Part shown: piece by piece, positions 1-64,000 of the stretch
How positions within the stretch are numbered: the first letter of the stretch is position 1
Layout: each line of letters opens with the position of its first letter
Source of the DNA: Aquimarina sp. AU474
Lineage (GTDB): Bacteria > Bacteroidota > Bacteroidia > Flavobacteriales > Flavobacteriaceae
Direction of reading: 5' to 3'
DNA length: 64,000 nucleotides
Assembly (NCBI RefSeq): GCF_900312815.1
Contig: NZ_OMPE01000006.1
Coordinates: 310,001 to 374,000 of the forward strand
Notes under the pieces: generated by a model
What the model was told of the DNA's origin: nothing
The model's input: the letters and a program-made list of their open reading frames with translations, nothing else
Databases searched by the model: none
Translations under genes and position numbers: made by a program

Positions 1-638
1 GCATGCCCTAAGGATGCAATTTTTTTAAGATCTAAATACTGGCCGGTATAGTAATTTACCCCGCCAATTAATAATAAAGCAATTTCATCTCCTTGTTGAT
101 CAAGAATGGTTTCTAAATCTTCTAAATGAAGTAACTCTTCTCCTTTTCTGGGTTTCCATTCTATTATTCCTTCCTTATGATCAAAACCATGAAAACGTAG
201 TTGAGATTCTACAGCATATCGATCCGAAGGAAATGCATCACTTTCTATAACTATTTTAAATTTTGTTTTGCTGGGTTGGTAAAAAGAAACCATTAGCAAA
301 TGTAAGTTAGTAGTCAAAGTATTCATAATTACTACTTCTAATGGTTTAGCTCCAACTACTTTGGCCATAGAATCAGTCAAGAATTCATGATATGGCATCC
401 ACGGGTTTTTGGCTTCAAAATGCCCTTCGACACCAAGGTTAGCCCAATCCTTTAATTCTTGTAAAATGTACTCTTGAGTTGCTTTTGGTTGTAACCCTAA
501 TGAATTACCACACATGTAAATCCAATCATTTCCTTGATCATCTTTTGGGATATGAAATTGGTTCTTGTAGTGATTTAATTCATCTTTTTGATCTTGCTCT
601 TTTGCGTATGCTAGACTAGTTTTGAGTAGAGTTGACAT
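1..638 (-). CDS. kynU: Kynureninase, C-terminal part cut by the window edge
   Basis: PLP-dependent hydrolase of the kynurenine pathway, which cleaves kynurenine or 3-hydroxykynurenine to anthranilate or 3-hydroxyanthranilate plus alanine in the cytosol. About 212 N-terminal residues are visible, roughly half of the usual 420 or so. The N-terminal signature YMCGNSLGLQPK, the WANLGVEGHF segment and the VVIMNTLTTNLHLLMVSFY stretch are typical of kynureninases. The PLP lysine lies beyond the edge. The start at 638 has an A/T-rich leader and a short palindrome just upstream. The identification rests on recognised motifs; the missing part cannot be checked here. Confidence 0.9.
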   Translation of the reverse strand, partial: MSTLLKTSLAYAKEQDQKDELNHYKNQFHIPKDDQGNDWIYMCGNSLGLQPKATQEYILQELKDWANLGVEGHFEAKNPWMPYHEFLTDSMAKVVGAKPLEVVIMNTLTTNLHLLMVSFYQPSKTKFKIVIESDAFPSDRYAVESQLRFHGFDHKEGIIEWKPRKGEELLHLEDLETILDQQGDEIALLLIGGVNYYTGQYLDLKKIASLGH

Positions 639-657
639 TTAACGTGTTTTAATAATT

Positions 658-670
658 GAAACAGTGTTTC
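658..670. promoter_or_regulatory. Short palindrome upstream of kynU
   Basis: GAAACA-g-TGTTTC, a perfect 6-bp-arm palindrome about 20 bp upstream of the kynU start. It is placed where a repressor could act; function is inferred only. Confidence 0.3.
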
Positions 671-689
671 ATAAAGTTACAAAAAAATG

Positions 690-733
690 CTTATTTATAT
701 TAAAATAATACTCGTTATTTTAATATAAATAAG
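690..733. repeat. Perfect 19-bp inverted repeat between lipoprotein gene and kynU
   Basis: Two arms (690-708 and 715-733), perfectly complementary and almost all A/T, around a 6-nt loop. On the minus strand the second arm is followed by CATTTTTTT, so it may terminate transcription of the lipoprotein gene that ends at 887. The position just upstream of kynU also allows an operator role. Confidence 0.55.
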
Positions 734-886
734 ATTATACTCTATAGTATATTAATAGTTCATTCCAGGAACCGGAAAGATGAAATTGTAGGCATTATTA
801 AAATGGGAGAATAGAAAGATGTCAAACCATAATGTATTATTTCGTACGGTTAGATATTATTTGATACATTAAAAACGAGAATGTGT

Positions 887-1615
887 TTATTCTGTAATCA
901 CTTCAATATTTGTAAAATGAAGCGTCCAATTTCCTTCATTTTTTTTATGAGTTTTTGCTATTTTAATACCATTATAAGTTTGGTAATTTTCCCATGAAGT
1001 AATAAGAGATGGTTCTTTAGTATTCTTTTCTCTAAAAACCCATTCTTTGATGATAAAATCACCCTCAAAATAAAAATCATAAGCATCGCCAGGAGTATAT
1101 CCGCCATCGGTATTGTATACGATAGTTAATTTTTGCATATTTTTTCCACTTATAGGGGCTACGGCTATGGCCTCATGTTTTGTAGTAAAACTTGCTGCAT
1201 CCCAAACCAAATTAAAAGGGGCTAATAACCAATATTTGTCATTGATAAACCCTTGATCTGCTCTTTGATTAGTACTATCTATTTTACTTCTGTTATAGGT
1301 AATAGTATCATTTACTGAAGTTAAAGAAACCATATTTTTTTTTGGTTTCCATGTCCAAGAACGTTCATAATGTGTTGTGTCTCGATCCACATTAAATGTG
1401 AATTTAATTTCTTTTACATTACTCCAATTTTGTAAACCATTGGCAGAAGCAATAGCACTAGCGGTAGTTGATATTTTTGGATTTTCTGTTTTTGTTATAG
1501 GTTGTGGGTCTCTAACTTCAACTTCATCATCATATTGGTGGTTTTCTTTTTTTACTTCGTTTTTACAGCTTAAAAAAAGCAAAGAACACATTGTATAGAA
1601 TACCAGGGTTTTCAT
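887..1615 (-). CDS. Outer-surface lipoprotein of unknown function
   Basis: A 242-residue protein with a lipoprotein signal peptide: short basic start, hydrophobic core and lipobox LFLSC with Cys17. It is therefore probably anchored in the outer membrane or periplasm after Lol sorting. A charged Lys/Glu linker follows, then a beta-rich soluble domain with many aromatic residues (RSWTWKPKKNMV, YTPGDAYDFYFEGDF). The pattern recalls flavobacterial DUF6503-type proteins, but I am not sure of that family. Its stop is about 250 bp upstream of kynU, with the 19-bp inverted repeat in between. No catalytic motif is visible. Confidence 0.75.
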   Translation of the reverse strand: MKTLVFYTMCSLLFLSCKNEVKKENHQYDDEVEVRDPQPITKTENPKISTTASAIASANGLQNWSNVKEIKFTFNVDRDTTHYERSWTWKPKKNMVSLTSVNDTITYNRSKIDSTNQRADQGFINDKYWLLAPFNLVWDAASFTTKHEAIAVAPISGKNMQKLTIVYNTDGGYTPGDAYDFYFEGDFIIKEWVFREKNTKEPSLITSWENYQTYNGIKIAKTHKKNEGNWTLHFTNIEVITE

Positions 1616-1647
1616 GTTGGATTAGTTTTGGGCTAAAATATAAAAAG

Positions 1648-1680
1648 AAAAACCTTGCTAATCGAGATTAACAAGGTTTT
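1648..1680 (-). terminator. Hairpin terminator after the cupredoxin-like gene
   Basis: AAAACCTTG and CAAGGTTTT arms with additional inner pairing (TAAT/ATTA) lie 22 bp past the stop at 1702. The T-rich arm end fits an intrinsic terminator for the minus strand. Confidence 0.65.
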
Positions 1681-1701
1681 AGGGTTTTTATGAAAGTCAA
1701 T

Positions 1702-2070
1702 TTACTTGACAGTCAATGTATATTGTGGTGTTTTATTTAAAGGGCAGAAATATTTGTATGTTCCTTTCTTTAATGTAACTGTATTAGAACTTTCTGTCTT
1801 ACCATCTGCAACTACTTTAGTTACATAAGCAGATGTAATGTGATTCTTAGGATCAGAAGCATCTTTTCCTTCAGGTACTAATACAAATCCAACATCAGTT
1901 CCAACATTATTGTTAGTAATGTTAAAAACATAACTTCCTTCAGAAAGTGTTACTTCTTTTTCAGTAAACTCTCCTTTAGTTTGTTCAAGAGATACATTTT
2001 TTACTTCTTGAGCTTGTGCAGAAAAAGTTACTGCTAAAACAAATGTGAATAATGTGATTAATTTTTTCAT
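1702..2070 (-). CDS. Secreted cupredoxin-like small protein
   Basis: A 122-residue protein with a Sec signal peptide (MKKLITLFTFVLAVTFSAQAQ, cleavage near residue 21). The C-terminal segment KKGTYKYFCPLNKTPQYTLTV resembles the Cys-ligand strand of plastocyanin-type cupredoxins (GxYxFxC). The usual His and Met ligands after the Cys are absent, since the Cys is followed by PLNKTPQ, so a normal type 1 copper site is doubtful. It lies downstream of the AhpD-like gene with a hairpin between them, and may be partly co-transcribed with it. A periplasmic location is likely. The fold assignment comes from motif resemblance only. Confidence 0.7.
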   Translation of the reverse strand: MKKLITLFTFVLAVTFSAQAQEVKNVSLEQTKGEFTEKEVTLSEGSYVFNITNNNVGTDVGFVLVPEGKDASDPKNHITSAYVTKVVADGKTESSNTVTLKKGTYKYFCPLNKTPQYTLTVK

Positions 2071-2123
2071 GATTTTAATTTAATTTATTTATTTAAATGA
2101 TTTACTAATTTTTAATTTGGGTA

Positions 2124-2160
2124 CTGAAAAGGAATAAAATATCTTTCCATTCCTTTTCAG
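2124..2160 (-). repeat. Perfect 12-bp hairpin between AhpD-like and cupredoxin-like genes
   Basis: CTGAAAAGGAAT and ATTCCTTTTCAG arms around a 13-nt loop. No T-run follows on the minus strand, so an RNA-stability or processing hairpin between two co-transcribed genes is more likely than a strong terminator. Confidence 0.5.
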
Positions 2161-2198
2161 ATATATAAATAATTGGGATAATTCTTAGTGGTTACAAC

Positions 2199-2747
2199 TT
2201 ATATCGCTGCTGTTTCTAATGGTTGAGCTACCGGAAAATCTACAGGAATCTGAGTTGTACTGTGAATATAGTTTGAGATTGTTTTATCTCCTACCAATGA
2301 AATAGTATCAATTAAGTTTCCTTTCGTGTATCCTGCAGCAAAAAAGTTATCAATTACATTTTGGTCCGTTTTACCTCTTTTTTCGGTAATGTTTTTCGCT
2401 AATTTTGCCAATGCATCTAATTTTGAGTCAAAAGAAGCTGCTCCGGCTCGTAATTCTAAAATTTGCTCATCGGTAAAACCATTCATTTTTCCAATTGCAG
2501 TGTGCGCGGATAAACAATAGATACATTCATTTACTTGACTTACAGCTAAGTTAACTACTTCTTTTTCTTTTGCAGATAGAGATGTCTTTGCATTAGAAAA
2601 AGTAAGATAATTTTCTAGGGCAGTATCACTATGTGCGTATGTTGCATATAGATTAGGAACAAATCCTAAAGCTTTATTTAGATTATCAAATATGGCTTGG
2701 TTATTAGCGCTTACTTCATCTCTTGTTGGTACATTAAATGTGCTCAT
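2199..2747 (-). CDS. AhpD-like carboxymuconolactone decarboxylase family peroxidase
   Basis: A 182-residue cytosolic protein of the CMD/AhpD fold. The redox motif E74-C75-x-x-C78-x-x-x-H82 (ECIYCLSAH) is intact and is the proton-relay and peroxidatic site of alkylhydroperoxidase D-like proteins. Members reduce peroxides or handle reactive ring compounds; the substrate cannot be told from sequence. The gene is preceded by one of three copies of a putative AraC-type operator (2871-2896) and a -7 element (CTTTG at 2831-2835, minus strand), leaving a leader of about 80 nt. It is therefore likely induced by the neighbouring AraC-family regulator. Confidence 0.85.
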   Translation of the reverse strand: MSTFNVPTRDEVSANNQAIFDNLNKALGFVPNLYATYAHSDTALENYLTFSNAKTSLSAKEKEVVNLAVSQVNECIYCLSAHTAIGKMNGFTDEQILELRAGAASFDSKLDALAKLAKNITEKRGKTDQNVIDNFFAAGYTKGNLIDTISLVGDKTISNYIHSTTQIPVDFPVAQPLETAAI

Positions 2748-2830
2748 AATTTTAAGGTTTTTGTTAGTCTGATATTCTATCAGATTCGGTTAATATTTAT
2801 TTTTCTAATTCGTTATTCTTAATTTCTTTA

Positions 2831-2896
2831 CAAAGATCGGGAGAGAGCGATTGTGAAAAAATGATCGTTTTTCCCGATAACATGTCAATATTTCCT
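2831..2896 (-). promoter_or_regulatory. Promoter with AraC-type operator, copy A
   Basis: On the minus strand two direct half-sites (AGGAA and GGGAA) start 21 bp apart and are joined by the conserved block AATATTGACA. The second half-site starts exactly 45 bases before the end of the -7 element GATCTTTG. The -7 differs from TAnnTTTG in its first base, as expected for an activator-dependent promoter. It drives the AhpD-like gene. Copies B and C have the same geometry. Confidence 0.7.
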
Positions 2897-2907
2897 GTGT
2901 TGTTCTT

Positions 2908-3069
2908 TTAGTGTTGTTCTTTTATAAAAGGCTTTTCTGCATCACAATAAAAATCATGAATAGCACTTCTTTCACAATGTGTTTTCGTACTTAATGAAGT
3001 TATAATTCTTTTTTTTCCTTGACGGAAAATTTCTATTAAATTGAAAATTGATTTATTTTGAATTGTCAT
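2908..3069 (-). CDS. Small 53-residue protein of unknown function in the AraC-type regulon
   Basis: ATG at 3069 opens 53 codons ending in TAA at 2908. The product starts MTIQNKSIFNLIEIF and ends FIKEQH. It is basic in its first half, has two cysteines in the second half, and has no signal peptide or membrane segment. It is supported mainly by context: promoter/operator copy B sits 27 bp upstream, with the same spacing as in front of the two neighbouring genes. I do not recognise the sequence. The alternative is that the promoter serves a small RNA or the downstream genes. Confidence 0.45.
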   Translation of the reverse strand: MTIQNKSIFNLIEIFRQGKKRIITSLSTKTHCERSAIHDFYCDAEKPFIKEQH

Positions 3070-3095
3070 TTTGATATTGTTTTAAATTAACAATA

Positions 3096-3161
3096 CAAAG
3101 ATGCGATATAGATGATGCTGAAGAAATGGTTGTTCTTCCCGGAGACTTGTCAATATTTCCC
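3096..3161 (-). promoter_or_regulatory. Promoter with AraC-type operator, copy B
   Basis: Half-sites GGGAA (3157-3161) and GGGAA (3136-3140) read on the minus strand with 21-bp period and the shared AATATTGACAAG block. The -7 element CATCTTTG ends at 3096, again 45 bases from the start of the second half-site. It lies directly upstream of the 53-aa ORF. Confidence 0.7.
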
Positions 3162-3170
3162 GAGCATAAA

Positions 3171-3195
3171 AAAACCTCTGCATTACAGAGGTTTT
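3171..3195 (-). terminator. Hairpin terminator after the DoxX-like gene
   Basis: AAAACCTCTG and CAGAGGTTTT arms with a 5-nt loop follow the stop at 3218 on the minus strand. The arm ends in TTTT and continues into a further T-run from the A-tract at 3168-3174. Confidence 0.75.
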
Positions 3196-3217
3196 GATTT
3201 TAGTCTTGTAATCTTTT

Positions 3218-3589
3218 TTAGAAAAAAATTACTTGTTTTCTGTTTATCCAAAGTATAATAGCACTTAATATAAAGGTAATAACGGCAGTAAAAAATAAGA
3301 TACCACCATCACTGTTAATTTCAATTCCCAGTTTGGTGAGATGTAGCATAATTGCTCCACCAATAATTCCTAGAGTCAACGTTGCTCCAATCCAAACTGT
3401 TCTGGGTATTAATAGTAATATTCCTGCAATCAGTTCTGTAACACCAGTGGCAATACGACCATATGGCTCCATTCCAACTTTTGTGAAAATGTATACGCTA
3501 TCGGGATGGGCAGTAAATTTAAATCTAAGAGTTTGGATCAAGATAATTGCTACGATAATTCGTAGCAATAGGGGTAGGATCTTTTTCAT
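3218..3589 (-). CDS. DoxX-like inner-membrane protein
   Basis: A 123-residue integral membrane protein with four predicted helices (about residues 5-21, 46-62, 67-85 and 98-115), the normal length and layout of small DoxX/DoxD-type proteins. Motifs such as R-F-K-F in the first helix region and G-x-x-E-L-I-A-G-I-L-L in the second helix support this. DoxX proteins are linked to redox or sulfur stress in other bacteria; the biochemical role is unclear. It starts 39 bp after the secreted protein gene and is probably co-transcribed from promoter copy C, ending at the terminator 3171-3195. Confidence 0.8.
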   Translation of the reverse strand: MKKILPLLLRIIVAIILIQTLRFKFTAHPDSVYIFTKVGMEPYGRIATGVTELIAGILLLIPRTVWIGATLTLGIIGGAIMLHLTKLGIEINSDGGILFFTAVITFILSAIILWINRKQVIFF

Positions 3590-3627
3590 TTTTGAGTTTG
3601 TGTTTACTTTTTTGGCTCTATCGAAAA

Positions 3628-4101
3628 TTATAAAACGCTCGGTAAAGCATCTATTTTCCCATTAAAAGTATTCTTTCTTGAGATAATATACAATTCTTCT
3701 AGATTATTATCTTTTCTAAATTGATTGATTAACTCTGGAAGTCGCTCATTTAAGAATTCTGCAAAAGCCTCAGGGTCAGTACTTCTATTTGCTCCTTTAC
3801 GTATGGTTTTCAAGTAAGATATACTCAGGATTTCTAGATTGCTTCTTTCAGAAAGAAACAATAAATACTCGTTATTTTGTTTAGCTTCTTTAATTTTAAC
3901 TTTAAAATTGATACTATTGTCTGCAATTAAGTCATTGTTATAACCGCTAAAATTATTTGTGTATACTACTTCTTCTACTTGATCATTTAAGTATACAGTT
4001 TCTAATTCGTCTTCATAAGTAACCTGTGCATTACCTGTCGAGAACACTAATAATAAAAGACTTAATATTGTGAGTTGGATATGTTGTGAATATGTTTTCA
4101 T
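3628..4101 (-). CDS. Secreted protein of unknown function
   Basis: A 157-residue protein with a Sec signal peptide (hydrophobic stretch LTILSLLLLVFSTGNAQ, cleavage near residue 25). The mature part is acidic with mixed alpha/beta character and no cysteine. I do not recognise the family and see no catalytic motif. It is preceded by operator copy C with -7 element CACCTTTG, leaving a leader of about 57 nt, and is followed closely by the DoxX-like gene. It therefore belongs to the presumed regulon of the AraC-type regulator encoded directly upstream. Confidence 0.75.
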   Translation of the reverse strand: MKTYSQHIQLTILSLLLLVFSTGNAQVTYEDELETVYLNDQVEEVVYTNNFSGYNNDLIADNSINFKVKIKEAKQNNEYLLFLSERSNLEILSISYLKTIRKGANRSTDPEAFAEFLNERLPELINQFRKDNNLEELYIISRKNTFNGKIDALPSVL

Positions 4102-4157
4102 CTTTTCTATATTTTTACCCGAAAAAATTTCGGTGGTTGTTTAACTAAATTATAGTA

Positions 4158-4223
4158 CAAAGGTGGGGCAAAAATCAAAATTAAAACATAGCTCTTCTTC
4201 CTTTAAGCTTGTCAATATTTCCC
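4158..4223 (-). promoter_or_regulatory. Promoter with AraC-type operator, copy C
   Basis: Half-sites GGGAA (4219-4223) and AGGAA (4198-4202) on the minus strand, 21-bp period, with the block AATATTGACAAG between. The -7 element CACCTTTG ends at 4158, exactly 45 bases from the second half-site start. The distal half-site lies inside the last codons of the regulator gene, whose stop is at 4212. Confidence 0.7.
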
Positions 4224-5060
4224 TACGACTTCAAGTTTTAATTGTTTTTTGAATTCAGAGGGAGAAAAAGATGTATGTTTTTTAAACATTCTGCTTAGAT
4301 GAGAGGCATCATCAAAACCTAATTCGTATGCAATCTCCTTAGCAGTTTTTTCTGTATAGATAAGTAGGCGTTTGGCTTCTAGAATAATTCGATCATGAAT
4401 AATCTTTAAGGGACTCTTTTCAAATTTGGCAAAATTATTAGATAATGTCTTAGGTGACTTGAAAAGTTTGTCGGCATAAAACCCCACAGAATGCTCTTCT
4501 CTAAAATTAAACTCAACTAAAGCATTAAATTGTCTAATTAAATCAGCTTGATCTTTAATGCTGTTAAAATCATCTTGCTGCTTAATAAGTCTGGTCGTCG
4601 TAATAATAAATCTAGCCATCAACATACGTAACATTTCTGCCTGTATAGTATCAACTGTGTCCAGTTCTTCAAGGAAAATCTGGTGAAACAATTCTAATTT
4701 ACTGCGTTGTTCGTTATCAAGATGTACAATTGGAATAACACTGTTTCCGTAAAAGAGTACACCCATACAACTAACTTCTTTGTCATGATCTTTAATACAA
4801 TAAAACTCACGGTTAAATTGATAAACAATAAGATCTGATCCGCTTATAAATTTGAAATACTGATTAGGGGTTAGTACCACAATATTATTTATAGGTACCG
4901 TAACAGAAATTCCATCCACCTCTAAAACCGTTTCTTTGTCTTTAACCCAAATAAAAGTATATAAACCTATCACTTCAGATTTTTGATAGGATTGTAATAA
5001 CTCTTCATTGGCTACTTTTAATACGGCTTCGGTCGAAAATTCCTTAAACTCCTTGATCAT
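4212..5060 (-). CDS. AraC-family transcriptional regulator
   Basis: A 282-residue DNA-binding protein. Residues 1-165 form a cupin-like sensing part. The C-terminal 100 residues carry the double helix-turn-helix of AraC/XylS, with the recognisable signature TAKEIAYELGFDDASHLSRM then FKKHTSFSPSEFKK. The last bases of the gene overlap operator copy C, and the three direct-repeat sites with 21-bp period match the two-turn spacing expected for AraC-type binding. It is likely the activator of the AhpD-like, 53-aa, secreted-protein and DoxX-like genes. The inducer is unknown; the AhpD-like and DoxX-like targets hint at chemical or oxidative stress. Confidence 0.9.
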   Translation of the reverse strand: MIKEFKEFSTEAVLKVANEELLQSYQKSEVIGLYTFIWVKDKETVLEVDGISVTVPINNIVVLTPNQYFKFISGSDLIVYQFNREFYCIKDHDKEVSCMGVLFYGNSVIPIVHLDNEQRSKLELFHQIFLEELDTVDTIQAEMLRMLMARFIITTTRLIKQQDDFNSIKDQADLIRQFNALVEFNFREEHSVGFYADKLFKSPKTLSNNFAKFEKSPLKIIHDRIILEAKRLLIYTEKTAKEIAYELGFDDASHLSRMFKKHTSFSPSEFKKQLKLEVVGKY

Positions 5061-5151
5061 ACTATAAAGGTCGTGTTTTTAATGATTTCATTACAAATGG
5101 GGAGTAATAATTTATTGTTAATGTTAAAGCTTAAATCTATTGATATGGCCG

Positions 5152-6198
5152 CTATAGATGTTGATTAAAAAAATCAATTGCTAGATCTACTGTTTTTTGA
5201 TGTATCTCTTTTCGGTTTACTTCGGGATGATCTGTAGTGATGATGGGAGCAATTTTTTTTCCAAATTCCGTTGATTCATTTAAAAAAACATAATGATTTA
5301 CATGCTCATTAAATAGATGTAGTGAGCTAGTTTTAATTAAATTATGATAATGCAGTGCATTACTTTTTATTGGCGTATTGGTATCGCCTTTACCTGCAAC
5401 AATGAAAATAGGTGCGGTTATTTTGTCGGTTTGTTTTTCAGAATGAAACCCAAAACCAATCGCCGGAGCCATTACAAAAAAAGCTTTTATGCGATCATCT
5501 TTTACTTGATCTTTATACATGTTATAAGAGGAAACAATCAGACTGTCCGTATCAAAATCAATGATTTCATCGGTTTTAGGGAATTCTGGAGGCATAGCTC
5601 TATCATCGTTATTGCCTTCATGATGATTCCTATCTACATATCCTCCTGCCAAAGCAATATTGGTATAGCCTCCTAAAGAAAAACCTACACCACCAATTTT
5701 GGAAACATCAATCTTTGATCCTACCAGTGGGTCTTTGAGTACATTAGTTAGTGCATATTGCATATCTATTGCCCGTTCCCACCATTTGACGAATTCTCGC
5801 GGTAGTTTGTTAAAAGTAGAATTTCCGTAATGATCTATTGAGACCACAATATATCCCTCTTTTACCATTTTTTCGATAAACCAGGTTAACGAAAAACGAT
5901 TTCCGCCAGTTCCATGAGAAACTAGTAATAAGGGGAATTTATCTTCGGGGATACTAGCATTTTTTTTAGTATCAATACTTTTAAATAACTCTTTTCGCCG
6001 AGAAGGAATTTGGTTTTGACTAATTGTATCATTAGTAGGATACCAAATTTCGGTTACCACAGGTCGATTTCTAGATTGATCTGTATAGGTAATAGATTTT
6101 TGACCTATACGGTATTGATTTTCTTTTTTAGAGGTAGAGGTAGAGTTGCAAGAAAAAAATAACCCCATTAATATACCTGCAATTAGTACTTTTTGCAT
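5152..6198 (-). CDS. Lipoprotein alpha/beta hydrolase (dienelactone/PAF-acetylhydrolase-like)
   Basis: A 348-residue protein with a lipoprotein signal (LMGLFFSC, Cys17), so the enzyme sits on a membrane facing the periplasm or outside. The alpha/beta hydrolase core shows the oxyanion strand LLLVSHGTGGN (about 91-100), the nucleophile elbow GFSLGG with Ser174, and a late His in a strand near NEHVNHYVF. The family resembles PAF-acetylhydrolase and dienelactone hydrolase-type esterases. The real substrate cannot be told. It stands alone, transcribed in the same direction as the AraC gene, with 90 bp between them. Confidence 0.8.
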   Translation of the reverse strand: MQKVLIAGILMGLFFSCNSTSTSKKENQYRIGQKSITYTDQSRNRPVVTEIWYPTNDTISQNQIPSRRKELFKSIDTKKNASIPEDKFPLLLVSHGTGGNRFSLTWFIEKMVKEGYIVVSIDHYGNSTFNKLPREFVKWWERAIDMQYALTNVLKDPLVGSKIDVSKIGGVGFSLGGYTNIALAGGYVDRNHHEGNNDDRAMPPEFPKTDEIIDFDTDSLIVSSYNMYKDQVKDDRIKAFFVMAPAIGFGFHSEKQTDKITAPIFIVAGKGDTNTPIKSNALHYHNLIKTSSLHLFNEHVNHYVFLNESTEFGKKIAPIITTDHPEVNRKEIHQKTVDLAIDFFNQHL

Positions 6199-6295
6199 TG
6201 GTGTATGATTAGTGTTGTATATAATAGATGTCTTAAAATATCATTTGTTACACTTTGTTTGCATTAATACAAATGACTTACCTAATTTGAAAATA

Positions 6296-6832
6296 TCACG
6301 GATGACTCCAATTTTTTTTATCAATACTGAAAACGTTAAATACGTCATCTGTCATTCTTTCGAAAGTCATTCCGTTTTTACGAGCTACTTTTTCAGAACC
6401 TATGTTGTTGATATGTACTACAGAGATTAGCGAATCTGAAAAATTATGTTCAAAAGCATAATTTTTACACTTAGATGCTGCTTCATATGCATATCCTTGA
6501 CTCCAGAATTCGGGAAGTATAGAGTACCCAACTTCTAAACGTTCTACATCGTCAATGGTTTGTACTAATAATCCACATTGGCCAATAAATTTATTGGTTG
6601 CTTTATCAATAAGCACATTCATTCCTCCTAGTTCGTTTTCGTATCTATAAAAAGCTTTGTCAAACCATGCTTGACATAGTTGAGTAGGTGAGAGTGCGGT
6701 ATCAAGTTTTAAAAAATTAGCTACATTCTTTTCTTTAAATAACTTTGTCCATTCTTCAAAGTCTTTTTGTTCTAGTAGTCTGAATTTTAATCTTTCGGTT
6801 TCTTGTCCTGTGAGTAAATATTTCATTTGCAT
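6296..6832 (-). CDS. GNAT acetyltransferase (RimJ/RimL type)
   Basis: A 178-residue cytosolic protein. It follows the GNAT pattern: an N-terminal TERLKFRLLEQKDFEEW strand-helix, a central IGQCGLL strand, the acetyl-CoA-binding region VGYSILPEFWSQGYAYEA and the late VARKNGMTFE motif typical of the RimJ/RimL subgroup. The acceptor is unknown, perhaps a protein N-terminus or small amine. Translation could start at residue 1 or at Met3, which are two codons apart. Monocistronic as far as can be seen. Confidence 0.85.
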   Translation of the reverse strand: MQMKYLLTGQETERLKFRLLEQKDFEEWTKLFKEKNVANFLKLDTALSPTQLCQAWFDKAFYRYENELGGMNVLIDKATNKFIGQCGLLVQTIDDVERLEVGYSILPEFWSQGYAYEAASKCKNYAFEHNFSDSLISVVHINNIGSEKVARKNGMTFERMTDDVFNVFSIDKKNWSHP

Positions 6833-6936
6833 TTGTCTACCTATTTATGAATAAGAGATTAACACAAAGCTATAAGATTTTGGATAAATAAAAATATTAA
6901 GTGTTATAGTAAGGTTAGATCAATTCTTATTGATTA

Positions 6937-7833
6937 TTAACGCTTAGAAAATTTAGTAGGCTTCCCTCTGTGTAGATATCTAAATTTTCCCCTTGTTAAT
7001 TTGTACAATGGAATCCCATATCCTAACGTTATAAAGTTTCGTTGCTGATTTATAGTAGTAGTTCCTAGTTCATAACCGTAGCCTAGTTGAAAATCTAATA
7101 AACTTAAAGAAATGGTTGGGGCAAAGACATTTTTATTGTCATCTCCGGTAGAAGCAGAAAATAAAAAACCAAGGTGTAGTCCTATCGAATTTTCAAATTC
7201 ATTACTTATTAGATCGCCATTTTCATCTCTCGTCTCGGTCATACGACCCGAGCTTATTCCAAATCCGGCACCAACAGAACTAAATAATAGAATATCACCT
7301 CTTTTTTCAGAATCATCTTTTGCGAAATTAAATCGCGCTATAGGTACGTTGAAATTTGTGTTCCATATAATAGCTTTAAATGTTACCGTCTTATCTGCAA
7401 ATATTTGATTTGCTTCTTCGGTAGTATTAAGATATTCATTTTTTAGAATGATATTATTCTTATAATTATCAAGCCGTCTTTTCTCTTTAGTTGTTAAATA
7501 ATTTATATCGGGACTTGGCGTGAAAATTTCGTTACTATCTAGTTGTTGTTGCTTAAGTGTGTTTAATTTTAGAGATGTGTTAAGGATTTCAAACCGAAGT
7601 TTTTCGATTTCATCTTCTTTATTTTTAATCTCTTTTACTCGGTTGTCATCTAAACTGTTTAATGTTTTGATATATTCTTCAAGTATTTGTATTCTCTCTT
7701 GTTTTTCCTGTATAAGTGCTATTGTTTGTTCAATTTGCACACTTAATATTTCGAATTCTTCTTCTTCCTGGGCTCGCATATTTATAGTGAAGCATATAAC
7801 GAAAGCGATAAATATTATTTTGAATGTTTTCAT
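6937..7833 (-). CDS. Exported protein with coiled coil and barrel-like C-terminus
   Basis: A 298-residue protein with a Sec signal peptide (residues 1-21, ending MRAQ). Residues about 25-95 form a strongly predicted coiled coil (heptads rich in E, K, L, I and Q). The C-terminal half has alternating beta-strand pattern with glycine-aromatic repeats (GLHLGFLFSAS, FQLGYGYELG, FITLGYGIPLYKL) suggestive of an outer-membrane or cell-surface beta-sandwich. I do not recognise a named family. It could be an envelope structural protein; function unknown. Confidence 0.7.
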   Translation of the reverse strand: MKTFKIIFIAFVICFTINMRAQEEEEFEILSVQIEQTIALIQEKQERIQILEEYIKTLNSLDDNRVKEIKNKEDEIEKLRFEILNTSLKLNTLKQQQLDSNEIFTPSPDINYLTTKEKRRLDNYKNNIILKNEYLNTTEEANQIFADKTVTFKAIIWNTNFNVPIARFNFAKDDSEKRGDILLFSSVGAGFGISSGRMTETRDENGDLISNEFENSIGLHLGFLFSASTGDDNKNVFAPTISLSLLDFQLGYGYELGTTTINQQRNFITLGYGIPLYKLTRGKFRYLHRGKPTKFSKR

Positions 7834-7957
7834 AATAATTTTGTATTAGATATTTAGTTTTATAAGTTTTTAGACTTAAAGTCTGTATATAGTTGTAGTG
7901 TTCTTGTGAATTGATTTATTGTTGATTGAGATACATAACCATTATCAATTAATCGAA

Positions 7958-8746
7958 CTATATAATAAATGTGTTAGAGAAATCTTTGATAGTATAATTT
8001 AAGATTACAGAAATTAAAGTCGTATGATATAGACTGTATTTTTCTTCCAACTTTAAAGATTTATATGCGTTCTCGTACTTTTTTAATTTATTTCCATCGG
8101 ATAAAAACCAACCTTGATCGGATTGAATAAATGTATTTTCGTTTTCAAACTTTATCAAAACATCAAGATGAGCTTTGTTGTCAATAAAAATTCGAGATAA
8201 ATGAATTTCCCTAAGGATATCCCAATTAAGATCAGAATAAAACTTTTTTTCGCAAATTGTTAAAATTTCCAAGATTATATTCCTTATTTTAGGGTGGCTA
8301 TCCCAATATGTATTCTTTCCGAAATCAGTACTGTAAAAGATAATATGAGTTAAATAATAGGAATTATGAATATCAATTCCTTTTGATCTAATTTGATACA
8401 GAAGAGAGATCAATTTGTTATGCCAATTACCTTTTTTCTGAAAAAATTTAGATTTGATGTAGTCTATTTCTAACCCTTCTTCACTAGGTTCTGTTATATA
8501 GTTATGATAGTTATAACATTTTAAACAATTTTTTAAAAAAACGGTATGGTAATTAGTTAAAACTTTTCTGTTATCTATTTCTTTCAGAAGAGGCAGATAG
8601 TCTTTAGGTAATCTTTCTTTTTCTTGTAATAAAAAACAAAAAATAGAAAACTCACCTAAAGACTTAGTTATTAATACACTGTTTTCTGATGTGTTAACTA
8701 AAATATCTTTGGATATAAAATCGTATATCCATCTTTCAGTAGTCAT
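7958..8746 (-). CDS. Conserved-looking protein of unknown function, partner of an 81-aa protein
   Basis: A 262-residue soluble, mostly alpha-helical protein with no signal peptide. The one striking motif is YYLTHIIFYSTDFG near residue 130, which recalls the THxxFYxTDFG signature I associate with the DUF6895 group; that is from memory and unverified. Several Cys/Tyr residues (CLKCYNYHNY) stand near residue 77. The ATG at 8746 directly follows the TAA of the upstream 81-aa gene (TAAATG), so the two are almost certainly co-translated. DNA here is more AT-rich than the neighbours. No enzyme class can be assigned. Confidence 0.65.
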   Translation of the reverse strand: MTTERWIYDFISKDILVNTSENSVLITKSLGEFSIFCFLLQEKERLPKDYLPLLKEIDNRKVLTNYHTVFLKNCLKCYNYHNYITEPSEEGLEIDYIKSKFFQKKGNWHNKLISLLYQIRSKGIDIHNSYYLTHIIFYSTDFGKNTYWDSHPKIRNIILEILTICEKKFYSDLNWDILREIHLSRIFIDNKAHLDVLIKFENENTFIQSDQGWFLSDGNKLKKYENAYKSLKLEEKYSLYHTTLISVILNYTIKDFSNTFII

Positions 8747-8992
8747 TTATTCGCTTAATATATTTCCTCCTAAATTACTTGGGAGTTCTTTTATATCTAG
8801 CTCTTCAAGACTTTTATCAAGTTTCCAGACTTTGATGACCCAACTTTTATCAAGCTCACCTAAGTTGGGTTTTGCGATGGAACCTGCTGGTGAATTTTCC
8901 TGTTCAGCTAATAAACTTGCTAGATCATCTAGATTTTCTATTCCATGACTTGCTAGAACATTTTTGATTTGATCACTTGTAACTTCTGGCAT
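8747..8992 (-). CDS. 81-residue acidic protein, possibly a precursor peptide
   Basis: The start chosen is the ATG at 8992, giving MPEVTSDQIKNVLASHGIEN and a total of 81 residues. An upstream in-frame ATG at 9055 is rejected because it lies inside the promoter -7 element (9053-9060). The protein is acidic, with a helical first third (DLASLLAEQE) followed by a loop rich in Pro, Gly and Ser and a W-containing segment (DKSWVIKVWKLDKSLEELD). It has no signal peptide and no cysteine. Size, acidity and coupling to a dedicated 262-aa protein recall leader-bearing precursor peptides or small partner proteins. Neither is shown. Confidence 0.65.
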   Translation of the reverse strand: MPEVTSDQIKNVLASHGIENLDDLASLLAEQENSPAGSIAKPNLGELDKSWVIKVWKLDKSLEELDIKELPSNLGGNILSE

Positions 8993-9052
8993 AATTTTAA
9001 ATTTATGATTAAACAATTTATTATTGATTATTACTAATTGTAATTTCTTTAC

Positions 9053-9083
9053 CAAAAGTATTATGTATACATAACCATTTCAA
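9053..9083 (-). promoter_or_regulatory. Consensus Bacteroidota promoter for the 81-aa/262-aa pair
   Basis: On the minus strand TTG (9083-9081), a 20-base spacer and TACTTTTG (9060-9053) match TTG-N20-TAnnTTTG perfectly. Transcription would start near 9046, about 54 nt before the ATG at 8992. Confidence 0.75.
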
Positions 9084-9099
9084 TACCCAATACTGGGTA
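9084..9099. promoter_or_regulatory. Palindrome abutting the -33 element
   Basis: TACCCA-atac-TGGGTA, perfect 6-bp arms, directly upstream of the TTG of the preceding promoter. This is a plausible regulator site for the 81-aa/262-aa operon. Confidence 0.4.
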
Positions 9100-9130
9100 A
9101 TTTTAATGCTGGAGAGAGTAGTGTTATTTG

Positions 9131-9850
9131 TTAATTGGATATTTTGTTTGAAGGGGATTTATAAGTTTGTATCAACTCTATCATCTTCTCAAAAGATTTT
9201 TGGTCATTGATCCACTTTTTGTATTTCTTAAAATTGAGAGTAGTAATGTCCTTGTTAGGGTATAATCCTTTAAAAATAGTGAGAGCAGCCAATAAACTAC
9301 CAGCTGTTGAAGGATGAAACTGATCATAACTATATAAAGACTCTAGATTGTCTTTTGCTTCATACATTTTCCATATAGCCCCTACAGGATATAATTGAGC
9401 AGCCGAGATTTTTGCTGCATATTGATGATTGGTAATAACACCATCAAAAGTATGATAATATCTTTTTGCAGGCCAGACCATAAAGTATCCTAAAGTGATG
9501 TTTTTTCTTTTACAAACGGCTTTAATTTTTGTGCCATAATGTACAAGCATCTTTTTTCCTGGTTCTTGCGACGACGGGCCTTGTTGTATAATAACATTAT
9601 CAAAGCGTTGTTGATGTATGAGGTTTTGAAACTTTTGATCTTTCCAATGATCCTCAAGACCGTAATTAGGATAACATAGCGCCTTAGTTTTGATTGTTAG
9701 TTTAAAATTTTTGGCAATATGCTCTAAGATTTTGGGCATATCATTAGAATAAGTAAGGCTATTACCTAGAAATAATACTTTTTTTGATGATGTTTGGGAG
9801 TTTCCCAAAAAGGCAATGAATAACGCTATGAGTATATATAACTTATTCAT
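9131..9850 (-). CDS. Secreted SGNH/GDSL-type hydrolase
   Basis: A 239-residue protein with a signal peptide (residues 1-18). It has SGNH-family blocks: block I VLFLGNSLTYSNDMP with the nucleophile Ser in GNSLT, block III-like IIQQGPSSQ, and block V DQFHPSTAGSLLA with the catalytic Asp-x-x-His. The fold is that of lysophospholipases and carbohydrate esterases; the substrate is unknown and a cell-wall or polysaccharide ester is possible. Its ATG (9850) immediately follows the stop of the upstream membrane-protein gene (TAAATG), so the pair is translationally coupled. Confidence 0.8.
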   Translation of the reverse strand: MNKLYILIALFIAFLGNSQTSSKKVLFLGNSLTYSNDMPKILEHIAKNFKLTIKTKALCYPNYGLEDHWKDQKFQNLIHQQRFDNVIIQQGPSSQEPGKKMLVHYGTKIKAVCKRKNITLGYFMVWPAKRYYHTFDGVITNHQYAAKISAAQLYPVGAIWKMYEAKDNLESLYSYDQFHPSTAGSLLAALTIFKGLYPNKDITTLNFKKYKKWINDQKSFEKMIELIQTYKSPSNKISN

Positions 9851-10279
9851 TTACGTATTTTTTGTTGTTATGTTTTTTCTGTAATACGTAATGAGGGATA
9901 ATACAAGTAGCACAAAAGCAAACCCAAACCCCACAATGCCAATGTTTAATCCAAATAGTGTTTTTTCGCTTCCATCTAAATATTTCATAGATCCATCATA
10001 TGTATTTTTAATCATAAATGAAATCAAAAAGCTACCAGTAATAATCATACTCAATATAAAAGGGAGTAGCACTTGTCTTTTTTTATAGATCAACCAAAGT
10101 GACAAAATACCAATACTTGTATTGGTAATTAATTGCCATACTTCATGTATACGAACATGGGGAGTCCAATCTGGATTAAAAACATGCGTATTGTTAATTT
10201 CTAAATATGGAACTACCAAAGCATAAAGAAATATGCTAATCGTTAAGGTTATTTTTTCAAAAATGAGATCATTTTTCAT
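9851..10279 (-). CDS. Four-helix membrane protein of unknown function
   Basis: A 142-residue integral membrane protein with four hydrophobic segments (about residues 8-28, 46-64, 70-90 and 108-130). The loop between helices 1 and 2 contains the His/Trp-rich DWTPHVRIHEVWQ segment, a possible ligand or metal contact. I do not recognise a characterised family. It is coupled directly to the SGNH hydrolase gene and lies 18 bp downstream of the UBP zinc-finger gene, so it may be the fourth gene of the kinase/reductase operon. Confidence 0.7.
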   Translation of the reverse strand: MKNDLIFEKITLTISIFLYALVVPYLEINNTHVFNPDWTPHVRIHEVWQLITNTSIGILSLWLIYKKRQVLLPFILSMIITGSFLISFMIKNTYDGSMKYLDGSEKTLFGLNIGIVGFGFAFVLLVLSLITYYRKNITTKNT

Positions 10280-10297
10280 TTCATTTGATTTTTAGGA

Positions 10298-10582
10298 CTA
10301 ATATTCTAAAAATGACTTATGTTCATAACACCAAGCCCAATGTTCATTAGGTTCTGCAGAAATGATTACGCTATGATTTTGATGCAATTTAAAATGATTA
10401 CTGGCATGTTTGTTTGGAGATGAATCACAGCATAAAGTCACACCACATTCTTGACAAGTACGCAAGTGTACCCATGTATCTCCAGCTTTTATACATTCTT
10501 CACATTCATATGAAGTTTTTTCTTTTATACTTGCTACATCAAAACTTTTTAGATGGTCACATATTTTGACTTGTAATTTCAT
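10298..10582 (-). CDS. UBP-type zinc-finger protein
   Basis: A 94-residue protein consisting of one ZnF-UBP domain. The metal ligands are visible in order: Cys-His near residues 8-9 (CDHL), CEEC, CQECG, CC, then the His residues of the HASNHFKLHQNHSV segment. In eukaryotes this fold binds the C-terminal tail of ubiquitin; bacterial stand-alone versions have no known ligand. Its position beside the REC-thioredoxin-reductase fusion and the cNMP-binding kinase repeats an arrangement I recall from other bacteria, suggesting a shared redox-signalling role. That association is from memory. Confidence 0.88.
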   Translation of the reverse strand: MKLQVKICDHLKSFDVASIKEKTSYECEECIKAGDTWVHLRTCQECGVTLCCDSSPNKHASNHFKLHQNHSVIISAEPNEHWAWCYEHKSFLEY

Positions 10583-10609
10583 AACCTTAGTTTGCAGTAA
10601 TATAACAAA

Positions 10610-12274
10610 TTAAATCTCTGCAAGGTACTCATGAACAAATTTAATAGCCATGGCTCCTTCTCCTACGGCAGAGGCTACTCTGTTCATGGCTCCTGCTCGA
10701 ACATCTCCAGAAGCAAAAATACCAGGGCTGCATGTTTCTAATAGAAAAGGTTCTCGATTTTTTTTCCAAACTTGTTTAAAATTGGCATATTGAGTGAGAT
10801 CTCTACCGGTTTCAATAAAACCTCTTTCGTTTTTGATAATATCCAATTGAACCCAATCAGTATATGGTCTTGCTCCAATAAAAATAAACAAAGCATCGGC
10901 TGGTACTTTTTTGATTTCAGAGGTTTGATTATTAGTGAGCTCTAAGGCTGAAAGGTGTTCGTTTTGCCCCTCAGCTTTGGTGATGTTGGTATGGTCAATA
11001 AGAGTAATGTTATTTATCGCGTCTATTTGATCTATCAAGTAGCTAGACATACTACTGGATAGGTCCTTCTTTCTAATAATAATATATACATTTTTCGCAT
11101 ATTTGGATAGGTATACGGCAGATTGCCCTGCTGAATTACCGCCGCCAACAATATATACTTCTTTATTGCTACATGCTTGCGCTTCTGTCATTGAAGAGCC
11201 ATAATATATCCCGGCACCGGTATAGGTATCGATACCTTCTGCTTCAAGTTTTCTATAGTTTACCCCTGTAGTAATAACAACACTTTTAGTACGTATACAT
11301 TTTCCATCTCCTAGGGTAAGACTTTTATAACCATCTTTTTCTGAAATAGAAGTAACCTCTTGAGGAGATAGAAATTCGATGCCAAACCTTTTGGCTTGAG
11401 TGATAGCTCGATGCGTTAACTCTTGTCCACTTAATCCATTAGGAAATCCTAAATAATTTTCTATTCTAGAACTTGTTCCTGCCTGTCCACCAGGAGCATG
11501 TTTTTCGATAAGTAATGTTTTTAAACCTTCTGATCCTCCATAAACCGCTGCTGCGAGCCCAGATGGTCCTGCGCCTATTATAACTACATCGTATAGGCTA
11601 TCTTTAGGTTGCGCATTTAGCCCTAGCGCTGTAGCAAGTTCAACAATTTCTGGGTTTTTAAAACATTTTCCGTCCTGAAGCGAAATCACGGGCATGTCCT
11701 TTGGAGATAGATTATATAGATCGATAATTTCTTTTGCCTTTTCACTAGTTTCGGCATCCAACCATTGAAATGGGAATAGGTTACCAGATAAAAAATCTTT
11801 GATATCATGTGATTTTGGAGAAAACTGATATCCAATAACTTTAATGCCATCAAACTCGGGTTGAAAACTAACTTGCCAGACATCAAGAAGATCATTTAAG
11901 GTAGGGTACAGTTTTTCTTCAGGGGGATTCCAGGGCTTGGTTAAGTAATAATCTAACTGTACGTCATTTATAGCTTTAATGGCAGCGTCGGTGTCAGAAT
12001 AAGCAGTTAATAATACTTTTTTAGCTTCAGGATAATGTTGCTTGGCCTTGGTTAAAAATTCTACACCAAGCATTTCTGGCATTCGTTGATCGATTAAAAA
12101 TAAAGCCACGGTTTCATTTTTCTTTTTTAAATCTATTAATGCTTCAAGTGCATCATTCGCAGAGTCAGTACTCATAATTCGATACGTCGATCGATATTCT
12201 GCTTTTAAATCTCTTGTGATAGCTCTTAATACTTGTGGATCGTCATCCAACGCAAAAATGATTGGTTTTTTCAT
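10610..12274 (-). CDS. Response regulator fused to thioredoxin-reductase-like flavoprotein
   Basis: A 554-residue fusion. Residues 1-125 are a receiver domain with acidic pocket D10-D12, phospho-acceptor D62 (LIDQRMP) and conserved TKPW lysine near 110. Residues about 135-220 look like a thioredoxin-fold domain without Cys pair. Residues from about 228 form a pyridine nucleotide-disulfide reductase: FAD motif VIIGAGPSGLAAA, GGQAGTSSRIENYLGFP, NADPH motif VGGGNSAGQSAV and C-terminal GIFASGDVR. The redox CxxC expected just before the NADPH motif is absent (YYGSSMTEAQACSNK). The start at 12274 (MKKPIIFALDDD) is chosen because it begins the receiver domain and clears the kinase gene by 7 bp. Confidence 0.9.
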   Translation of the reverse strand: MKKPIIFALDDDPQVLRAITRDLKAEYRSTYRIMSTDSANDALEALIDLKKKNETVALFLIDQRMPEMLGVEFLTKAKQHYPEAKKVLLTAYSDTDAAIKAINDVQLDYYLTKPWNPPEEKLYPTLNDLLDVWQVSFQPEFDGIKVIGYQFSPKSHDIKDFLSGNLFPFQWLDAETSEKAKEIIDLYNLSPKDMPVISLQDGKCFKNPEIVELATALGLNAQPKDSLYDVVIIGAGPSGLAAAVYGGSEGLKTLLIEKHAPGGQAGTSSRIENYLGFPNGLSGQELTHRAITQAKRFGIEFLSPQEVTSISEKDGYKSLTLGDGKCIRTKSVVITTGVNYRKLEAEGIDTYTGAGIYYGSSMTEAQACSNKEVYIVGGGNSAGQSAVYLSKYAKNVYIIIRKKDLSSSMSSYLIDQIDAINNITLIDHTNITKAEGQNEHLSALELTNNQTSEIKKVPADALFIFIGARPYTDWVQLDIIKNERGFIETGRDLTQYANFKQVWKKNREPFLLETCSPGIFASGDVRAGAMNRVASAVGEGAMAIKFVHEYLAEI

Positions 12275-12281
12275 ATTCAAA

Positions 12282-13670
12282 TTAATTAATAGGTAGACAA
12301 ACTGTAAATGTAGTTTCCCCTTTTTTTGAAACAATTTTTATGTCTCCCTGATGCTGATTAATAATACGTTGTACTACTTCAAGCCCCATTCCTGTTCCTT
12401 TTCCGATACTTTTGGTAGTAAAGAAAGGATCAAAAACAGTGTGCAGGTGTTCTTTAGGAATTCCGTGACCATTATCAGTAATATCTATTTTAATAAATTC
12501 ATTATCTTTTTGAGTTTTGATTTTTAATATTCCCGAATGATCCATTGCATCAATAGCATTGTCAATTAAGTTTGTCCATACCTGATTAATTTCACTTACG
12601 AATATTTTAGGCGCAGGAAGATTCTCTTCAAAATCTTTTTCAAGAGCAATATTTTTCTTTTTCAGCTTATGATTAAGCATGGTTAACGTGCTTTTTATGC
12701 CTAAATGAATATCTGTGGCTACTTTTTCGATGGCTTTATCCATATGAGTATAGCTTTTAACAGATTGTACCAAATTTGATATTCGATCAGACGCTTCTTC
12801 AATCTCATCAACCATTTTTTCGGTTGTTAATACATTTTCGATCCATTCAATAGCATGAGGGAAATTTTGCTCTCCAGTAATATCATAAATCTCTTTCATT
12901 CCTTTTACGTCCATACAAAAATCTAAAAGTGTTTCCGTAAGTTCGTATGCGTTCTCAAGGCCATGGTCCTCTAACCATTCTTCAAGTTCTTCTTCTTTCG
13001 CATTACGCTCAATGAGTTTCATATTATTTTCTGGGCGATTATTAATCTTGTCGAAAAGAATGTTGTTTATACCATCTACTTCATGTTCTGATATTCTAAT
13101 TGAAGTAATTTTTTTAAACTTTTCAGGAACATTACCAAGGTGCTGCTTTAATGCTTTAGCACTTCTTAAAATGGCAGAGGCAGGATTATTAAGTTCATGT
13201 GCTAGTCCTGCAGAGAGCTTTCCTAGCGCCATCATTTTTTCTGATTGCACATTGTTTTTTGTGGATTCGCGTACCCTAGAAGTCATGTTATGTACCAGGC
13301 TCTCAGTAAGTTCATAATAATTAGAAATCATTTCCTTAAAAAATGATTTGTCTAAGAAAAGAGCTGTTGTGTCTTCAACAACTTCACCATAGCCCATTAT
13401 AGAGCTCATCCTTGAAAATGGAAGTAACCCTGAAATGCCATTCTTTTTAATTTGCCCTATGATCTTGTAACTTCCATTTTGTTCAAACTTAATTTCAATT
13501 TTTCCTTCAAGAACTATGGATAGTTTGTCAATACTATCTCCTTTACTAAAAAAGAACTCACCTTGATTAAATGTTTGAATATTAGAATTGTCAATTAGCC
13601 ATTGTAGTTGCTCTTTTGGAACATTAATAAAATCGGGTATTTCCTTAAGATCGTGAGGAGTGATTTTCAT
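12282..13670 (-). CDS. Histidine kinase with N-terminal cyclic-nucleotide-binding-like domain
   Basis: A 462-residue cytosolic kinase. Residues 10-135 form a cNMP-binding-type beta-barrel (GEFFFSKGDSIDKLSIVLEG); whether it binds cAMP is unknown. The dimerisation/H-box is LSAGLAHELNNPASAILRS with His158. The ATPase domain shows the N-box (NLIDNAIDAM), G1 (ITDNGHGIP), F-box (FDPFFTTK) and G2 (GKGTGMGLEVV). No membrane segment is present, so the signal is intracellular. Its likely partner is the REC-reductase fusion encoded 7 bp downstream, followed by the UBP zinc finger. Confidence 0.92.
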   Translation of the reverse strand: MKITPHDLKEIPDFINVPKEQLQWLIDNSNIQTFNQGEFFFSKGDSIDKLSIVLEGKIEIKFEQNGSYKIIGQIKKNGISGLLPFSRMSSIMGYGEVVEDTTALFLDKSFFKEMISNYYELTESLVHNMTSRVRESTKNNVQSEKMMALGKLSAGLAHELNNPASAILRSAKALKQHLGNVPEKFKKITSIRISEHEVDGINNILFDKINNRPENNMKLIERNAKEEELEEWLEDHGLENAYELTETLLDFCMDVKGMKEIYDITGEQNFPHAIEWIENVLTTEKMVDEIEEASDRISNLVQSVKSYTHMDKAIEKVATDIHLGIKSTLTMLNHKLKKKNIALEKDFEENLPAPKIFVSEINQVWTNLIDNAIDAMDHSGILKIKTQKDNEFIKIDITDNGHGIPKEHLHTVFDPFFTTKSIGKGTGMGLEVVQRIINQHQGDIKIVSKKGETTFTVCLPIN

Positions 13671-13890
13671 CTTCTAAAATTAGGTAATAAAAAATCGCTT
13701 TGCAATATTCCTAAATTACACAATTCATAAGGTTTTTATAAAGTTTTAAAACATATATCGCGTAAAATTGGTCTGCAAAACTCCTTAATAAAGGGTAAAA
13801 GGCCTTTATGCATTTGAATGTGAAACAATTTATTATATTTAGATTTTGAACTAAATTATTACACTCATATAATCCAATATAAAAAGTATC

Positions 13891-14691
13891 ATGTCTAAAG
13901 AATTTCAAAAATATTTCGAAACAAATAAGCAAACCTGGGATAATAAAGTGGGAGTACATGCAAAAAGCGATTTTTATGATTTGGATTCTTTTAAAAAGGG
14001 CGAGACTTCGCTTAAGAAGTATGAGTTAAAGGCTCTAGGTAATGTTTCGGGGAAATCAATATTACATTTACAATGTCATTTTGGTCAAGATACATTGAGT
14101 TGGAGTAGGATGGGAGCCAAATGTACTGGCGTTGATATTTCAGAGAATGCTATTACTTTGGCAAAAGAACTAAATTCTGAATTAGAATTAGATGCAAATT
14201 TTGTGTGCTGCAATGTGCTAGATACTTCATTATATATAAAAAATCAATTTGATATTGTGTTTACAAGTTATGGAGTGATAGGTTGGTTGCCAGATCTAAT
14301 GCCATGGGCACAAATGATCGCAGAACGATTAAAACCGGGAGGAGTTTTTTATATTGTAGAGTTTCATCCTATAGTATGGATGTTTGATTATTTAGAGAAA
14401 ACACCTGTAATTAAATATGGGTATAATCAAAAGGAAGTGATTTATGAAGAATATGAGGGAACATATGCAGATACAAATTCGAACATGATTAGTAAAGAAT
14501 ATGGGTGGAATCATGGATTAGGCGAAGTAATTTCTTCTCTTTCTAAAGCTGGACTTACAATAGAATCTCTTGAGGAACATGATGCTTCACCTTACGAAAT
14601 ATTTCCAGGATTGATTGAAAAAGAAAAAGGAATGTACGTAACTAAGGATAAATTATATCCGTTGTTATTTGCAATAAAGGCTACACTCTAA
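13891..14691 (+). CDS. SAM-dependent class I methyltransferase
   Basis: A 266-residue protein. The Rossmann core shows motif I as ILHLQCHFGQDTLSW, motif II as CTGVDISENAI and motif IV near DIVFTSYGVIGWLPD. This variant, with HLQCHFGQD in place of the glycine-rich loop, is common in a widespread but poorly characterised group of methyltransferases. The acceptor is unknown. Transcribed alone, divergent from the kinase operon; a TATATTTA box lies at about 13832-13839 in the 220-bp intergenic region. Confidence 0.87.
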   Translation: MSKEFQKYFETNKQTWDNKVGVHAKSDFYDLDSFKKGETSLKKYELKALGNVSGKSILHLQCHFGQDTLSWSRMGAKCTGVDISENAITLAKELNSELELDANFVCCNVLDTSLYIKNQFDIVFTSYGVIGWLPDLMPWAQMIAERLKPGGVFYIVEFHPIVWMFDYLEKTPVIKYGYNQKEVIYEEYEGTYADTNSNMISKEYGWNHGLGEVISSLSKAGLTIESLEEHDASPYEIFPGLIEKEKGMYVTKDKLYPLLFAIKATL

Positions 14692-14711
14692 AATCTTTAA
14701 TAGAGAGATAT

Positions 14712-16076
14712 TTAACCAATAAGTCTTTTCAACCATTTAAGTTTCTTTCCACTATAAGGGGCATACTTTAGATCGAGTTCTACCCAAAACGGTTTTTGTA
14801 AAACGCTTTTATAGTGTGAAAATGTTTCAAAACCATATTTCCCGTGATAGTTACCAATTCCACTATCTCCAACACCACCAAATGGCAGGTTTTGTTCAGT
14901 AAAATACATAACAGCATCATTTACTGCTCCGCCTCCAAAAGAAATTTCATTCAAGACTTTCTTTTTGATTGAATTGTTTTTGGTAAATACATAACAGGAG
15001 AGTGGTTTAGAAAATCGTTTCACTTTTTCTATGGCCTCATCTATTGTGTCAAATGTTAATACGGGTAAAATAGGTCCAAAAATCTCTTCTTGCATTACTT
15101 TATCCGAAAATTCAACATCGGTAAGAACCGTAGGAGGAATTACTCTATCTTGTTCATTGCCTTTGCCACCAATAAATACTTTTTGGGGATCAATCATATC
15201 ATTAAGTCGATCTAGGTTTTTGGTGTTAATGATTTGGGTATAATTTTGATTTTCTACTTTATAATCAGATTTCTCGATATGTTTTTTTATTGCTGCGAGA
15301 AGTTTATCATGTATAGAAGAAGAGACCAATACATAATCTGGTGCTATACAAGTTTGTCCCGCATTTAAGAATTTAGCCCAAACCAATCTTTTTGCGGTCA
15401 TATCAACGTTTACATCTTTAGTAATGATTGCAGGGCTTTTTCCTCCTAATTCTAAGCAAACAGGAGTTAAGTGTTTTGCTGCAGCTTGATAGACGATTTT
15501 TCCAACTCCAACACTTCCAGTAAAGAATATTTTATCAAACTTAATGCTTAATAATTCTGTTGTTTCTTTTACACTACCTTCGATTACCTTAAAGATTTTT
15601 GGATCAAAATTTTGATTGATCAACTTTGCCATGATCTCCGCGGTATTTGATGGAATCTCACTTGGTTTAAGAACAACGGTGCATCCTGCAGCAATTGCAG
15701 CAATTGCAGGACAAATAGATAGCTGATAAGGATAATTCCAAGCTCCGATAACAAGAACACTGCCGTATGGTTCAGGTATGATATAGCTTTTTCCGGGTAG
15801 ATTAACTATGCTAGTTGAAACCTTTTTCTTTTTAGCCCATTTTTTAACTTTTACGAGAGCAAGATCTATTTCGTGATAAATTATTGATAATTCGGTGACA
15901 TAGGTTTCGAATTCAGATTTTTTAAAATCTTTATAAATGGCTTCATAAAGTAAGGCTTCATTTTTTTTTAAAGCATTCTTTAAACGTTTTAATTCTTGAA
16001 TTCTAAACGAAATATCTTTAGTAGCATTCGAGTTAAAAAAACTACGTTGCTGATCTATAATTTTTTGATAATTCAT
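14712..16076 (-). CDS. Aldehyde dehydrogenase, class 3-like
   Basis: A 454-residue NAD(P)-dependent ALDH, oxidising aldehydes to acids. The general base Glu209 stands in LELGGKSPAI and the nucleophile Cys243 in NAGQTCIAPDYVL. FFTGSVGVGK is the cofactor-loop motif. The shorter length and the absence of the N-terminal extension place it with the ALDH3 or coniferyl/fatty aldehyde group. The hydrophobic basic C-terminus (KKLKWLKRLIG) could touch membranes. The gene overlaps the upstream fatty-acid-hydroxylase-like gene by 4 bp (ATGA), which suggests a shared lipid-aldehyde pathway. Confidence 0.93.
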   Translation of the reverse strand: MNYQKIIDQQRSFFNSNATKDISFRIQELKRLKNALKKNEALLYEAIYKDFKKSEFETYVTELSIIYHEIDLALVKVKKWAKKKKVSTSIVNLPGKSYIIPEPYGSVLVIGAWNYPYQLSICPAIAAIAAGCTVVLKPSEIPSNTAEIMAKLINQNFDPKIFKVIEGSVKETTELLSIKFDKIFFTGSVGVGKIVYQAAAKHLTPVCLELGGKSPAIITKDVNVDMTAKRLVWAKFLNAGQTCIAPDYVLVSSSIHDKLLAAIKKHIEKSDYKVENQNYTQIINTKNLDRLNDMIDPQKVFIGGKGNEQDRVIPPTVLTDVEFSDKVMQEEIFGPILPVLTFDTIDEAIEKVKRFSKPLSCYVFTKNNSIKKKVLNEISFGGGAVNDAVMYFTEQNLPFGGVGDSGIGNYHGKYGFETFSHYKSVLQKPFWVELDLKYAPYSGKKLKWLKRLIG

Positions 16077-17065
16077 AGCTTGACTTGTTCTGGGGTTTTA
16101 AAATCTACAGTCTCATGAATATTTTTTTGGTTGTGTTTTTCGACTTTTTTTTTCTCTTCCAATTCTCGTTGCATTTGCTTTACGGTCAGGGTACTCCCGT
16201 CATGACTCCATCCCGGAGGACCAAAAATATACATAAACTTATGATACCAGTTTTTTGATTTTTTAGTATCAAGCCAAATATCTCTATACTCATGAGTTAA
16301 TATAACCCAAGGATTATAAGAATCAGGTGCATGTGTAACACCGTATTGTACTTTTATATCTTCATCTAATTCTTTCCAACTTCCAAAAATCTTATCAAAA
16401 ATATTAAGAAATCCACCATGGTTTTTATCCATATATTCTATGTTTTTGGCATGGTGTACCTGGTGCATAGTATGTGTATTAAAAATCTTTTCGATAAATC
16501 CCATTTTTGGAATATACACTGAGTGTAACTGAAATTGCCAAAGAGCTTCTATACCTAGGCAAACAACTACCATTTCTGGAGGAAACCCAATTGCAGGTAA
16601 CCACATATAAAATAAAGGTTTGTATAATATGGTAAACCACCCATTGCGTACTGCAGTACCCAAATTAAAATTATCAGAAGAGTGATGTACAATATGTGCA
16701 GCCCATAGTGCTCTAACCATATGATTTTGCCTGTGAAACCAGTAGTAGGTAAAATCATCTAGTAATTGGCATATTAGCCAAATGTACCATGCATAGCCAA
16801 AGGATTTCCAACCGAGTATATTGGTGCGAATCCCATCAATTTCTGGATTAAAAACATCATAAACGTAGTTGAAAATTACAATCGCAGAAATAGTTTTGAT
16901 TAAAGGTGCTAACACGGCAGAACCTACGCCCATGAATAAACTGGCGCCAAGATCTTTCCATTCATAAAGATTTTTATGATCATGCGTTTTACTGTAGGTA
17001 AGTTCAAGCAAAATCAACCCAAGAAAGCAAGGTACTCCGTAGACTAAGGGGTTTGTGAAATCCAT
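16073..17065 (-). CDS. Sterol desaturase / fatty acid hydroxylase superfamily protein
   Basis: A 330-residue integral membrane di-iron enzyme. The three histidine clusters are HRQNH, HIVHHSSDNFN and HQVHHAKN, in the usual order between membrane helices. Family members hydroxylate or desaturate lipids, or cleave alkylglycerol ethers, using O2. The C-terminal charged tail after the last helices is cytosolic. The 4-bp overlap with the aldehyde dehydrogenase gene suggests that the product or by-product of this enzyme is a fatty aldehyde. That link, as in alkylglycerol monooxygenase followed by fatty aldehyde oxidation, is an inference. Confidence 0.9.
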   Translation of the reverse strand: MDFTNPLVYGVPCFLGLILLELTYSKTHDHKNLYEWKDLGASLFMGVGSAVLAPLIKTISAIVIFNYVYDVFNPEIDGIRTNILGWKSFGYAWYIWLICQLLDDFTYYWFHRQNHMVRALWAAHIVHHSSDNFNLGTAVRNGWFTILYKPLFYMWLPAIGFPPEMVVVCLGIEALWQFQLHSVYIPKMGFIEKIFNTHTMHQVHHAKNIEYMDKNHGGFLNIFDKIFGSWKELDEDIKVQYGVTHAPDSYNPWVILTHEYRDIWLDTKKSKNWYHKFMYIFGPPGWSHDGSTLTVKQMQRELEEKKKVEKHNQKNIHETVDFKTPEQVKL

Positions 17066-17207
17066 TCTTTTTTTGTTCTATTAGAATAAGGGCAGAATAT
17101 AATAAGATTTTTTAGTAATTCTTTAACAATCGCGATGTAATTATTAAAAAATTGATTTTTTAACGATTGTCTATCGATTAAAAGGGATTTGTAATCCAAA
17201 ACAGGTT

Positions 17208-17654
17208 TTATTTTGCAAAAAGTTGAGCCCTATCTTTAAAAGATTTAAACTCTAAAGCATTTCCACATGGATCGATAAAAAACATGGTAGCTTGTTCGCC
17301 TATTTCTCCTTTAAATCGTATGTAAGGTTCGATAATAAAATCTATGTTTTTTTCAGTAAGTGTATTAGCTAAATCATGCCATGTATCCCAATCTAATATG
17401 ATACCGAAATGAGGTACAGGGACATTTTTTCCGTCAACTGCATTACTGTGATTACCTTTAAGATTCGTATTTGGCTTGTAATGAATTACTAATTGGTGTC
17501 CGAAAAAATCAAAGTCCACCCAATGGTCACTGCTTCGACCTTCTCTTAGTTCTAGAGTGGTATTATAAAAATCTCTTGCTTTTTTTAAATCATCAACGGG
17601 TATTGCAAGATGAAATGGAGATAAAGTAGTGTTCACAATAAATTTTGAGTTCAA
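17208..17654 (-). CDS. VOC-superfamily (glyoxalase/bleomycin-resistance-like) protein
   Basis: A 148-residue protein with two beta-alpha-beta-beta-beta units. [17 protein letters not shown] marks the first unit with its metal-ligand His; [15 protein letters not shown] marks the second, followed by the C-terminal [14 protein letters not shown] with the Glu ligand. It is a cytosolic metal-dependent lyase or dioxygenase-like protein; the substrate is not predictable. Single gene with about 140-bp flanking space upstream. Confidence 0.87.
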
Positions 17655-17704
17655 TTAGTTTAGTTTTTATTTTATTTCAAATATCAAGATGCATTTTCCT
17701 GTTA

Positions 17705-18277
17705 TTATTTCTCTTTTCTTTTAGTGCATTCTATTTTCCAGGTGGGAAAAGAAATGGACTCATTAGTATTCACCCATTCTCCTAACCATTTAAATCCATT
17801 TTCTTTAATATCATAAAAATTAATTTTATAAAACCCATCCATCCCATTTGGTGCTTTTTGTTTACGATATAGAATGATTTTGCCTTCTTTTTTATTTCCT
17901 TCCCAGGCAGATAGCACCGTAGTTGGGGCAGATGATGAATAATAGTGTACATACCATTTGCTACTGTCTGCAATGAACTGTCTTATGCTCCCCGAGTGTT
18001 TACCATCTTCTTTAAGTGTTTCATCCTGCACGGCCATACCATTCATAATATACTTAAATTTCCAACTCATTTTATTGGGTGCAGCCCAAGTTTGATCTTT
18101 ATTACGGGTAATAGATAGACAATCACAAATCCCTATAAGAGGTGCGAAATCTTGAATTTCTTTTGGTGCATTAGGATTGGGCAGTCCAAAAGGGTGTTCT
18201 TGAGAAGGTTCATATGAGTATTGCGCCACGGCTATTATTTGTGCCAAAAGGAATAAGGAAGTAACTAGCTGTTTCAT
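17705..18277 (-). CDS. Secreted lipocalin-like protein of unknown function
   Basis: A 190-residue protein with a signal peptide (residues 1-18, ending AVAQ). The mature part is a series of amphipathic strands with Trp at strand ends (KMSWKFKYIMNG, WKIEC), similar to the calycin-like DUF1579 type of proteins; this is a resemblance only. Two cysteines close together (GICDCLS) and one near the C-terminus could form a disulfide. No catalytic residues are recognised. Confidence 0.7.
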   Translation of the reverse strand: MKQLVTSLFLLAQIIAVAQYSYEPSQEHPFGLPNPNAPKEIQDFAPLIGICDCLSITRNKDQTWAAPNKMSWKFKYIMNGMAVQDETLKEDGKHSGSIRQFIADSSKWYVHYYSSSAPTTVLSAWEGNKKEGKIILYRKQKAPNGMDGFYKINFYDIKENGFKWLGEWVNTNESISFPTWKIECTKRKEK

Positions 18278-18357
18278 ATTATCAAAAAATTGTATGACTA
18301 GTAATTTACTTATTTTGAAAATGTAATAAATCTATCAGGAAGAAAATTAGTATTTAA

Positions 18358-19230
18358 TTAACGCTTACGATCTCTACGTTTTCTAACCTTTGACCTAGGT
18401 GTTTCTCTTTTTGCTTGATTGTCACGATTGTTCTTTTTGGAAGAATGATTTCCTGAAGATCTCCTTCTTTCGGGTTGAGAATCCTTAATGATTGACGCTT
18501 CTTCGGTTTTGCTTGAGTCTCCTACATCGGTATTTATTTCCTTTAGCTCTGTATCGGTTAGATAGCGCCATTGTCCAGCAGGTACATCAAGAGATACATT
18601 CATAATCCTAATTCTTTTTAGAGTAACAACTTCGTATCCTAAAACCTCGCACATTCTACGAATTTGCCTATTAAGCCCTTGAGTAAGTATAATTCTAAAA
18701 GTGAACTTACTGATTTGTTCTACTTCACATTTTCGGGTTACAGTATCAAGTATTGGGATACCATTGCCCATTCGTTTTATAAATTGTGGATTTATAAGTT
18801 TGTTTACAGTTACTACGTATTCTTTTTCGTGATTATTTCTAGCTCTTAAAATCTTATTTACAATATCACCATCACTCGTTAAGAATATCAATCCTTCACT
18901 GGGCTTATCTAATCTTCCTATAGGGAAAATACGCTTAGGGTAGTTGATATAATCAATGATGTTATCTTTTTCATTTTGTGCAGTAGTGCATACGATACCA
19001 ACAGGTTTATTAAAGGCAAGGTATACATGTTTTTCTTTAGGCTCTGTGATGAGTTCTCCATCAACACGAACCATATCATCGGTAGCTACTTTGGTTCCCA
19101 TTTCAGGAATTTCTCCATTTATAGTTACACGACCTTGATCTATTAATTTATCAGCTTCTCTGCGAGAGCAATATCCTACTTCGCTAAGGTATTTATTAAG
19201 TCTGGTGAGTTTAGAATTTTCCACATGCAA
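18358..19230 (-). CDS. rluF: 23S rRNA pseudouridine synthase RluF-like
   Basis: A 290-residue RsuA/RluF-family enzyme converting uridine to pseudouridine in 23S rRNA (position 2604 in E. coli). Residues about 7-60 form the S4 RNA-binding domain ([20 protein letters not shown]). The catalytic motif [14 protein letters not shown] carries the essential Asp, and [20 protein letters not shown] is the RluF-type C-terminal motif. A long basic tail rich in Arg, Lys and Ser after residue 235 is common in Bacteroidota homologues. RluF and its RluB/RsuA relatives are hard to separate by eye, but the tail of the catalytic domain favours RluF. Confidence 0.88.
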
Positions 19231-19245
19231 AGGTGGCTATAAAAA

Positions 19246-20085
19246 TTAATCTTTCAAAAAATCAATAATCATATCATCTACTTCATCAAAAAATAATGAA
19301 TGCCCAAATTCTTCAGTAGTGTTAAATTGTACATTATTCCAGTTTTTACTAATACTTACCGCTTCAGAATATGGTGCTACTTCATCGTATTTGTCATGAA
19401 TGAGTAAACCAGGTAATGTTAAGGATTTAGAAAACTCAGCGACAGAGAATTCTTCAAAATAAAAACCGTGTTTGTTCTTAAAGTATTCGTCTAAAGCAGT
19501 CATAAATTTTTTTGATAACCGTAAAATACCTTGGTATGTTTTCATAATTCGGGCAAGTTCTGCTGGAGGCGCCAAAACAATCAATTTATCAATTTCTTGA
19601 TTTGGAAAACTATGCTGATGAAATATTAAGGTCATTCCACCAACCGAATGGCCTATTAAATGATTAGGACGATATAGCTCCACCATTTTCTGCAAACATT
19701 GTGTGTATAAAGGAACATTCAGGATTTTTCCAGAAGAATTGCCATGGGCTGGTGCATCAAACGCTACTATGTTATATCCTTGTTCTTGCAGTTTTTGAAT
19801 TAATCCTTTCCAACGATGCGCATTACTCTCCCATCCATGTATCATTAATACTGTTTCTCCTAAACTAGGCCAAAGATAGGTTTGGATATAGGTGTCATTT
19901 ACCATTACTATTTCGTCTTCGGCTTCTTCAAGAAAATACTCTTGATCTGGCTGTATTTTTCCTTTTTGAGGTGTGCAAAAAAGAATATAGGCTTTTCTTA
20001 TAGCTCTTTTGGGAGAAAAGAAAAAGAGTAGTTGGAAATATTTTCCAATTAGTACGGGTAGATATTTTTTAAATCTCTCTCTCAT
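19246..20085 (-). CDS. Alpha/beta hydrolase
   Basis: A 279-residue hydrolase. The oxyanion motif is VLMIHGWESNAHRW, the nucleophile elbow LIGHSVGGMTL (Ser in GHSVG), the acid near IHDKYDEVAPY and the catalytic His in TEEFGHSLFF. The N-terminal 35 residues contain a hydrophobic segment (YFQLLFFF) that may attach it to the inner membrane. Substrate unknown. It overlaps the cupin gene by 4 bp (20082-20085), so the two are co-translated. Confidence 0.87.
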   Translation of the reverse strand: MRERFKKYLPVLIGKYFQLLFFFSPKRAIRKAYILFCTPQKGKIQPDQEYFLEEAEDEIVMVNDTYIQTYLWPSLGETVLMIHGWESNAHRWKGLIQKLQEQGYNIVAFDAPAHGNSSGKILNVPLYTQCLQKMVELYRPNHLIGHSVGGMTLIFHQHSFPNQEIDKLIVLAPPAELARIMKTYQGILRLSKKFMTALDEYFKNKHGFYFEEFSVAEFSKSLTLPGLLIHDKYDEVAPYSEAVSISKNWNNVQFNTTEEFGHSLFFDEVDDMIIDFLKD

Positions 20086-20450
20086 TCACTTTCGCGATGT
20101 ACAGCTTCTACAGTAAATGCTGGAAGACAGATGGCTAAATACTCGCATTCTGTATCAAAAGGATTAGAGTATTGTATTCTTGTGTTTTTTTCAATTTTTA
20201 TAGATTGACCTGTTTCTAAAATAACTTTCTCTCCATCAATAATAAATTGCTTTTTACCTTTAATTATATAGGTGTATTCATCAAATTCTGGAGTTTGAAA
20301 TGGTTCACTCCAATTAGGTGGAGCAATCATATGTGCAATACTAACTGCAGAGTTCCCATCTGTTGCTTTCCCAAAATGTTCTTCAATTAATTTACCATCT
20401 GTAGTTGGAACAACAAAGGGTGTTGTTTGAATTTTATACTTCTTACTCAT
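20082..20450 (-). CDS. Small cupin protein
   Basis: A 122-residue single-domain cupin. The start at 20450 (MSKKYKIQTTPF) is preferred over an upstream in-frame ATG at 20528, because the latter would lie inside the end of the neighbouring lipoprotein gene and add a non-cupin hydrophobic stretch. The cupin 1 motif is degenerate (EFDEYTYIIKGKKQF) and cupin 2 is NPFDTECEYLAI, so metal binding is uncertain. It probably binds a small metabolite or acts with the hydrolase that it overlaps. Confidence 0.8.
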   Translation of the reverse strand: MSKKYKIQTTPFVVPTTDGKLIEEHFGKATDGNSAVSIAHMIAPPNWSEPFQTPEFDEYTYIIKGKKQFIIDGEKVILETGQSIKIEKNTRIQYSNPFDTECEYLAICLPAFTVEAVHRESE

Positions 20451-20460
20451 GATTTTAATC

Positions 20461-21027
20461 TTAATTTTCGTTCCAACTAATCCAAAAATGTTTGATTTTG
20501 GCAGAGTCAGGGATATGAGAAGCTTCAATTTTTATATCTGTAGTATATTGAAAATCTCTAGGTAATTCTTTTTTATCAATGGTAAAATATGCCTGAATAC
20601 TATCTACAAAAACAACAGCAGTACTTAATGTGTTATTAATTTTGGAAATGCTGTAAGCGTCCTTAACATCTTTAAAAATACTGTTAGAAGATAGCCCAGT
20701 AGCAGTTTTGTATCTAGGATCTAGAATTTGAATACTTCCTATTGTTGATGTGGGATCAGATTCTTTTCTGGCTTCAAGAACTAAAAGTTTCTCCCCGCCT
20801 TTTTCATAGATTTCTATTTCATTTGAAGCACTTAAAAATTGATCTCCGGAAACCCTTTTTGCAATAGAATCATTTGCGAAAATTGAATCTAATTGGTGTA
20901 CTTTAACCTCATTAGTTAAGAGACCTACTCGATTGTTAGAGATTTCAAAAGGATCTTGTTCAACTTCCTTTTGACAACTAAAAAAGAGTATCGAAATTAA
21001 AAGTATTTGAAAAAAATTATTTGTCAT
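20461..21027 (-). CDS. Lipoprotein of unknown function
   Basis: A 188-residue protein with lipobox LFFSC at Cys18 and an acidic linker after it. The remainder is beta-rich with no cysteine. The phrases GSIQILDPRYKTATGLS and SIFKDVKDAYSISKI recur in proteins of this family in flavobacteria as far as I can judge, but I cannot name it. It ends 10 bp before the cupin gene and is probably the first gene of a three-gene operon with the cupin and the hydrolase. Confidence 0.72.
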   Translation of the reverse strand: MTNNFFQILLISILFFSCQKEVEQDPFEISNNRVGLLTNEVKVHQLDSIFANDSIAKRVSGDQFLSASNEIEIYEKGGEKLLVLEARKESDPTSTIGSIQILDPRYKTATGLSSNSIFKDVKDAYSISKINNTLSTAVVFVDSIQAYFTIDKKELPRDFQYTTDIKIEASHIPDSAKIKHFWISWNEN

Positions 21028-21069
21028 GGCTAATAAATTGATAATTTGTGTCTGCTACTTAAACGTAAA

Positions 21070-22605
21070 TTATTTTAATAACTTATTAAGTACCCCCAAA
21101 GCACCTCTAATAAATGTGGCGCTTGTTAATACTTTTATAACTGCTTTTTCTGTGGTGCTCGTTCTTCTGCTTCTTGATCGCGAACTAGAAGAGCTTCTTT
21201 TTAACTTTTCTCTTTCTTTTTTTGCTATCGCTTTAGCTTCTTCAGCCTCTGCTTTTTCAATTTTCTCTGTTAAGATCTCGTAAGCACTTTCTCTATCTAT
21301 GTCCTCGTTGTATTTAGAACTTAGTTCTGACTTTTTAAGTAGTGATTTTAATTCATTAGGAGTAAGTATATCCATTCTGCTCATAGGTGCTCTTAACATC
21401 GTTGCTGCTAAAGGAGTAGGGCGACCTTTCTCGTCTAATGCAGATACTAAAGCTTCTCCAATTCCTAATGAGGTTAGCACTTCCTTGGTGTCGTAATATT
21501 CAGAAATTGGATAATTCTCGGCTGTTAATTTTATAGCTTTTCTATCTTTTGCAGTAAATGCTCGCAACGCATGCTGCACTTTTAAGCCTAATTGCCCAAG
21601 AACCCCATCTGGAACATCAGTAGGATTTTGTGTTACAAAATATAATCCAACGCCTTTAGATCGTATTAATTTTACAATACTTTCTATTTGATCCATCAAA
21701 GCATTAGAGGCCTGTTTAAAAATTAAATGAGCTTCATCTAAGAAAATAACTAGCTCGGGTCTTCCGCTATCTCCTTGTTCAGGAAAAGTTCCATAAATTT
21801 CGGCAAGAAGACTTAACATAAAGGTTGAAAACAATTTTGGACGATCTTGTACGTCTGTTAATCGTATAATATTTATTATTCCCAGTCCATTATCATCTAC
21901 TCGACATAAGTCTTGAACATCAAATGATTTTTCACCAAAAAATAAATCAGCACCTTGCTGCTCTAGTTCAACGATTTTACGTAAAATAGAACCCGTTGAT
22001 GCAGTAGAGATGCGTCCATAATCTCGTTCAAGTTCTTCTTTTCCTTCTCGAGTAGAGAACTGCAAAACTTTTTTTAAATCTTTTAGATCTAGTAGTGGTA
22101 GTTTATTATCATCACAATATTTAAATATTATAGCAATGATTCCTGCCTGTGTCTCGGTAACATCAAGAATTCTGGATAATAGAACAGGGCCAAATTCACT
22201 TACAGTAGCTTTAAGCCTAACACCATCTTGCTCTGATAAAGAAAGTAATTCTACCGGAAAATTTTTAGCTTCAAAGGGAATTCCGATTTTTTCATGACGC
22301 TCATCAATCTTGGGATGCCCAGGACTTGCAGCGGCAATACCACTTAAATCACCTTTTATGTCCATGAGTAATACAGGGATTCCTTTTTCACTTAAATTTT
22401 CGGCAAGTATTTGTAAAGTTTTAGTCTTACCTGTACCCGTGGCTCCCGCAATTAATCCATGTCGATTTAATGTTTTTAACGGTATTTTTACATGCGCATT
22501 TGTTATCGTTTCTCCATTATGCATAGCAGCTCCCATGGTTAGAAAATCTCCTTTGGTAGTATACCCTTTATTAATATGATCAAGAAATGCCTGATTATCG
22601 CTCAT
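21070..22605 (-). CDS. HerA/DUF853-type ATPase
   Basis: A 511-residue FtsK/HerA-superfamily ATPase (DUF853, YjgR-like). Walker A is GATGTGKT at residues 54-61, Walker B is LVIFLDEAHLIF, with further motifs GLYFVTQNPTDVPDGVLGQL and LGLKVQHALRAFT typical of this family. After residue 430 comes a charged helical region, then a low-complexity Ser/Arg stretch (about 475-487) and a short hydrophobic end. DNA translocation is likely by family. Cellular role in Bacteroidota is not established. Confidence 0.92.
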   Translation of the reverse strand: MSDNQAFLDHINKGYTTKGDFLTMGAAMHNGETITNAHVKIPLKTLNRHGLIAGATGTGKTKTLQILAENLSEKGIPVLLMDIKGDLSGIAAASPGHPKIDERHEKIGIPFEAKNFPVELLSLSEQDGVRLKATVSEFGPVLLSRILDVTETQAGIIAIIFKYCDDNKLPLLDLKDLKKVLQFSTREGKEELERDYGRISTASTGSILRKIVELEQQGADLFFGEKSFDVQDLCRVDDNGLGIINIIRLTDVQDRPKLFSTFMLSLLAEIYGTFPEQGDSGRPELVIFLDEAHLIFKQASNALMDQIESIVKLIRSKGVGLYFVTQNPTDVPDGVLGQLGLKVQHALRAFTAKDRKAIKLTAENYPISEYYDTKEVLTSLGIGEALVSALDEKGRPTPLAATMLRAPMSRMDILTPNELKSLLKKSELSSKYNEDIDRESAYEILTEKIEKAEAEEAKAIAKKEREKLKRSSSSSRSRSRRTSTTEKAVIKVLTSATFIRGALGVLNKLLK

Positions 22606-22714
22606 AATTGATATTATTTTTGATAAAAATATGAATCTTAACTTTTCTATTGAAATTATAAGTTACTTTTAATGTCAAGTAAATTTATCTTATTAGTTTT
22701 TATACACCATATCT

Positions 22715-23170
22715 ATGAAAAAAATAGTGTCGATTATTTGCCTTTTTACAGTTTTTTTAAGTTGCAATGCGCAATCTGAAAATGCTAAAGATAATGCTAT
22801 CTTTCATAAAACACATGAACCAAAAAAGGCTGGTGCTCCATTTTCTGATATCGTTCAAGTTGGCAATTTGTATTTTTTATCAGGCCAAGTTGGAATGGAT
22901 CATAAAACAAGGACATTAGCAAAAGGTGGTATTGAAGCTGAGACAAAACAAACTTTAGAAAATATTAAGGCCGTTTTACAACATCATAAAATGGATATGA
23001 AAGATGTGGTAAAATGTACAGTGATTTTATCTGATATAAAAGATTTTGCAGCATTTAATAAAGTGTATAAAACGTACTTCCCTCAAAAACCTGCACGTAC
23101 CACTTTTGCGGCAAAGGGTTTAGCTGTTGGAGCTAAGATAGAGATTGAATGCATAGCTGTAAAACCATAA
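22715..23170 (+). CDS. RidA-family protein with lipoprotein signal
   Basis: A 151-residue protein. Residues 1-16 are a signal peptide with lipobox VFLSC (Cys17), and the rest is a complete RidA/YjgF domain: GNLYFLSGQVGMD, the helix KAVLQHHKMDMKDVVKCTV, and PARTTFAAKGLAVGAKIEIECIA, which includes the ligand Arg. Cytosolic RidA deaminates reactive enamines and imines from amino acid metabolism; an exported version would act in the periplasm, where its substrate is unknown. It lies upstream of queE with a 120-bp gap and its own promoter is likely. Confidence 0.87.
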   Translation: MKKIVSIICLFTVFLSCNAQSENAKDNAIFHKTHEPKKAGAPFSDIVQVGNLYFLSGQVGMDHKTRTLAKGGIEAETKQTLENIKAVLQHHKMDMKDVVKCTVILSDIKDFAAFNKVYKTYFPQKPARTTFAAKGLAVGAKIEIECIAVKP

Positions 23171-23290
23171 AGGGCTAATCTTAAAGAATAATGCTAGTTA
23201 GACAAACTTGTGTTTTGCATTAGAATTGTCTTAAAAACGAGGTTTTAAATACTGAATTCATAATGTATTATTAATTACCTTTGTCGCCTT

Positions 23291-23920
23291 ATGCAAGAGA
23301 GAATTCAAGAATTAGTTAATGAGGGTAAAATGCTTCCACTAATGGAAGAGTTTTATACGATCCAAGGAGAAGGTTATTATAAAGGAACTGCCGCATATTT
23401 TGTGAGAATAGGAGGGTGCGATGTAGGATGCCACTGGTGTGATGTTAAAGAGAGTTGGAATGCAGATTTACATCCGCCAACAGATACAGATCTTATAGTA
23501 AAGAAAGCCTTACAGTATAGTAAGGTTATAGTGGTTACTGGGGGAGAGCCTTTAACTTGGGATATGTCCTATTTAACACAAGGGTTAAAAGATAGAGGAG
23601 CCAAAACGCATATAGAAACTTCTGGGGCCTACCCATTAACGGGATTATGGGATTGGGTTTGTCTTTCTCCAAAAAAAATAAAACTCCCACAAGAAGAGAT
23701 TTATGATAAGGCAGATGAGCTAAAATGTATTGTATATAATAAAAGTGATTTCGAATTTGCTGAAGAGCAGGCAGCAAAAGTCTCTGATAATTGCATTTTA
23801 TATTTACAACCCGAATGGAGTGTTCGCGAAAAGATAGTTCCTTTAATTGTAGATTATGTAATGCAAAATCCAAAATGGAAAGTTTCTTTGCAAACACATA
23901 AGTATTTGAATATCCCTTAA
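23291..23920 (+). CDS. queE: 7-carboxy-7-deazaguanine synthase
   Basis: A 209-residue radical SAM enzyme of the queuosine/preQ0 pathway that turns 6-carboxytetrahydropterin into 7-carboxy-7-deazaguanine. The [4Fe-4S] cluster ligands are Cys43, Cys47 and Cys50 in GGCDVGCHWCD, with the QueE-typical preceding FYTIQGEGYYKGTAAYFVR. VTGGEPLTW is the SAM-binding GGE motif. A TACCTTTG -7 element ends about 10 bp before the ATG, implying a very short leader. The last 14 codons were copied in the 493-bp duplication downstream. Confidence 0.93.
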   Translation: MQERIQELVNEGKMLPLMEEFYTIQGEGYYKGTAAYFVRIGGCDVGCHWCDVKESWNADLHPPTDTDLIVKKALQYSKVIVVTGGEPLTWDMSYLTQGLKDRGAKTHIETSGAYPLTGLWDWVCLSPKKIKLPQEEIYDKADELKCIVYNKSDFEFAEEQAAKVSDNCILYLQPEWSVREKIVPLIVDYVMQNPKWKVSLQTHKYLNIP

Positions 23921-24095
23921 AAAATCAATTACAATTTAACGAAATATACGGTTTGAGAGCTGGTTTAAAGATGAAATTACCATTCGTCGAAGGTAAATGG
24001 CATTTAAATCGATCCCCAGGATCAATAATCGATTTTTTAACTGGACAAGGTAGATATCCTATAAATTTGTAGATATAAATTAAAAACTAAAAGCT

Positions 24096-24194
24096 ATGAA
24101 TTCTATTACTACAATATTCGGATTAAAATTTAATGTTATTATCAGTTTTTTAAAAGATTTACCAGGAGCTTCAAGGTATGCTATGAATCACTAA
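24096..24194 (+). CDS. 32-residue peptide 1 of a new-looking family
   Basis: MNSITTIFGL ... FLKDLPGASRYAMNH, 32 codons. N-terminal two thirds hydrophobic/amphipathic, then LPGAS and a polar basic end. It aligns without gaps with six other peptides in this window, sharing F18, L22, P23, A25 and A29. The start is fixed because all seven paralogues begin at the same position. Its -7 element TAAATTTG (24062-24069) gives a leader of about 20 nt, and a 14-bp hairpin follows. It differs from peptide 2 at residues 2 and 14 only, plus two silent changes. Short proteins like this are usually missed by gene callers. Function unknown. Confidence 0.85.
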   Translation: MNSITTIFGLKFNVIISFLKDLPGASRYAMNH

Positions 24195-24252
24195 TAATAA
24201 TGCTATAAAATGAAAAGACTAAATTATAACATAATTGATGTTTTGCCCCCAG

Positions 24253-24290
24253 AATAAGAGATTGTTGAGTACGAACAATCTCTTATTTAG
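24253..24290 (+). terminator. Terminator of peptide gene 1
   Basis: AATAAGAGATTGTT (24253-24266) pairs perfectly with AACAATCTCTTATT (24274-24287) across a 7-nt loop. The T content after the stem is modest, so termination is probable rather than certain. Confidence 0.7.
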
Positions 24291-24368
24291 TTATATTGGC
24301 TTTTAGAAATTACTTTCCCAGCCCAAGAAGGGCTATTTTACCATAAAAAACTTAGATTGATTACGGTA

Positions 24369-24413
24369 TGTAAAATTTCTTTTCATACACATAAGTATTT
24401 AAAGATCTCTTAA
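24369..24413 (+). pseudogene. Duplicated remnant of the queE 3' end
   Basis: Fourteen codons read C-K-I-S-F-H-T-H-K-Y-L-K-I-S-stop in the frame that matches the queE end W-K-V-S-L-Q-T-H-K-Y-L-N-I-P-stop. Nine residues are identical, and the stop is at the same position. It is separated from any start and is not translated as a gene. It marks the duplication boundary. Confidence 0.75.
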
Positions 24414-24587
24414 ATACTATTGAGATATAAAGAAATATCTAGTTTAGATATGTAATTTAAAGATAAAGTTACCATTCATCGAAGGTAAATAGCATTTAAA
24501 TCGATCCCAGGGATCAATAATCGATTTTTTTACTAAACAAGATAGATATCCTCTAAATTTGTAGATATAAATTAAAAACTAAAAGTT

Positions 24588-24686
24588 ATGAAATCTATTA
24601 CTACAATATTCGGATTAAAATTTAATATTATTATCAGTTTTTTAAAGGATTTACCTGGAGCTTCAAGGTATGCTATGAATCACTAA
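24588..24686 (+). CDS. 32-residue peptide 2 of the family
   Basis: MKSITTIFGL ... FLKDLPGASRYAMNH, 32 codons. Compared with peptide 1 there are two amino acid changes (N2K, V14I) and two silent changes (Lys20 AAA/AAG, Pro23 CCA/CCT), while the flanks differ more. This points to selection on the peptide after duplication. Its -7 element is TAAATTTG (24554-24561), about 26 bp before the ATG. Predicted amphipathic helix with a net positive charge. Confidence 0.85.
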   Translation: MKSITTIFGLKFNIIISFLKDLPGASRYAMNH

Positions 24687-24746
24687 ATAATATGATAAAA
24701 TGAAAAGACCTAATTATTACAAAATAATTGATGTTTTGCCCCCTCG

Positions 24747-24784
24747 AATAAGAGATTGTTATACATGAACAATCTCTTATTTAG
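24747..24784 (+). terminator. Terminator of peptide gene 2
   Basis: The same 14-bp stem as after gene 1 (AATAAGAGATTGTT / AACAATCTCTTATT) with a different 7-nt loop, so the stem is conserved while the loop drifted. Confidence 0.7.
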
Positions 24785-25065
24785 TTATATAGGCTTTTAG
24801 AAATTACTTTCCCAGTCCAAAAGGACTATATTTTCCCATAAAAACTTAGATTAATTACGGTATTCGAATTTTTTAAATAAAATTACAAGTATATGATAGG
24901 CGGTAAACTGTGGTTAAACCATACTTCTAGGGAGATTTCTCCTGAATATAAATTATTATAAGAAAGAAAAAACTCATTTTATGTAAATTTTTTAACACAA
25001 AAATTGCGTTTTAACGATTTTTTTAAGTTTTGTAACGATTATTTAATTATTGACTTAACATTTAC

Positions 25066-25096
25066 TTGACATAAGATAGTGTGGTGGTTAAATTTA
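25066..25096 (+). promoter_or_regulatory. Promoter of peptide gene 3
   Basis: TTG (25066-25068), 20-base spacer, TAAATTTA (25089-25096). Transcription would start about 20 bp before the ATG at 25123. Confidence 0.6.
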
Positions 25097-25122
25097 CATA
25101 AGTAATTTTAAATCAATATGCT

Positions 25123-25221
25123 ATGAAGCAATTTTACACTTATTTTGGATTAAATTTTAAAACGTTTATAAGTTTTGTAAATGATTTACCTAGCGCATCG
25201 CGTTATGCTATGCGTAAATAA
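25123..25221 (+). CDS. 32-residue peptide 3 of the family
   Basis: MKQFYTYFGL ... FVNDLPSASRYAMRK, 32 codons. It keeps F18, D21-L-P and the A-S-R-Y-A-M core but has Ser in place of Gly24 and the RK end shared with peptides 4 and 7. The codons for the conserved core differ from those of peptides 1 and 2 (GCA-TCG-CGT against GCT-TCA-AGG), which is strong evidence of translation. It has its own promoter and a perfect terminator hairpin. An out-of-frame ATG five bases upstream hits TGA after one codon. Confidence 0.83.
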   Translation: MKQFYTYFGLNFKTFISFVNDLPSASRYAMRK

Positions 25222-25291
25222 TAAATATTAGCACCAAGAGAACATAAGTGATTTTAAATTTTATTGGTGTAAATCATTGTAATACAATGGT

Positions 25292-25323
25292 AAAAAGAGA
25301 TTGTTGCAAAACAATCTCTTTTT
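25292..25323 (+). terminator. Terminator of peptide gene 3
   Basis: AAAAAGAGATTGTT pairs with AACAATCTCTTTTT across gcaa, the classic form of stem plus T-run. Located 70 bp past the stop. Confidence 0.85.
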
Positions 25324-25491
25324 ATTTGTAAGAAAAAACTTCAATAGCATGTAGGTTATTTATCATAAATATGTTTTTGTTCGATCTAATTTGTGGTTTG
25401 TCAAAAAAACAAAATTTATTATGCGTAGCACTTCATTTTTTCGATTTCTTTGACTAAATTTAATACCAATTAATTTTTAATTGAATCACAC

Positions 25492-25590
25492 ATGAATAGG
25501 TTTTTTATAACTATAGGGCTTGGTATTAAATCTTTTATTGGATTTATCAAGGATCTTCCAGGAGCATCAGGAAATGCAATGCGTAAGTAA
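25492..25590 (+). CDS. 32-residue peptide 4 of the family
   Basis: MNRFFITIGL ... FIKDLPGASGNAMRK, 32 codons. Core residues F18, K20-D21-L-P-G-A-S and A29-M-R-K are kept, while positions 27-28 are Gly-Asn instead of Arg-Tyr. The box TAAATTTA lies at 25455-25462, about 30 bp before the ATG. A 15-bp perfect hairpin terminator follows 50 bp after the stop. Confidence 0.83.
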   Translation: MNRFFITIGLGIKSFIGFIKDLPGASGNAMRK

Positions 25591-25639
25591 TATTGTGCAT
25601 ATGGCATAATGCAGCCAGGAAATTTAAAATATTTATTTT

Positions 25640-25684
25640 ACAAAAAAAGAGACTGTCCCCAAATGGTGTAGTCTCTTTTTTTGT
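25640..25684 (+). terminator. Terminator of peptide gene 4
   Basis: ACAAAAAAAGAGACT (25640-25654) and AGTCTCTTTTTTTGT (25670-25684), a perfect 15-bp stem with a T-run. Confidence 0.88.
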
Positions 25685-25967
25685 AGACTGAATAAAAAAA
25701 TAATGATAAATAAGGTACTTAATAGGGTGCAATTTATTGCAGTTGAGGTATGTTCACTTTTGGGGAAAAGGATCGCAACTTTTTTATTATGGCGGGTAGA
25801 TATTTTAGGGGAAAATCCCCCTAAAAATGCATTAATTAGAGTAGGATATTTCTTCAAGAATTAACAAGTGTATATGTGATTTGTGTATTTTGTCGTATTC
25901 GAAATATGCTTTAGCTAAAATAGGGTATTAAAAATGTTAATTTTTTTACCCACGGATACCAAGACAG
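25685..25967. other. Intergenic spacer between peptide genes 4 and 5
   Basis: No gene seen. It contains CTTTTGGGGAAAAGG (from 25758) and the inverted pair TTTTAGGGG/CCCCCTAAAA near 25801-25825, which could fold into a hairpin. A related G-rich motif recurs upstream of peptide 6. Their complement, CCCCAAAAG, occurs in the candidate small RNA at 57.9 kb. Confidence 0.5.
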
Positions 25968-25975
25968 TATCTTTG
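25968..25975 (+). promoter_or_regulatory. -7 element of peptide gene 5
   Basis: TATCTTTG, a perfect TAnnTTTG, 26 bp before the ATG at 26002. The upstream region at -33 is T-rich without a clear TTG. Confidence 0.6.
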
Positions 25976-26001
25976 TTCAAAGAATTATAAATCAAATAAT
26001 T

Positions 26002-26100
26002 ATGAAACTATTATACGGTATTTTGGTAATTGATATTAAGGCTTTAAAGTCATTTTTGAAGGATTTACCATCGGCTTGCAGTAATGCAATTCATAGATAA
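26002..26100 (+). CDS. 32-residue peptide 5 of the family
   Basis: MKLLYGILVI ... FLKDLPSACSNAIHR, 32 codons. The N-terminal third is close to that of peptide 7 (MKLFYGIMIV), and the C-terminal I-H-R is shared with peptide 6. It is the only member with Cys at position 26 in place of Ser. F18, L22, P23, A25 and A29 are kept. The stop is TAA at 26098. No strong hairpin follows at once; a weak TGGGG/CCCCA pairing lies at 26173-26188. Confidence 0.8.
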   Translation: MKLLYGILVIDIKALKSFLKDLPSACSNAIHR

Positions 26101-26162
26101 CATGTTTTTTGTATTCTATATAAAAAGCAAAAGATAGTATGTGTACCAAATGTGAAATAATT

Positions 26163-26231
26163 GTGAAATTTTTGGGGAAATCACCCCATTCTCCTAGTAA
26201 AAAACAACAACAATTTACGGGGAAATTTCAC
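26163..26231. repeat. Inverted repeat between peptide genes 5 and 6
   Basis: GTGAAATTT (26163-26171) and AAATTTCAC (26223-26231) flank two G-rich motifs (TTTTGGGGAAAT and ACGGGGAAAT). It may be the end of the gene 5 transcript or a control site of gene 6. Confidence 0.4.
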
Positions 26232-26297
26232 ACTGAATTAAATTTTGTGTTTGTTATCGATAAAATCTCTTGTTATATCTAAAATCGTTTAAAATAA

Positions 26298-26328
26298 TTG
26301 ACATCACATTATTTGAATGTTATATTTG
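26298..26328 (+). promoter_or_regulatory. Promoter of peptide gene 6
   Basis: TTG (26298-26300), 20-base spacer, TATATTTG (26321-26328): a perfect flavobacterial consensus, 26 bp before the ATG. Confidence 0.8.
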
Positions 26329-26353
26329 TTTAATATTAATTTAATATAAAGAT

Positions 26354-26452
26354 ATGGGGCTATTTTACACTAAATTCAGATTAACTTTTAGAATTGTAAT
26401 GGAATTTCTAGGAGAACTACCAGGAGCATCAAGTAATGCAATTCATAGGTAG
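26354..26452 (+). CDS. 32-residue peptide 6 of the family
   Basis: MGLFYTKFRL ... FLGELPGASSNAIHR, 32 codons. The most diverged member: Gly2, an extra Arg at 9 and 13, and Glu in place of Asp21. F18, L22-P-G-A-S and A29 are kept, and the length is unchanged. This pattern of conserved length and core in a diverged copy argues for function. Its own consensus promoter lies upstream, with a hairpin (ATTATCCTT/AAGGATAAT) just downstream and a second terminator shared with the convergent DUF2911 gene. Confidence 0.82.
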   Translation: MGLFYTKFRLTFRIVMEFLGELPGASSNAIHR

Positions 26453-26467
26453 ATAAATGACAGTATA

Positions 26468-26498
26468 ATTATCCTTTTTTTGTGCATATAAGGATAAT
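26468..26498 (+). terminator. Hairpin after peptide gene 6
   Basis: ATTATCCTT and AAGGATAAT, 9-bp perfect stem 16 bp after the stop. The loop is T-rich rather than the tail. Confidence 0.5.
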
Positions 26499-26521
26499 CA
26501 AAATCATCAATTTAGGGCATT

Positions 26522-26556
26522 AAAAAAACAGCTTGAATTTTCCAAGCTGTTTTTTT
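26522..26556. terminator. Bidirectional terminator between peptide array and DUF2911 gene
   Basis: AAAAAAACAGCTTG and CAAGCTGTTTTTTT, a perfect 14-bp stem with A and T tails. It serves both convergent genes. Confidence 0.9.
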
Positions 26557-26577
26557 ATGCGGTACTTTCGGTAAGTT

Positions 26578-27111
26578 CTACATGTAAAAAGGAACTTCTA
26601 CTCTCGTAGTATCCCATCCCATAACCATATGATATCCTTTATCTACTTTTTTGAAAGCAATAGAGAAAACTTCTAAAGCATCTCCTGATGAAATGGGTAC
26701 CGTTACACGAGCAACATCTTTTCCTTTGTCATAAGAATAAGCTCCCCAGCTATCAAGATCACTACTTAAGATAATAGTCCATTCTTTTGCACCAGGAATA
26801 GTGTATAGAGAATATGTGCCAGCCTTTACTGTTTTATCTCCCATTTTTACATCTTTAAATAGCTTAATTTCGGTAGCTTCGTCTGCTCCAGTTCTCCACA
26901 CCTTGTCATATTTAACAATGTTTCCAAAAATTTCACGACCTTTTTTCTGAGGTCTACTGTATACCACTTTGATTTCTGGTTTAGCATTTCTATCAACTTT
27001 CGCATAAGAAATGTCTGTTGGGCTTTTTTGTAATCCAGCAAATTTTTGAGCATTAACAGTTGATAACGCACCAAATAACATAATTGCAATTAATAAGAGT
27101 GATTTTTTCAT
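26578..27111 (-). CDS. DUF2911 periplasmic protein
   Basis: A 177-residue protein with signal peptide (residues 1-21, ending VNAQ). The body is a DUF2911 domain, common in Bacteroidota: KVVYSRPQKKGREIFGN, VWRTGADEATEIKLFKDVKMG and the beta-strand AGTYSLYTIPGAKEWTIIL are characteristic. The domain is beta-sandwich-like. No enzyme activity is known to me. It ends against the peptide array and shares its terminator. Confidence 0.9.
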   Translation of the reverse strand: MKKSLLLIAIMLFGALSTVNAQKFAGLQKSPTDISYAKVDRNAKPEIKVVYSRPQKKGREIFGNIVKYDKVWRTGADEATEIKLFKDVKMGDKTVKAGTYSLYTIPGAKEWTIILSSDLDSWGAYSYDKGKDVARVTVPISSGDALEVFSIAFKKVDKGYHMVMGWDTTRVEVPFYM

Positions 27112-27371
27112 AATACTTTTTTAAATTTCGAATATACTGTCGTAAAGATATACGCCAACTCGTAAGCTAAATGTTAATCGTTTCTATAAATTGTGTTAAA
27201 TCTTCAGAATAACAATTTGATAGTTTATCTATAGTTCTTTAATTAAATAGTTTCAGTTCATAATAATGAATGATTTTATTGTTATAATGTGTAATGTATA
27301 ATGTGTTTTTGGTTTTTATTCTGTAATCATATATGCATATTTGAATTCTCAATTAATAGAAAAAGAAGAAT

Positions 27372-29054
27372 ATGTGTGGAATTGTTTGTGCTTTTGATTT
27401 AAAGCAAGATGCAGAGGTGTTAAGGCCTCAATTATTAGAAATGTCAAAAAAAATTCGTCATAGAGGTCCGGATTGGAATGGTATATATGCAGATGAAAAA
27501 GCAATATTGGCTCATGAGCGATTAGCTATTGTGGATCCGGTTTCTGGAAAACAACCATTATTTAGTGCAGATAAAAAACTGGTATTGGCCGCTAATGGTG
27601 AAATTTATAATCATAGAGAAATTCGTAAACAATTTGAGGGTAAATATGATTTTCAAACAGACTCGGATTGTGAGGTAATATTGGCATTGTATCAAGAGAA
27701 AGGGGCTGATTTTATTGATGAATTAAACGGGATTTTCGCCTTTGCGCTCTATGATGTTGAAAATGATCTGTATTTAATCGCAAGAGATCATATGGGGGTT
27801 ATACCTTTATATATGGGTTGGGATCAAAATGGAACTTTTTATGTGGGCTCAGAGCTAAAATCTCTTGAAGGTGTATGTACAAAAATTGAATTGTTTGCTC
27901 CAGGTCATTATCTTTTTAGTAAAGATGATACAATTAAAAAATGGTACGTTCGCGATTGGTCAGATTATGAAGCGGTTAAAGAAAATCAAACAAGTATTGA
28001 TGAACTTAGAGATGCCCTAGAAGCGGCTGTGCATAGGCAATTAATGTCTGATGTACCGTATGGTGTACTATTGTCTGGAGGATTGGATTCTTCGGTTACT
28101 TCGGCTATTGCTAAAAAATATGCAGAGAAGCGTATAGAATCCGGAGACACTAAGGGAGCTTGGTGGCCGCAATTGCATTCTTTTTCTGTTGGACTAGAAG
28201 GATCTCCTGATTTGGCCGCAGCACAAAAAGTCGCGGATCATATTGGGACAGTTCATCATGAGATTAAGTTTACTATCCAAGAAGGTTTGGATGCTATCAA
28301 AGATGTAATTTATAACCTTGAAACGTATGATATAACTACCATAAGAGCTTCGACACCTATGTATTTAATGGCACGAGTGATAAAATCTATGGGAGTTAAG
28401 ATGGTGTTATCAGGAGAAGGTGCTGATGAGATTTTTGGAGGGTATTTGTATTTTCATAAAGCTCCGAATGCTCAAGAGTTTCATGAAGAAACTGTACGTA
28501 AACTAGATAAATTACATATGTATGACTGTTTAAGAGCTAATAAATCTTTGGCAGCATGGGGAATTGAAGGTAGAGTGCCGTTTTTGGATAAAGAATTTAT
28601 GGATGTTGCAATGCGAATTAATCCAAAGGATAAAATGATCAATGGAGAACGAATGGAAAAATGGGTAATCCGTAAAGCTTTTGAATCATATTTACCAGAA
28701 AGTGTTGCCTGGAGGCAAAAAGAACAATTCTCTGATGGAGTAGGGTATAGCTGGATAGATACACTTAAAGAAATGGTAGAAAAAGAAGTGTCTGATGAAC
28801 AAATGGCAAACGCCCACTTTAGGTTCCCTATTCAGACCCCTCAAAATAAAGAAGAATTCTATTATCGTTCGATATTTGAAGGTCATTTCCCAAGTGATGC
28901 AGCTGCATTAAGTGTTCCTCAAGAACCATCTGTGGCATGTAGTACAAAAATAGCTTTAGAATGGGACGAAGCGTTTAAAAACATGAATGATCCAAGCGGA
29001 AGAGCAGTGGCCAACGTACATGAAGAGGCATATGATGCCTTAGTAACAATATAA
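27372..29054 (+). CDS. asnB: Asparagine synthase B (glutamine-hydrolysing)
   Basis: A 560-residue enzyme making asparagine from aspartate, ATP and glutamine. Cys2 directly follows the start Met (MCGIVCAFD) and is the glutaminase nucleophile; the N-terminal domain extends to about residue 190. The synthetase domain shows the ATP pyrophosphatase loop LLSGGLDSSV and LSGEGADEIFGGYLYF. The length matches the E. coli AsnB-type. The gene is monocistronic, followed by a strong terminator. Confidence 0.96.
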   Translation: MCGIVCAFDLKQDAEVLRPQLLEMSKKIRHRGPDWNGIYADEKAILAHERLAIVDPVSGKQPLFSADKKLVLAANGEIYNHREIRKQFEGKYDFQTDSDCEVILALYQEKGADFIDELNGIFAFALYDVENDLYLIARDHMGVIPLYMGWDQNGTFYVGSELKSLEGVCTKIELFAPGHYLFSKDDTIKKWYVRDWSDYEAVKENQTSIDELRDALEAAVHRQLMSDVPYGVLLSGGLDSSVTSAIAKKYAEKRIESGDTKGAWWPQLHSFSVGLEGSPDLAAAQKVADHIGTVHHEIKFTIQEGLDAIKDVIYNLETYDITTIRASTPMYLMARVIKSMGVKMVLSGEGADEIFGGYLYFHKAPNAQEFHEETVRKLDKLHMYDCLRANKSLAAWGIEGRVPFLDKEFMDVAMRINPKDKMINGERMEKWVIRKAFESYLPESVAWRQKEQFSDGVGYSWIDTLKEMVEKEVSDEQMANAHFRFPIQTPQNKEEFYYRSIFEGHFPSDAAALSVPQEPSVACSTKIALEWDEAFKNMNDPSGRAVANVHEEAYDALVTI

Positions 29055-29105
29055 TTAAAGAGATCAGTTTATTATTAGCTGAGAGTTGAGTTTAATTGAG
29101 ATTGT

Positions 29106-29136
29106 AAAACCCTGAATGAAATTTATTCAGGGTTTT
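29106..29136 (+). terminator. Terminator of asnB
   Basis: AAAACCCTGAAT and ATTCAGGGTTTT with a 7-nt loop, 50 bp after the stop. Confidence 0.85.
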
Positions 29137-29147
29137 ATTATATAATA

Positions 29148-29177
29148 AAAAAGTCATAGCATACACTATGACTTTTT
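29148..29177 (-). terminator. Terminator of the metalloprotease gene
   Basis: AAAAAGTCATAG and CTATGACTTTTT, perfect 12-bp stem, 25 bp past the stop at 29202 on the minus strand. Confidence 0.85.
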
Positions 29178-29201
29178 AGTAATTTTAAAGAATTATTTTG
29201 T

Positions 29202-30368
29202 TTAATTACCACATTGGCCCTGATTAGACCATCTAAAATTACTTTGTAATTCATATAAGTAACCTCTATATGTAACTTTATCTCCTGGAGAATAACTATT
29301 GTTTCGACTATAAGGATTTACTCCGTCACAAATATCTCCTTGTGGTGTTGCATCACACTCAAGAATTCTATTCCATCTGGTAAAATCTCTTTCGTATAAG
29401 AAGCCTCTGTAAGTAACCTTATCTCCTACATTATATTGTTGACCTCTAACCCATTCATCTACACCTTCACAGGTGTCATTGGTTCCTCCGTCACCATCAC
29501 CTCCGCCATCACCATCACCAGCCTGATAAACTTGGTTTGTTCCTGCAATATCGCCAGCAGATAATTCTGGTCTTCTTCTAGGGTGTGTTGAACCATCAAG
29601 AAGTGTAATTGTGGGCTGTCTGTTTTTGCTAAAAGTAAAAGCTCCATACATCATTGTAGATTTGATGTCAAAATCACCAATAAGTCGAGCATTATTATTT
29701 TTTCTGAATTGACTTTCTGCGCCGTTTTGAATATTTTCGAACAAAATCCTTACATGATTATCTCTGTCAGAACGAGTTTGTTCATGAATATACCCTAAAG
29801 TATGGCCAATTTCATGAATCATAACTACTTCACTAGTTCTAACTCCCATGTTAATTCTACCTCTTGTTCCAATAACTCCTAAATTTGCTGAAGCACAATT
29901 ACAGTTGTCACCATTGTTTACGATGGTTACATAGTAGTTTTCGTTAGTACGTTCTTTAAACCTAATATTGGTTTTAGAGCTCCATTCTTGCATAGAGTTT
30001 CTAGTTACTTGAATTTGATTATTACTCAAACTTCCGTCAAGAACGTAGATTATAGTATTGTTTGGCCACTTTGTAATTCCGTTGGCTAATCCTAATTTCG
30101 TAATATCTTCTCCCGGAATAGGGTCTTTATCAAATTCACTAGGAGAATCACTTAATTGTTCGTCTGATAAAAGCATATCGCCATCTGCGTAGATGCCATT
30201 TCCTAAATTTTCTACTTTAATAAGTTCTCCTAAAAAGTATTTTTCTACAAGTTCAATTCCAGTACTTTCAGGAATCTCTTCAAAGTCTTCAGTAGCACAT
30301 GAAGTCATAAAAAGCCCTAAGCTTAACGCAGCCACCTTTGTGAGGTTAATTAGATTTTTTGTGTTCAT
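29202..30368 (-). CDS. Astacin-like zinc metalloprotease lipoprotein with two C-terminal carbohydrate-binding-type modules
   Basis: A 388-residue surface protein. Lipobox FMTSC (Cys24). A propeptide-like acidic region (about 25-95) precedes the astacin (M12A) domain, which has the zinc motif HEIGHTLGYIHE (H185, E186, H189, H195) and the Met-turn near TMMYG. After a Gly/Asp-rich linker (DGDGGGDGDGG) come two repeats of about 45 residues with the pattern Y-x-x-G-D-K-V-T-Y-R-G-x-L-Y, as in CBM5/12 chitin-binding modules. This suggests protein degradation on chitinous or complex organic particles. Lipid anchoring is inferred from the lipobox. Confidence 0.88.
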   Translation of the reverse strand: MNTKNLINLTKVAALSLGLFMTSCATEDFEEIPESTGIELVEKYFLGELIKVENLGNGIYADGDMLLSDEQLSDSPSEFDKDPIPGEDITKLGLANGITKWPNNTIIYVLDGSLSNNQIQVTRNSMQEWSSKTNIRFKERTNENYYVTIVNNGDNCNCASANLGVIGTRGRINMGVRTSEVVMIHEIGHTLGYIHEQTRSDRDNHVRILFENIQNGAESQFRKNNNARLIGDFDIKSTMMYGAFTFSKNRQPTITLLDGSTHPRRRPELSAGDIAGTNQVYQAGDGDGGGDGDGGTNDTCEGVDEWVRGQQYNVGDKVTYRGFLYERDFTRWNRILECDATPQGDICDGVNPYSRNNSYSPGDKVTYRGYLYELQSNFRWSNQGQCGN

Positions 30369-32805
<2,437 letters not shown>

Positions 32806-32967
32806 AAGTGTTGATTTATAAATAAATGTATTTCAAAAAGACATTAAGAATCTATCATAAATATGGTAGGTTCTTTTTTTTTACATAAATTAGCAAAATC
32901 TTAACAAAAAGCTAAGAAAACAAGGAGTCTGAATTGTATGATGAAATATTCTTCTAGTAACTGTATA

Positions 32968-32986
32968 TATAAGGCGATGCCTTATA
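32968..32986. repeat. Palindrome upstream of the beta-propeller gene
   Basis: TATAAGGC-gat-GCCTTATA, perfect 8-bp arms, about 70 bp before the start at 33057. It may be a regulator site or a 5'-leader hairpin. Confidence 0.4.
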
Positions 32987-33056
32987 CATATAAGTATTTG
33001 GACTTCTTTTTATTTGAACTCGAAATTAAATCCCTAAATATTTAAATTAATTACAA

Positions 33057-34955
33057 ATGAAGCTAAATCTATCTAAACTTTCATTGCTGGTTCTTTTAGT
33101 AGCCTGTAATGGTATTTTTGCTCAGCGTAGTGCTGATAAGCAAGTAAATTTTGATGGAAAAATAGAAGAACTATTTTTTCATGAATTTTCTGCGGTTCCA
33201 ATCGTATTAACAGATAAAACTGTTGCCGGAATTGATGCAGAAAAGGGAACAAAAATTTGGGAAGTTAAAGGAGATCGTATTTCTCTTTTAGGAGGAGCAA
33301 TCCAATCAGATCAATCAAATTATGAAATGGTTCCTTTCTCTCCGTATATCATTGTTTCAAACCTTTTGATTGATACTAGAGACGGTAAAGTGATACTTGA
33401 TAAAGAAAAAGAAGGGTATAAAAAAATTAAATCTTTTCAGATAATTCCTGAATTAGAATCTTTCATTTTCCAGTGTACAACAGAAGAGAAGACAATAAAT
33501 AAATCATTCTTAGTTTCTTTAAAATCAAATGATGTAAAGTGGAAAAAAGATCTTACTCTTAAAAAGAGAGGTACATTAGATAACCTTGTTGTGGATAAAA
33601 ATAACAATATCGCTTTTTCTTTAGGTTCTAACTTTTTCATTCTTAATAGTGCCGATGGTAATGTTATTCTTAATGAGGAAGAAAAAATCGGAAAAATTTA
33701 CCTTAACCCTTCTAAAGATATTTTTTATGCTGTAGAAGCTGCAGGAGGTGGTCTAGGATCGATGATGGGAGCTGCTATTACAATGAATTTAAATAAACTA
33801 GTTGCCTTAGGAGATAAGATTTATGCTTTTAATGCAGATGGTAGTAAAGCCTGGAAAAAACCACTTAAACTAGACGAAGGATTTATGTTTGTGCAAGAGG
33901 TGGACGGAAAGATGTTTGTGAAGCACGAAAAAGCGGGTAGTCTTTATGACTATAAAACTGGTGAAAAACTTTGGAAGAAAGACTTTGAAAAAAGAAGAAT
34001 CAATGAAGTTGAAAAAGTGGCAGAGGGATATATGGTGTATTATGGAGCTAGAAAGTTATTGGTTGATGAAGTGGGTAAGAAAATCTGGAAAAAACCACAG
34101 TTTAACGGAAATGATTTCTTAGCCGATGTTGGAGAGGAAGATACTTATGATGAGTTTGCATACAGCAAAGGAAGCATAATTGCTACTCCTTATAGAATTT
34201 CTTACTATGAAGATGGTGTAAAAAAGGCAATATGGAAATTTGGAGTTGATGAAGACACGAGAATTGCATATGATGAAAAAGAAAAGAACGTAATTGTTCT
34301 TGATGGTAAAAAACTATACTTATTAAACCCAGATAAAGGATGGGGGAAAGATAATAATCAAAAACTTGAGCTTAAAAAGCATAAAGATTTTAATAGGTTA
34401 GAAGTAAGAGGAGATAATTATTTCTTAAGTAGTTCTTGGGAGTATGCTATTGTTGGTAAGGACGGAAAAGTTAAGAAAACACAATATTATCCTCAGCCAG
34501 GAGAGACAGGTCGTAAACTATTAAACGCTTTATCTGTTGTTGGAGAAGCTGCAGGTGCTGCTTATCAAGTTGCAGGTGCATACAATATGACTGCTGGAGT
34601 AGGTTCTGGAATTGCTGAATCAACTACAGGAGTAAGAGCACCAGGAACAGGAGGGTTTAATCAAGCTAATAAAGGAGCTAACCAATATGTTGGTGGTGCG
34701 TATGCGCAAATGGCTTCTTCTGCACTATACAACCCTAATCGTTATGATGGTTCTGCAAATACAAGGGATTATGCATTCTATTTCACTAAAAATGATGCAG
34801 GTACTAAATTCTTAGTACAAGTAACAAAAGATGCTGGTGAAGAAAAGGATAAATTTACTTTTGAAGACAACTCACCACAATATCATGTTGATCAAGTGGA
34901 GAAAAGAATCTTTTATTCTAAAGGAAAAAACCTTAATATTTTCGATTATAAATAA
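33057..34955 (+). CDS. Exported PQQ-like beta-propeller protein
   Basis: A 632-residue protein with a Sec signal peptide (residues 1-22, ending GIFAQ). Repeated motifs of the W-x-V/K type (GTKIWEVKGD, GSKAWKKPLKL, GEKLWKKDFEK, GKKIWKKPQF, KKAIWKFGVDED) mark successive PQQ-type propeller blades. A glycine/alanine-rich stretch (about 485-565, GAAYQVAGAYN, GGFNQANKGANQYVGGAY) interrupts the propeller. There is no catalytic site for PQQ dehydrogenases. The likely role is a periplasmic or surface scaffold; unknown partner. Confidence 0.8.
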   Translation: MKLNLSKLSLLVLLVACNGIFAQRSADKQVNFDGKIEELFFHEFSAVPIVLTDKTVAGIDAEKGTKIWEVKGDRISLLGGAIQSDQSNYEMVPFSPYIIVSNLLIDTRDGKVILDKEKEGYKKIKSFQIIPELESFIFQCTTEEKTINKSFLVSLKSNDVKWKKDLTLKKRGTLDNLVVDKNNNIAFSLGSNFFILNSADGNVILNEEEKIGKIYLNPSKDIFYAVEAAGGGLGSMMGAAITMNLNKLVALGDKIYAFNADGSKAWKKPLKLDEGFMFVQEVDGKMFVKHEKAGSLYDYKTGEKLWKKDFEKRRINEVEKVAEGYMVYYGARKLLVDEVGKKIWKKPQFNGNDFLADVGEEDTYDEFAYSKGSIIATPYRISYYEDGVKKAIWKFGVDEDTRIAYDEKEKNVIVLDGKKLYLLNPDKGWGKDNNQKLELKKHKDFNRLEVRGDNYFLSSSWEYAIVGKDGKVKKTQYYPQPGETGRKLLNALSVVGEAAGAAYQVAGAYNMTAGVGSGIAESTTGVRAPGTGGFNQANKGANQYVGGAYAQMASSALYNPNRYDGSANTRDYAFYFTKNDAGTKFLVQVTKDAGEEKDKFTFEDNSPQYHVDQVEKRIFYSKGKNLNIFDYK

Positions 34956-34980
34956 TCAATATTAGATTTAAGTATAATAA

Positions 34981-35012
34981 AAAAAGGATGCATTTATGGA
35001 TGCATCCTTTTT
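34981..35012 (+). terminator. Terminator of the beta-propeller gene
   Basis: AAAAAGGATGCA and TGCATCCTTTTT around an 8-nt loop, 26 bp after the stop, with a long T-run. Confidence 0.9.
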
Positions 35013-35096
35013 TTATTCAAGAAATTTACCAAAAGTATAATACTCAAAGTGTTTGAGCGTTTTTTTTTATATTGCAATGCCTATAAACCCAAATCC

Positions 35097-36098
35097 ATGA
35101 AAAAAATCATTTTATTATTTACCTTTTTTCTAAGCTATGCATCGTTTTCTCAAACAGATATTGATCAAATACTTGAGATTGGTATAGAAAACGCTCAAAG
35201 ATTTAGTGAGGATTATTTTGCTCCTGCGGGAGAATCGTTAATAAACAATATGTCTAATGGTTGGTATACTACGGCACAAACGAAAAAACTTTGGCATTTT
35301 GAGGTAGGAATAGTAGGCAATCTTTCTTTTGTAAGAGAGGATAAGCAATCGTTTGTATTTAGAGTAGCAGAATATACAGATATCTCTTTTAGAGATGGCC
35401 GATTAAGTCAATCGGTGGCATCTGCTTTGGGAACAAATCAAGAAGATCTAACGGTGGTCATTAATGCTGGAGGAGCAGGAGAGTTAGAAGTTAATTTACC
35501 AGATGGGATAGGTAATGCAGAAATAAATTCAATACCAGGAGGTTTTATTCAAGCTTCGATGGGTTTAATTAAAAGTACAGAAATAAAAGTTCGTTATTTA
35601 CCAAGAATTAAAGCTGTTGAAGATGCTGAAATTCAATTGTACGGTGTAGCTTTTCAGCATGAATTTACGGATTGGATTTTTCCGTTAAAAAGATGGCCTT
35701 TTAGACTTTCGGCCTTATTGGGGTATACCAATGTAAAGGGATTTTATGACCTTGATGGCGCTAGTGCTGTTCCTGGTTCTGATCAAGAAGTACGTTTAAA
35801 CTCAAATTCTTGGTTACTCACCGGTATTGTTTCTACTAAATTGCCAGTGTTAAATTTTTATGGTGGGTTGGGGTATTATTTTGGTGCTAATGATGCAGAT
35901 TTGTTAGGAACTTATCAAATTCAAAATGGTCCTTTTAGTTCAGATATCGTAGTAGATCCTATTAGTGTAAAAACTAAAACGAATGGGGTAAAAGCTACCG
36001 TTGGAGCGCGGGTTGAGTTTGGTGTTTTTAAGGCAAATATGGATTACACACTGCAGAATTATAATAATTTGTCTTTAGGATTAAATTTTGGTTGGTAA
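35097..36098 (+). CDS. Outer-membrane barrel-like protein (possibly DUF6588)
   Basis: A 333-residue protein when started at the ATG 35097 (MKKIILLFTFFLSYASFSQ signal peptide); an upstream in-frame ATG at 35049 would add a non-signal leader. After an N-terminal segment (ENAQRFSEDYFAPAGESLIN) come long amphipathic strands ending in aromatic residues and a terminal LSLGLNFGW, the typical C-terminal signature of outer membrane barrels. The pattern resembles the DUF6588 group; this is from memory. Transport or structural role unknown. Confidence 0.78.
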   Translation: MKKIILLFTFFLSYASFSQTDIDQILEIGIENAQRFSEDYFAPAGESLINNMSNGWYTTAQTKKLWHFEVGIVGNLSFVREDKQSFVFRVAEYTDISFRDGRLSQSVASALGTNQEDLTVVINAGGAGELEVNLPDGIGNAEINSIPGGFIQASMGLIKSTEIKVRYLPRIKAVEDAEIQLYGVAFQHEFTDWIFPLKRWPFRLSALLGYTNVKGFYDLDGASAVPGSDQEVRLNSNSWLLTGIVSTKLPVLNFYGGLGYYFGANDADLLGTYQIQNGPFSSDIVVDPISVKTKTNGVKATVGARVEFGVFKANMDYTLQNYNNLSLGLNFGW

Positions 36099-36120
36099 AA
36101 GAATCAAGTATTATATATAA

Positions 36121-36151
36121 AAAAAGCCTGGTAATAATGCCAGGCTTTTTT
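36121..36151. terminator. Bidirectional terminator
   Basis: AAAAAGCCTGG and CCAGGCTTTTT with an 8-9-nt loop between the convergent barrel gene and M16 peptidase gene. Confidence 0.88.
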
Positions 36152-36173
36152 GCGCTATGTTTTAGAAGGAGGT

Positions 36174-38879
36174 TTATTTAAAATCCCCAGCTTTTATGAT
36201 CGAGAATTTACTAGGATCAATATATTTTTTCAATACATTATTTACATCTTCAATCGTAAGTTTTTTGACCTTTGTTTCAAGATCTGCATGAAATTTCATG
36301 TCTCTATCCAAGTATAAATCAGAACCCAATGTTCTTCTTAATTCATCATCTTTTGACCTAGAAACGCTCTGTTGCTGCACCCATCCATTTACAGCATTTT
36401 TCAATTCCTCAGCAGTGATTCCATCTTTTATCAACCTAGCAACTTCTTCTTTAGCTCCTAGTTCTACTTTTTCAAGATTTTGAGGTGCATAAATGGCGTA
36501 AAAACCTAAGGACCCATTGCTCTCAAAAGAACCTGCATTAAAAAATGATCCGGCTCCATAACTTAATCCATCTTTTTGTCTCAATCTATCTGCAATTCTA
36601 GAGTTAAGGAACCCTCCACCAAGAATAGTATTTCCAATAATCATTGCAGCATAATCGTCATCACTATCTTTTAATTTAAAATTAGTGGTTCCAAAAATAA
36701 TAGCGTTCTTTTTGTCTGGTGTAAGAATTTTTTCATCAACTTTTGGATAATCGTAATACATGATTCTGATTCTTTCATATTTGTTATTTGATTTCCAATC
36801 ATTTAATTCTTTTTGTAACCAACCTTCTATTTCCGTTTTTTCAAAATCTCCAATTACTGAAAAAGTCCCGTAAGCTACACCATAAAATTCTTTGTGGTAA
36901 GCTTTTAATTCATCCATCGTAAGTGCTTTGATTTCTGCTTCCTGTTCCTCAAAAGTTGGGTTGTAGAAAGGGTGGTCTTTTTCGTAGTTATTTGTTACTT
37001 GGGTCATTTTTTTCTGTGCCAAAGCAATAGGGTCACTTTTAGATTGCTCGATACCAGATAATGATTCTGCAATTAGCTTAGAAAATTCATTCTCATCAAA
37101 AGAAGGTTTCTTTAACATTTCAGACACCAAATTAAGTGTAGCTATAAAATTTTCTTTAGTACTCGTGATATCTGCTAATAATCTGTTGCTAGAACCAGAA
37201 ATACGAACAGATGACTTAAGTTTATCCAGCTCAGATTCTATCTGTTCTCTGTTCTTATCTTTGGTTCCTTTATTTAACATTCTAGCTGTATATGATGCAG
37301 CGACTCTTTTGTTTTTTAAAGAATTTTCATCTCCAAAACGTAATACTAAAGAAGCTTGTACTGTATTTCCTCTAGTTTTTTTAGGAATTAATGCATATTC
37401 TATACCACTATCTAGTTTACCTATAAATGTTCTTTTGGTGATATTGTCATATGAATTGTCAAAGTCTTCACCTTCGGCAACTGCAGCCCTACCTTTGTAG
37501 TTAGCGACCAAAGCAGAGATATCCGGAGAGGCCGGTATTTCAACACGATCAGCTTCTTTTTCTGGAGTAAAATACCCGATTGTTCTGTTAGAATCCTTAA
37601 AATAAGTTGATGCTACGCGTTGCACATCTTCAAGAGTAACTTTTTCTATAGCATCTCTATATAAGAAGATTAATCTCCAATCTCCGGCGGCAATATATTC
37701 ACTTAAGAAAAGGCCTAGTCTCTCAGAATTCCTGATAGCCTGATCAATATTTTTAAGAATTTTGTTTTTGGCGTTATCCAATTCTTTTTGAGTAATAGGT
37801 TGTTTAGTTAAATTTCCTAGTACATCTCCAGAAGCAGTATAAATATCGTCAAGACTTTTCTCTTTAAGAGCATCTACATTAATATATAAAAACCCAGGTT
37901 CTTTTAAGAAAGGCATGAAACTCCACATTCCTGTACCTTTTTTACTCTCAATTAATGCTTTATACAATCTTCCTGAAGGAGCATCGGTAAGGATTTCTTC
38001 CAAAATGCTCAGTGGTGGATGATCTGCATGAGCACCAGAAGGCATATGATATGCCATACCAAAATGTTTAGCATCACCAACTCTTTTTAAATGAACAACA
38101 CGTTCTCCATCTTGTGCCGGTTCATCCGTATGCGTTTGTTGTAATTTTCGAGAGGGTTTGGTAATGATTCCAAATTTTGTCTGCACTAACTTTAATGTTT
38201 TTTCGGGATCAAAGTTTCCAGCCACTAGAAGAATGGCATTGTCTGGTTGATAATATTTTGTATAAAAAGCTTTTAAATTATCAATAGGCACTTTTTCTAT
38301 ATCAGATTTAGCTCCAATAGTAGTGTTTCCATAATTATGCCAGATGTACGAAGTAGCCAAAACACGTTCTAGTAAAATACCTGCCGGTTGGTTTTCTCCA
38401 CTTTCAAATTCATTTCTAACTACAGAAAATTCTGATTCAAGATCTTCCTTAGAAATAAAAGAATTTACCATTCTATCTGCTTCCATATCCAAAGCCCAAT
38501 CTAAATTTTCGGCATTAGCTGAAAATGTTTCGAAATAATTAGTACGATCGTACCAGGTGGTTCCGTTTGGGCGAGCCCCATGAGATGATAATTCTTTTGG
38601 TATGTCTTTATGTTTTGGAGACCCTTTAAAAACTAGATGTTCTAATAAGTGAGCCATTCCCGTTTCTCCATAACCTTCGTGTCTGGATCCAACTAGATAA
38701 GTAACATTTACAGTGATTGTTTGCACAGATTTGTCTGGAAACAATAACACTTTCAGGCCATTATCTAATTGATATTCTGTGATTCCTTCAACAGAAGTGA
38801 TTTTTTTTGGATCATTATCTGTGGCATAACTAAAGCTTACTACAAATAATAATACCAAAGCAATTACTTTTTTTAACAT
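36174..38879 (-). CDS. M16-family zinc peptidase, two-domain
   Basis: A 901-residue periplasmic protease with signal peptide (residues 1-19). The inverted zinc motif HLLEH in MAHLLEHLVFKGS lies near residue 80, with the downstream Glu of the family around ENLDWALDMEADRM. It has the full two-repeat M16 layout: active N-terminal half and a second inactive half ending in the RLRQKDGLSYGAGS motif. Such proteins degrade peptides in the periplasm. Single gene, transcribed toward the terminator at 36121-36151. Confidence 0.92.
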   Translation of the reverse strand: MLKKVIALVLLFVVSFSYATDNDPKKITSVEGITEYQLDNGLKVLLFPDKSVQTITVNVTYLVGSRHEGYGETGMAHLLEHLVFKGSPKHKDIPKELSSHGARPNGTTWYDRTNYFETFSANAENLDWALDMEADRMVNSFISKEDLESEFSVVRNEFESGENQPAGILLERVLATSYIWHNYGNTTIGAKSDIEKVPIDNLKAFYTKYYQPDNAILLVAGNFDPEKTLKLVQTKFGIITKPSRKLQQTHTDEPAQDGERVVHLKRVGDAKHFGMAYHMPSGAHADHPPLSILEEILTDAPSGRLYKALIESKKGTGMWSFMPFLKEPGFLYINVDALKEKSLDDIYTASGDVLGNLTKQPITQKELDNAKNKILKNIDQAIRNSERLGLFLSEYIAAGDWRLIFLYRDAIEKVTLEDVQRVASTYFKDSNRTIGYFTPEKEADRVEIPASPDISALVANYKGRAAVAEGEDFDNSYDNITKRTFIGKLDSGIEYALIPKKTRGNTVQASLVLRFGDENSLKNKRVAASYTARMLNKGTKDKNREQIESELDKLKSSVRISGSSNRLLADITSTKENFIATLNLVSEMLKKPSFDENEFSKLIAESLSGIEQSKSDPIALAQKKMTQVTNNYEKDHPFYNPTFEEQEAEIKALTMDELKAYHKEFYGVAYGTFSVIGDFEKTEIEGWLQKELNDWKSNNKYERIRIMYYDYPKVDEKILTPDKKNAIIFGTTNFKLKDSDDDYAAMIIGNTILGGGFLNSRIADRLRQKDGLSYGAGSFFNAGSFESNGSLGFYAIYAPQNLEKVELGAKEEVARLIKDGITAEELKNAVNGWVQQQSVSRSKDDELRRTLGSDLYLDRDMKFHADLETKVKKLTIEDVNNVLKKYIDPSKFSIIKAGDFK

Positions 38880-39046
38880 AGTTATTGATTTGTGTGATTA
38901 ATGTGAAAATTACAAAATTAAATGACGCTAATATTGTAATCATGTTACAATATTCTTATATATTCTTTTTATAGCATAAAATAATCCTAGAATTTGTATT
39001 TTCGCGGGACAAATAAGTTTTTTAATCACATTCAAAAATATATAAA

Positions 39047-39973
39047 ATGAAAGTTACAGTAGTAGGAGCTGGTGCGGTAGGCGCAAGTTGTGCTGAGTAT
39101 ATAGCCATAAAGGATTTTGCTTCAGAAGTAGTGTTGTTAGATATTAAAGACGGGTATGCAGAAGGTAAAGCAATGGACCTTATGCAAACTGCATCTTTAA
39201 ATGGTTTTGATACTAAAATTACAGGAACTACAGGAGATTATTCTAAGACGGCTGGGAGCGATATTGCTGTAATTACTTCAGGAATACCTCGTAAACCAGG
39301 AATGACTCGCGAAGAGCTAATTGGAATAAACGCAGGTATTGTTAAATCTGTTTCTTCTAGTTTAATTGAGCACTCTCCTAATGCAATAATTATTGTGGTG
39401 AGTAACCCAATGGATACGATGACCTATTTGGTACATAAAACTACAGATTTACCTAAAAATAGAATTATAGGAATGGGTGGAGCTTTGGATAGCGCTCGTT
39501 TTAAATACAGATTAGCAGAAGCTTTAGGGGCGCCTATTTCTGATGTTGACGGAATGGTGATTGGTGGACATAGTGATAAAGGAATGGTGCCATTAACTAG
39601 ACTAGCTACTAGAAATAGTGTGCCAGTTTCACAATATATATCAAACGATAGATTAGAACAAGTTGCTGCAGATACTAAAGTTGGAGGAGCTACCTTAACA
39701 AAATTGTTAGGAACATCGGCATGGTATGCTCCAGGAGCAGCAGTTTCTGGTCTTGTACAGGCTATTGCATGTGATCAAAAGAAAATTTTTCCTTGCTCTA
39801 CATTATTAGAGGGCGAATATGGATTAAATGACTTATGTATAGGTGCACCTGTTGTTTTAGGTAGAAACGGAATTGAAAAGATCGTTGAAATCGAGCTTAG
39901 TGATGCAGAAAAAGCAAAACTAGCAGAGAGCGCAGAAGGTGTTAAGAAAACAAATGGATTGTTGGAGTTGTAA
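39047..39973 (+). CDS. mdh: Malate dehydrogenase
   Basis: A 308-residue NAD-dependent enzyme interconverting malate and oxaloacetate in the TCA cycle. Motifs: KVTVVGAGAVGASCAEYI Rossmann loop, SGIPRKPGMTREELIGINA substrate loop, VVSNPMDTMTYL and the catalytic His in VIGGHSDKGMVPL. It is the LDH-like MDH type common in Bacteroidota and Chlorobi. The terminator lies immediately after, and the next gene starts only 73 bp later. Confidence 0.95.
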   Translation: MKVTVVGAGAVGASCAEYIAIKDFASEVVLLDIKDGYAEGKAMDLMQTASLNGFDTKITGTTGDYSKTAGSDIAVITSGIPRKPGMTREELIGINAGIVKSVSSSLIEHSPNAIIIVVSNPMDTMTYLVHKTTDLPKNRIIGMGGALDSARFKYRLAEALGAPISDVDGMVIGGHSDKGMVPLTRLATRNSVPVSQYISNDRLEQVAADTKVGGATLTKLLGTSAWYAPGAAVSGLVQAIACDQKKIFPCSTLLEGEYGLNDLCIGAPVVLGRNGIEKIVEIELSDAEKAKLAESAEGVKKTNGLLEL

Positions 39974-40000
39974 TACATTTCCAAACTTTATAATATTTAC

Positions 40001-40034
40001 AATAAAAGCTGCATAACGCAGCTTTTATTTTTTT
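40001..40034 (+). terminator. Terminator of mdh
   Basis: AATAAAAGCTGC and GCAGCTTTTATT, perfect 12-bp stem with T-run, 28 bp after the stop. Confidence 0.9.
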
Positions 40035-40041
40035 ATATTTG
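40034..40041 (+). promoter_or_regulatory. -7 element almost touching the next start codon
   Basis: TATATTTG ends only four bases before the ATG at 40046. If used, the mRNA would be leaderless or nearly so, and it overlaps the T-tail of the mdh terminator. Confidence 0.45.
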
Positions 40042-40045
40042 CCGC

Positions 40046-40663
40046 ATGAAGAAAAAATGGTACTTCGGGATTTTATTAACTGCGTTTGCATTACTTGTTG
40101 TAATGCAACAGCAAACCGTTGTGCCTAATCAAGAAATTGTATTAGAGTTTGTTGATGTTGAGGTAACTTCATTAGAAGCCCAAAAAACAATTGCGATTGT
40201 AAAAAAGCAATTACAATCTATAGGGGTTAAAAACACCAAAATATCAAGAGAATTAAAAAATGGTAAGCTTAAAATTGCTTACTACAGCGATGCCGATGTA
40301 GCATTTATAAAAAGAATACTTTCTAAAGAACATCATTTAGCTCTTGATCATGTTGTTTATGATCAAAACCAAAAGGATGATAGCCAATTTCCTTTTGATA
40401 AAAATCCTAAAGATTACAATTTTGATGTTTATGAAATCCAAAAAAGTACAGATGTTGACTTTAATGGTGTTTATGTATTAAACGTAGAACAAAAACAAAA
40501 AAGAAATTTTAATTCAAATTCTTATAGTTTAGTTTCTGTATTTAATGTTCATGAGATAGATAATCTCATAAAAACTACTCAAAAAATATATGCAAATATT
40601 GCAATTGCAATAGATAATACTTCGTATAAAATTCCTGAAGTGAGAGCGGGACCAATTTCTTAA
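40046..40663 (+). CDS. Membrane-anchored protein of unknown function upstream of secDF
   Basis: A 205-residue protein with one N-terminal membrane helix (about residues 5-22) and a periplasmic remainder, with KIAYYSDADVAFIKRIL as the most distinct segment. It is acidic and lacks cysteine. I do not recognise the family. It sits 170 bp before secDF, with inverted repeats between, and may be a separate transcription unit. A role in export is only a guess from location. Confidence 0.72.
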   Translation: MKKKWYFGILLTAFALLVVMQQQTVVPNQEIVLEFVDVEVTSLEAQKTIAIVKKQLQSIGVKNTKISRELKNGKLKIAYYSDADVAFIKRILSKEHHLALDHVVYDQNQKDDSQFPFDKNPKDYNFDVYEIQKSTDVDFNGVYVLNVEQKQKRNFNSNSYSLVSVFNVHEIDNLIKTTQKIYANIAIAIDNTSYKIPEVRAGPIS

Positions 40664-40720
40664 TTGGGAATATAGAGCTTTCAAAAAGATTCCTAGATTA
40701 ATTACATTTTAGAAATGTTC

Positions 40721-40740
40721 TTTATCGTTAAAACGATAAA
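40721..40740. repeat. Inverted repeat upstream of secDF
   Basis: TTTATCGTT and AACGATAAA arms, 9-bp perfect, separated by 2 bases, about 95 bp before the secDF start. A second, weaker pairing GTGAA/TTCAC with a T-run lies at 40782-40805. They could form a terminator or a secDF control site. Confidence 0.4.
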
Positions 40741-40832
40741 ATTTAATAAGATAATTTTAAATAATAATTGTCAAGTCAAGGGTGAATTGAGTTCACTCAC
40801 TTTTTAAGGATTTGACCAAAAATAAATAGATA

Positions 40833-43800
40833 ATGCAAAATAAAGGACTTGTTAGAGTTTTTGCGATTTTATTTGGATTGGTATGTGTTTACCAATTATC
40901 GTATACATACTTAACATACACAAAAGAAAAAGAAGCTGAAACGTATGCTCAGCAAAAATACCCAGAGAGTGTTGAAGATTATTCTAAGTTACGAGAAGTA
41001 GCCGAAGGAGCATATCTGGATTCTATAGGTAAAGAAGAAATTTTTGCCGGTATTACTTATAATGATGCCAAAGACAAAGAACTTAATAAAGGTCTTGACC
41101 TTAAAGGGGGAATAAATGTTATTCTTCAGATCTCAGTAAAAGATATTTTAGAAGGACTTGCTAATAATTCAAAAGATCCAGCATTTAATCAAGCATTGCT
41201 GGCTGCAGATGAGGTTCAGAAGAATAGTCAGAATAATTATATCGAAGACTTTTTTACGGAGTTTGAGAAAATACCAGATGCGAAGTTAGCTTCACCTGAT
41301 ATTTTTGCAAATAAGAACCTAAGTGATGATATCACTTATGAAATGACCAATGATGTTGTTAAACCTATTTTAAGAAGAAAAATTGACGAATCTGTAACTT
41401 CAGCTTTCGAAGTATTACGTAAGCGTATTGATAAATTCGGGGTAACACAACCAAACATTCAACGTTTGGGAGAATCAGGACGTATCTTGGTAGAATTACC
41501 AGGAGCCAAAGATGTAACTAGAGTAAAAGCACTATTACAAAGTACAGCTCAACTAGAGTTTTGGGATGTGTATAAAGCTGAAGAGATTTTTCCTTTCTTG
41601 TTTTCTGCAAATAATGCGATAAAAGAAAGATTAGATAAAGTAAAAGAAGTAAATTCTGAAACTGATGAGGTTACTGAAATAGTAACAGATTCTACTCAAG
41701 TAGATTCTTTAAAATCTGATGCCGATTCTGTGGTTGATGATTTATTAGAAGATGCTGAAGATTCTACAGCTGTCGAGACTCAAGTAAACCCAATATTTGA
41801 TTTAATGGCTCAGCAAGGTGGACAAGGTGGTCCAGTAATTCTTTCTGTAGAAAAGAAGAATGCTGATCAAATGATGGCATACCTTAATGATCCAGAAGTA
41901 AGAGCTTTATTGCCACAAGAATTGCGTTACGTAAAATTTGCATGGGGTAAGCCTGTGAAAGATTCTGAAATTATAGATTTATACGCTATTAAAGGTAATC
42001 GCGATAATAATCCAGAATTGAGTGGTGGTGTGATTACTGATGCGAGACAAGAGTATAATCAAGTAGGTAAAGTTACTGTTACCATGCAAATGGATGGTAA
42101 AGGAGCAAAGAAATGGGAAGAAATGACTGGTCGTGCATTTAGTCAAAGAAGTCAAATAGCAATTGTTCTTGATGATATCGTGTATTCGGCTCCAGGAGTT
42201 ACTACAGGAGCAATTGGCGGTGGAAGAAGTGAGATTACTGGTGATTTTTCTATCGAAGAAGGACAGGATTTAGCGAATGTATTAAGAGCTGGTAAGTTGC
42301 CTGCATCAGCAGATATTATCCAGGATGAAATTGTTGGGCCATCATTAGGGCAGGAAGCTATCGATAGTGGTGCTATGTCTTTTGCGATCGCATTAGTACT
42401 GATCTTGATATGGATGATATTCTACTACGGTAAAGCTGGTGCTTTTGCTGATGTGGCATTAGTAGTGAATATCTTATTTATTTTTGGAGTATTAGCCGGT
42501 TTAAAAGCGGTATTAACACTTCCTGGTATCGCGGGTATTGTACTTACGATTGGTATGTCTGTGGATGCAAACGTGTTAATATTTGAGAGAATTAGAGAAG
42601 AATTGGCAAAAGGAAAATCTCAAGCTGATGCGATCAAAGATGGATTTAATAATGCATTATCTTCTATTCTGGATGCTAACATTACTACTGGTCTTACAGG
42701 TTTAATATTATTAACTATTGGTACAGGTCCTATTAAAGGTTTTGCTACTACATTATTAATAGGTATTCTTACTTCATTGTTTACAGCCATTTTTGTAACG
42801 AGATTGTTTATTGATGGATATGGTAAAAATGGAAAAGAACTTGCATTTTCTACCGGAATGACTAAAAATTTATTTAAGAATGTGAATATAGATTTCTTGA
42901 AAAAGAGAAAAATAGCATACGTCATTTCTGGAGTTATTATTTTGGCAGGTGTTGGGTCTTTATTTACCAATAACCTGGATTATGGTGTTGATTTTGTTGG
43001 AGGTAGAACATATACCGTTCGTTTTGCGAAGGATGTTGTTCCTACCACTGTAGAAAATGACCTTGTAGCCGTATTTGGAAGTGCTCAGGCAAAAACATTA
43101 TCTACAAATAACCAGTTAAAAATTACAACGAAGTATAAAGTAAATGAAACTGGAGCGGCTGTCGATACCGAAATTTCTAATAAATTGTTTGAAGCCTTAA
43201 AACCTTATTTGACAGATGGATTAACATATGATCAATTTGCAAATGGTGATGAAGATAAACAGGTAGGTATCATGTCTTCTATGAAAGTTGGGCCTACCAT
43301 TGCCGATGATATTAAACAAGCAGCTTTCTGGTCTGTATTAGGATCACTGATCGTAGTGTTCTTATATATCTTATTTAGATTTAGAAAATGGCAGTTTAGT
43401 TTGGGTGCTGTTGCGGCTGTATTCCATGATGTACTTGTAGTGCTTGGAGTATTCTCATTAACCTGGAAATTTATGCCATTTAACATGGAAATTGATCAAG
43501 CATTTATTGCAGCGATACTTACGGTTATTGGGTATTCATTAAATGATACCGTGGTAGTATTTGATAGAATTAGAGAGTTTTTCAAGGAACATACTACATG
43601 GCCATTAGATAAAAATGTAAATGGGGCGTTAAATAGCACATTGAGTCGTACATTAAATACCTCGTTAACTACGTTATTAGTACTTGTAGCAATCTTTATA
43701 TTTGCTGCACCTTTAAGAGGGTTTATGTTCTCTCTAATTATTGGTGTGTTAGTGGGTACGTATTCTTCGTTATTTATTGCAACACCAATCATGCATGATA

Positions 43801-43850
43801 CGGTAAGTAAAGTTGGTCTAAAAGAAAAGACTAAGAAAGAAGAAGAGTAA
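40833..43850 (+). CDS. secDF: SecDF fusion, protein export membrane protein
   Basis: A 1005-residue fusion of SecD and SecF, the proton-motive-force-driven accessory of the Sec translocon. The SecD part (to about 650) has the P1 domain with LDLKGGINVILQI, an acidic low-complexity insert near residues 275-325, and the transmembrane motif VLTIGMSVDANVLIFERIREEL. The SecF part starts near residue 690 with NLDYGVDFVGGRTY and has GYSLNDTVVVFDRIREF. Twelve membrane helices are expected. Fusion is normal in Bacteroidota. A strong terminator follows. Confidence 0.96.
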   Translation: MQNKGLVRVFAILFGLVCVYQLSYTYLTYTKEKEAETYAQQKYPESVEDYSKLREVAEGAYLDSIGKEEIFAGITYNDAKDKELNKGLDLKGGINVILQISVKDILEGLANNSKDPAFNQALLAADEVQKNSQNNYIEDFFTEFEKIPDAKLASPDIFANKNLSDDITYEMTNDVVKPILRRKIDESVTSAFEVLRKRIDKFGVTQPNIQRLGESGRILVELPGAKDVTRVKALLQSTAQLEFWDVYKAEEIFPFLFSANNAIKERLDKVKEVNSETDEVTEIVTDSTQVDSLKSDADSVVDDLLEDAEDSTAVETQVNPIFDLMAQQGGQGGPVILSVEKKNADQMMAYLNDPEVRALLPQELRYVKFAWGKPVKDSEIIDLYAIKGNRDNNPELSGGVITDARQEYNQVGKVTVTMQMDGKGAKKWEEMTGRAFSQRSQIAIVLDDIVYSAPGVTTGAIGGGRSEITGDFSIEEGQDLANVLRAGKLPASADIIQDEIVGPSLGQEAIDSGAMSFAIALVLILIWMIFYYGKAGAFADVALVVNILFIFGVLAGLKAVLTLPGIAGIVLTIGMSVDANVLIFERIREELAKGKSQADAIKDGFNNALSSILDANITTGLTGLILLTIGTGPIKGFATTLLIGILTSLFTAIFVTRLFIDGYGKNGKELAFSTGMTKNLFKNVNIDFLKKRKIAYVISGVIILAGVGSLFTNNLDYGVDFVGGRTYTVRFAKDVVPTTVENDLVAVFGSAQAKTLSTNNQLKITTKYKVNETGAAVDTEISNKLFEALKPYLTDGLTYDQFANGDEDKQVGIMSSMKVGPTIADDIKQAAFWSVLGSLIVVFLYILFRFRKWQFSLGAVAAVFHDVLVVLGVFSLTWKFMPFNMEIDQAFIAAILTVIGYSLNDTVVVFDRIREFFKEHTTWPLDKNVNGALNSTLSRTLNTSLTTLLVLVAIFIFAAPLRGFMFSLIIGVLVGTYSSLFIATPIMHDTVSKVGLKEKTKKEEE

Positions 43851-43876
43851 ATTTAGTTTACTAAATTAATATAGAT

Positions 43877-43910
43877 AAAAGCCGTATTCTAATTAAGAAT
43901 ACGGCTTTTT
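43877..43910 (+). terminator. Terminator of secDF
   Basis: AAAAGCCGTATTCT and AGAATACGGCTTTT, perfect 14-bp stem with T-run, 27 bp after the stop. Confidence 0.92.
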
Positions 43911-44087
43911 CTATTCCTACAGAAGAAGAATTATTTTGTATAGAAATTAATATACATGATGTTAAATGTTTGTGTTATGCATAACTTTTTAAGAGTTTGA
44001 GTTAATTTAATAGAGAAAATAGAGTTTTTTGTTAACACGAAATCGTTTGAGCTGTTTTTCCTTATTCATATAGCATTTGTAATTCCC

Positions 44088-44095
44088 TACATTTG
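44088..44095 (+). promoter_or_regulatory. -7 element upstream of the GH57 gene
   Basis: TACATTTG, a perfect TAnnTTTG. It implies a leader of about 205 nt that contains the palindrome at 44260-44277. The remainder of the 43911-44307 gap shows no gene. Confidence 0.5.
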
Positions 44096-44259
44096 AGAAT
44101 ACTATAAAAAATTGAAGTGATTTAACCTTTTTCTTCACTAAGAAAGAAATACGTCACAACCATTTTTTTTGTTTGCATTAAGGTATACAATTCGTAGTAT
44201 GATTATAAGAGATACAGGGAAACTCTTTGGGTAAGTGATTTTGTTTTAGGAATATATAA

Positions 44260-44277
44260 ATACTGCAGTTGCAGTAT
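44260..44277. promoter_or_regulatory. 18-bp palindrome ahead of the GH57 gene
   Basis: ATACTGCA-gt-TGCAGTAT, perfect 8-bp arms, 31 bp before the ATG. The form fits a LacI- or GntR-like repressor site. No regulator gene is adjacent. Confidence 0.5.
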
Positions 44278-44307
44278 GTAACATGTATATATTTTAACAC
44301 AAGATTC

Positions 44308-47300
44308 ATGAAAAACACTAACTTATTTTTATTGCTATTATTTCTGTATTCGGGAATAATGGCTCAGCAAGTTCACACGTCCTATTTATGGCACATGCAA
44401 CAACCAAATTATTGGCCAGAAAGGAGTAAAGAAAACCCTAATCGTTATCAAACGGTTTTAGAATCTCATAATTTAAAAACCTCGGGAGATTCTTGGAATA
44501 TTTATGATGATGGGATAAGTCACCCATTAAACAATCTAGAAGAAATTTTTGGGAAGTATGATAGAGTCAAGGCTTATCAATATGGACCTAAAAACTCGGT
44601 ACAGCGATTATTGGGTTTACCAAATGGAGGTGCTCAAGTAAATTATTCGGGATGTTTGATCGAAAATGTTAATAGTCTTGCAAATGCTGGGGTTTGGGGT
44701 TATAACCAAGGATGGCAAAATGACTTTATCGAAGCCAAAAATTGGAAAACTTCAGGAGGACAACCACGAATGGATCTTACAGGATTTACTTTTCATCACG
44801 CTTTGGCTCCATTAATTAGTGAACGTGCTTTACGAATGGAGCTTAAAACACATAAATATATTTCGACACAAACTTTTGGAGGCTCATACTCTAAGGGATT
44901 CTGGCCGGCAGAGTGTTCTTTTTCAGAAAGAATAATAAAAGTTTTGGTCGAAGAAGGTTTTCAGTGGTCCGTTGTAGCCAATAGTCATTTATCAAGAACA
45001 TTAAATGACTATCCACTAGATTATGGTACATCTGGTGTCAATATAGATCCACCAAATGCAGCCGACAAAGTAGCCACTAATGGACAAAATTGGTGGAAAG
45101 GTCAGATTGATGGTCGAGGAGGTACATTTGCAGCTCCTTATTGTTATCAGGCTCACAAAGCACAATATATTGACCCAGAGACGGGACAAGCTTTTAAAAT
45201 GGATGTTGTACCAATGGCAGATTTATTGAGCTATCAAAATGGATTTAGTTCTATGGGTACAGGAGAAATTGATGCTAATATTACTCCTTTTAGCAATACT
45301 AGTCAACCTTCTATTGTGCTTTTGGCTCATGATGGTGACAATGCTTGGGGTGGTGGTGATAGTTATTATCAAGAATCTGTTCCTGGTTTTGCAAATGAAG
45401 CAGCTTCAAAAGGATACGATCCAACAACAATTCAGCAATTTTTGAACTCATATCCAGTACCAGAAAACGATATCGTTAGGGTAGAAGATGGTTCTTGGGT
45501 TAATGCGGCAAATGATTGGGGGCATCCTCAATTTATAAATTGGTTATGGCCTTTATATGATACAACCAACTATAGATTTAATCCAGATGGTTGGACAGAA
45601 GATGCAAGGAATTGGGCGGTAATTACTGCTGCCGAAAATTATGTGCTCACGGCAGAAGATAAGAGCGGGGGAGTAGATATAGCAAAAGTTATAGATCCTT
45701 CATTCGGAGCTTCGAATGCTGAAAAAGCCTGGCATTTTTTCCTTCCTTCATTAACAAGTGGATACATGTACTATGGTAAAGCGATAGACATGGAGGTCAA
45801 ACAAACCTTGGCCGGTAATATTGCTATAGAACATGCAATCAATGAAATTGGCACTACACCTAGTGATGATAACACACCTCCTTCAGTATTTATTCCACAA
45901 CGTTTTCCATACAATCCTGGAGGCAAAGGTTTTGGACCGATTTATGCGTATCAAGAGGTGCAAAATTCTTCAGATTTTCATGTATGGACATTCGCTTATG
46001 ATGTTAGTGGGTTGGCTTCAGTAGAGTTAAAATATCGAACAGATAATGATGGTAATAACCCAGTTTCTGATGCTATAAATGATACCTATGCAGGTGGTGA
46101 AGGAGTGAGTGCATGGAGTAGTGTGTCGATGACTCAAAAACAGTTTCCTAAAGGAAATGTAACACAAGATCCAGAAATAGATTTGTTTATAGAGCCTACT
46201 GCTATTGCTGATTTGTGTTATGCAGAGATTAAAGGGTTATCAAATGTATTGGTAGATTATTATGTCGAGGTAGTTGATACCAAAGGAAATATATTTAAAA
46301 CTCCAATACAGCACGTTTTTGTTGGAGAATTTAATAGTAGTGATGAAGTAACAGTTTCTGTAACTCCTGACTCTGGCAATTTTGATGATACAATTGAAGT
46401 AGTTATTGAGGCAACCACAACAGCAGATAATGATGAGGTTACGGTATATTATACTTTAGATGGTTCTGACCCCAATACAGGAAGTGATGTATACACCTTG
46501 CCTTTTGATATAGGGAATAGTAATAGTGATCCTATTACGTTAAAAGTTATTGCATATGATCAGGATGGAAACATATCTGAATTAACGACAAGAAACTATA
46601 CTTTTGGGAGTTTGCCTTCTTATCAGGTGTATTTTAAAAATACCTCGAACTGGAATAATGTTTATGTATATGCGTATGATAAAAATAATGATGTTCCATT
46701 ATCTGGTTGGAGTTGGCCAGGTCGATTGATGGCCAAGGAACAAGATTCTCCTTGGTATGTATATACAATTGATGAAGGGGTTGAAGTAGGGTTGGTCTTT
46801 GCCAATGGCTCTGGACAACAATCGGATAATCAATTTCGTAATTTTGAAGGTTGGTTTGTGTATTCAGAAAATACTTGGTATAACGAATGCCCTTCAGATT
46901 GTCCAGGAGTATTGGGATTACCAGAGTTATCTGTATCCCCAGCTGGTGGATCTTATGAAGGCAGCGTTTCTGTAAATTTGACCACAACAAATCAAGGAAT
47001 TATTTATTATACTACTAATGGTACAGTACCCTCAAATTCTAGTGATGTGTACGATAATGAATTAACTTTTACATCTGATACTTCGCTTAGGGCAATAGCC
47101 TATAATAGTTCTGGTCAGTCTAATGTAGTATCTGAAGAATATGAAATCAATGAAGTGCAATCGTATAAGATTTACTATAGAAATGTAGCTAATTGGAGTG
47201 ATGTCTATGTATACTTATTTAATACAGATACGAACCAACCTTTACCGGGATGGAGTTGGCCAGGGAAATCAATGAGTAGAGAGGCATCATCTCAATGGTA

Positions 47301-47997
47301 TTCTTTCTTAATAGAAGAAGGAGGAAATGTGGGAGTTGTATTTAATAATAACAATAACGGAGCACAATCAGATGATTTGTCAAGAAGTACAAAAGGATGG
47401 TATGATCAATCTACTAATTTGTGGTATGATACCTGTCCCACAGCATGTCCTGGCGATGTATCCAATGATAACTTGGTAATACGTTATAATAACAGTACTA
47501 CAAATTGGAGTACGGTTACGTTGTATTTTTGGGAAACTTCTCCTGCGGTAGTAACAACAACATGGCCAGGGGTTGAGATGACTGATGCTAATGGAGATGG
47601 CTGGTATGAATATACATTACCTGGTGTAACTTGTGCAAATGTTATTTTTAGTACTAATGGAGCGCAACAAACAGAGGACTTACAAATCTGTGGAGAAGGT
47701 TGGTATGATAATGGCTGGGTTGATAATCCATTGAATAAATCCACAAATACAGATGATGTTTTACAAATCTCAGCTCCCTATCCTAATCCTTTTAAGAATA
47801 CAATACACTTTAATCTTGTGGGTGAGGTCGATTCACTTCATATTTCGGTAAGAGATATTAAAGGAGCTTTATATTATTCTAATAAAGTTACGATAAAAGA
47901 TGGTAAAATATCTATACCTTTAGATGTAGCAAAAGGAATGTATTTTGTGAAATTTTATAATAAAAAAATTAATAAAGTAGTCAAGGTATTAAAATAA
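44308..47997 (+). CDS. Secreted GH57-family glucan hydrolase with three starch-binding-type modules and a type IX secretion tail
   Basis: A 1229-residue exoenzyme when started at 44308 (signal peptide MKNTNLFLLLLFLYSGIMAQ). The GH57 domain covers residues 21 to about 510: nucleophile region FWPAECSFSE (Glu202) and acid region LLAHDGDNAWGG (Asp342). Chitobiase C-terminal-like modules lie at about 685-770 and 875-950. CBM26-like repeats lie at about 771-867, 952-1050 and 1055-1145 (shared Y-x-x-N-W-x-V-Y-x-Y and GWSWPG). The C-terminal 75 residues (YPNPFKNTIHFNL to KVVKVLK) are a type A T9SS signal. Likely acts on alpha-glucans such as starch or laminarin-like storage glucans; specificity inferred. 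Confidence 0.88.
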   Translation: MKNTNLFLLLLFLYSGIMAQQVHTSYLWHMQQPNYWPERSKENPNRYQTVLESHNLKTSGDSWNIYDDGISHPLNNLEEIFGKYDRVKAYQYGPKNSVQRLLGLPNGGAQVNYSGCLIENVNSLANAGVWGYNQGWQNDFIEAKNWKTSGGQPRMDLTGFTFHHALAPLISERALRMELKTHKYISTQTFGGSYSKGFWPAECSFSERIIKVLVEEGFQWSVVANSHLSRTLNDYPLDYGTSGVNIDPPNAADKVATNGQNWWKGQIDGRGGTFAAPYCYQAHKAQYIDPETGQAFKMDVVPMADLLSYQNGFSSMGTGEIDANITPFSNTSQPSIVLLAHDGDNAWGGGDSYYQESVPGFANEAASKGYDPTTIQQFLNSYPVPENDIVRVEDGSWVNAANDWGHPQFINWLWPLYDTTNYRFNPDGWTEDARNWAVITAAENYVLTAEDKSGGVDIAKVIDPSFGASNAEKAWHFFLPSLTSGYMYYGKAIDMEVKQTLAGNIAIEHAINEIGTTPSDDNTPPSVFIPQRFPYNPGGKGFGPIYAYQEVQNSSDFHVWTFAYDVSGLASVELKYRTDNDGNNPVSDAINDTYAGGEGVSAWSSVSMTQKQFPKGNVTQDPEIDLFIEPTAIADLCYAEIKGLSNVLVDYYVEVVDTKGNIFKTPIQHVFVGEFNSSDEVTVSVTPDSGNFDDTIEVVIEATTTADNDEVTVYYTLDGSDPNTGSDVYTLPFDIGNSNSDPITLKVIAYDQDGNISELTTRNYTFGSLPSYQVYFKNTSNWNNVYVYAYDKNNDVPLSGWSWPGRLMAKEQDSPWYVYTIDEGVEVGLVFANGSGQQSDNQFRNFEGWFVYSENTWYNECPSDCPGVLGLPELSVSPAGGSYEGSVSVNLTTTNQGIIYYTTNGTVPSNSSDVYDNELTFTSDTSLRAIAYNSSGQSNVVSEEYEINEVQSYKIYYRNVANWSDVYVYLFNTDTNQPLPGWSWPGKSMSREASSQWYSFLIEEGGNVGVVFNNNNNGAQSDDLSRSTKGWYDQSTNLWYDTCPTACPGDVSNDNLVIRYNNSTTNWSTVTLYFWETSPAVVTTTWPGVEMTDANGDGWYEYTLPGVTCANVIFSTNGAQQTEDLQICGEGWYDNGWVDNPLNKSTNTDDVLQISAPYPNPFKNTIHFNLVGEVDSLHISVRDIKGALYYSNKVTIKDGKISIPLDVAKGMYFVKFYNKKINKVVKVLK

Positions 47998-48024
47998 TCA
48001 ATCTGATATATTTTTGAAAATAAC

Positions 48025-48056
48025 AAATCCCTTAAAATTTAGGTTTTAAGGGATTT
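48025..48056. terminator. Bidirectional terminator
   Basis: AAATCCCTTAAAA and TTTTAAGGGATTT arms between the convergent GH57 and DUF192 genes. Confidence 0.85.
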
Positions 48057-48070
48057 AAATATTATATCAG

Positions 48071-48568
48071 TTACTTTTTGGTAAAAGAGATAGAATCTCC
48101 TTTTTTAAGATTCCATGAGTCGGATAATTTCGCATTTACTTCCAGCACATATTTTGCAGGTCCTTCAGATGGTAATGAGCTTTCGTCAAGAGGTTGAGCA
48201 TTTTTTTGGATACTTACGACTTTGTATTTTTCATTTATAAAAATAATGTCTAGAGGAAACTCTGTATTCTTCATGTAAAAAGAATGCGGTGATTCATTAG
48301 GGAAAATAAAAAGCATTCCTCGGTCTGACTGCATAGATTTGCGATACATGAGCCCCGTTTGAATTTGATAATCATCATCGGCAATTTCTATATCTAATTT
48401 GGTAATTAGAGAGGTAATAGAGTCATTAGTGTTAAATAAAGAAAGTTCTCCTTCTTTAGTAAAAGTAACTTCTTTAACCAGGTTTTGATTATTTTTTGTG
48501 TCTGTTTTGCAAGAAAATAACTGTAGAGTACTACAGATAATTATTCCGCTATAAATGATTCTTTTCAT
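48071..48568 (-). CDS. DUF192-family lipoprotein
   Basis: A 165-residue protein with start at 48568 (MKRIIYSGIIICSTLQLFSC, lipobox Cys20); an upstream in-frame ATG is less likely because it precedes the signal peptide with charged residues. The DUF192 domain spans the second half: GLMYRKSMQSDRGMLFIFP, FYMKNTEFPLDIIFIN and the C-terminal NLKKGDSISF. The family is common in secreted or periplasmic form. No activity known. Confidence 0.87.
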   Translation of the reverse strand: MKRIIYSGIIICSTLQLFSCKTDTKNNQNLVKEVTFTKEGELSLFNTNDSITSLITKLDIEIADDDYQIQTGLMYRKSMQSDRGMLFIFPNESPHSFYMKNTEFPLDIIFINEKYKVVSIQKNAQPLDESSLPSEGPAKYVLEVNAKLSDSWNLKKGDSISFTKK

Positions 48569-48600
48569 TGGTTTAGGTTTATAACGAACTAAAAGTATAT

Positions 48601-48640
48601 AAAAAACCCGCACTTCAAAAATTTGAAATGAGGGTTTTAA
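48601..48640 (-). terminator. Imperfect hairpin after creD
   Basis: AAAACCC and GGGTTTT outer arms with TCAAA/TTTGA inner arms follow the creD stop (48654) on the minus strand. Confidence 0.55.
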
Positions 48641-48653
48641 AATAATTAACTTC

Positions 48654-50009
48654 TTAATCGTTTTTCCAATCTATTTTTCGAGATACCATCATGATCGTTC
48701 CTAAGATCAAAAATAACCCAATACTACCTACCAGAAGTGCGTAGTTTTCTAATTGAATGATCACAAAAATAAAGGTATATAGCGCTGCCAGGGAAATTGC
48801 AATAAAACTCATAAACTTTAAACTTTTTAATATGGCCTTAGAGTACATTGAGATTAATATGACGACAGAGACTCCTGCTATAATATACGCCTTTAAGAAA
48901 CTTGAATGTTCTGATATAGAAATCAAGAGGGTATAAAACATGGTGAGTGCCAGTCCTATCATTAAATACTGAAAAGGATGAATATTTATTTTACTTATGG
49001 TTTGTATTAAAAAAAACACCAAAAAAGTAAGTGCAATAACCAAGTATCCATATTTTGTTGCGCGTTCACTTTTTTGATACTCATCTACAGGAATCAGTAG
49101 CTTTACTCCAAAAGCAGAGGAATCAATTTGGGGTAACTCACCAAAGAATTCTTGTTCAAACTCTCTGTTGATTTGTAACACTTTCCAGTTGGCTTTAAAA
49201 CCGTTTTTAGATATTTCTTTGGTTTTTGTATTTGGTAAATAGTTACCATTAAAACTTGGAGATGCCCAGTTTGATGTCATAGCAACTGTGGTCTCTCTAC
49301 CTACAGGTATAAAGCGTAGCTGCTCACTACCATTGATGATAAGGTCTAAATCAAAGTTGATTGAGTTTTCTTTGGGTAAAGAAGCTTCTTTGATGAATTT
49401 GGTTTCAAGTGTATTCGTATACGAGTTTTGAGTATATTTTGATCGCAAAGGATACTGCTCCTTACCTATGTTTAATTCTAGATTGCTTCTAATCCCTTTT
49501 AGGTTTGTCGAATTGATTATTACCGTAACTTTGTTCCATAAAATATCTTCTTCAAGAATATCTATGGTTTCAAAATTAGGAATTGTAAAAGAACCTTTGA
49601 TTTTCAAATCTGCTGTATAAACTACAGATTCATAAATACTTCTTCCCAGGGTTTCGGATTCTATATTAGTTTTTATGTCCAAAGTGTTTGGGAAAAAATA
49701 TGCATATTGTACGGTAATTAGATCTTCTTCTATGTAGGATTTGGTTTTATCATCCCAACTCTTTTTTACATTGTGCCTTTGATAAGGGACCTTTAATATG
49801 GGGCCGTATAGTAATACTTCATTTCCCCATTTTTGGTTGATCTCCTTTACAACTTCTACTTGTCTAAAAGAACGTTCTTGTATGAGATTTTTAATATAGG
49901 ATAATGGGATTAATAATACTAAAATGAGTATTCCTACCATTAACATTCGAACAGTTATTGAGGTTTTTAGCCATTGCCCAAAGGACTTTTTTTGTTTTGG
50001 AGTTTCCAT
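48654..50009 (-). CDS. creD: CreD-like inner-membrane protein
   Basis: A 451-residue integral membrane protein of the CreD family (cell envelope integrity, named from the E. coli creABCD locus). N-terminal anchor at about residues 18-38, a large periplasmic domain, and five to six helices in the last 150 residues including FQYLMIGLALTMFYTLLISIS. The family motif EHSSFLKAYIIA is visible. Last gene of the DUF1361 operon and probably repressed by the winged-helix regulator encoded nearby. Confidence 0.9.
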   Translation of the reverse strand: METPKQKKSFGQWLKTSITVRMLMVGILILVLLIPLSYIKNLIQERSFRQVEVVKEINQKWGNEVLLYGPILKVPYQRHNVKKSWDDKTKSYIEEDLITVQYAYFFPNTLDIKTNIESETLGRSIYESVVYTADLKIKGSFTIPNFETIDILEEDILWNKVTVIINSTNLKGIRSNLELNIGKEQYPLRSKYTQNSYTNTLETKFIKEASLPKENSINFDLDLIINGSEQLRFIPVGRETTVAMTSNWASPSFNGNYLPNTKTKEISKNGFKANWKVLQINREFEQEFFGELPQIDSSAFGVKLLIPVDEYQKSERATKYGYLVIALTFLVFFLIQTISKINIHPFQYLMIGLALTMFYTLLISISEHSSFLKAYIIAGVSVVILISMYSKAILKSLKFMSFIAISLAALYTFIFVIIQLENYALLVGSIGLFLILGTIMMVSRKIDWKND

Positions 50010-50041
50010 AATATAAAATTTGTTGTATTTGTATTGTTTAA

Positions 50042-50686
50042 TTATTTCTTTTCTTGATAATGTTGTATTAATCTATAGGTGATGATTAAAAAACCACCAA
50101 ACCCAATGGTGAAAGCCCATGTGTTTATGTGTTGCAGAGGAAATAAAATTCTCTTTAGGATATCTGATAAAATCCCCATCGGGTTTTGCAGAATATCCCA
50201 ACTATTCCATCGTAACACTCTACCCATATATATCCCGAACCCACATAATAGTAGAATCATATACGTAAGAATTTGAGTTGTTTTATTAGAAAATCGCTTA
50301 TGAAGTAATTTTTGCATCATCCATAAAGAGGCAAAACCTAGGATCATACCGTTAATGGCAAAGGATAAAATTAGAAGTACATCAAACCAAACAGATTGTA
50401 ATGTACTTAGTCTAATATGTTGTAAATCGGTTAAGATATAAGGTGAATTTGGTAAGAAAACCAACCAAATAATAAAACCTATCCAAAAAATAAAGCGATT
50501 TGTTTTACCTAAGCTTAGAAAAGTAACAACGGCATAAGGAATACAAGCCAAAAATAAATTCCAAACCAAAAACAGATAATAAGTAGAGTCTGTTTTGATA
50601 ATTCGAATAAGTAATAATATAAGTCCAAAACCTATAGAAGCTGTAATACCTTTTATAAATGGTAATTGTTTGTAAATCGTATCCAT
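50042..50686 (-). CDS. DUF1361 membrane protein
   Basis: A 214-residue protein with about six membrane helices. FWIGFIIWLVFLPNSPYILTDLQHI and the LLCGFGIYMGRVLRWNSWDI segment are the DUF1361 signatures. Function not known. The start codon overlaps the stop of the preceding small membrane gene by one base (TAATG) and creD follows 32 bp downstream, so the three form one operon. Confidence 0.87.
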   Translation of the reverse strand: MDTIYKQLPFIKGITASIGFGLILLLIRIIKTDSTYYLFLVWNLFLACIPYAVVTFLSLGKTNRFIFWIGFIIWLVFLPNSPYILTDLQHIRLSTLQSVWFDVLLILSFAINGMILGFASLWMMQKLLHKRFSNKTTQILTYMILLLCGFGIYMGRVLRWNSWDILQNPMGILSDILKRILFPLQHINTWAFTIGFGGFLIITYRLIQHYQEKK

Positions 50687-51000
50687 TAGACAATAATATT
50701 TTTTAAAGGATTAATCTGGATAAGCACTATATATCCAATAGTAATCGGGATATTGAGTAAAAAAAGTGAGATAGTGATAAGATTTTCTTTGTAATACTGA
50801 TAGTTAATAATCGAATTTATGATAAGTCCAATAAGAGTGATCGTATTAAATACAAATGCGATTATAACATAAAATAGACCTATATCCAGAAATGTGTTGG
50901 ATTGTAAGATTAAAAACGAAAGCAATAATATGGTTCCTAAAAGGAAACTAACTGTAGCTATAAACAATGCTTTTTGATTAATGGGTTGAAAAATTTTCAT
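50686..51000 (-). CDS. Small membrane protein in the creD operon
   Basis: A 104-residue protein with three helices (about residues 11-29, 34-58 and 70-92). The sequence AFVFNTITLIGLIINSIINY is typical of small unknown membrane proteins. First gene of an operon with DUF1361 and creD, starting 20 bp after a regulator site (51020-51036). Function unknown. Confidence 0.75.
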   Translation of the reverse strand: MKIFQPINQKALFIATVSFLLGTILLLSFLILQSNTFLDIGLFYVIIAFVFNTITLIGLIINSIINYQYYKENLITISLFLLNIPITIGYIVLIQINPLKNIIV

Positions 51001-51019
51001 GAATTAAATATTTAAAAGT

Positions 51020-51036
51020 ACTTTGAATTTCAAAGT
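51020..51036. promoter_or_regulatory. Inverted-repeat operator in front of the creD operon
   Basis: ACTTTG-aattt-CAAAGT. On the minus strand the arm nearest the promoter overlaps the TTACTTTG -7 element (51031-51038), so binding would block transcription. A near-identical copy lies at 52009-52025. Confidence 0.7.
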
Positions 51037-51057
51037 AAAAATGATAAAAAAATAGTG

Positions 51058-51351
51058 TTATTGTTTTAATAGTTTTTCTATAGCTTCTACATGTTTTTTA
51101 AATGCTTCTCGTCCTTTTTTTGTTGTACTGTATCTAGTATTTGGTTTTCTACCAATAAATGATTTTTCTACAATAATATATTCTTCTTTTTCCAAAGCTT
51201 TAGTGTGACTTGCTAAATTACCATCTGTTGCACCTAAAAGTTCTTTTAACATCTTGAAATCTGCAAATTCATTAACCATCAATACAGACATGATACCTAA
51301 TCGAATACGATGATCAAAAGCTTTATTTATATTTCCTATTATATTTTTCAT
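51058..51351 (-). CDS. Winged-helix transcriptional regulator (HTH_34 type)
   Basis: A 97-residue single-domain DNA-binding protein. The sequence DHRIRLGIMSVLMVNEFADF then LKELLGATDGNLASHTKALE and GRKPNTRYSTTKKGREAF fits the HTH_34 winged-helix domain, the type often encoded beside creD in Bacteroidota. There is no separate sensor domain. It lies between two copies of the same operator and is probably the autoregulating repressor of both operons. Confidence 0.9.
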   Translation of the reverse strand: MKNIIGNINKAFDHRIRLGIMSVLMVNEFADFKMLKELLGATDGNLASHTKALEKEEYIIVEKSFIGRKPNTRYSTTKKGREAFKKHVEAIEKLLKQ

Positions 51352-51394
51352 GAGTGCCGCACTACTAATGTAAAAGTGGGTTAATTAATTATGC

Positions 51395-52000
51395 TTATCT
51401 ATCGTGTTTAAAATAAATAAGGCTGCCATATATAATATGCATTACTCCAAAACCTAAAACCCAAAACCAGAATCCATATCCCGGAAATACGGCACAAATC
51501 AAACCTAGTGCTATTTCGATATACCCTAGATATTTAACGTTACCTATTGTGTATTTGGATGCATTAACCAAGGCTAACCCATAAAAAATAAGCATTAATG
51601 AGCCCGTAAGCCCATAATGATGAGTAAAAATCTTTATCATAATGTAAATGCCACCAGTAACTAGTGGTATTAAGAAGGCGATAAGTAATCTTCTAGAAGC
51701 ACCGGTCCATAAAGTTTCGTCATTTTTTTTTGCTTTTCGCATACTCAAGATAATTGCAGTAATCACGCTTAGTAACGCAACTACTATCAAATCGAGTAAG
51801 ATATACCTAAATATTTGGCCATCAAGAATAAGATATGCTCTACCACTAATACTTACCAAATAATAGGCTACCGCTGCACCGATAAGGGCATAAATACCGG
51901 CCATAATACCCGATAAACCACTAAGGGAGAAAAAACGTGACGATTTGCTCATCATGTCCTTGATCTCGGTTATGTCTTTTAAGTATTCTTCTGTGCTCAT
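51395..52000 (-). CDS. Membrane protein of unknown function, with the winged-helix regulator
   Basis: A 201-residue protein: a cytosolic N-terminal helix (EEYLKDITEIKDMMSKSSRF) and about five membrane helices. I cannot name the family, although similar proteins next to HTH_34 regulators are common. Its promoter, TTG-N20-TTACTTTG, ends at 52020, and the operator 52009-52025 covers the -7. The regulator gene follows after 43 bp, so the two are likely co-transcribed. It may sense the signal for the regulator; inference only. Confidence 0.78.
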   Translation of the reverse strand: MSTEEYLKDITEIKDMMSKSSRFFSLSGLSGIMAGIYALIGAAVAYYLVSISGRAYLILDGQIFRYILLDLIVVALLSVITAIILSMRKAKKNDETLWTGASRRLLIAFLIPLVTGGIYIMIKIFTHHYGLTGSLMLIFYGLALVNASKYTIGNVKYLGYIEIALGLICAVFPGYGFWFWVLGFGVMHIIYGSLIYFKHDR

Positions 52001-52008
52001 TGTAAAGT

Positions 52009-52050
52009 ACTTTGAATTACAAAGTAAAATTAAAATTTCGAATTGAACAA
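52009..52050 (-). promoter_or_regulatory. Promoter and operator of the regulator operon
   Basis: On the minus strand TTG (52050-52048), 20-base spacer, TTACTTTG (52027-52020). The inverted repeat ACTTTG-aatta-CAAAGT (52009-52025) overlaps the -7 and reaches to nine bases before the ATG. Confidence 0.75.
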
Positions 52051-52130
52051 ATTTATTTTTAAATCAATCCCCGAAATAATAACTTTTTTATATAATTTAT
52101 ATTCTCTTGTGTAAGAGATACGAAGTGTTT

Positions 52131-53618
52131 TTATTGCTTTTCTTCAAACTGTTCTTGTAATGTACTTTTAGACTCAAGATCTTCTAAAGCTTTTCCAACA
52201 ACACCAGTTGGAACCAGTGCGCTGTACTCTTTCCAAAAATTCTGATTATAATTCAATTTGTGATTCGATAAAGGGTTGGAAAAAGTACTTTCGAATATGT
52301 TAGGAGTAGGGAATTTACTAACGTTATTTAACTCAACGGCATTTATAATAATTTCAGATTCGGTATTGATGGAGTATGCCTCAAAAAGATCACCTGTATT
52401 TTTGTAGGTGTTATTGCTCTTTATTCTTTTTAAATACCATTTTCCTTTATACTTAGAGAAAGTAACATATATTTTGTAATCCATAAGACTTGTTGTTCTA
52501 GAAATGAAAGTTTTTTTGCTCTTTTTTTCAATACTTTCAGGTGTTTTCAATTGTGCCGCAAACCTTTGGTTAAGTTTTTTCTTTGCTTTTTTGGTGAGTT
52601 GATATTGATATGAGATAATGGCTTTGCTTTGTTCATCGATTACAATTTCACCTTTATATACTGCTTTAGTCTGTAATGAATCTTTTGGGGCGAATGAAAT
52701 AATATATACAGGTTTGTTATTATATGTGCTCCTACCAAATAATGTAAAAAGATAACTACTATTTATTTTAGGATTAAAGAAGTCTGCTCTACGTTTTATC
52801 TTATCTGCCCCAGTTAGTCTCAATGGACCTCCTCCAATTTCATTGTTTTCTAACCACTTTAAATCTGTAGAATCAATAGCTTGTAGCTTTTTGGATTGAT
52901 TCAATATTTTATATTTCTGTAGGTTATTACTTTTACGCAAAGCAACAATTTTAGCCTGATCTCTGGTATCTGCAACAAAATCTTTTGGTTCGGGAAGAGG
53001 AACTTTTTTGATACCATATTCTAACCTTTTAAATTGCATATAATCGTATTTAGAGACTTCAGGGTCATAAGAACTGTCATATGCTGAATAGTAAACAGTG
53101 CTTGCTGCATCAATAAATTTGGTATAACTATTATCAATTTTGGTGAGTTCTCTATAATAGGTTTCTAGATATACATTTTCTTGAGAATAATTATCAGGAA
53201 TTAAAGTAATTGCCTTATCAATAAGTTCTTTATATTTATTTTTGACCTTAACAATTATTTCATCAAGAGAGGTCGAAGAGGCCTGTAAAAAAATTAGCTT
53301 TTCAGGGTTTTTAAAATTCTTAACTGAGATGGAAGTGTTTTGGTATCCAACAAATGAAAAAATTACATTTGAAGAAATGTAGTCTTTGCTAATAGTTAAT
53401 TCAAATTTACCTTCTTCGTTGGTCATTGTACCAATAGATGTGTTTTCTATTATAATATTAGTAAATGGAAGAGGGGCTTTGGTTTCTTTATCTAATACAG
53501 TAGCCTCAATGTAGATAATACCGTTAGATGGTTTTTCTTGAGCAATGAGTTTTGTAATTCCAAACAGAGCGAAATAAATAAGTAATGTGATAAAAACTTT
53601 ACAGTTTTGCGATTTCAT
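52131..53618 (-). CDS. Outer-membrane-associated protein with carboxypeptidase-regulatory-like domain
   Basis: A 495-residue protein with an N-terminal signal (residues 1-26, ending LIAQ). Residues about 35-110 form the CarboxypepD_reg-like beta-sandwich (VLDKETKAPLPFTNIIIENT, GTMTNEEGKFELTI), as in SusC-type plugs. The remainder (about 130-480) is beta-rich without TonB barrel signature, with VYIISFAPKDSLQTKAVYKGEIVIDEQ, a pattern like outer-membrane assembly or DUF5686-type proteins. It has no TonB box. Role unknown. Confidence 0.78.
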   Translation of the reverse strand: MKSQNCKVFITLLIYFALFGITKLIAQEKPSNGIIYIEATVLDKETKAPLPFTNIIIENTSIGTMTNEEGKFELTISKDYISSNVIFSFVGYQNTSISVKNFKNPEKLIFLQASSTSLDEIIVKVKNKYKELIDKAITLIPDNYSQENVYLETYYRELTKIDNSYTKFIDAASTVYYSAYDSSYDPEVSKYDYMQFKRLEYGIKKVPLPEPKDFVADTRDQAKIVALRKSNNLQKYKILNQSKKLQAIDSTDLKWLENNEIGGGPLRLTGADKIKRRADFFNPKINSSYLFTLFGRSTYNNKPVYIISFAPKDSLQTKAVYKGEIVIDEQSKAIISYQYQLTKKAKKKLNQRFAAQLKTPESIEKKSKKTFISRTTSLMDYKIYVTFSKYKGKWYLKRIKSNNTYKNTGDLFEAYSINTESEIIINAVELNNVSKFPTPNIFESTFSNPLSNHKLNYNQNFWKEYSALVPTGVVGKALEDLESKSTLQEQFEEKQ

Positions 53619-53676
53619 TAGGAATAAATATCTTGTAATGAGAATTTCATTGATCTCTTAAAAATAGGTAATTTTT

Positions 53677-54039
53677 ATGAACCCAGCAGAGGAATACATC
53701 CTTAAGCAACCTGAACCTTACAAGACTATCATGTTGCATTTACAAGTGCTTATAGAAACTACGCTTCCTGATGTAGATTTACTATTTAAATGGAAAGTAC
53801 CTTTTTATTATGTAGGTAAAAGTCCTGTTTGCTATCTCAACGTCACTAGAGGGTATGTGGATGTAGGTTTCTGGAATGCGCAATATTTCACCAAATATCT
53901 AGAGCAACTAGAATCTGATAAAAGAAAGTATGTAAAATCCCTTCGTTATCGAATTTTAGAAGACATCAATGATCAAATGCTTATCGAAATTCTAGAACAA
54001 GCCTATAGGTATAGAAACGAAAAGTTTATAACTGGTTAA
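53677..54039 (+). CDS. DUF1801 family protein
   Basis: A 120-residue cytosolic protein. The DUF1801 signature LLFKWKVPFYYVGKSPVCYLN and the preceding helix KTIMLHLQVLIETTLPDVD are clear. Members have a fold related to YdhG-like proteins with unknown ligand. Divergent from the gene ending at 52131. Its 3' end overlaps the kdsA 3' end by 14 bp (convergent). Confidence 0.88.
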   Translation: MNPAEEYILKQPEPYKTIMLHLQVLIETTLPDVDLLFKWKVPFYYVGKSPVCYLNVTRGYVDVGFWNAQYFTKYLEQLESDKRKYVKSLRYRILEDINDQMLIEILEQAYRYRNEKFITG

Positions 54040-54844
54040 CCGTTTGTCGAATAGCGACTAGATTACTCAATAAGTTTTCTAAATGGTCAAGATGTAACAT
54101 GTTGGCACCGTCACTTTTGGCATTAGCAGGGTCAAAATGTGTTTCCATAAATAAACCATCTACACCAGTAACAACTCCAGCTCGCGCTATAGTTTCTATC
54201 ATATCTGGTCGGCCTCCAGTAACACCACTAGACTGATTAGGTTGTTGCAATGAGTGCGTTACATCCAGTACCGTAGTACCATATTGTTTCATGGTAGGAA
54301 TACCTCTAAAATCCACGATCATATCTTGATATCCAAACATGGTTCCTCTATCCGTAATCATGGTGTTGTTATTACCACTATCTTTTACTTTTTTAACTGC
54401 ATGTTGCATGGCTTCAGGACTCATAAATTGTCCTTTCTTTAAATTGACCGTTTTACCTGTTTTGGCAGCAGCCACTACAAGATCAGTTTGACGTACTAAA
54501 AAAGCAGGGATTTGTAGAATATCAACATAGGCTGCGGCCATAGCTGCATCTTCATTTTCATGAATATCGGTTACTGTTGGTATTTCAAAAGTTTCTCCAA
54601 CTTTACGTAATATTTTTAAGGCTTTTTCATTTCCAATTCCTGTGAAACTATCTATACGACTGCGATTTGCCTTTTTAAAAGACCCTTTAAAAACATAAGG
54701 TATTTTTAGTTTCGATGTGATCTCTACTACTTTTTCGGCTATTTTTAAAGCCATTTCTTCTCCTTCTATGGCACATGGTCCAGCTAGAAGAAAGAAATTA
54801 TCAGCATCAAGATGTTTTAAGTTTTTGATATTAGAAAGATCCAT
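54026..54844 (-). CDS. kdsA: 3-deoxy-8-phosphooctulonate synthase (Kdo-8-P synthase)
   Basis: A 272-residue enzyme condensing PEP with arabinose-5-phosphate to Kdo-8-P for lipopolysaccharide inner core. Motifs: LAGPCAIEGEEMALKIAE, VFKGSFKKANRSRIDSFTGI, RGTMFGYQDMIVDFRGIP and the C-terminal METHFDPANAKSDGANML. It belongs to the normal-length KdsA group. Its presence agrees with a Gram-negative envelope. Confidence 0.96.
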   Translation of the reverse strand: MDLSNIKNLKHLDADNFFLLAGPCAIEGEEMALKIAEKVVEITSKLKIPYVFKGSFKKANRSRIDSFTGIGNEKALKILRKVGETFEIPTVTDIHENEDAAMAAAYVDILQIPAFLVRQTDLVVAAAKTGKTVNLKKGQFMSPEAMQHAVKKVKDSGNNNTMITDRGTMFGYQDMIVDFRGIPTMKQYGTTVLDVTHSLQQPNQSSGVTGGRPDMIETIARAGVVTGVDGLFMETHFDPANAKSDGANMLHLDHLENLLSNLVAIRQTVNQL

Positions 54845-55024
54845 ATGTGTTTTTTAAAAAAGCAAAAATAATGCTTTTTAGTGTTAGAAGCATTATTATC
54901 CTGATTTATAATACGTGAAATCAATATGACTATTTAAATCTAAAAAAAAATATTTTTATTTAGTAGTTACGTGTGCAGATAAATTGATTCGTCATCATTA
55001 AAAGAAAACACAAAATATAGTAAG

Positions 55025-55561
55025 ATGAAGAATATTATTACAGTAATTTTTGTTTTGAGTGCAACATTAATATCCGCTCAAAACACAACAAATGGGGTAG
55101 AGGACCATATGTTTAAAGCAAATTTATTACTTACTCCAGGACTAGAGTATGAGGTTGGAGTAAGTAAAAATGCTACGTTAGACTTCAGGTTAGGAACAGG
55201 ATTGGCTTATGTTAAATCTAATAATACTGAAGATTTTGGTGTGTTTTTAACTTTTGAAGGAGCATATCGATACTATTTTAATTTTGAAAAACGAGCTCGT
55301 CAAGGAAAAAACACTTCAGGAAACTCAGGGGATTATATTGCCTTGACCACATTTTTGGCTACTGGTGATCCAATAATAGGGGATTTGGAACTAGCAACAG
55401 ATTATATAGGACATGTAGGCCCAGTGTGGGGTTTTCAACGAACGTATGATTCGGGGTTTAACTTGGGCCTAGAACTAGGAGTAGGTTATACATTTAATGA
55501 GAATGATTCATTTGTTGCACCTATAGTTGGTTTTAGATTAGGATGGGCATTTGGTAGGTAG
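55025..55561 (+). CDS. Small outer-membrane barrel-like protein
   Basis: A 178-residue protein with signal peptide (residues 1-18, ending ISAQ). The mature part consists of amphipathic strands (YEVGVSKNATLDFRLGTGLAY, GFNLGLELGVGYTF) and ends with an aromatic-terminated strand VGFRLGWAFGR, the pattern of eight-stranded outer-membrane barrels. No named family recognised. Monocistronic. Confidence 0.75.
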   Translation: MKNIITVIFVLSATLISAQNTTNGVEDHMFKANLLLTPGLEYEVGVSKNATLDFRLGTGLAYVKSNNTEDFGVFLTFEGAYRYYFNFEKRARQGKNTSGNSGDYIALTTFLATGDPIIGDLELATDYIGHVGPVWGFQRTYDSGFNLGLELGVGYTFNENDSFVAPIVGFRLGWAFGR

Positions 55562-55710
55562 CCTATTTGGTCTAAAATTTAATACCTAGAATAAATGGCT
55601 TTATATGAAGGTTTTGTAAACTGGATTATAAAGCTTTTTTATTAATTAAGTTTTCATGTACAACCTGTCGAAATAACTCGTACCTTTGCAGCCTTAAAAA
55701 TGAGGCGTTT

Positions 55711-57510
55711 ATGACAGCTATAAAGAATATTGCAATAATTGCTCACGTTGACCATGGTAAAACTACCCTGGTAGACAAGATTATGTATCATTGTCAATTA
55801 TTTCGTGAAAATGAAAATACGGGTGATCTAATTTTGGATAATAATGATCTAGAACGTGAAAGAGGAATTACAATTACGTCAAAGAACGTTTCTGTAGTAT
55901 ATAAAGGAACCAAAATTAATATTATCGATACTCCTGGTCACGCCGATTTTGGTGGAGAAGTGGAGCGAGTATTAAATATGGCCGATGGTGTTTTGCTTTT
56001 GGTTGATGCTTTTGAGGGACCTATGCCACAAACTCGTTTTGTATTACAAAAGGCAATCGATCTTGGATTGAAGCCTTGTGTGGTTGTAAATAAGGTTGAT
56101 AAAGAAAATTGTACGCCTGATGAAGTTCATGAAAAGGTTTTTGATCTTATGTTCGAACTTGGAGCAGAAGAATGGCAGTTAGATTTTCCTACAGTATATG
56201 GTTCTGCCAAGAATAATTGGATGAGCGAAGATTGGCAAAAAGAAACAGATAATATCGAACCTCTTTTGGATATGGTTATTGAGCATATACCATCTCCAAA
56301 AATTGAAGAAGGTACTCCGCAGATGTTAATTACATCATTAGATTTCTCATCATTTACAGGACGTATTGCTATAGGACGTTTACAAAGAGGTACCTTAACA
56401 GAAGGTATGCAAGTATCATTGGTGAAACGTGATGGATCTGTGAAGAAATCAAGAATAAAAGAGCTTCATACTTTTGAAGGTCTGGGAAGAATGAAAGTAG
56501 ATAAGGTTGAGGCCGGAGATATTTGTGCATTAGTAGGACTTGAAGGATTTGAGATTGGAGATACTGTTGCCGATATAGAAAACCCTGAAGGATTAAAGAC
56601 TATTGCTATAGATGAGCCTACGATGAGTATGTTGTTTACTATTAATGATTCACCTTTCTTTGGTAAAGATGGAAAATTTGTAACATCTCGACATATTAAA
56701 GAGAGATTAGCAAAAGAACTTGAGAAAAACCTAGCATTACGTGTTAATGATACAGATAGTGCCGATAAGTTTATGGTTTTTGGTAGAGGAGTATTGCATT
56801 TATCTGTTCTTATTGAAACAATGAGAAGAGAAGGATATGAACTTCAGATCGGTCAACCTCAGGTAATTATTAAAGAGATTGATGGGGTTAAATGTGAACC
56901 AATTGAAGAATTAACGATAGATCTTCCTGAAACTGTTTCAGGAAAAGCAGTTGAGATGGTAACGTTGCGTAAGGGTGAAATGTTAAGCATGGAAGCTAAA
57001 GGTGATCGTATGGTATGTGAATTTATGATCCCTTCGAGAGGAATTATTGGATTACGTAACCAATTACTAACTGCTACAGCGGGAGAAGCTATTATGGCGC
57101 ACCGATTTAAAGAGTACCAACCTTTAAAAGGAGATATTCCGGGACGTATTAATGGTTCTTTAGTATCTATGGAAAAAGGAACAGCAATTCCTTATTCTAT
57201 TGATAAGCTACAAGATAGAGGTAAGTTTTTTGTAGATCCAGGAGAAGATATTTATGAAGGACAAGTGATCGGAGAGAATTCTCGTGGTGATGATATGACT
57301 GTAAATATTACAAAAACTAAAAAATTATCTAACGTGCGTTCTTCGGGAGCAGATGATAAAGCTAAAATTGTTCCGGCAATTAAATTTTCTTTAGAAGAAG
57401 CTTTAGAATATATTCAAAAAGATGAGTACGTAGAGGTAACTCCTAATCACCTTAGATTAAGAAAGGTATTCTTGACCGAGGTAGAGCGTAAAAGAAATAA
57501 GATAGTTTAA
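55711..57510 (+). CDS. typA: Translational GTPase TypA/BipA
   Basis: A 599-residue ribosome-associated GTPase. G1 is [11 protein letters not shown]2 RGITITS, G3 [12 protein letters not shown] and G4 NKVDKE. The C-terminal TypA domain has [19 protein letters not shown] and the final [19 protein letters not shown]. The length and domains match BipA, which acts in ribosome assembly and stress adaptation. A -7 element TACCTTTG lies at about 55681-55688. It shares a 23-bp terminator with peptide gene 7 on the other strand. Confidence 0.97.
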
Positions 57511-57524
57511 GAAAACTGAATTTC

Positions 57525-57573
57525 TATATAAAGATAAAACCCCGAGCATCGCTCGGGGTTTTATCTTTATATA
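57525..57573. terminator. Perfect 23-bp bidirectional terminator between typA and peptide gene 7
   Basis: Arms 57525-57547 and 57551-57573, perfectly complementary, GC core CCCCGAGC/GCTCGGGG, 3-nt loop. A and T tails on both sides make it a terminator in both directions. Confidence 0.95.
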
Positions 57574-57617
57574 AACCAAGAAAATATTTCTTGATTTTTA
57601 ATGTAGTATGTTAGATA

Positions 57618-57716
57618 CTACTTTCGCATTGCGTATCTACTAGCTCCCGGTAATTGTTTTAAAAAACTTCCAAATGCTTTAAGATCTACAATCATAATTC
57701 CATAAAATAATTTCAT
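57618..57716 (-). CDS. 32-residue peptide 7, solitary member of the family
   Basis: MKLFYGIMIV ... FLKQLPGASRYAMRK, 32 codons on the minus strand. The N-terminal third is closest to peptide 5 and the C-terminal part to peptides 1-3, at more than 31 kb from the array. Gln at 21 replaces Asp. Core codons are different (CCG-GGA-GCT-AGT-AGA-TAC) from peptide 1 (CCA-GGA-GCT-TCA-AGG-TAT), including the Ser change between TCN and AGY, which needs two base changes. This is strong evidence for selection at protein level. A shared terminator follows. Upstream lie a palindrome and a candidate small RNA. Confidence 0.85.
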   Translation of the reverse strand: MKLFYGIMIVDLKAFGSFLKQLPGASRYAMRK

Positions 57717-57801
57717 AACCCATCTTTTTTAATTTATTCCCCGTTAAACCTTTTTGGAAGGATAAAATATATCCTTGTTACACTTACAATACAGTAACCG
57801 G

Positions 57802-57820
57802 GCCAAAATTTAATTTTGGC
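57802..57820. promoter_or_regulatory. 19-bp palindrome upstream of peptide gene 7
   Basis: GCCAAAATT-t-AATTTTGGC, 9-bp perfect arms, about 90 bp before the ATG. On the minus strand it contains the near-consensus TAAATTTTG. It may be an operator overlapping the promoter. Confidence 0.45.
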
Positions 57821-57877
57821 ATAAGTTTTATAATAATTTTAAGATTATAAAAAATGATCATGACGGCCGTTACTAAT

Positions 57878-58048
57878 AAAAAATCCCAAGAGTAGGTCTT
57901 GGGATTTTTATCGATATTTTGGGGTAACTTTTGGGGTATGAATTCAGGGCACTAATTCATGATTTTGGGGTAATCAATATTTTAGGGTAATTCATTGGGG
58001 CTTTTCGTTATTTTGGGGCGAATTGCCGTAAATGATTTCTTTAATTCG
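57878..58048 (-). ncRNA. Candidate small RNA or long attenuated leader with repeated CCCCAAAA motifs
   Basis: On the minus strand a perfect -7 element TACATTTG (58062-58055) would start an RNA near 58048. The RNA would contain five copies of CCCCAAAA-like motifs (GGGG on the plus strand at 57921, 57933, 57967, 57997 and 58015, with a degenerate one at 57984). It ends at an intrinsic terminator (57879-57909, AAAAATCCCAAGA/TCTTGGGATTTTT, T-run on the minus strand). No ORF is apparent. Either it is an independent RNA of about 170 nt, or the leader of peptide gene 7 with an attenuator. Confidence 0.45.
57879..57909 (-). terminator. Intrinsic terminator or attenuator
   Basis: 13-bp perfect stem, 5-nt loop, followed on the minus strand by TTTTTT. 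It separates the CCCCAAAA repeat region from peptide gene 7. Confidence 0.8.
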
Positions 58049-58242
58049 ATAGTACAAATGTAAGAATAAATAACGTATGAAAACTTGTAAAAATCAACAA
58101 ATATTCGGTAAAATACAGGTATTTATCGATAAAATACACAAAAAATCTATTTATTTTGCGGATTTGTAAACTTAGAAAAAGACAAAACCCTGGCTAATTT
58201 TTTTAGAATTGATTAAAATCAAGAGGTATATCATGAAAAGAA

Positions 58243-58926
58243 TTACCCTTTTCGTTGTACTACTTCAAAGACCTTATTACCGTCACATTTTAGAGTTTTC
58301 GAAGGATATTTAAGTAATAAAGCATAATCGTGTGTCGCCATAAGAATGGTGTTTCCATTTTTATTAATATCCTGCAAAACTTCCATTACCTCGACTGATG
58401 TTTGTGGGTCAAGGTTTCCTGTAGGCTCATCGGCCAAAATTAATTCAGGATCATTTAGTAGTGCCCTTGCAATAGCAATTCGTTGTTGCTCACCTCCCGA
58501 TAATTGATATGGATATTTAAAATCTTTAGTTTTCATCCCTACTTTATCTAGAACGTCATCAATTTTACTTTCCATCGCCTTTTCATCAGTCCATCCTGTC
58601 GCTTTTAGAACAAACATAAGATTACCCCTAACGGTTCTATCATTAAGTAATTTAAAATCCTGAAATACGATACCTAATTTTCTTCGTAAAAAAGGTATTT
58701 GATTTTCTTGTAGTGTTGGTAAATCAAAATCAACTATGCTGCCTTCACCTTCTAATAAAGGAAGATCACCATACAGAGTTTTCATAAAGCTACTTTTTCC
58801 TGTACCGGTTTTTCCTATAAGGTATACAAAGTCACCCTTATTGACCTCTACGTTAACATCTGAGAGAATTAAACTTTCACGTTGATAGATCGATGCATCT
58901 TTAAGGCTCAATACCGTATTAGACAT
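58243..58926 (-). CDS. ftsE: Cell-division ABC ATPase FtsE
   Basis: A 227-residue ABC ATPase. Walker A is GKTGTGKSS, the signature motif LSGGEQQRIAIARALLNDPE, Walker B LILADEPTGNLD and H-loop MATHDY. The N-terminal AGxNVEVNKGDFVYLIGKTG-type start and the size agree with FtsE, which with FtsX controls cell-wall hydrolases at the divisome. The ftsX gene is not adjacent in this window, which is usual in Bacteroidota. Confidence 0.88.
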   Translation of the reverse strand: MSNTVLSLKDASIYQRESLILSDVNVEVNKGDFVYLIGKTGTGKSSFMKTLYGDLPLLEGEGSIVDFDLPTLQENQIPFLRRKLGIVFQDFKLLNDRTVRGNLMFVLKATGWTDEKAMESKIDDVLDKVGMKTKDFKYPYQLSGGEQQRIAIARALLNDPELILADEPTGNLDPQTSVEVMEVLQDINKNGNTILMATHDYALLLKYPSKTLKCDGNKVFEVVQRKG

Positions 58927-59260
58927 AGTTTGGATTTCTGAATTATTATGATATGGTAAAAGTAAAAAGTTTTCGTTTAAAAAAATTGAGTATCCTAATA
59001 GTTTTTAACGAATATACGTTGATAACCTATTTTTAAAATAAATATTTTAATGCTTCAGTAACTTCTTAACTTCTAAGTGGTTTTTTATAAAATTTATGAA
59101 TACAAAAATGATTTCAATAATTCATAAAGAATTCACAATTCTAGTATTTGTGTAATTATCTCCAAAAACTTTCGTTATTAGTATGAAGATTAGGCTATCT
59201 TTAACACTAAATTTATTCGCGGGAAACGATATTTACCTTTTGATTATAATACTTATTTAA
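58927..59260. other. Divergent promoter region between ftsE and the TPR protein gene
   Basis: No gene seen. The 335-bp region is AT-rich with TATCTTTA near 59194 as a possible -7 element for the TPR gene, about 60 bp before the ATG. No notable inverted repeat. Confidence 0.5.
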
Positions 59261-62200
59261 ATGAACAAATACATCACTTGGATGCTTTTTGTCATTGGCC
59301 TGCATGGAACAATGTCTGCACAGCAATCCGCAATATATACTAATGAGCTAGTACTGTATAATCAAGCTCTAGAATTGTACAATAATAAACAGTTTTTGGC
59401 CGCGCAAAATCTTTTTGATAAAGTACGAGATATGGTAGATGATGAAAACATTGATGCTAATTGCTCTTACTATGTCGCTAATTGTGCTGTATGGCTTAAT
59501 CAAAAGGATGCAGATCAACTTTTGGAGGAGTTTGTTGTGAAATACCCTACGAGTATAAAGCGTAACTCGGCATACCTAGATGCAGCTACATATTATTTTG
59601 ATAACGGAAAATATGCTTATGCCCGTAAATGGTATGAAAAAGTTGATGAAGGAAATTTGAGTCGTAGTCAAAAAGAAAAGTTTAACTTTAATAATGGTTA
59701 TGCTTATTTTAAAATCCAACGCTTTAATGAAGCCAAGAAATATTTGAATAAAGTACAGGATTCTCCAGAATATGGTGCTAAAGCAAAATACTACCTTGGT
59801 TTTATAGCCTATGAAGGTGATAATTATAAAGAGGCAGATAAGCTCTTTGATGAGGTAAAAGATTTAGATCAATACAATAAAAATTTGTCGTATTTCCAGA
59901 GTGATATGAATTTTAAATCTGGAAATTTTGAAGAGGCAATTAAAGAAGGGTTAGTGCAATTGCCAAAATCAAAACCTTCAGAAAAATCAGAATTAAATAA
60001 AATAATTGGAGAGAGTTATTTTAATCTAGCCGATTATGAAAAAGCCATCCCTTACTTAAAAGGGTATAGAGGGCGAAAAGGAAAATGGAATAATACAGAT
60101 TATTATTATCTAGGATATGCGTATTATAAAAACGGTGAGTACCAAAGTGCAATTTCAGAATTTAATAAAATTGTTGATGGTCGTAATGCCACTGCTCAAA
60201 ATGCCTATTATCACCTAGCCGAGTCTTACCTTAAAACAGATCAAAAACAACAAGCATTAAATGCCTTTAAGAATGCATCAGAAATGGATTTTGAAATGAA
60301 AATCAAAGAAGATGCCATGTATAATTATGCCAAATTGAGTTACGAAATAGGGAACTCTTATGAAAGTGCACCGAAGGTGTTATTGGGGTTTTTAGATGAA
60401 TATCCTAATACAGAATATAAGGATGAAATTAAAGAGTTATTGATTAGTTCTTATATCACTTCCAAGAACTATAAAGAGGCCATGGATCTGCTAGAAGGTA
60501 GTAGAAATTATGCAGATAAAGAGGTGTATCAAAAAGTAGCTTTTTATCGAGGGATAGAGTTGTACAATGAAAATGATTATAATGAGGCTATTGTTTATTT
60601 TGATAAATCTTTACAACAACAAGTAGATCCTAGTTTTGTAGCCAAAACCATGTTTTGGAGAGCAGAAAGCTATTATTTGCTTAATGACTTTGATGAAGCT
60701 TTAATAGGTTTTAAAGAATTTTTAGGCAGTACTGGGGGATCATCAATAAGCGAATATGGTTATGTTGATTATAATTTGGGATATACGTATTTTAAATTGA
60801 AACAATATCCTCAAGCTGCGAAGTATTTTGAAGAGTTTTCAAAAAAGAGTAACATCGACGAAACAAGGCAAACGGATACGTATTTGCGCTTGGGTGATAG
60901 TTATTTTATATCAAGTAAATATTGGCCGGCTATGGAAGCATATAATAAAGCGATCCAAAAAAATGGCCCCGATGCCGATTATGCACATTACCAAAAGGCA
61001 ATTAGTTATGGTTTTGTAAATAAACATGGTCAAAAGATTAGTGATCTTGAAATGTTTCTTAAAAAATATCCAAGATCTACTTACCGTGATGATGCAATGT
61101 TCGCTCTTGGAGATGTATATATCTCTGAAAATAAAACAGAACTAGGAATTGGTGCGTATGATCGCCTTATCAGAGATGTTCCTAGAAGTTCTTATGTGCC
61201 AAAAGCGTTACTTAAACAAGGATTGGTGTTTTATAATGCGGATCAAGGCAATAGAGCATTATCTAAGTTTAAAAGAGTGGTCGCTGATTACCCTGGGACC
61301 GATGAGGCTGTTCAAGCAGTCAATACAGCTAGATTGATTTATGTTGATTTAGGAAGAACAGATGAATACGCATCTTGGGTAAAAGGATTAAGTTTTGTAG
61401 ATGTTAGTGATGCAGATTTGGATAACACTTCTTTTGAAGCTGCAGAAAAGCAGTTTTTAGAAAATAATGATAATGCTGCTATTAGTGGTTTTGAGAAGTA
61501 CTTAAATGAGTTTCCGAATGGGTTACATGCTTTAAAAAGCCATTTTCATTTGGCACAATTGTATTTCAAAAAAGGAGAAAAGGATAGCACTATACCACAT
61601 TATGAATATGTTCTTCAAAATGATAGAACAGAATTTACAGAGCAAGCATTGGCAAGATTATCTCAAGTATATCTAGAGAACCGTAATTATGAAAAAGCTA
61701 TTCCTGTATTAGAAAGATTAGAAAGTGATGCCGATTATCCTCAAAATATTGTTTTTGCACAATCTAATTTAATGAAATCACATTATCAATTACTTAATTA
61801 CCAAAAAACAATTGATTACGCAGATAAAGTTTTGGCTAATCCCAAAATCCAGAATGATGTAAAAAGCGATGCCAAAATATTTACTGCCAGAGCTGCTTTA
61901 CAAACTAATGATATCACACGAGCAGCAAATGCTTATGCCGAAGTTCAGAAAATTGCTACGGGAGAATTAGCTGCTGAAGCTCTTTATTATAATGCCTATT
62001 TTAAAAATCTAAAAAACGATTATAAAGAATCTAATACGATTATTCAAAAATTGGCAAAGGATTACTCTGGATATCGATTGTATGGTTCTAAAGGGCTGGT
62101 ATTAATGGCTAAGAACTTTTATGGACTTAAAGATGCGTACCAAGCCACATATATTTTAGAAAGTGTGATTAAAAACTTTCCTGATTATCCAGATGTAGTA

Positions 62201-62278
62201 TATGAGGCAACAACCGAACTCAAAAAAATCAAAGCCGAAGAGGCAAAAACTAATTCATCCATCCAAACCGAACAATAA
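59261..62278 (+). CDS. Large periplasmic TPR protein
   Basis: A 1005-residue protein with signal peptide (residues 1-20, ending MSAQQ). It consists of about 20 tetratricopeptide repeats, the typical 34-residue pattern with A/G at position 8 and A at 20 (YYLGYAYYKNGEYQSAISEF, YNLGYTYFKLKQYPQAAKYF). Such proteins act as protein-binding scaffolds. The next gene begins 28 bp downstream and encodes an outer-membrane receptor-like barrel, so the two are probably an operon and may act together at the envelope. Confidence 0.9.
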   Translation: MNKYITWMLFVIGLHGTMSAQQSAIYTNELVLYNQALELYNNKQFLAAQNLFDKVRDMVDDENIDANCSYYVANCAVWLNQKDADQLLEEFVVKYPTSIKRNSAYLDAATYYFDNGKYAYARKWYEKVDEGNLSRSQKEKFNFNNGYAYFKIQRFNEAKKYLNKVQDSPEYGAKAKYYLGFIAYEGDNYKEADKLFDEVKDLDQYNKNLSYFQSDMNFKSGNFEEAIKEGLVQLPKSKPSEKSELNKIIGESYFNLADYEKAIPYLKGYRGRKGKWNNTDYYYLGYAYYKNGEYQSAISEFNKIVDGRNATAQNAYYHLAESYLKTDQKQQALNAFKNASEMDFEMKIKEDAMYNYAKLSYEIGNSYESAPKVLLGFLDEYPNTEYKDEIKELLISSYITSKNYKEAMDLLEGSRNYADKEVYQKVAFYRGIELYNENDYNEAIVYFDKSLQQQVDPSFVAKTMFWRAESYYLLNDFDEALIGFKEFLGSTGGSSISEYGYVDYNLGYTYFKLKQYPQAAKYFEEFSKKSNIDETRQTDTYLRLGDSYFISSKYWPAMEAYNKAIQKNGPDADYAHYQKAISYGFVNKHGQKISDLEMFLKKYPRSTYRDDAMFALGDVYISENKTELGIGAYDRLIRDVPRSSYVPKALLKQGLVFYNADQGNRALSKFKRVVADYPGTDEAVQAVNTARLIYVDLGRTDEYASWVKGLSFVDVSDADLDNTSFEAAEKQFLENNDNAAISGFEKYLNEFPNGLHALKSHFHLAQLYFKKGEKDSTIPHYEYVLQNDRTEFTEQALARLSQVYLENRNYEKAIPVLERLESDADYPQNIVFAQSNLMKSHYQLLNYQKTIDYADKVLANPKIQNDVKSDAKIFTARAALQTNDITRAANAYAEVQKIATGELAAEALYYNAYFKNLKNDYKESNTIIQKLAKDYSGYRLYGSKGLVLMAKNFYGLKDAYQATYILESVIKNFPDYPDVVYEATTELKKIKAEEAKTNSSIQTEQ

Positions 62279-62306
62279 TAACAAGTTTTAAAACGATTTG
62301 TATCTT

Positions 62307-64000
62307 ATGATTAGATATTTTAAGAAAATAATCCCTTTTGTCTGCTTAAGTATTGTGAGTTGGGGAATCACAGCTCAAGAGAAAGAGAATGAAACCCTTG
62401 AAACAGAACGTGTGGTTATTGTAAAAGCATATACACCTACGATTAGTGATGCATTTAAAGTAAAATCCACGCCTGTACTTAATGATTCTATAACACAACA
62501 AAAAAAACAAATTAGATATAGTATTTTCTCTGTTCCCGTAGCATCGACTTATACTCCGGCCAAAGGACGTGCTGCCAATATAGATAGGCCAAAACCTATA
62601 AAAATATATGATAACTATGCGACTTTAGGTTTTGGAAATTTTACATCAGTATTAGCAGAGTTTTATAGCAATTTTCAGATAAATCGATCCGATAATATCG
62701 GGGTATATTTACACCATAATTCTTCTCAGGGTGGAATAGAGGATGTACAACTGGATGATAAGTTTTATAATACTTCATTAGATTTTAATTATACCTCGCG
62801 TAATAGAGATTATACGTATGGGATAGAGATAGGAGCAGAGCATCAACTGTATAATTGGTATGGACTACCAGAAACTCCTGGATTTACCCCAGAAGAGATC
62901 AGCGCTATTGATCCACAACAAAATTACTATGGAGCAAAACTAGGAGGAAAACTTCAATTTGATGATTTATATTTTAAAAGGGCCACATTAAAATATAGAT
63001 TCTTCGGGGATGCTTTAAGTTCGATTGAACATCATGTAGTTACTAAACCTACTTTTGAGTTTGAAGTAGGAAATTCTTTAATCACCACCAACTTTATCGT
63101 AGATTATCTAAATGGTAATTTTGAACGAGATATTGATCAGGCATTGCAAACTCCTAATAACTACGGTATCCTTAATTTGGGAGTTAACCCAAGTTTAGTA
63201 ATACTTAGAGATAACCTAACGGTAAATTTGGGAGCAGCTATATATTATAGTATTGATACAGAAAATACTGATAATGATTTTTTTGTATACCCAAAAGTTA
63301 CTGCTTCGTATAGATTAGCAGATGATCATGTAATTGCTTACGGAGGTCTCGAAGGTGAACTGCATCAAAACACGTATAGAGATGCTGTTTTACAAAACCC
63401 GTTTGTATCTCCTACTTTGATTATAGAGCCTACAAATGCTTTATATGATGCTTATTTTGGACTAAAAGGTAAGATATCAGATGTAGTGAGTTATAATTTT
63501 AGAGGTAGTTATTTATCTGAAGATGAGAAACCACTATTCGTTAATAATACACGAGCAGTGATCCCATTACAGGGATATGATAATGGTAATTCATTTTCGT
63601 ATCGTTATGATGATGTAATTACAATATCGGGATATGGAGAACTTAATTTTGAGATTAATAAGAAATTTAAATTAGGAGCAACAGCAGAGTATTTTAATTA
63701 TGAAAGTGAAGATGAGCAAGAAGCTTGGAATTTGCCTGAGCTTAAAGCATCTGTACTTTTGGATTATCAAATTAACAAACAGTGGTTTTTGGGGGCACAA
63801 TTATTTTATGTTGGTGAACGTAAAGATATTAATAATGCAATAGTAGCATTGCCTTCTTCTCCTGTACCTACCATAACACTAGATAGTTATTTCGATGCAA
63901 ATGTGAACGTAGGTTATCGATTAAACGATCAGCTATCTTTCTTTGTTAAAGGAAATAACCTGGCAGGAGAAAATTATGAGCGTTGGGTTAATTTCCCCGT
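62307..64000 (+). CDS. TonB-dependent-receptor-like outer-membrane protein, cut by window edge
   Basis: ATG at 62307 opens at least 564 codons without stop to the window end. Signal peptide MIRYFKKIIPFVCLSIVSWG-ITAQ. The typical TonB plug signatures are not visible; instead a periplasmic-side segment (ETERVVIVKAYTPTISDAFKV) leads into many alternating barrel strands such as YATLGFGNFTSVLAEFYSNF and FKLGATAEYFNYESE. The last visible part, NVNVGYRLNDQLSFFVKGNN-LAGENYERW, is the C-terminal signature of TonB-dependent receptors. It starts 28 bp after the TPR gene. Substrate unknown. Confidence 0.85.
   Translation, partial: MIRYFKKIIPFVCLSIVSWGITAQEKENETLETERVVIVKAYTPTISDAFKVKSTPVLNDSITQQKKQIRYSIFSVPVASTYTPAKGRAANIDRPKPIKIYDNYATLGFGNFTSVLAEFYSNFQINRSDNIGVYLHHNSSQGGIEDVQLDDKFYNTSLDFNYTSRNRDYTYGIEIGAEHQLYNWYGLPETPGFTPEEISAIDPQQNYYGAKLGGKLQFDDLYFKRATLKYRFFGDALSSIEHHVVTKPTFEFEVGNSLITTNFIVDYLNGNFERDIDQALQTPNNYGILNLGVNPSLVILRDNLTVNLGAAIYYSIDTENTDNDFFVYPKVTASYRLADDHVIAYGGLEGELHQNTYRDAVLQNPFVSPTLIIEPTNALYDAYFGLKGKISDVVSYNFRGSYLSEDEKPLFVNNTRAVIPLQGYDNGNSFSYRYDDVITISGYGELNFEINKKFKLGATAEYFNYESEDEQEAWNLPELKASVLLDYQINKQWFLGAQLFYVGERKDINNAIVALPSSPVPTITLDSYFDANVNVGYRLNDQLSFFVKGNNLAGENYERWVNFP

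Follow-up and report, generated by a model that had tools for sequence, protein, structure and literature searches.

The window analysed here is a 64,000-nucleotide stretch of the Aquimarina sp. AU474 genome (contig NZ_OMPE01000006.1, positions 310,001 to 374,000), in which the gene of an AraC-family regulator is followed on the same strand by genes for a secreted protein, a DoxX-like membrane protein, a 53-aa small protein, an AhpD-like protein and a cupredoxin (Table 1). The targets listed in a preliminary description of this DNA, namely the AhpD-like gene, the 53-aa ORF and the secreted protein together with the DoxX-like protein, are as stated there, with domain matches to PF02627 and PF07681. 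Four terminator-like hairpins were found in the window against 1.3 expected, and one of them separates the DoxX unit from the next operator.

Table 1. Genes, operators and promoter elements of the AraC-family regulator locus in the Aquimarina sp. AU474 window
Feature	Position	Strand	Remarks
AraC-family regulator (group 0)	4212..5060	-	HTH_18 E 1.8e-21; N-terminal cupin-like domain and C-terminal double HTH
Operator 3	4189..4222	-	half-sites GGAAATATTGACA (4222-4210) and GGAAGAAGAGCTA (4201-4189); position shared by most of the 80 loci
-7 box CACCTTTG of secreted protein/DoxX unit	4158..4165	-	
Secreted 157-aa protein	3628..4101	-	Aquimarina-type loci only
DoxX-like membrane protein	3218..3589	-	PF07681 E 1.2e-5
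Terminator-like hairpin and T-run	3171..3195	-	between DoxX unit and operator 2
Operator 2	3127..3160	-	half-sites GGAAATATTGACA (3160-3148) and GGAAGAACAACCA (3139-3127)
-7 box CATCTTTG of 53-aa gene	3096..3103	-	
Small protein, 53 aa	2908..3069	-	SIFNLIEIF...THC-x6-HD[FY]YC family; about 75 orthologs
Operator 1	2862..2895	-	half-sites GGAAATATTGACA (2895-2883) and GGAAAAACGATCA (2874-2862)
-7 box GATCTTTG of AhpD-like gene	2831..2838	-	
AhpD-like/CMD protein with CxxC (ECIYCLSAH)	2199..2747	-	PF02627 E 4.7e-16; TIGR00778 E 1.6e-15
Cupredoxin, conserved neighbour	1702..2070	-	PF13473 E 2e-8

Three operator-promoter modules of the architecture GGAAATATTGACAnG-N6-GGAA lie at this locus, all on the minus strand. 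Their first half-sites start with GGAA at 4222, 3160 and 2895, the second GGAA follows exactly 21 bp after the first, and the CTTTG ends at offset 65, which is 45 bases counted from the second (R)GGAA, in all three cases. The identical geometry claimed in the preliminary description is therefore borne out exactly, and the shared block that it reported is present but longer than it had stated, comprising 13 identical bases, GGAAATATTGACA. The first half-site of operator 3 (window 4210-4223) coincides with the last codons and the stop of the regulator gene (GGG AAA TAT TGA), and in outgroup loci (e.g., L126 and L136) a TAG stop stands immediately before the GGAA.

The modules are exceptional in both the window and the genome. 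The pattern GGAA-N17-GGAA-N35..37-CTTTG occurs three times in the window and not once in 60 order-1 Markov sequences, and a search for GGAAATATTGACANGNNNNNNGGAARRA with up to three mismatches returned three matches in the 4.84-Mb genome, which are the three modules, against none for the reversed control. The core AAATATTGACA is present in 15 copies genome-wide, the three modules included, and none of the other 12 is accompanied by a second GGAA and a -7 box at the module spacing. In a whole-genome scan with a sequence-only profile, the three modules, which belong to the training sequences of that profile, ranked first at 55, 53 and 52 bits, the next place reaching 29.8 bits. Copies scattered through the genome, which the preliminary description had named as an outcome that speaks against regulation, were not seen in this motif scan of the 4.84 Mb.

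Scanning of GTDB genomes with the regulator yielded 80 named loci in Flavobacteriaceae, from Aquimarina, Algibacter, Winogradskyella, Psychroserpens, Maribacter, Flavivirga, Seonamhaeicola and other genera. The core gene order in these loci is AraC, site, small protein (ORF53), site, AhpD-like protein and cupredoxin; Aquimarina-type loci carry an extra unit of site, secreted protein and DoxX directly behind the AraC gene, and no site was found upstream of AraC in any of the 80. Together with the window, the loci provide 174 distinct orthologous sites, which share descent, so that counts over them are not independent. The collection pattern fixed the 21-bp spacing and also required TTT[GA] near position 61-65 (one candidate failed), and it left open both the end at exactly 65 and the base that opens the -7 box, so neither was selected for. 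The TTTG ends exactly at position 65 in 166 of the 174. The consensus reads GGAAAaATTGACAAG(t/c)...tagGGAAAAA....CATttTaT...(g)CAtCTTTG(t/c)A, with GGAAAAAt...CA as the repeated half-site and poor conservation of the spacers between.

The second half-site extends to the edge of the -33 region. Promoters of Bacteroidota have been described as a -33 TTTG and a -7 TAnnTTTG (PMC10620806), and the modules resemble these in the TTTG of the -7 box and in lying a short distance upstream of a gene. They differ in that the -33 region reads CATTTT over the 174 sites, without a TTTG consensus, and in that the first T of the -7 box is replaced, by C in 133 and G in 26 sites, T being retained in only 10. 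For comparison, of the 69 other xAnnTTTG[TC]A boxes that precede genes in these loci, 32 begin with T. The earlier observation that the three -7 boxes deviate from consensus at the first base extends to nearly the whole collection, and the missing T is consistent with activator dependence of these promoters.

The regulator has the build expected of a protein acting at such sites. Its AlphaFold2 (AF2) model (pLDDT 85) shows a cupin-like sensor/dimerisation domain of beta-strands 3-82 with two helices, followed by a double HTH DNA-binding domain with recognition helices at 203-210 and 252-263. All Foldseek matches of the model belong to the AraC family, the AraC DNA-binding domain 2k9s was matched by sequence at E 2e-6, and the N-terminal domain resembles the RhaR regulatory domain (TMt about 0.7, at 11% identity). 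Within the sensor domain, a loop FYC-x3-HD-x-EV-x-C carries C88, H92, D93 and C98, which are the same in all of the 81 orthologs and 11 paralogs compared, and the C88-C98 region of the model is of low confidence (pLDDT 58-66). A longer motif, N-R-x-FYC-x3-HD-x-EV-x-C-x-G at residues 83-100, hardly varies among the AraC orthologs and paralogs that were looked at, one of which (L097) belongs to a different family of the order.

Class II activators of the AraC/XylS family act from 21-bp direct-repeat sites, as AraC of E. coli does at araI1-I2 and XylS at Pm. The window system is like these and AggR in the AraC fold with two HTHs, in direct half-sites two turns apart, in a proximal half-site at -35/-33 and in the set distance between the sites and the promoter element downstream; its sites show two direct half-sites 21 bp apart (fixed by the search pattern) and the constant distance to the -7 box. 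In AggR promoters, likewise, the distance from the site to the -10 element is fixed (PMC6392122). The difference from AraC/XylS class II systems lies in the promoter, which is of the Bacteroidota -33/-7 type and not sigma-70, in the letters of the half-sites and in the presence of three copies in one cluster.

We propose that two monomers of the regulator encoded at 4212-5060 would occupy, in head-to-tail orientation, the direct half-sites GGAAAAAT(TGA)CA, 21 bp or two helical turns apart, with the promoter-proximal half-site abutting the -33 region. Since CAtCTTTG, the -7 box, does not begin with the T of TAnnTTTG, the promoter would be weak when the activator is absent, and the three modules would serve one local regulon as class-II-like promoters that depend on the activator. 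We regard such binding next to the -33 region with activation as very probable; the position of the second half-site would be that of a class II activator, and activation rather than repression is judged from this position, which does not by itself tell the two apart. An AraC-type protein bound at these sites could instead mainly repress, blocking RNA polymerase at -33 until an inducer comes, for which the abutment of the proximal half-site on the -33 region offers a suitable place. We consider this very unlikely, given that AraC-family proteins on 21-bp direct repeats just upstream of a core promoter are typically activators and that the conserved sub-consensus -7 boxes suit activation.

The involvement of this regulator, as opposed to another factor, was assessed from the co-occurrence of sites and AraC genes in 52 genomes of the genus, a strong site being one with a best E below 1e-8, group 0 (the window regulator and its orthologs) being assigned at 60% identity or more and its sister paralog, group 2, at 76% or more to the group-2 reference. 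Strong sites were found in 39 of the 52 genomes, and all 39 hold a group-0 AraC (29 genomes) or a group-2 paralog (12), two of them holding both; neither AraC was found in the remaining 13. Ten genomes have strong sites and the group-2 paralog only. In nine of these the locus was fetched (L315-L319 and L323-L326, all Aquimarina), and there the cluster and its sites are kept, the adjacent AraC gene is absent and the group-2 paralog is encoded elsewhere in the genome, L318 having part of the cluster in duplicate with two more sites; the tenth (G333) was covered by the search only. The argument from adjacency therefore fails in these genomes, whereas the argument from the subfamily holds, and the proposed model requires that in them the sister paralog acts at the sites.

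Further evidence comes from a third group of paralogs (group 1), which bear an operator of their own at their own 3' end, GGAAaAATTGCCAAC...GGAATAGTTACCTA, with the same 21-bp/65-base geometry, in one example ahead of an isochorismatase-OsmC-thioredoxin operon. A group-1 paralog is also present in the AU474 genome (L096/L278, G000:C7:68947-69765); its 3'-end operator contains GGAAGAATTACATAC, and behind it lies a second AhpD-like gene, 60% identical. Across the groups the recognition helix of HTH1 (KTLSN, in KTLSNNF) is near-invariant, as is GGAA, and the helix of HTH2 varies (DASHLSR in the window regulator, DxQxFSR in group 1, and EAGHFSK), as does the downstream box, which suggests that HTH1 may read the constant GGAA and HTH2 the variable TTGACA box.

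These data bear on a reading in which the shared block is recognised by some other DNA-binding protein or by an alternative sigma factor, with the AraC gene a mere neighbour. The retention of sites in ten genomes without a group-0 gene would agree with it, but all ten hold the sister paralog and strong sites never occur without one or the other (39 of 39, against none of the 13); moreover, a 21-bp direct repeat in front of a TTTG -7 box that is ordinary in other respects suits an AraC protein and not a sigma factor, and the group-1 genes carry their own version of the operator. We judge this reading distinctly unlikely. The proposal in the preliminary description that the AraC-type protein acts through two-turn repeats is hence supported by the conservation of site and geometry, by the co-occurrence and by the letters of the group-1 operator; its appeal to proximity loses force in the ten genomes, and activation over repression is judged from position. 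That a promoter fragment devoid of regulatory meaning was recently copied in tandem to give the three modules, as their 13 identical bases in one genome might suggest, has a negligible chance of being right and is already contradicted, since spacers and flanks differ among the three and orthologous triplets are kept in dozens of species while the spacers diverge.

With activation by the AraC-type regulator as the favoured reading, the core regulon would consist of the small Cys/His protein of about 50 aa and the AhpD-like CxxC protein, joined in Aquimarina by the unit of secreted protein and DoxX and by a SnoaL-like gene. The preliminary description had counted the 53-aa ORF among the targets, rightly, but had overlooked that it belongs to a conserved small-protein family of marine Flavobacteriaceae and is a core target. 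Conserved blocks of this family show 426 synonymous against 285 nonsynonymous codon changes, with an excess of third-position substitutions, and the residues S-F-L-F and HC...D[FY]YC are invariant; judged from this sequence record, the ORF is a real gene. Neither Pfam nor NCBIfam has a family that the protein matches above threshold, its AF2 model (pLDDT 61) gives no usable fold, and among 296 sampled genomes of the order the family was found only in the family of the window, one marginal match aside. It is possibly metal- or redox-active. The cupredoxin gene, which stands directly behind a site in three genomes (G003, G005 and G007), is a possible member of the regulon.

The fourth target candidate, an 118-aa SnoaL-like gene, is located elsewhere in the AU474 genome (L250/L293, G000:C10:467034-467516; site at G000:C10:467163, 29.8 bits). 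Its orthologs have a strong group-0 type site in several relatives, and in one genome (G008) the gene lies inside the main cluster. Genomes in which a group-2 regulator is adjacent have a site of the ATCTA type at this gene. A clean operator swap between group 0 and group 2 at this gene can be called suggestive only, as the cluster sites of group-2-only genomes are mostly ATTGACA/ATCGACA and the tree needs only one to three changes; the cluster sites kept in those genomes imply that the specificities of the two groups overlap. Module-like sites were also noted before a 469-aa protein of tandem glutaredoxin-like repeats (CPDC) in L259 (G419; site at 4873, reverse strand, E 5.5e-4), and, in L253 (G006:C1:382530, 27.7 bits), in front of a membrane protein of 117 aa with the SPW repeat.

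The nearest functional parallel is RclR-RclX of P. aeruginosa, in which RclR activates the AhpD-like rclX under HOCl/HOSCN (PMC7950407), the resemblance being one of working and not of identity. Both systems have an AraC-family gene beside an AhpD-like CxxC gene, presumably its target (PMC7950407). The RclR-rclABC regulon of E. coli, with a small protein and a membrane protein (PMC7464077), is alike in these two products and in conserved cysteines of the sensor domain, and both RclR systems differ from the window in operator, small protein and promoter type. Orthology to RclR was rejected in a comparison with the E. coli protein, which shows no similarity beyond the AraC fold; BLASTP of the window regulator against it gave no significant similarity (best E 0.23 over 17 residues). 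E. coli RclR has a redox-active pair, Cys-21/Cys-89; in the window regulator C88 and C98 are invariant, whether or not they are the counterpart of this pair.

It can be speculated, with some reserve, that the regulator responds to stress from oxidants or from thiol-reactive/electrophilic compounds, with the invariant C88-x3-H92-D93-x-E95-V-x-C98 loop as the sensor, and that the regulon is a protective response made up of the CxxC AhpD-like protein, the Cys/His small protein, DoxX, the SnoaL-like protein and the cupredoxin neighbour. Such a signal is plausible, since the targets of the different groups include CxxC AhpD-like, OsmC, thioredoxin and glutaredoxin-like proteins. The loop itself says little about the specific inducer, because it is of low confidence in the model and common to paralogs with partly different targets.

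The switch is real, and its presence beside the same regulator and the same genes across Flavobacteriaceae marks an apparently undescribed regulon, the genes of which hint at protection from oxidants. No described flavobacterial regulon of this kind was found in the open literature, which is not proof of absence; in kind, the sequences place it with known AraC-family class II regulation, the regulon itself being apparently undescribed. Groups 0, 1 and 2 all bear the FYCxxxHDxEVxC sensor loop, and it is conceivable, at somewhat less than even chances, that a rule holds across Bacteroidota by which the three groups share the rigid 21-bp/65-base architecture, differ mainly in the HTH2 box and drive redox-protection genes. 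If so, the redox-protection set of group 0 would include a previously unnamed small Cys/His protein of about 50 aa. Few architectures of activator-dependent promoters have been defined so far in Bacteroidota. Here half-sites, spacing and the range of allowed -7 boxes are set by well over 100 natural variants, which also identify the regulator, so that the rule is directly testable in one promoter. The analysis also brings to light, in bacteria common in the sea, a conserved family of small proteins and a putative oxidant-stress regulon.
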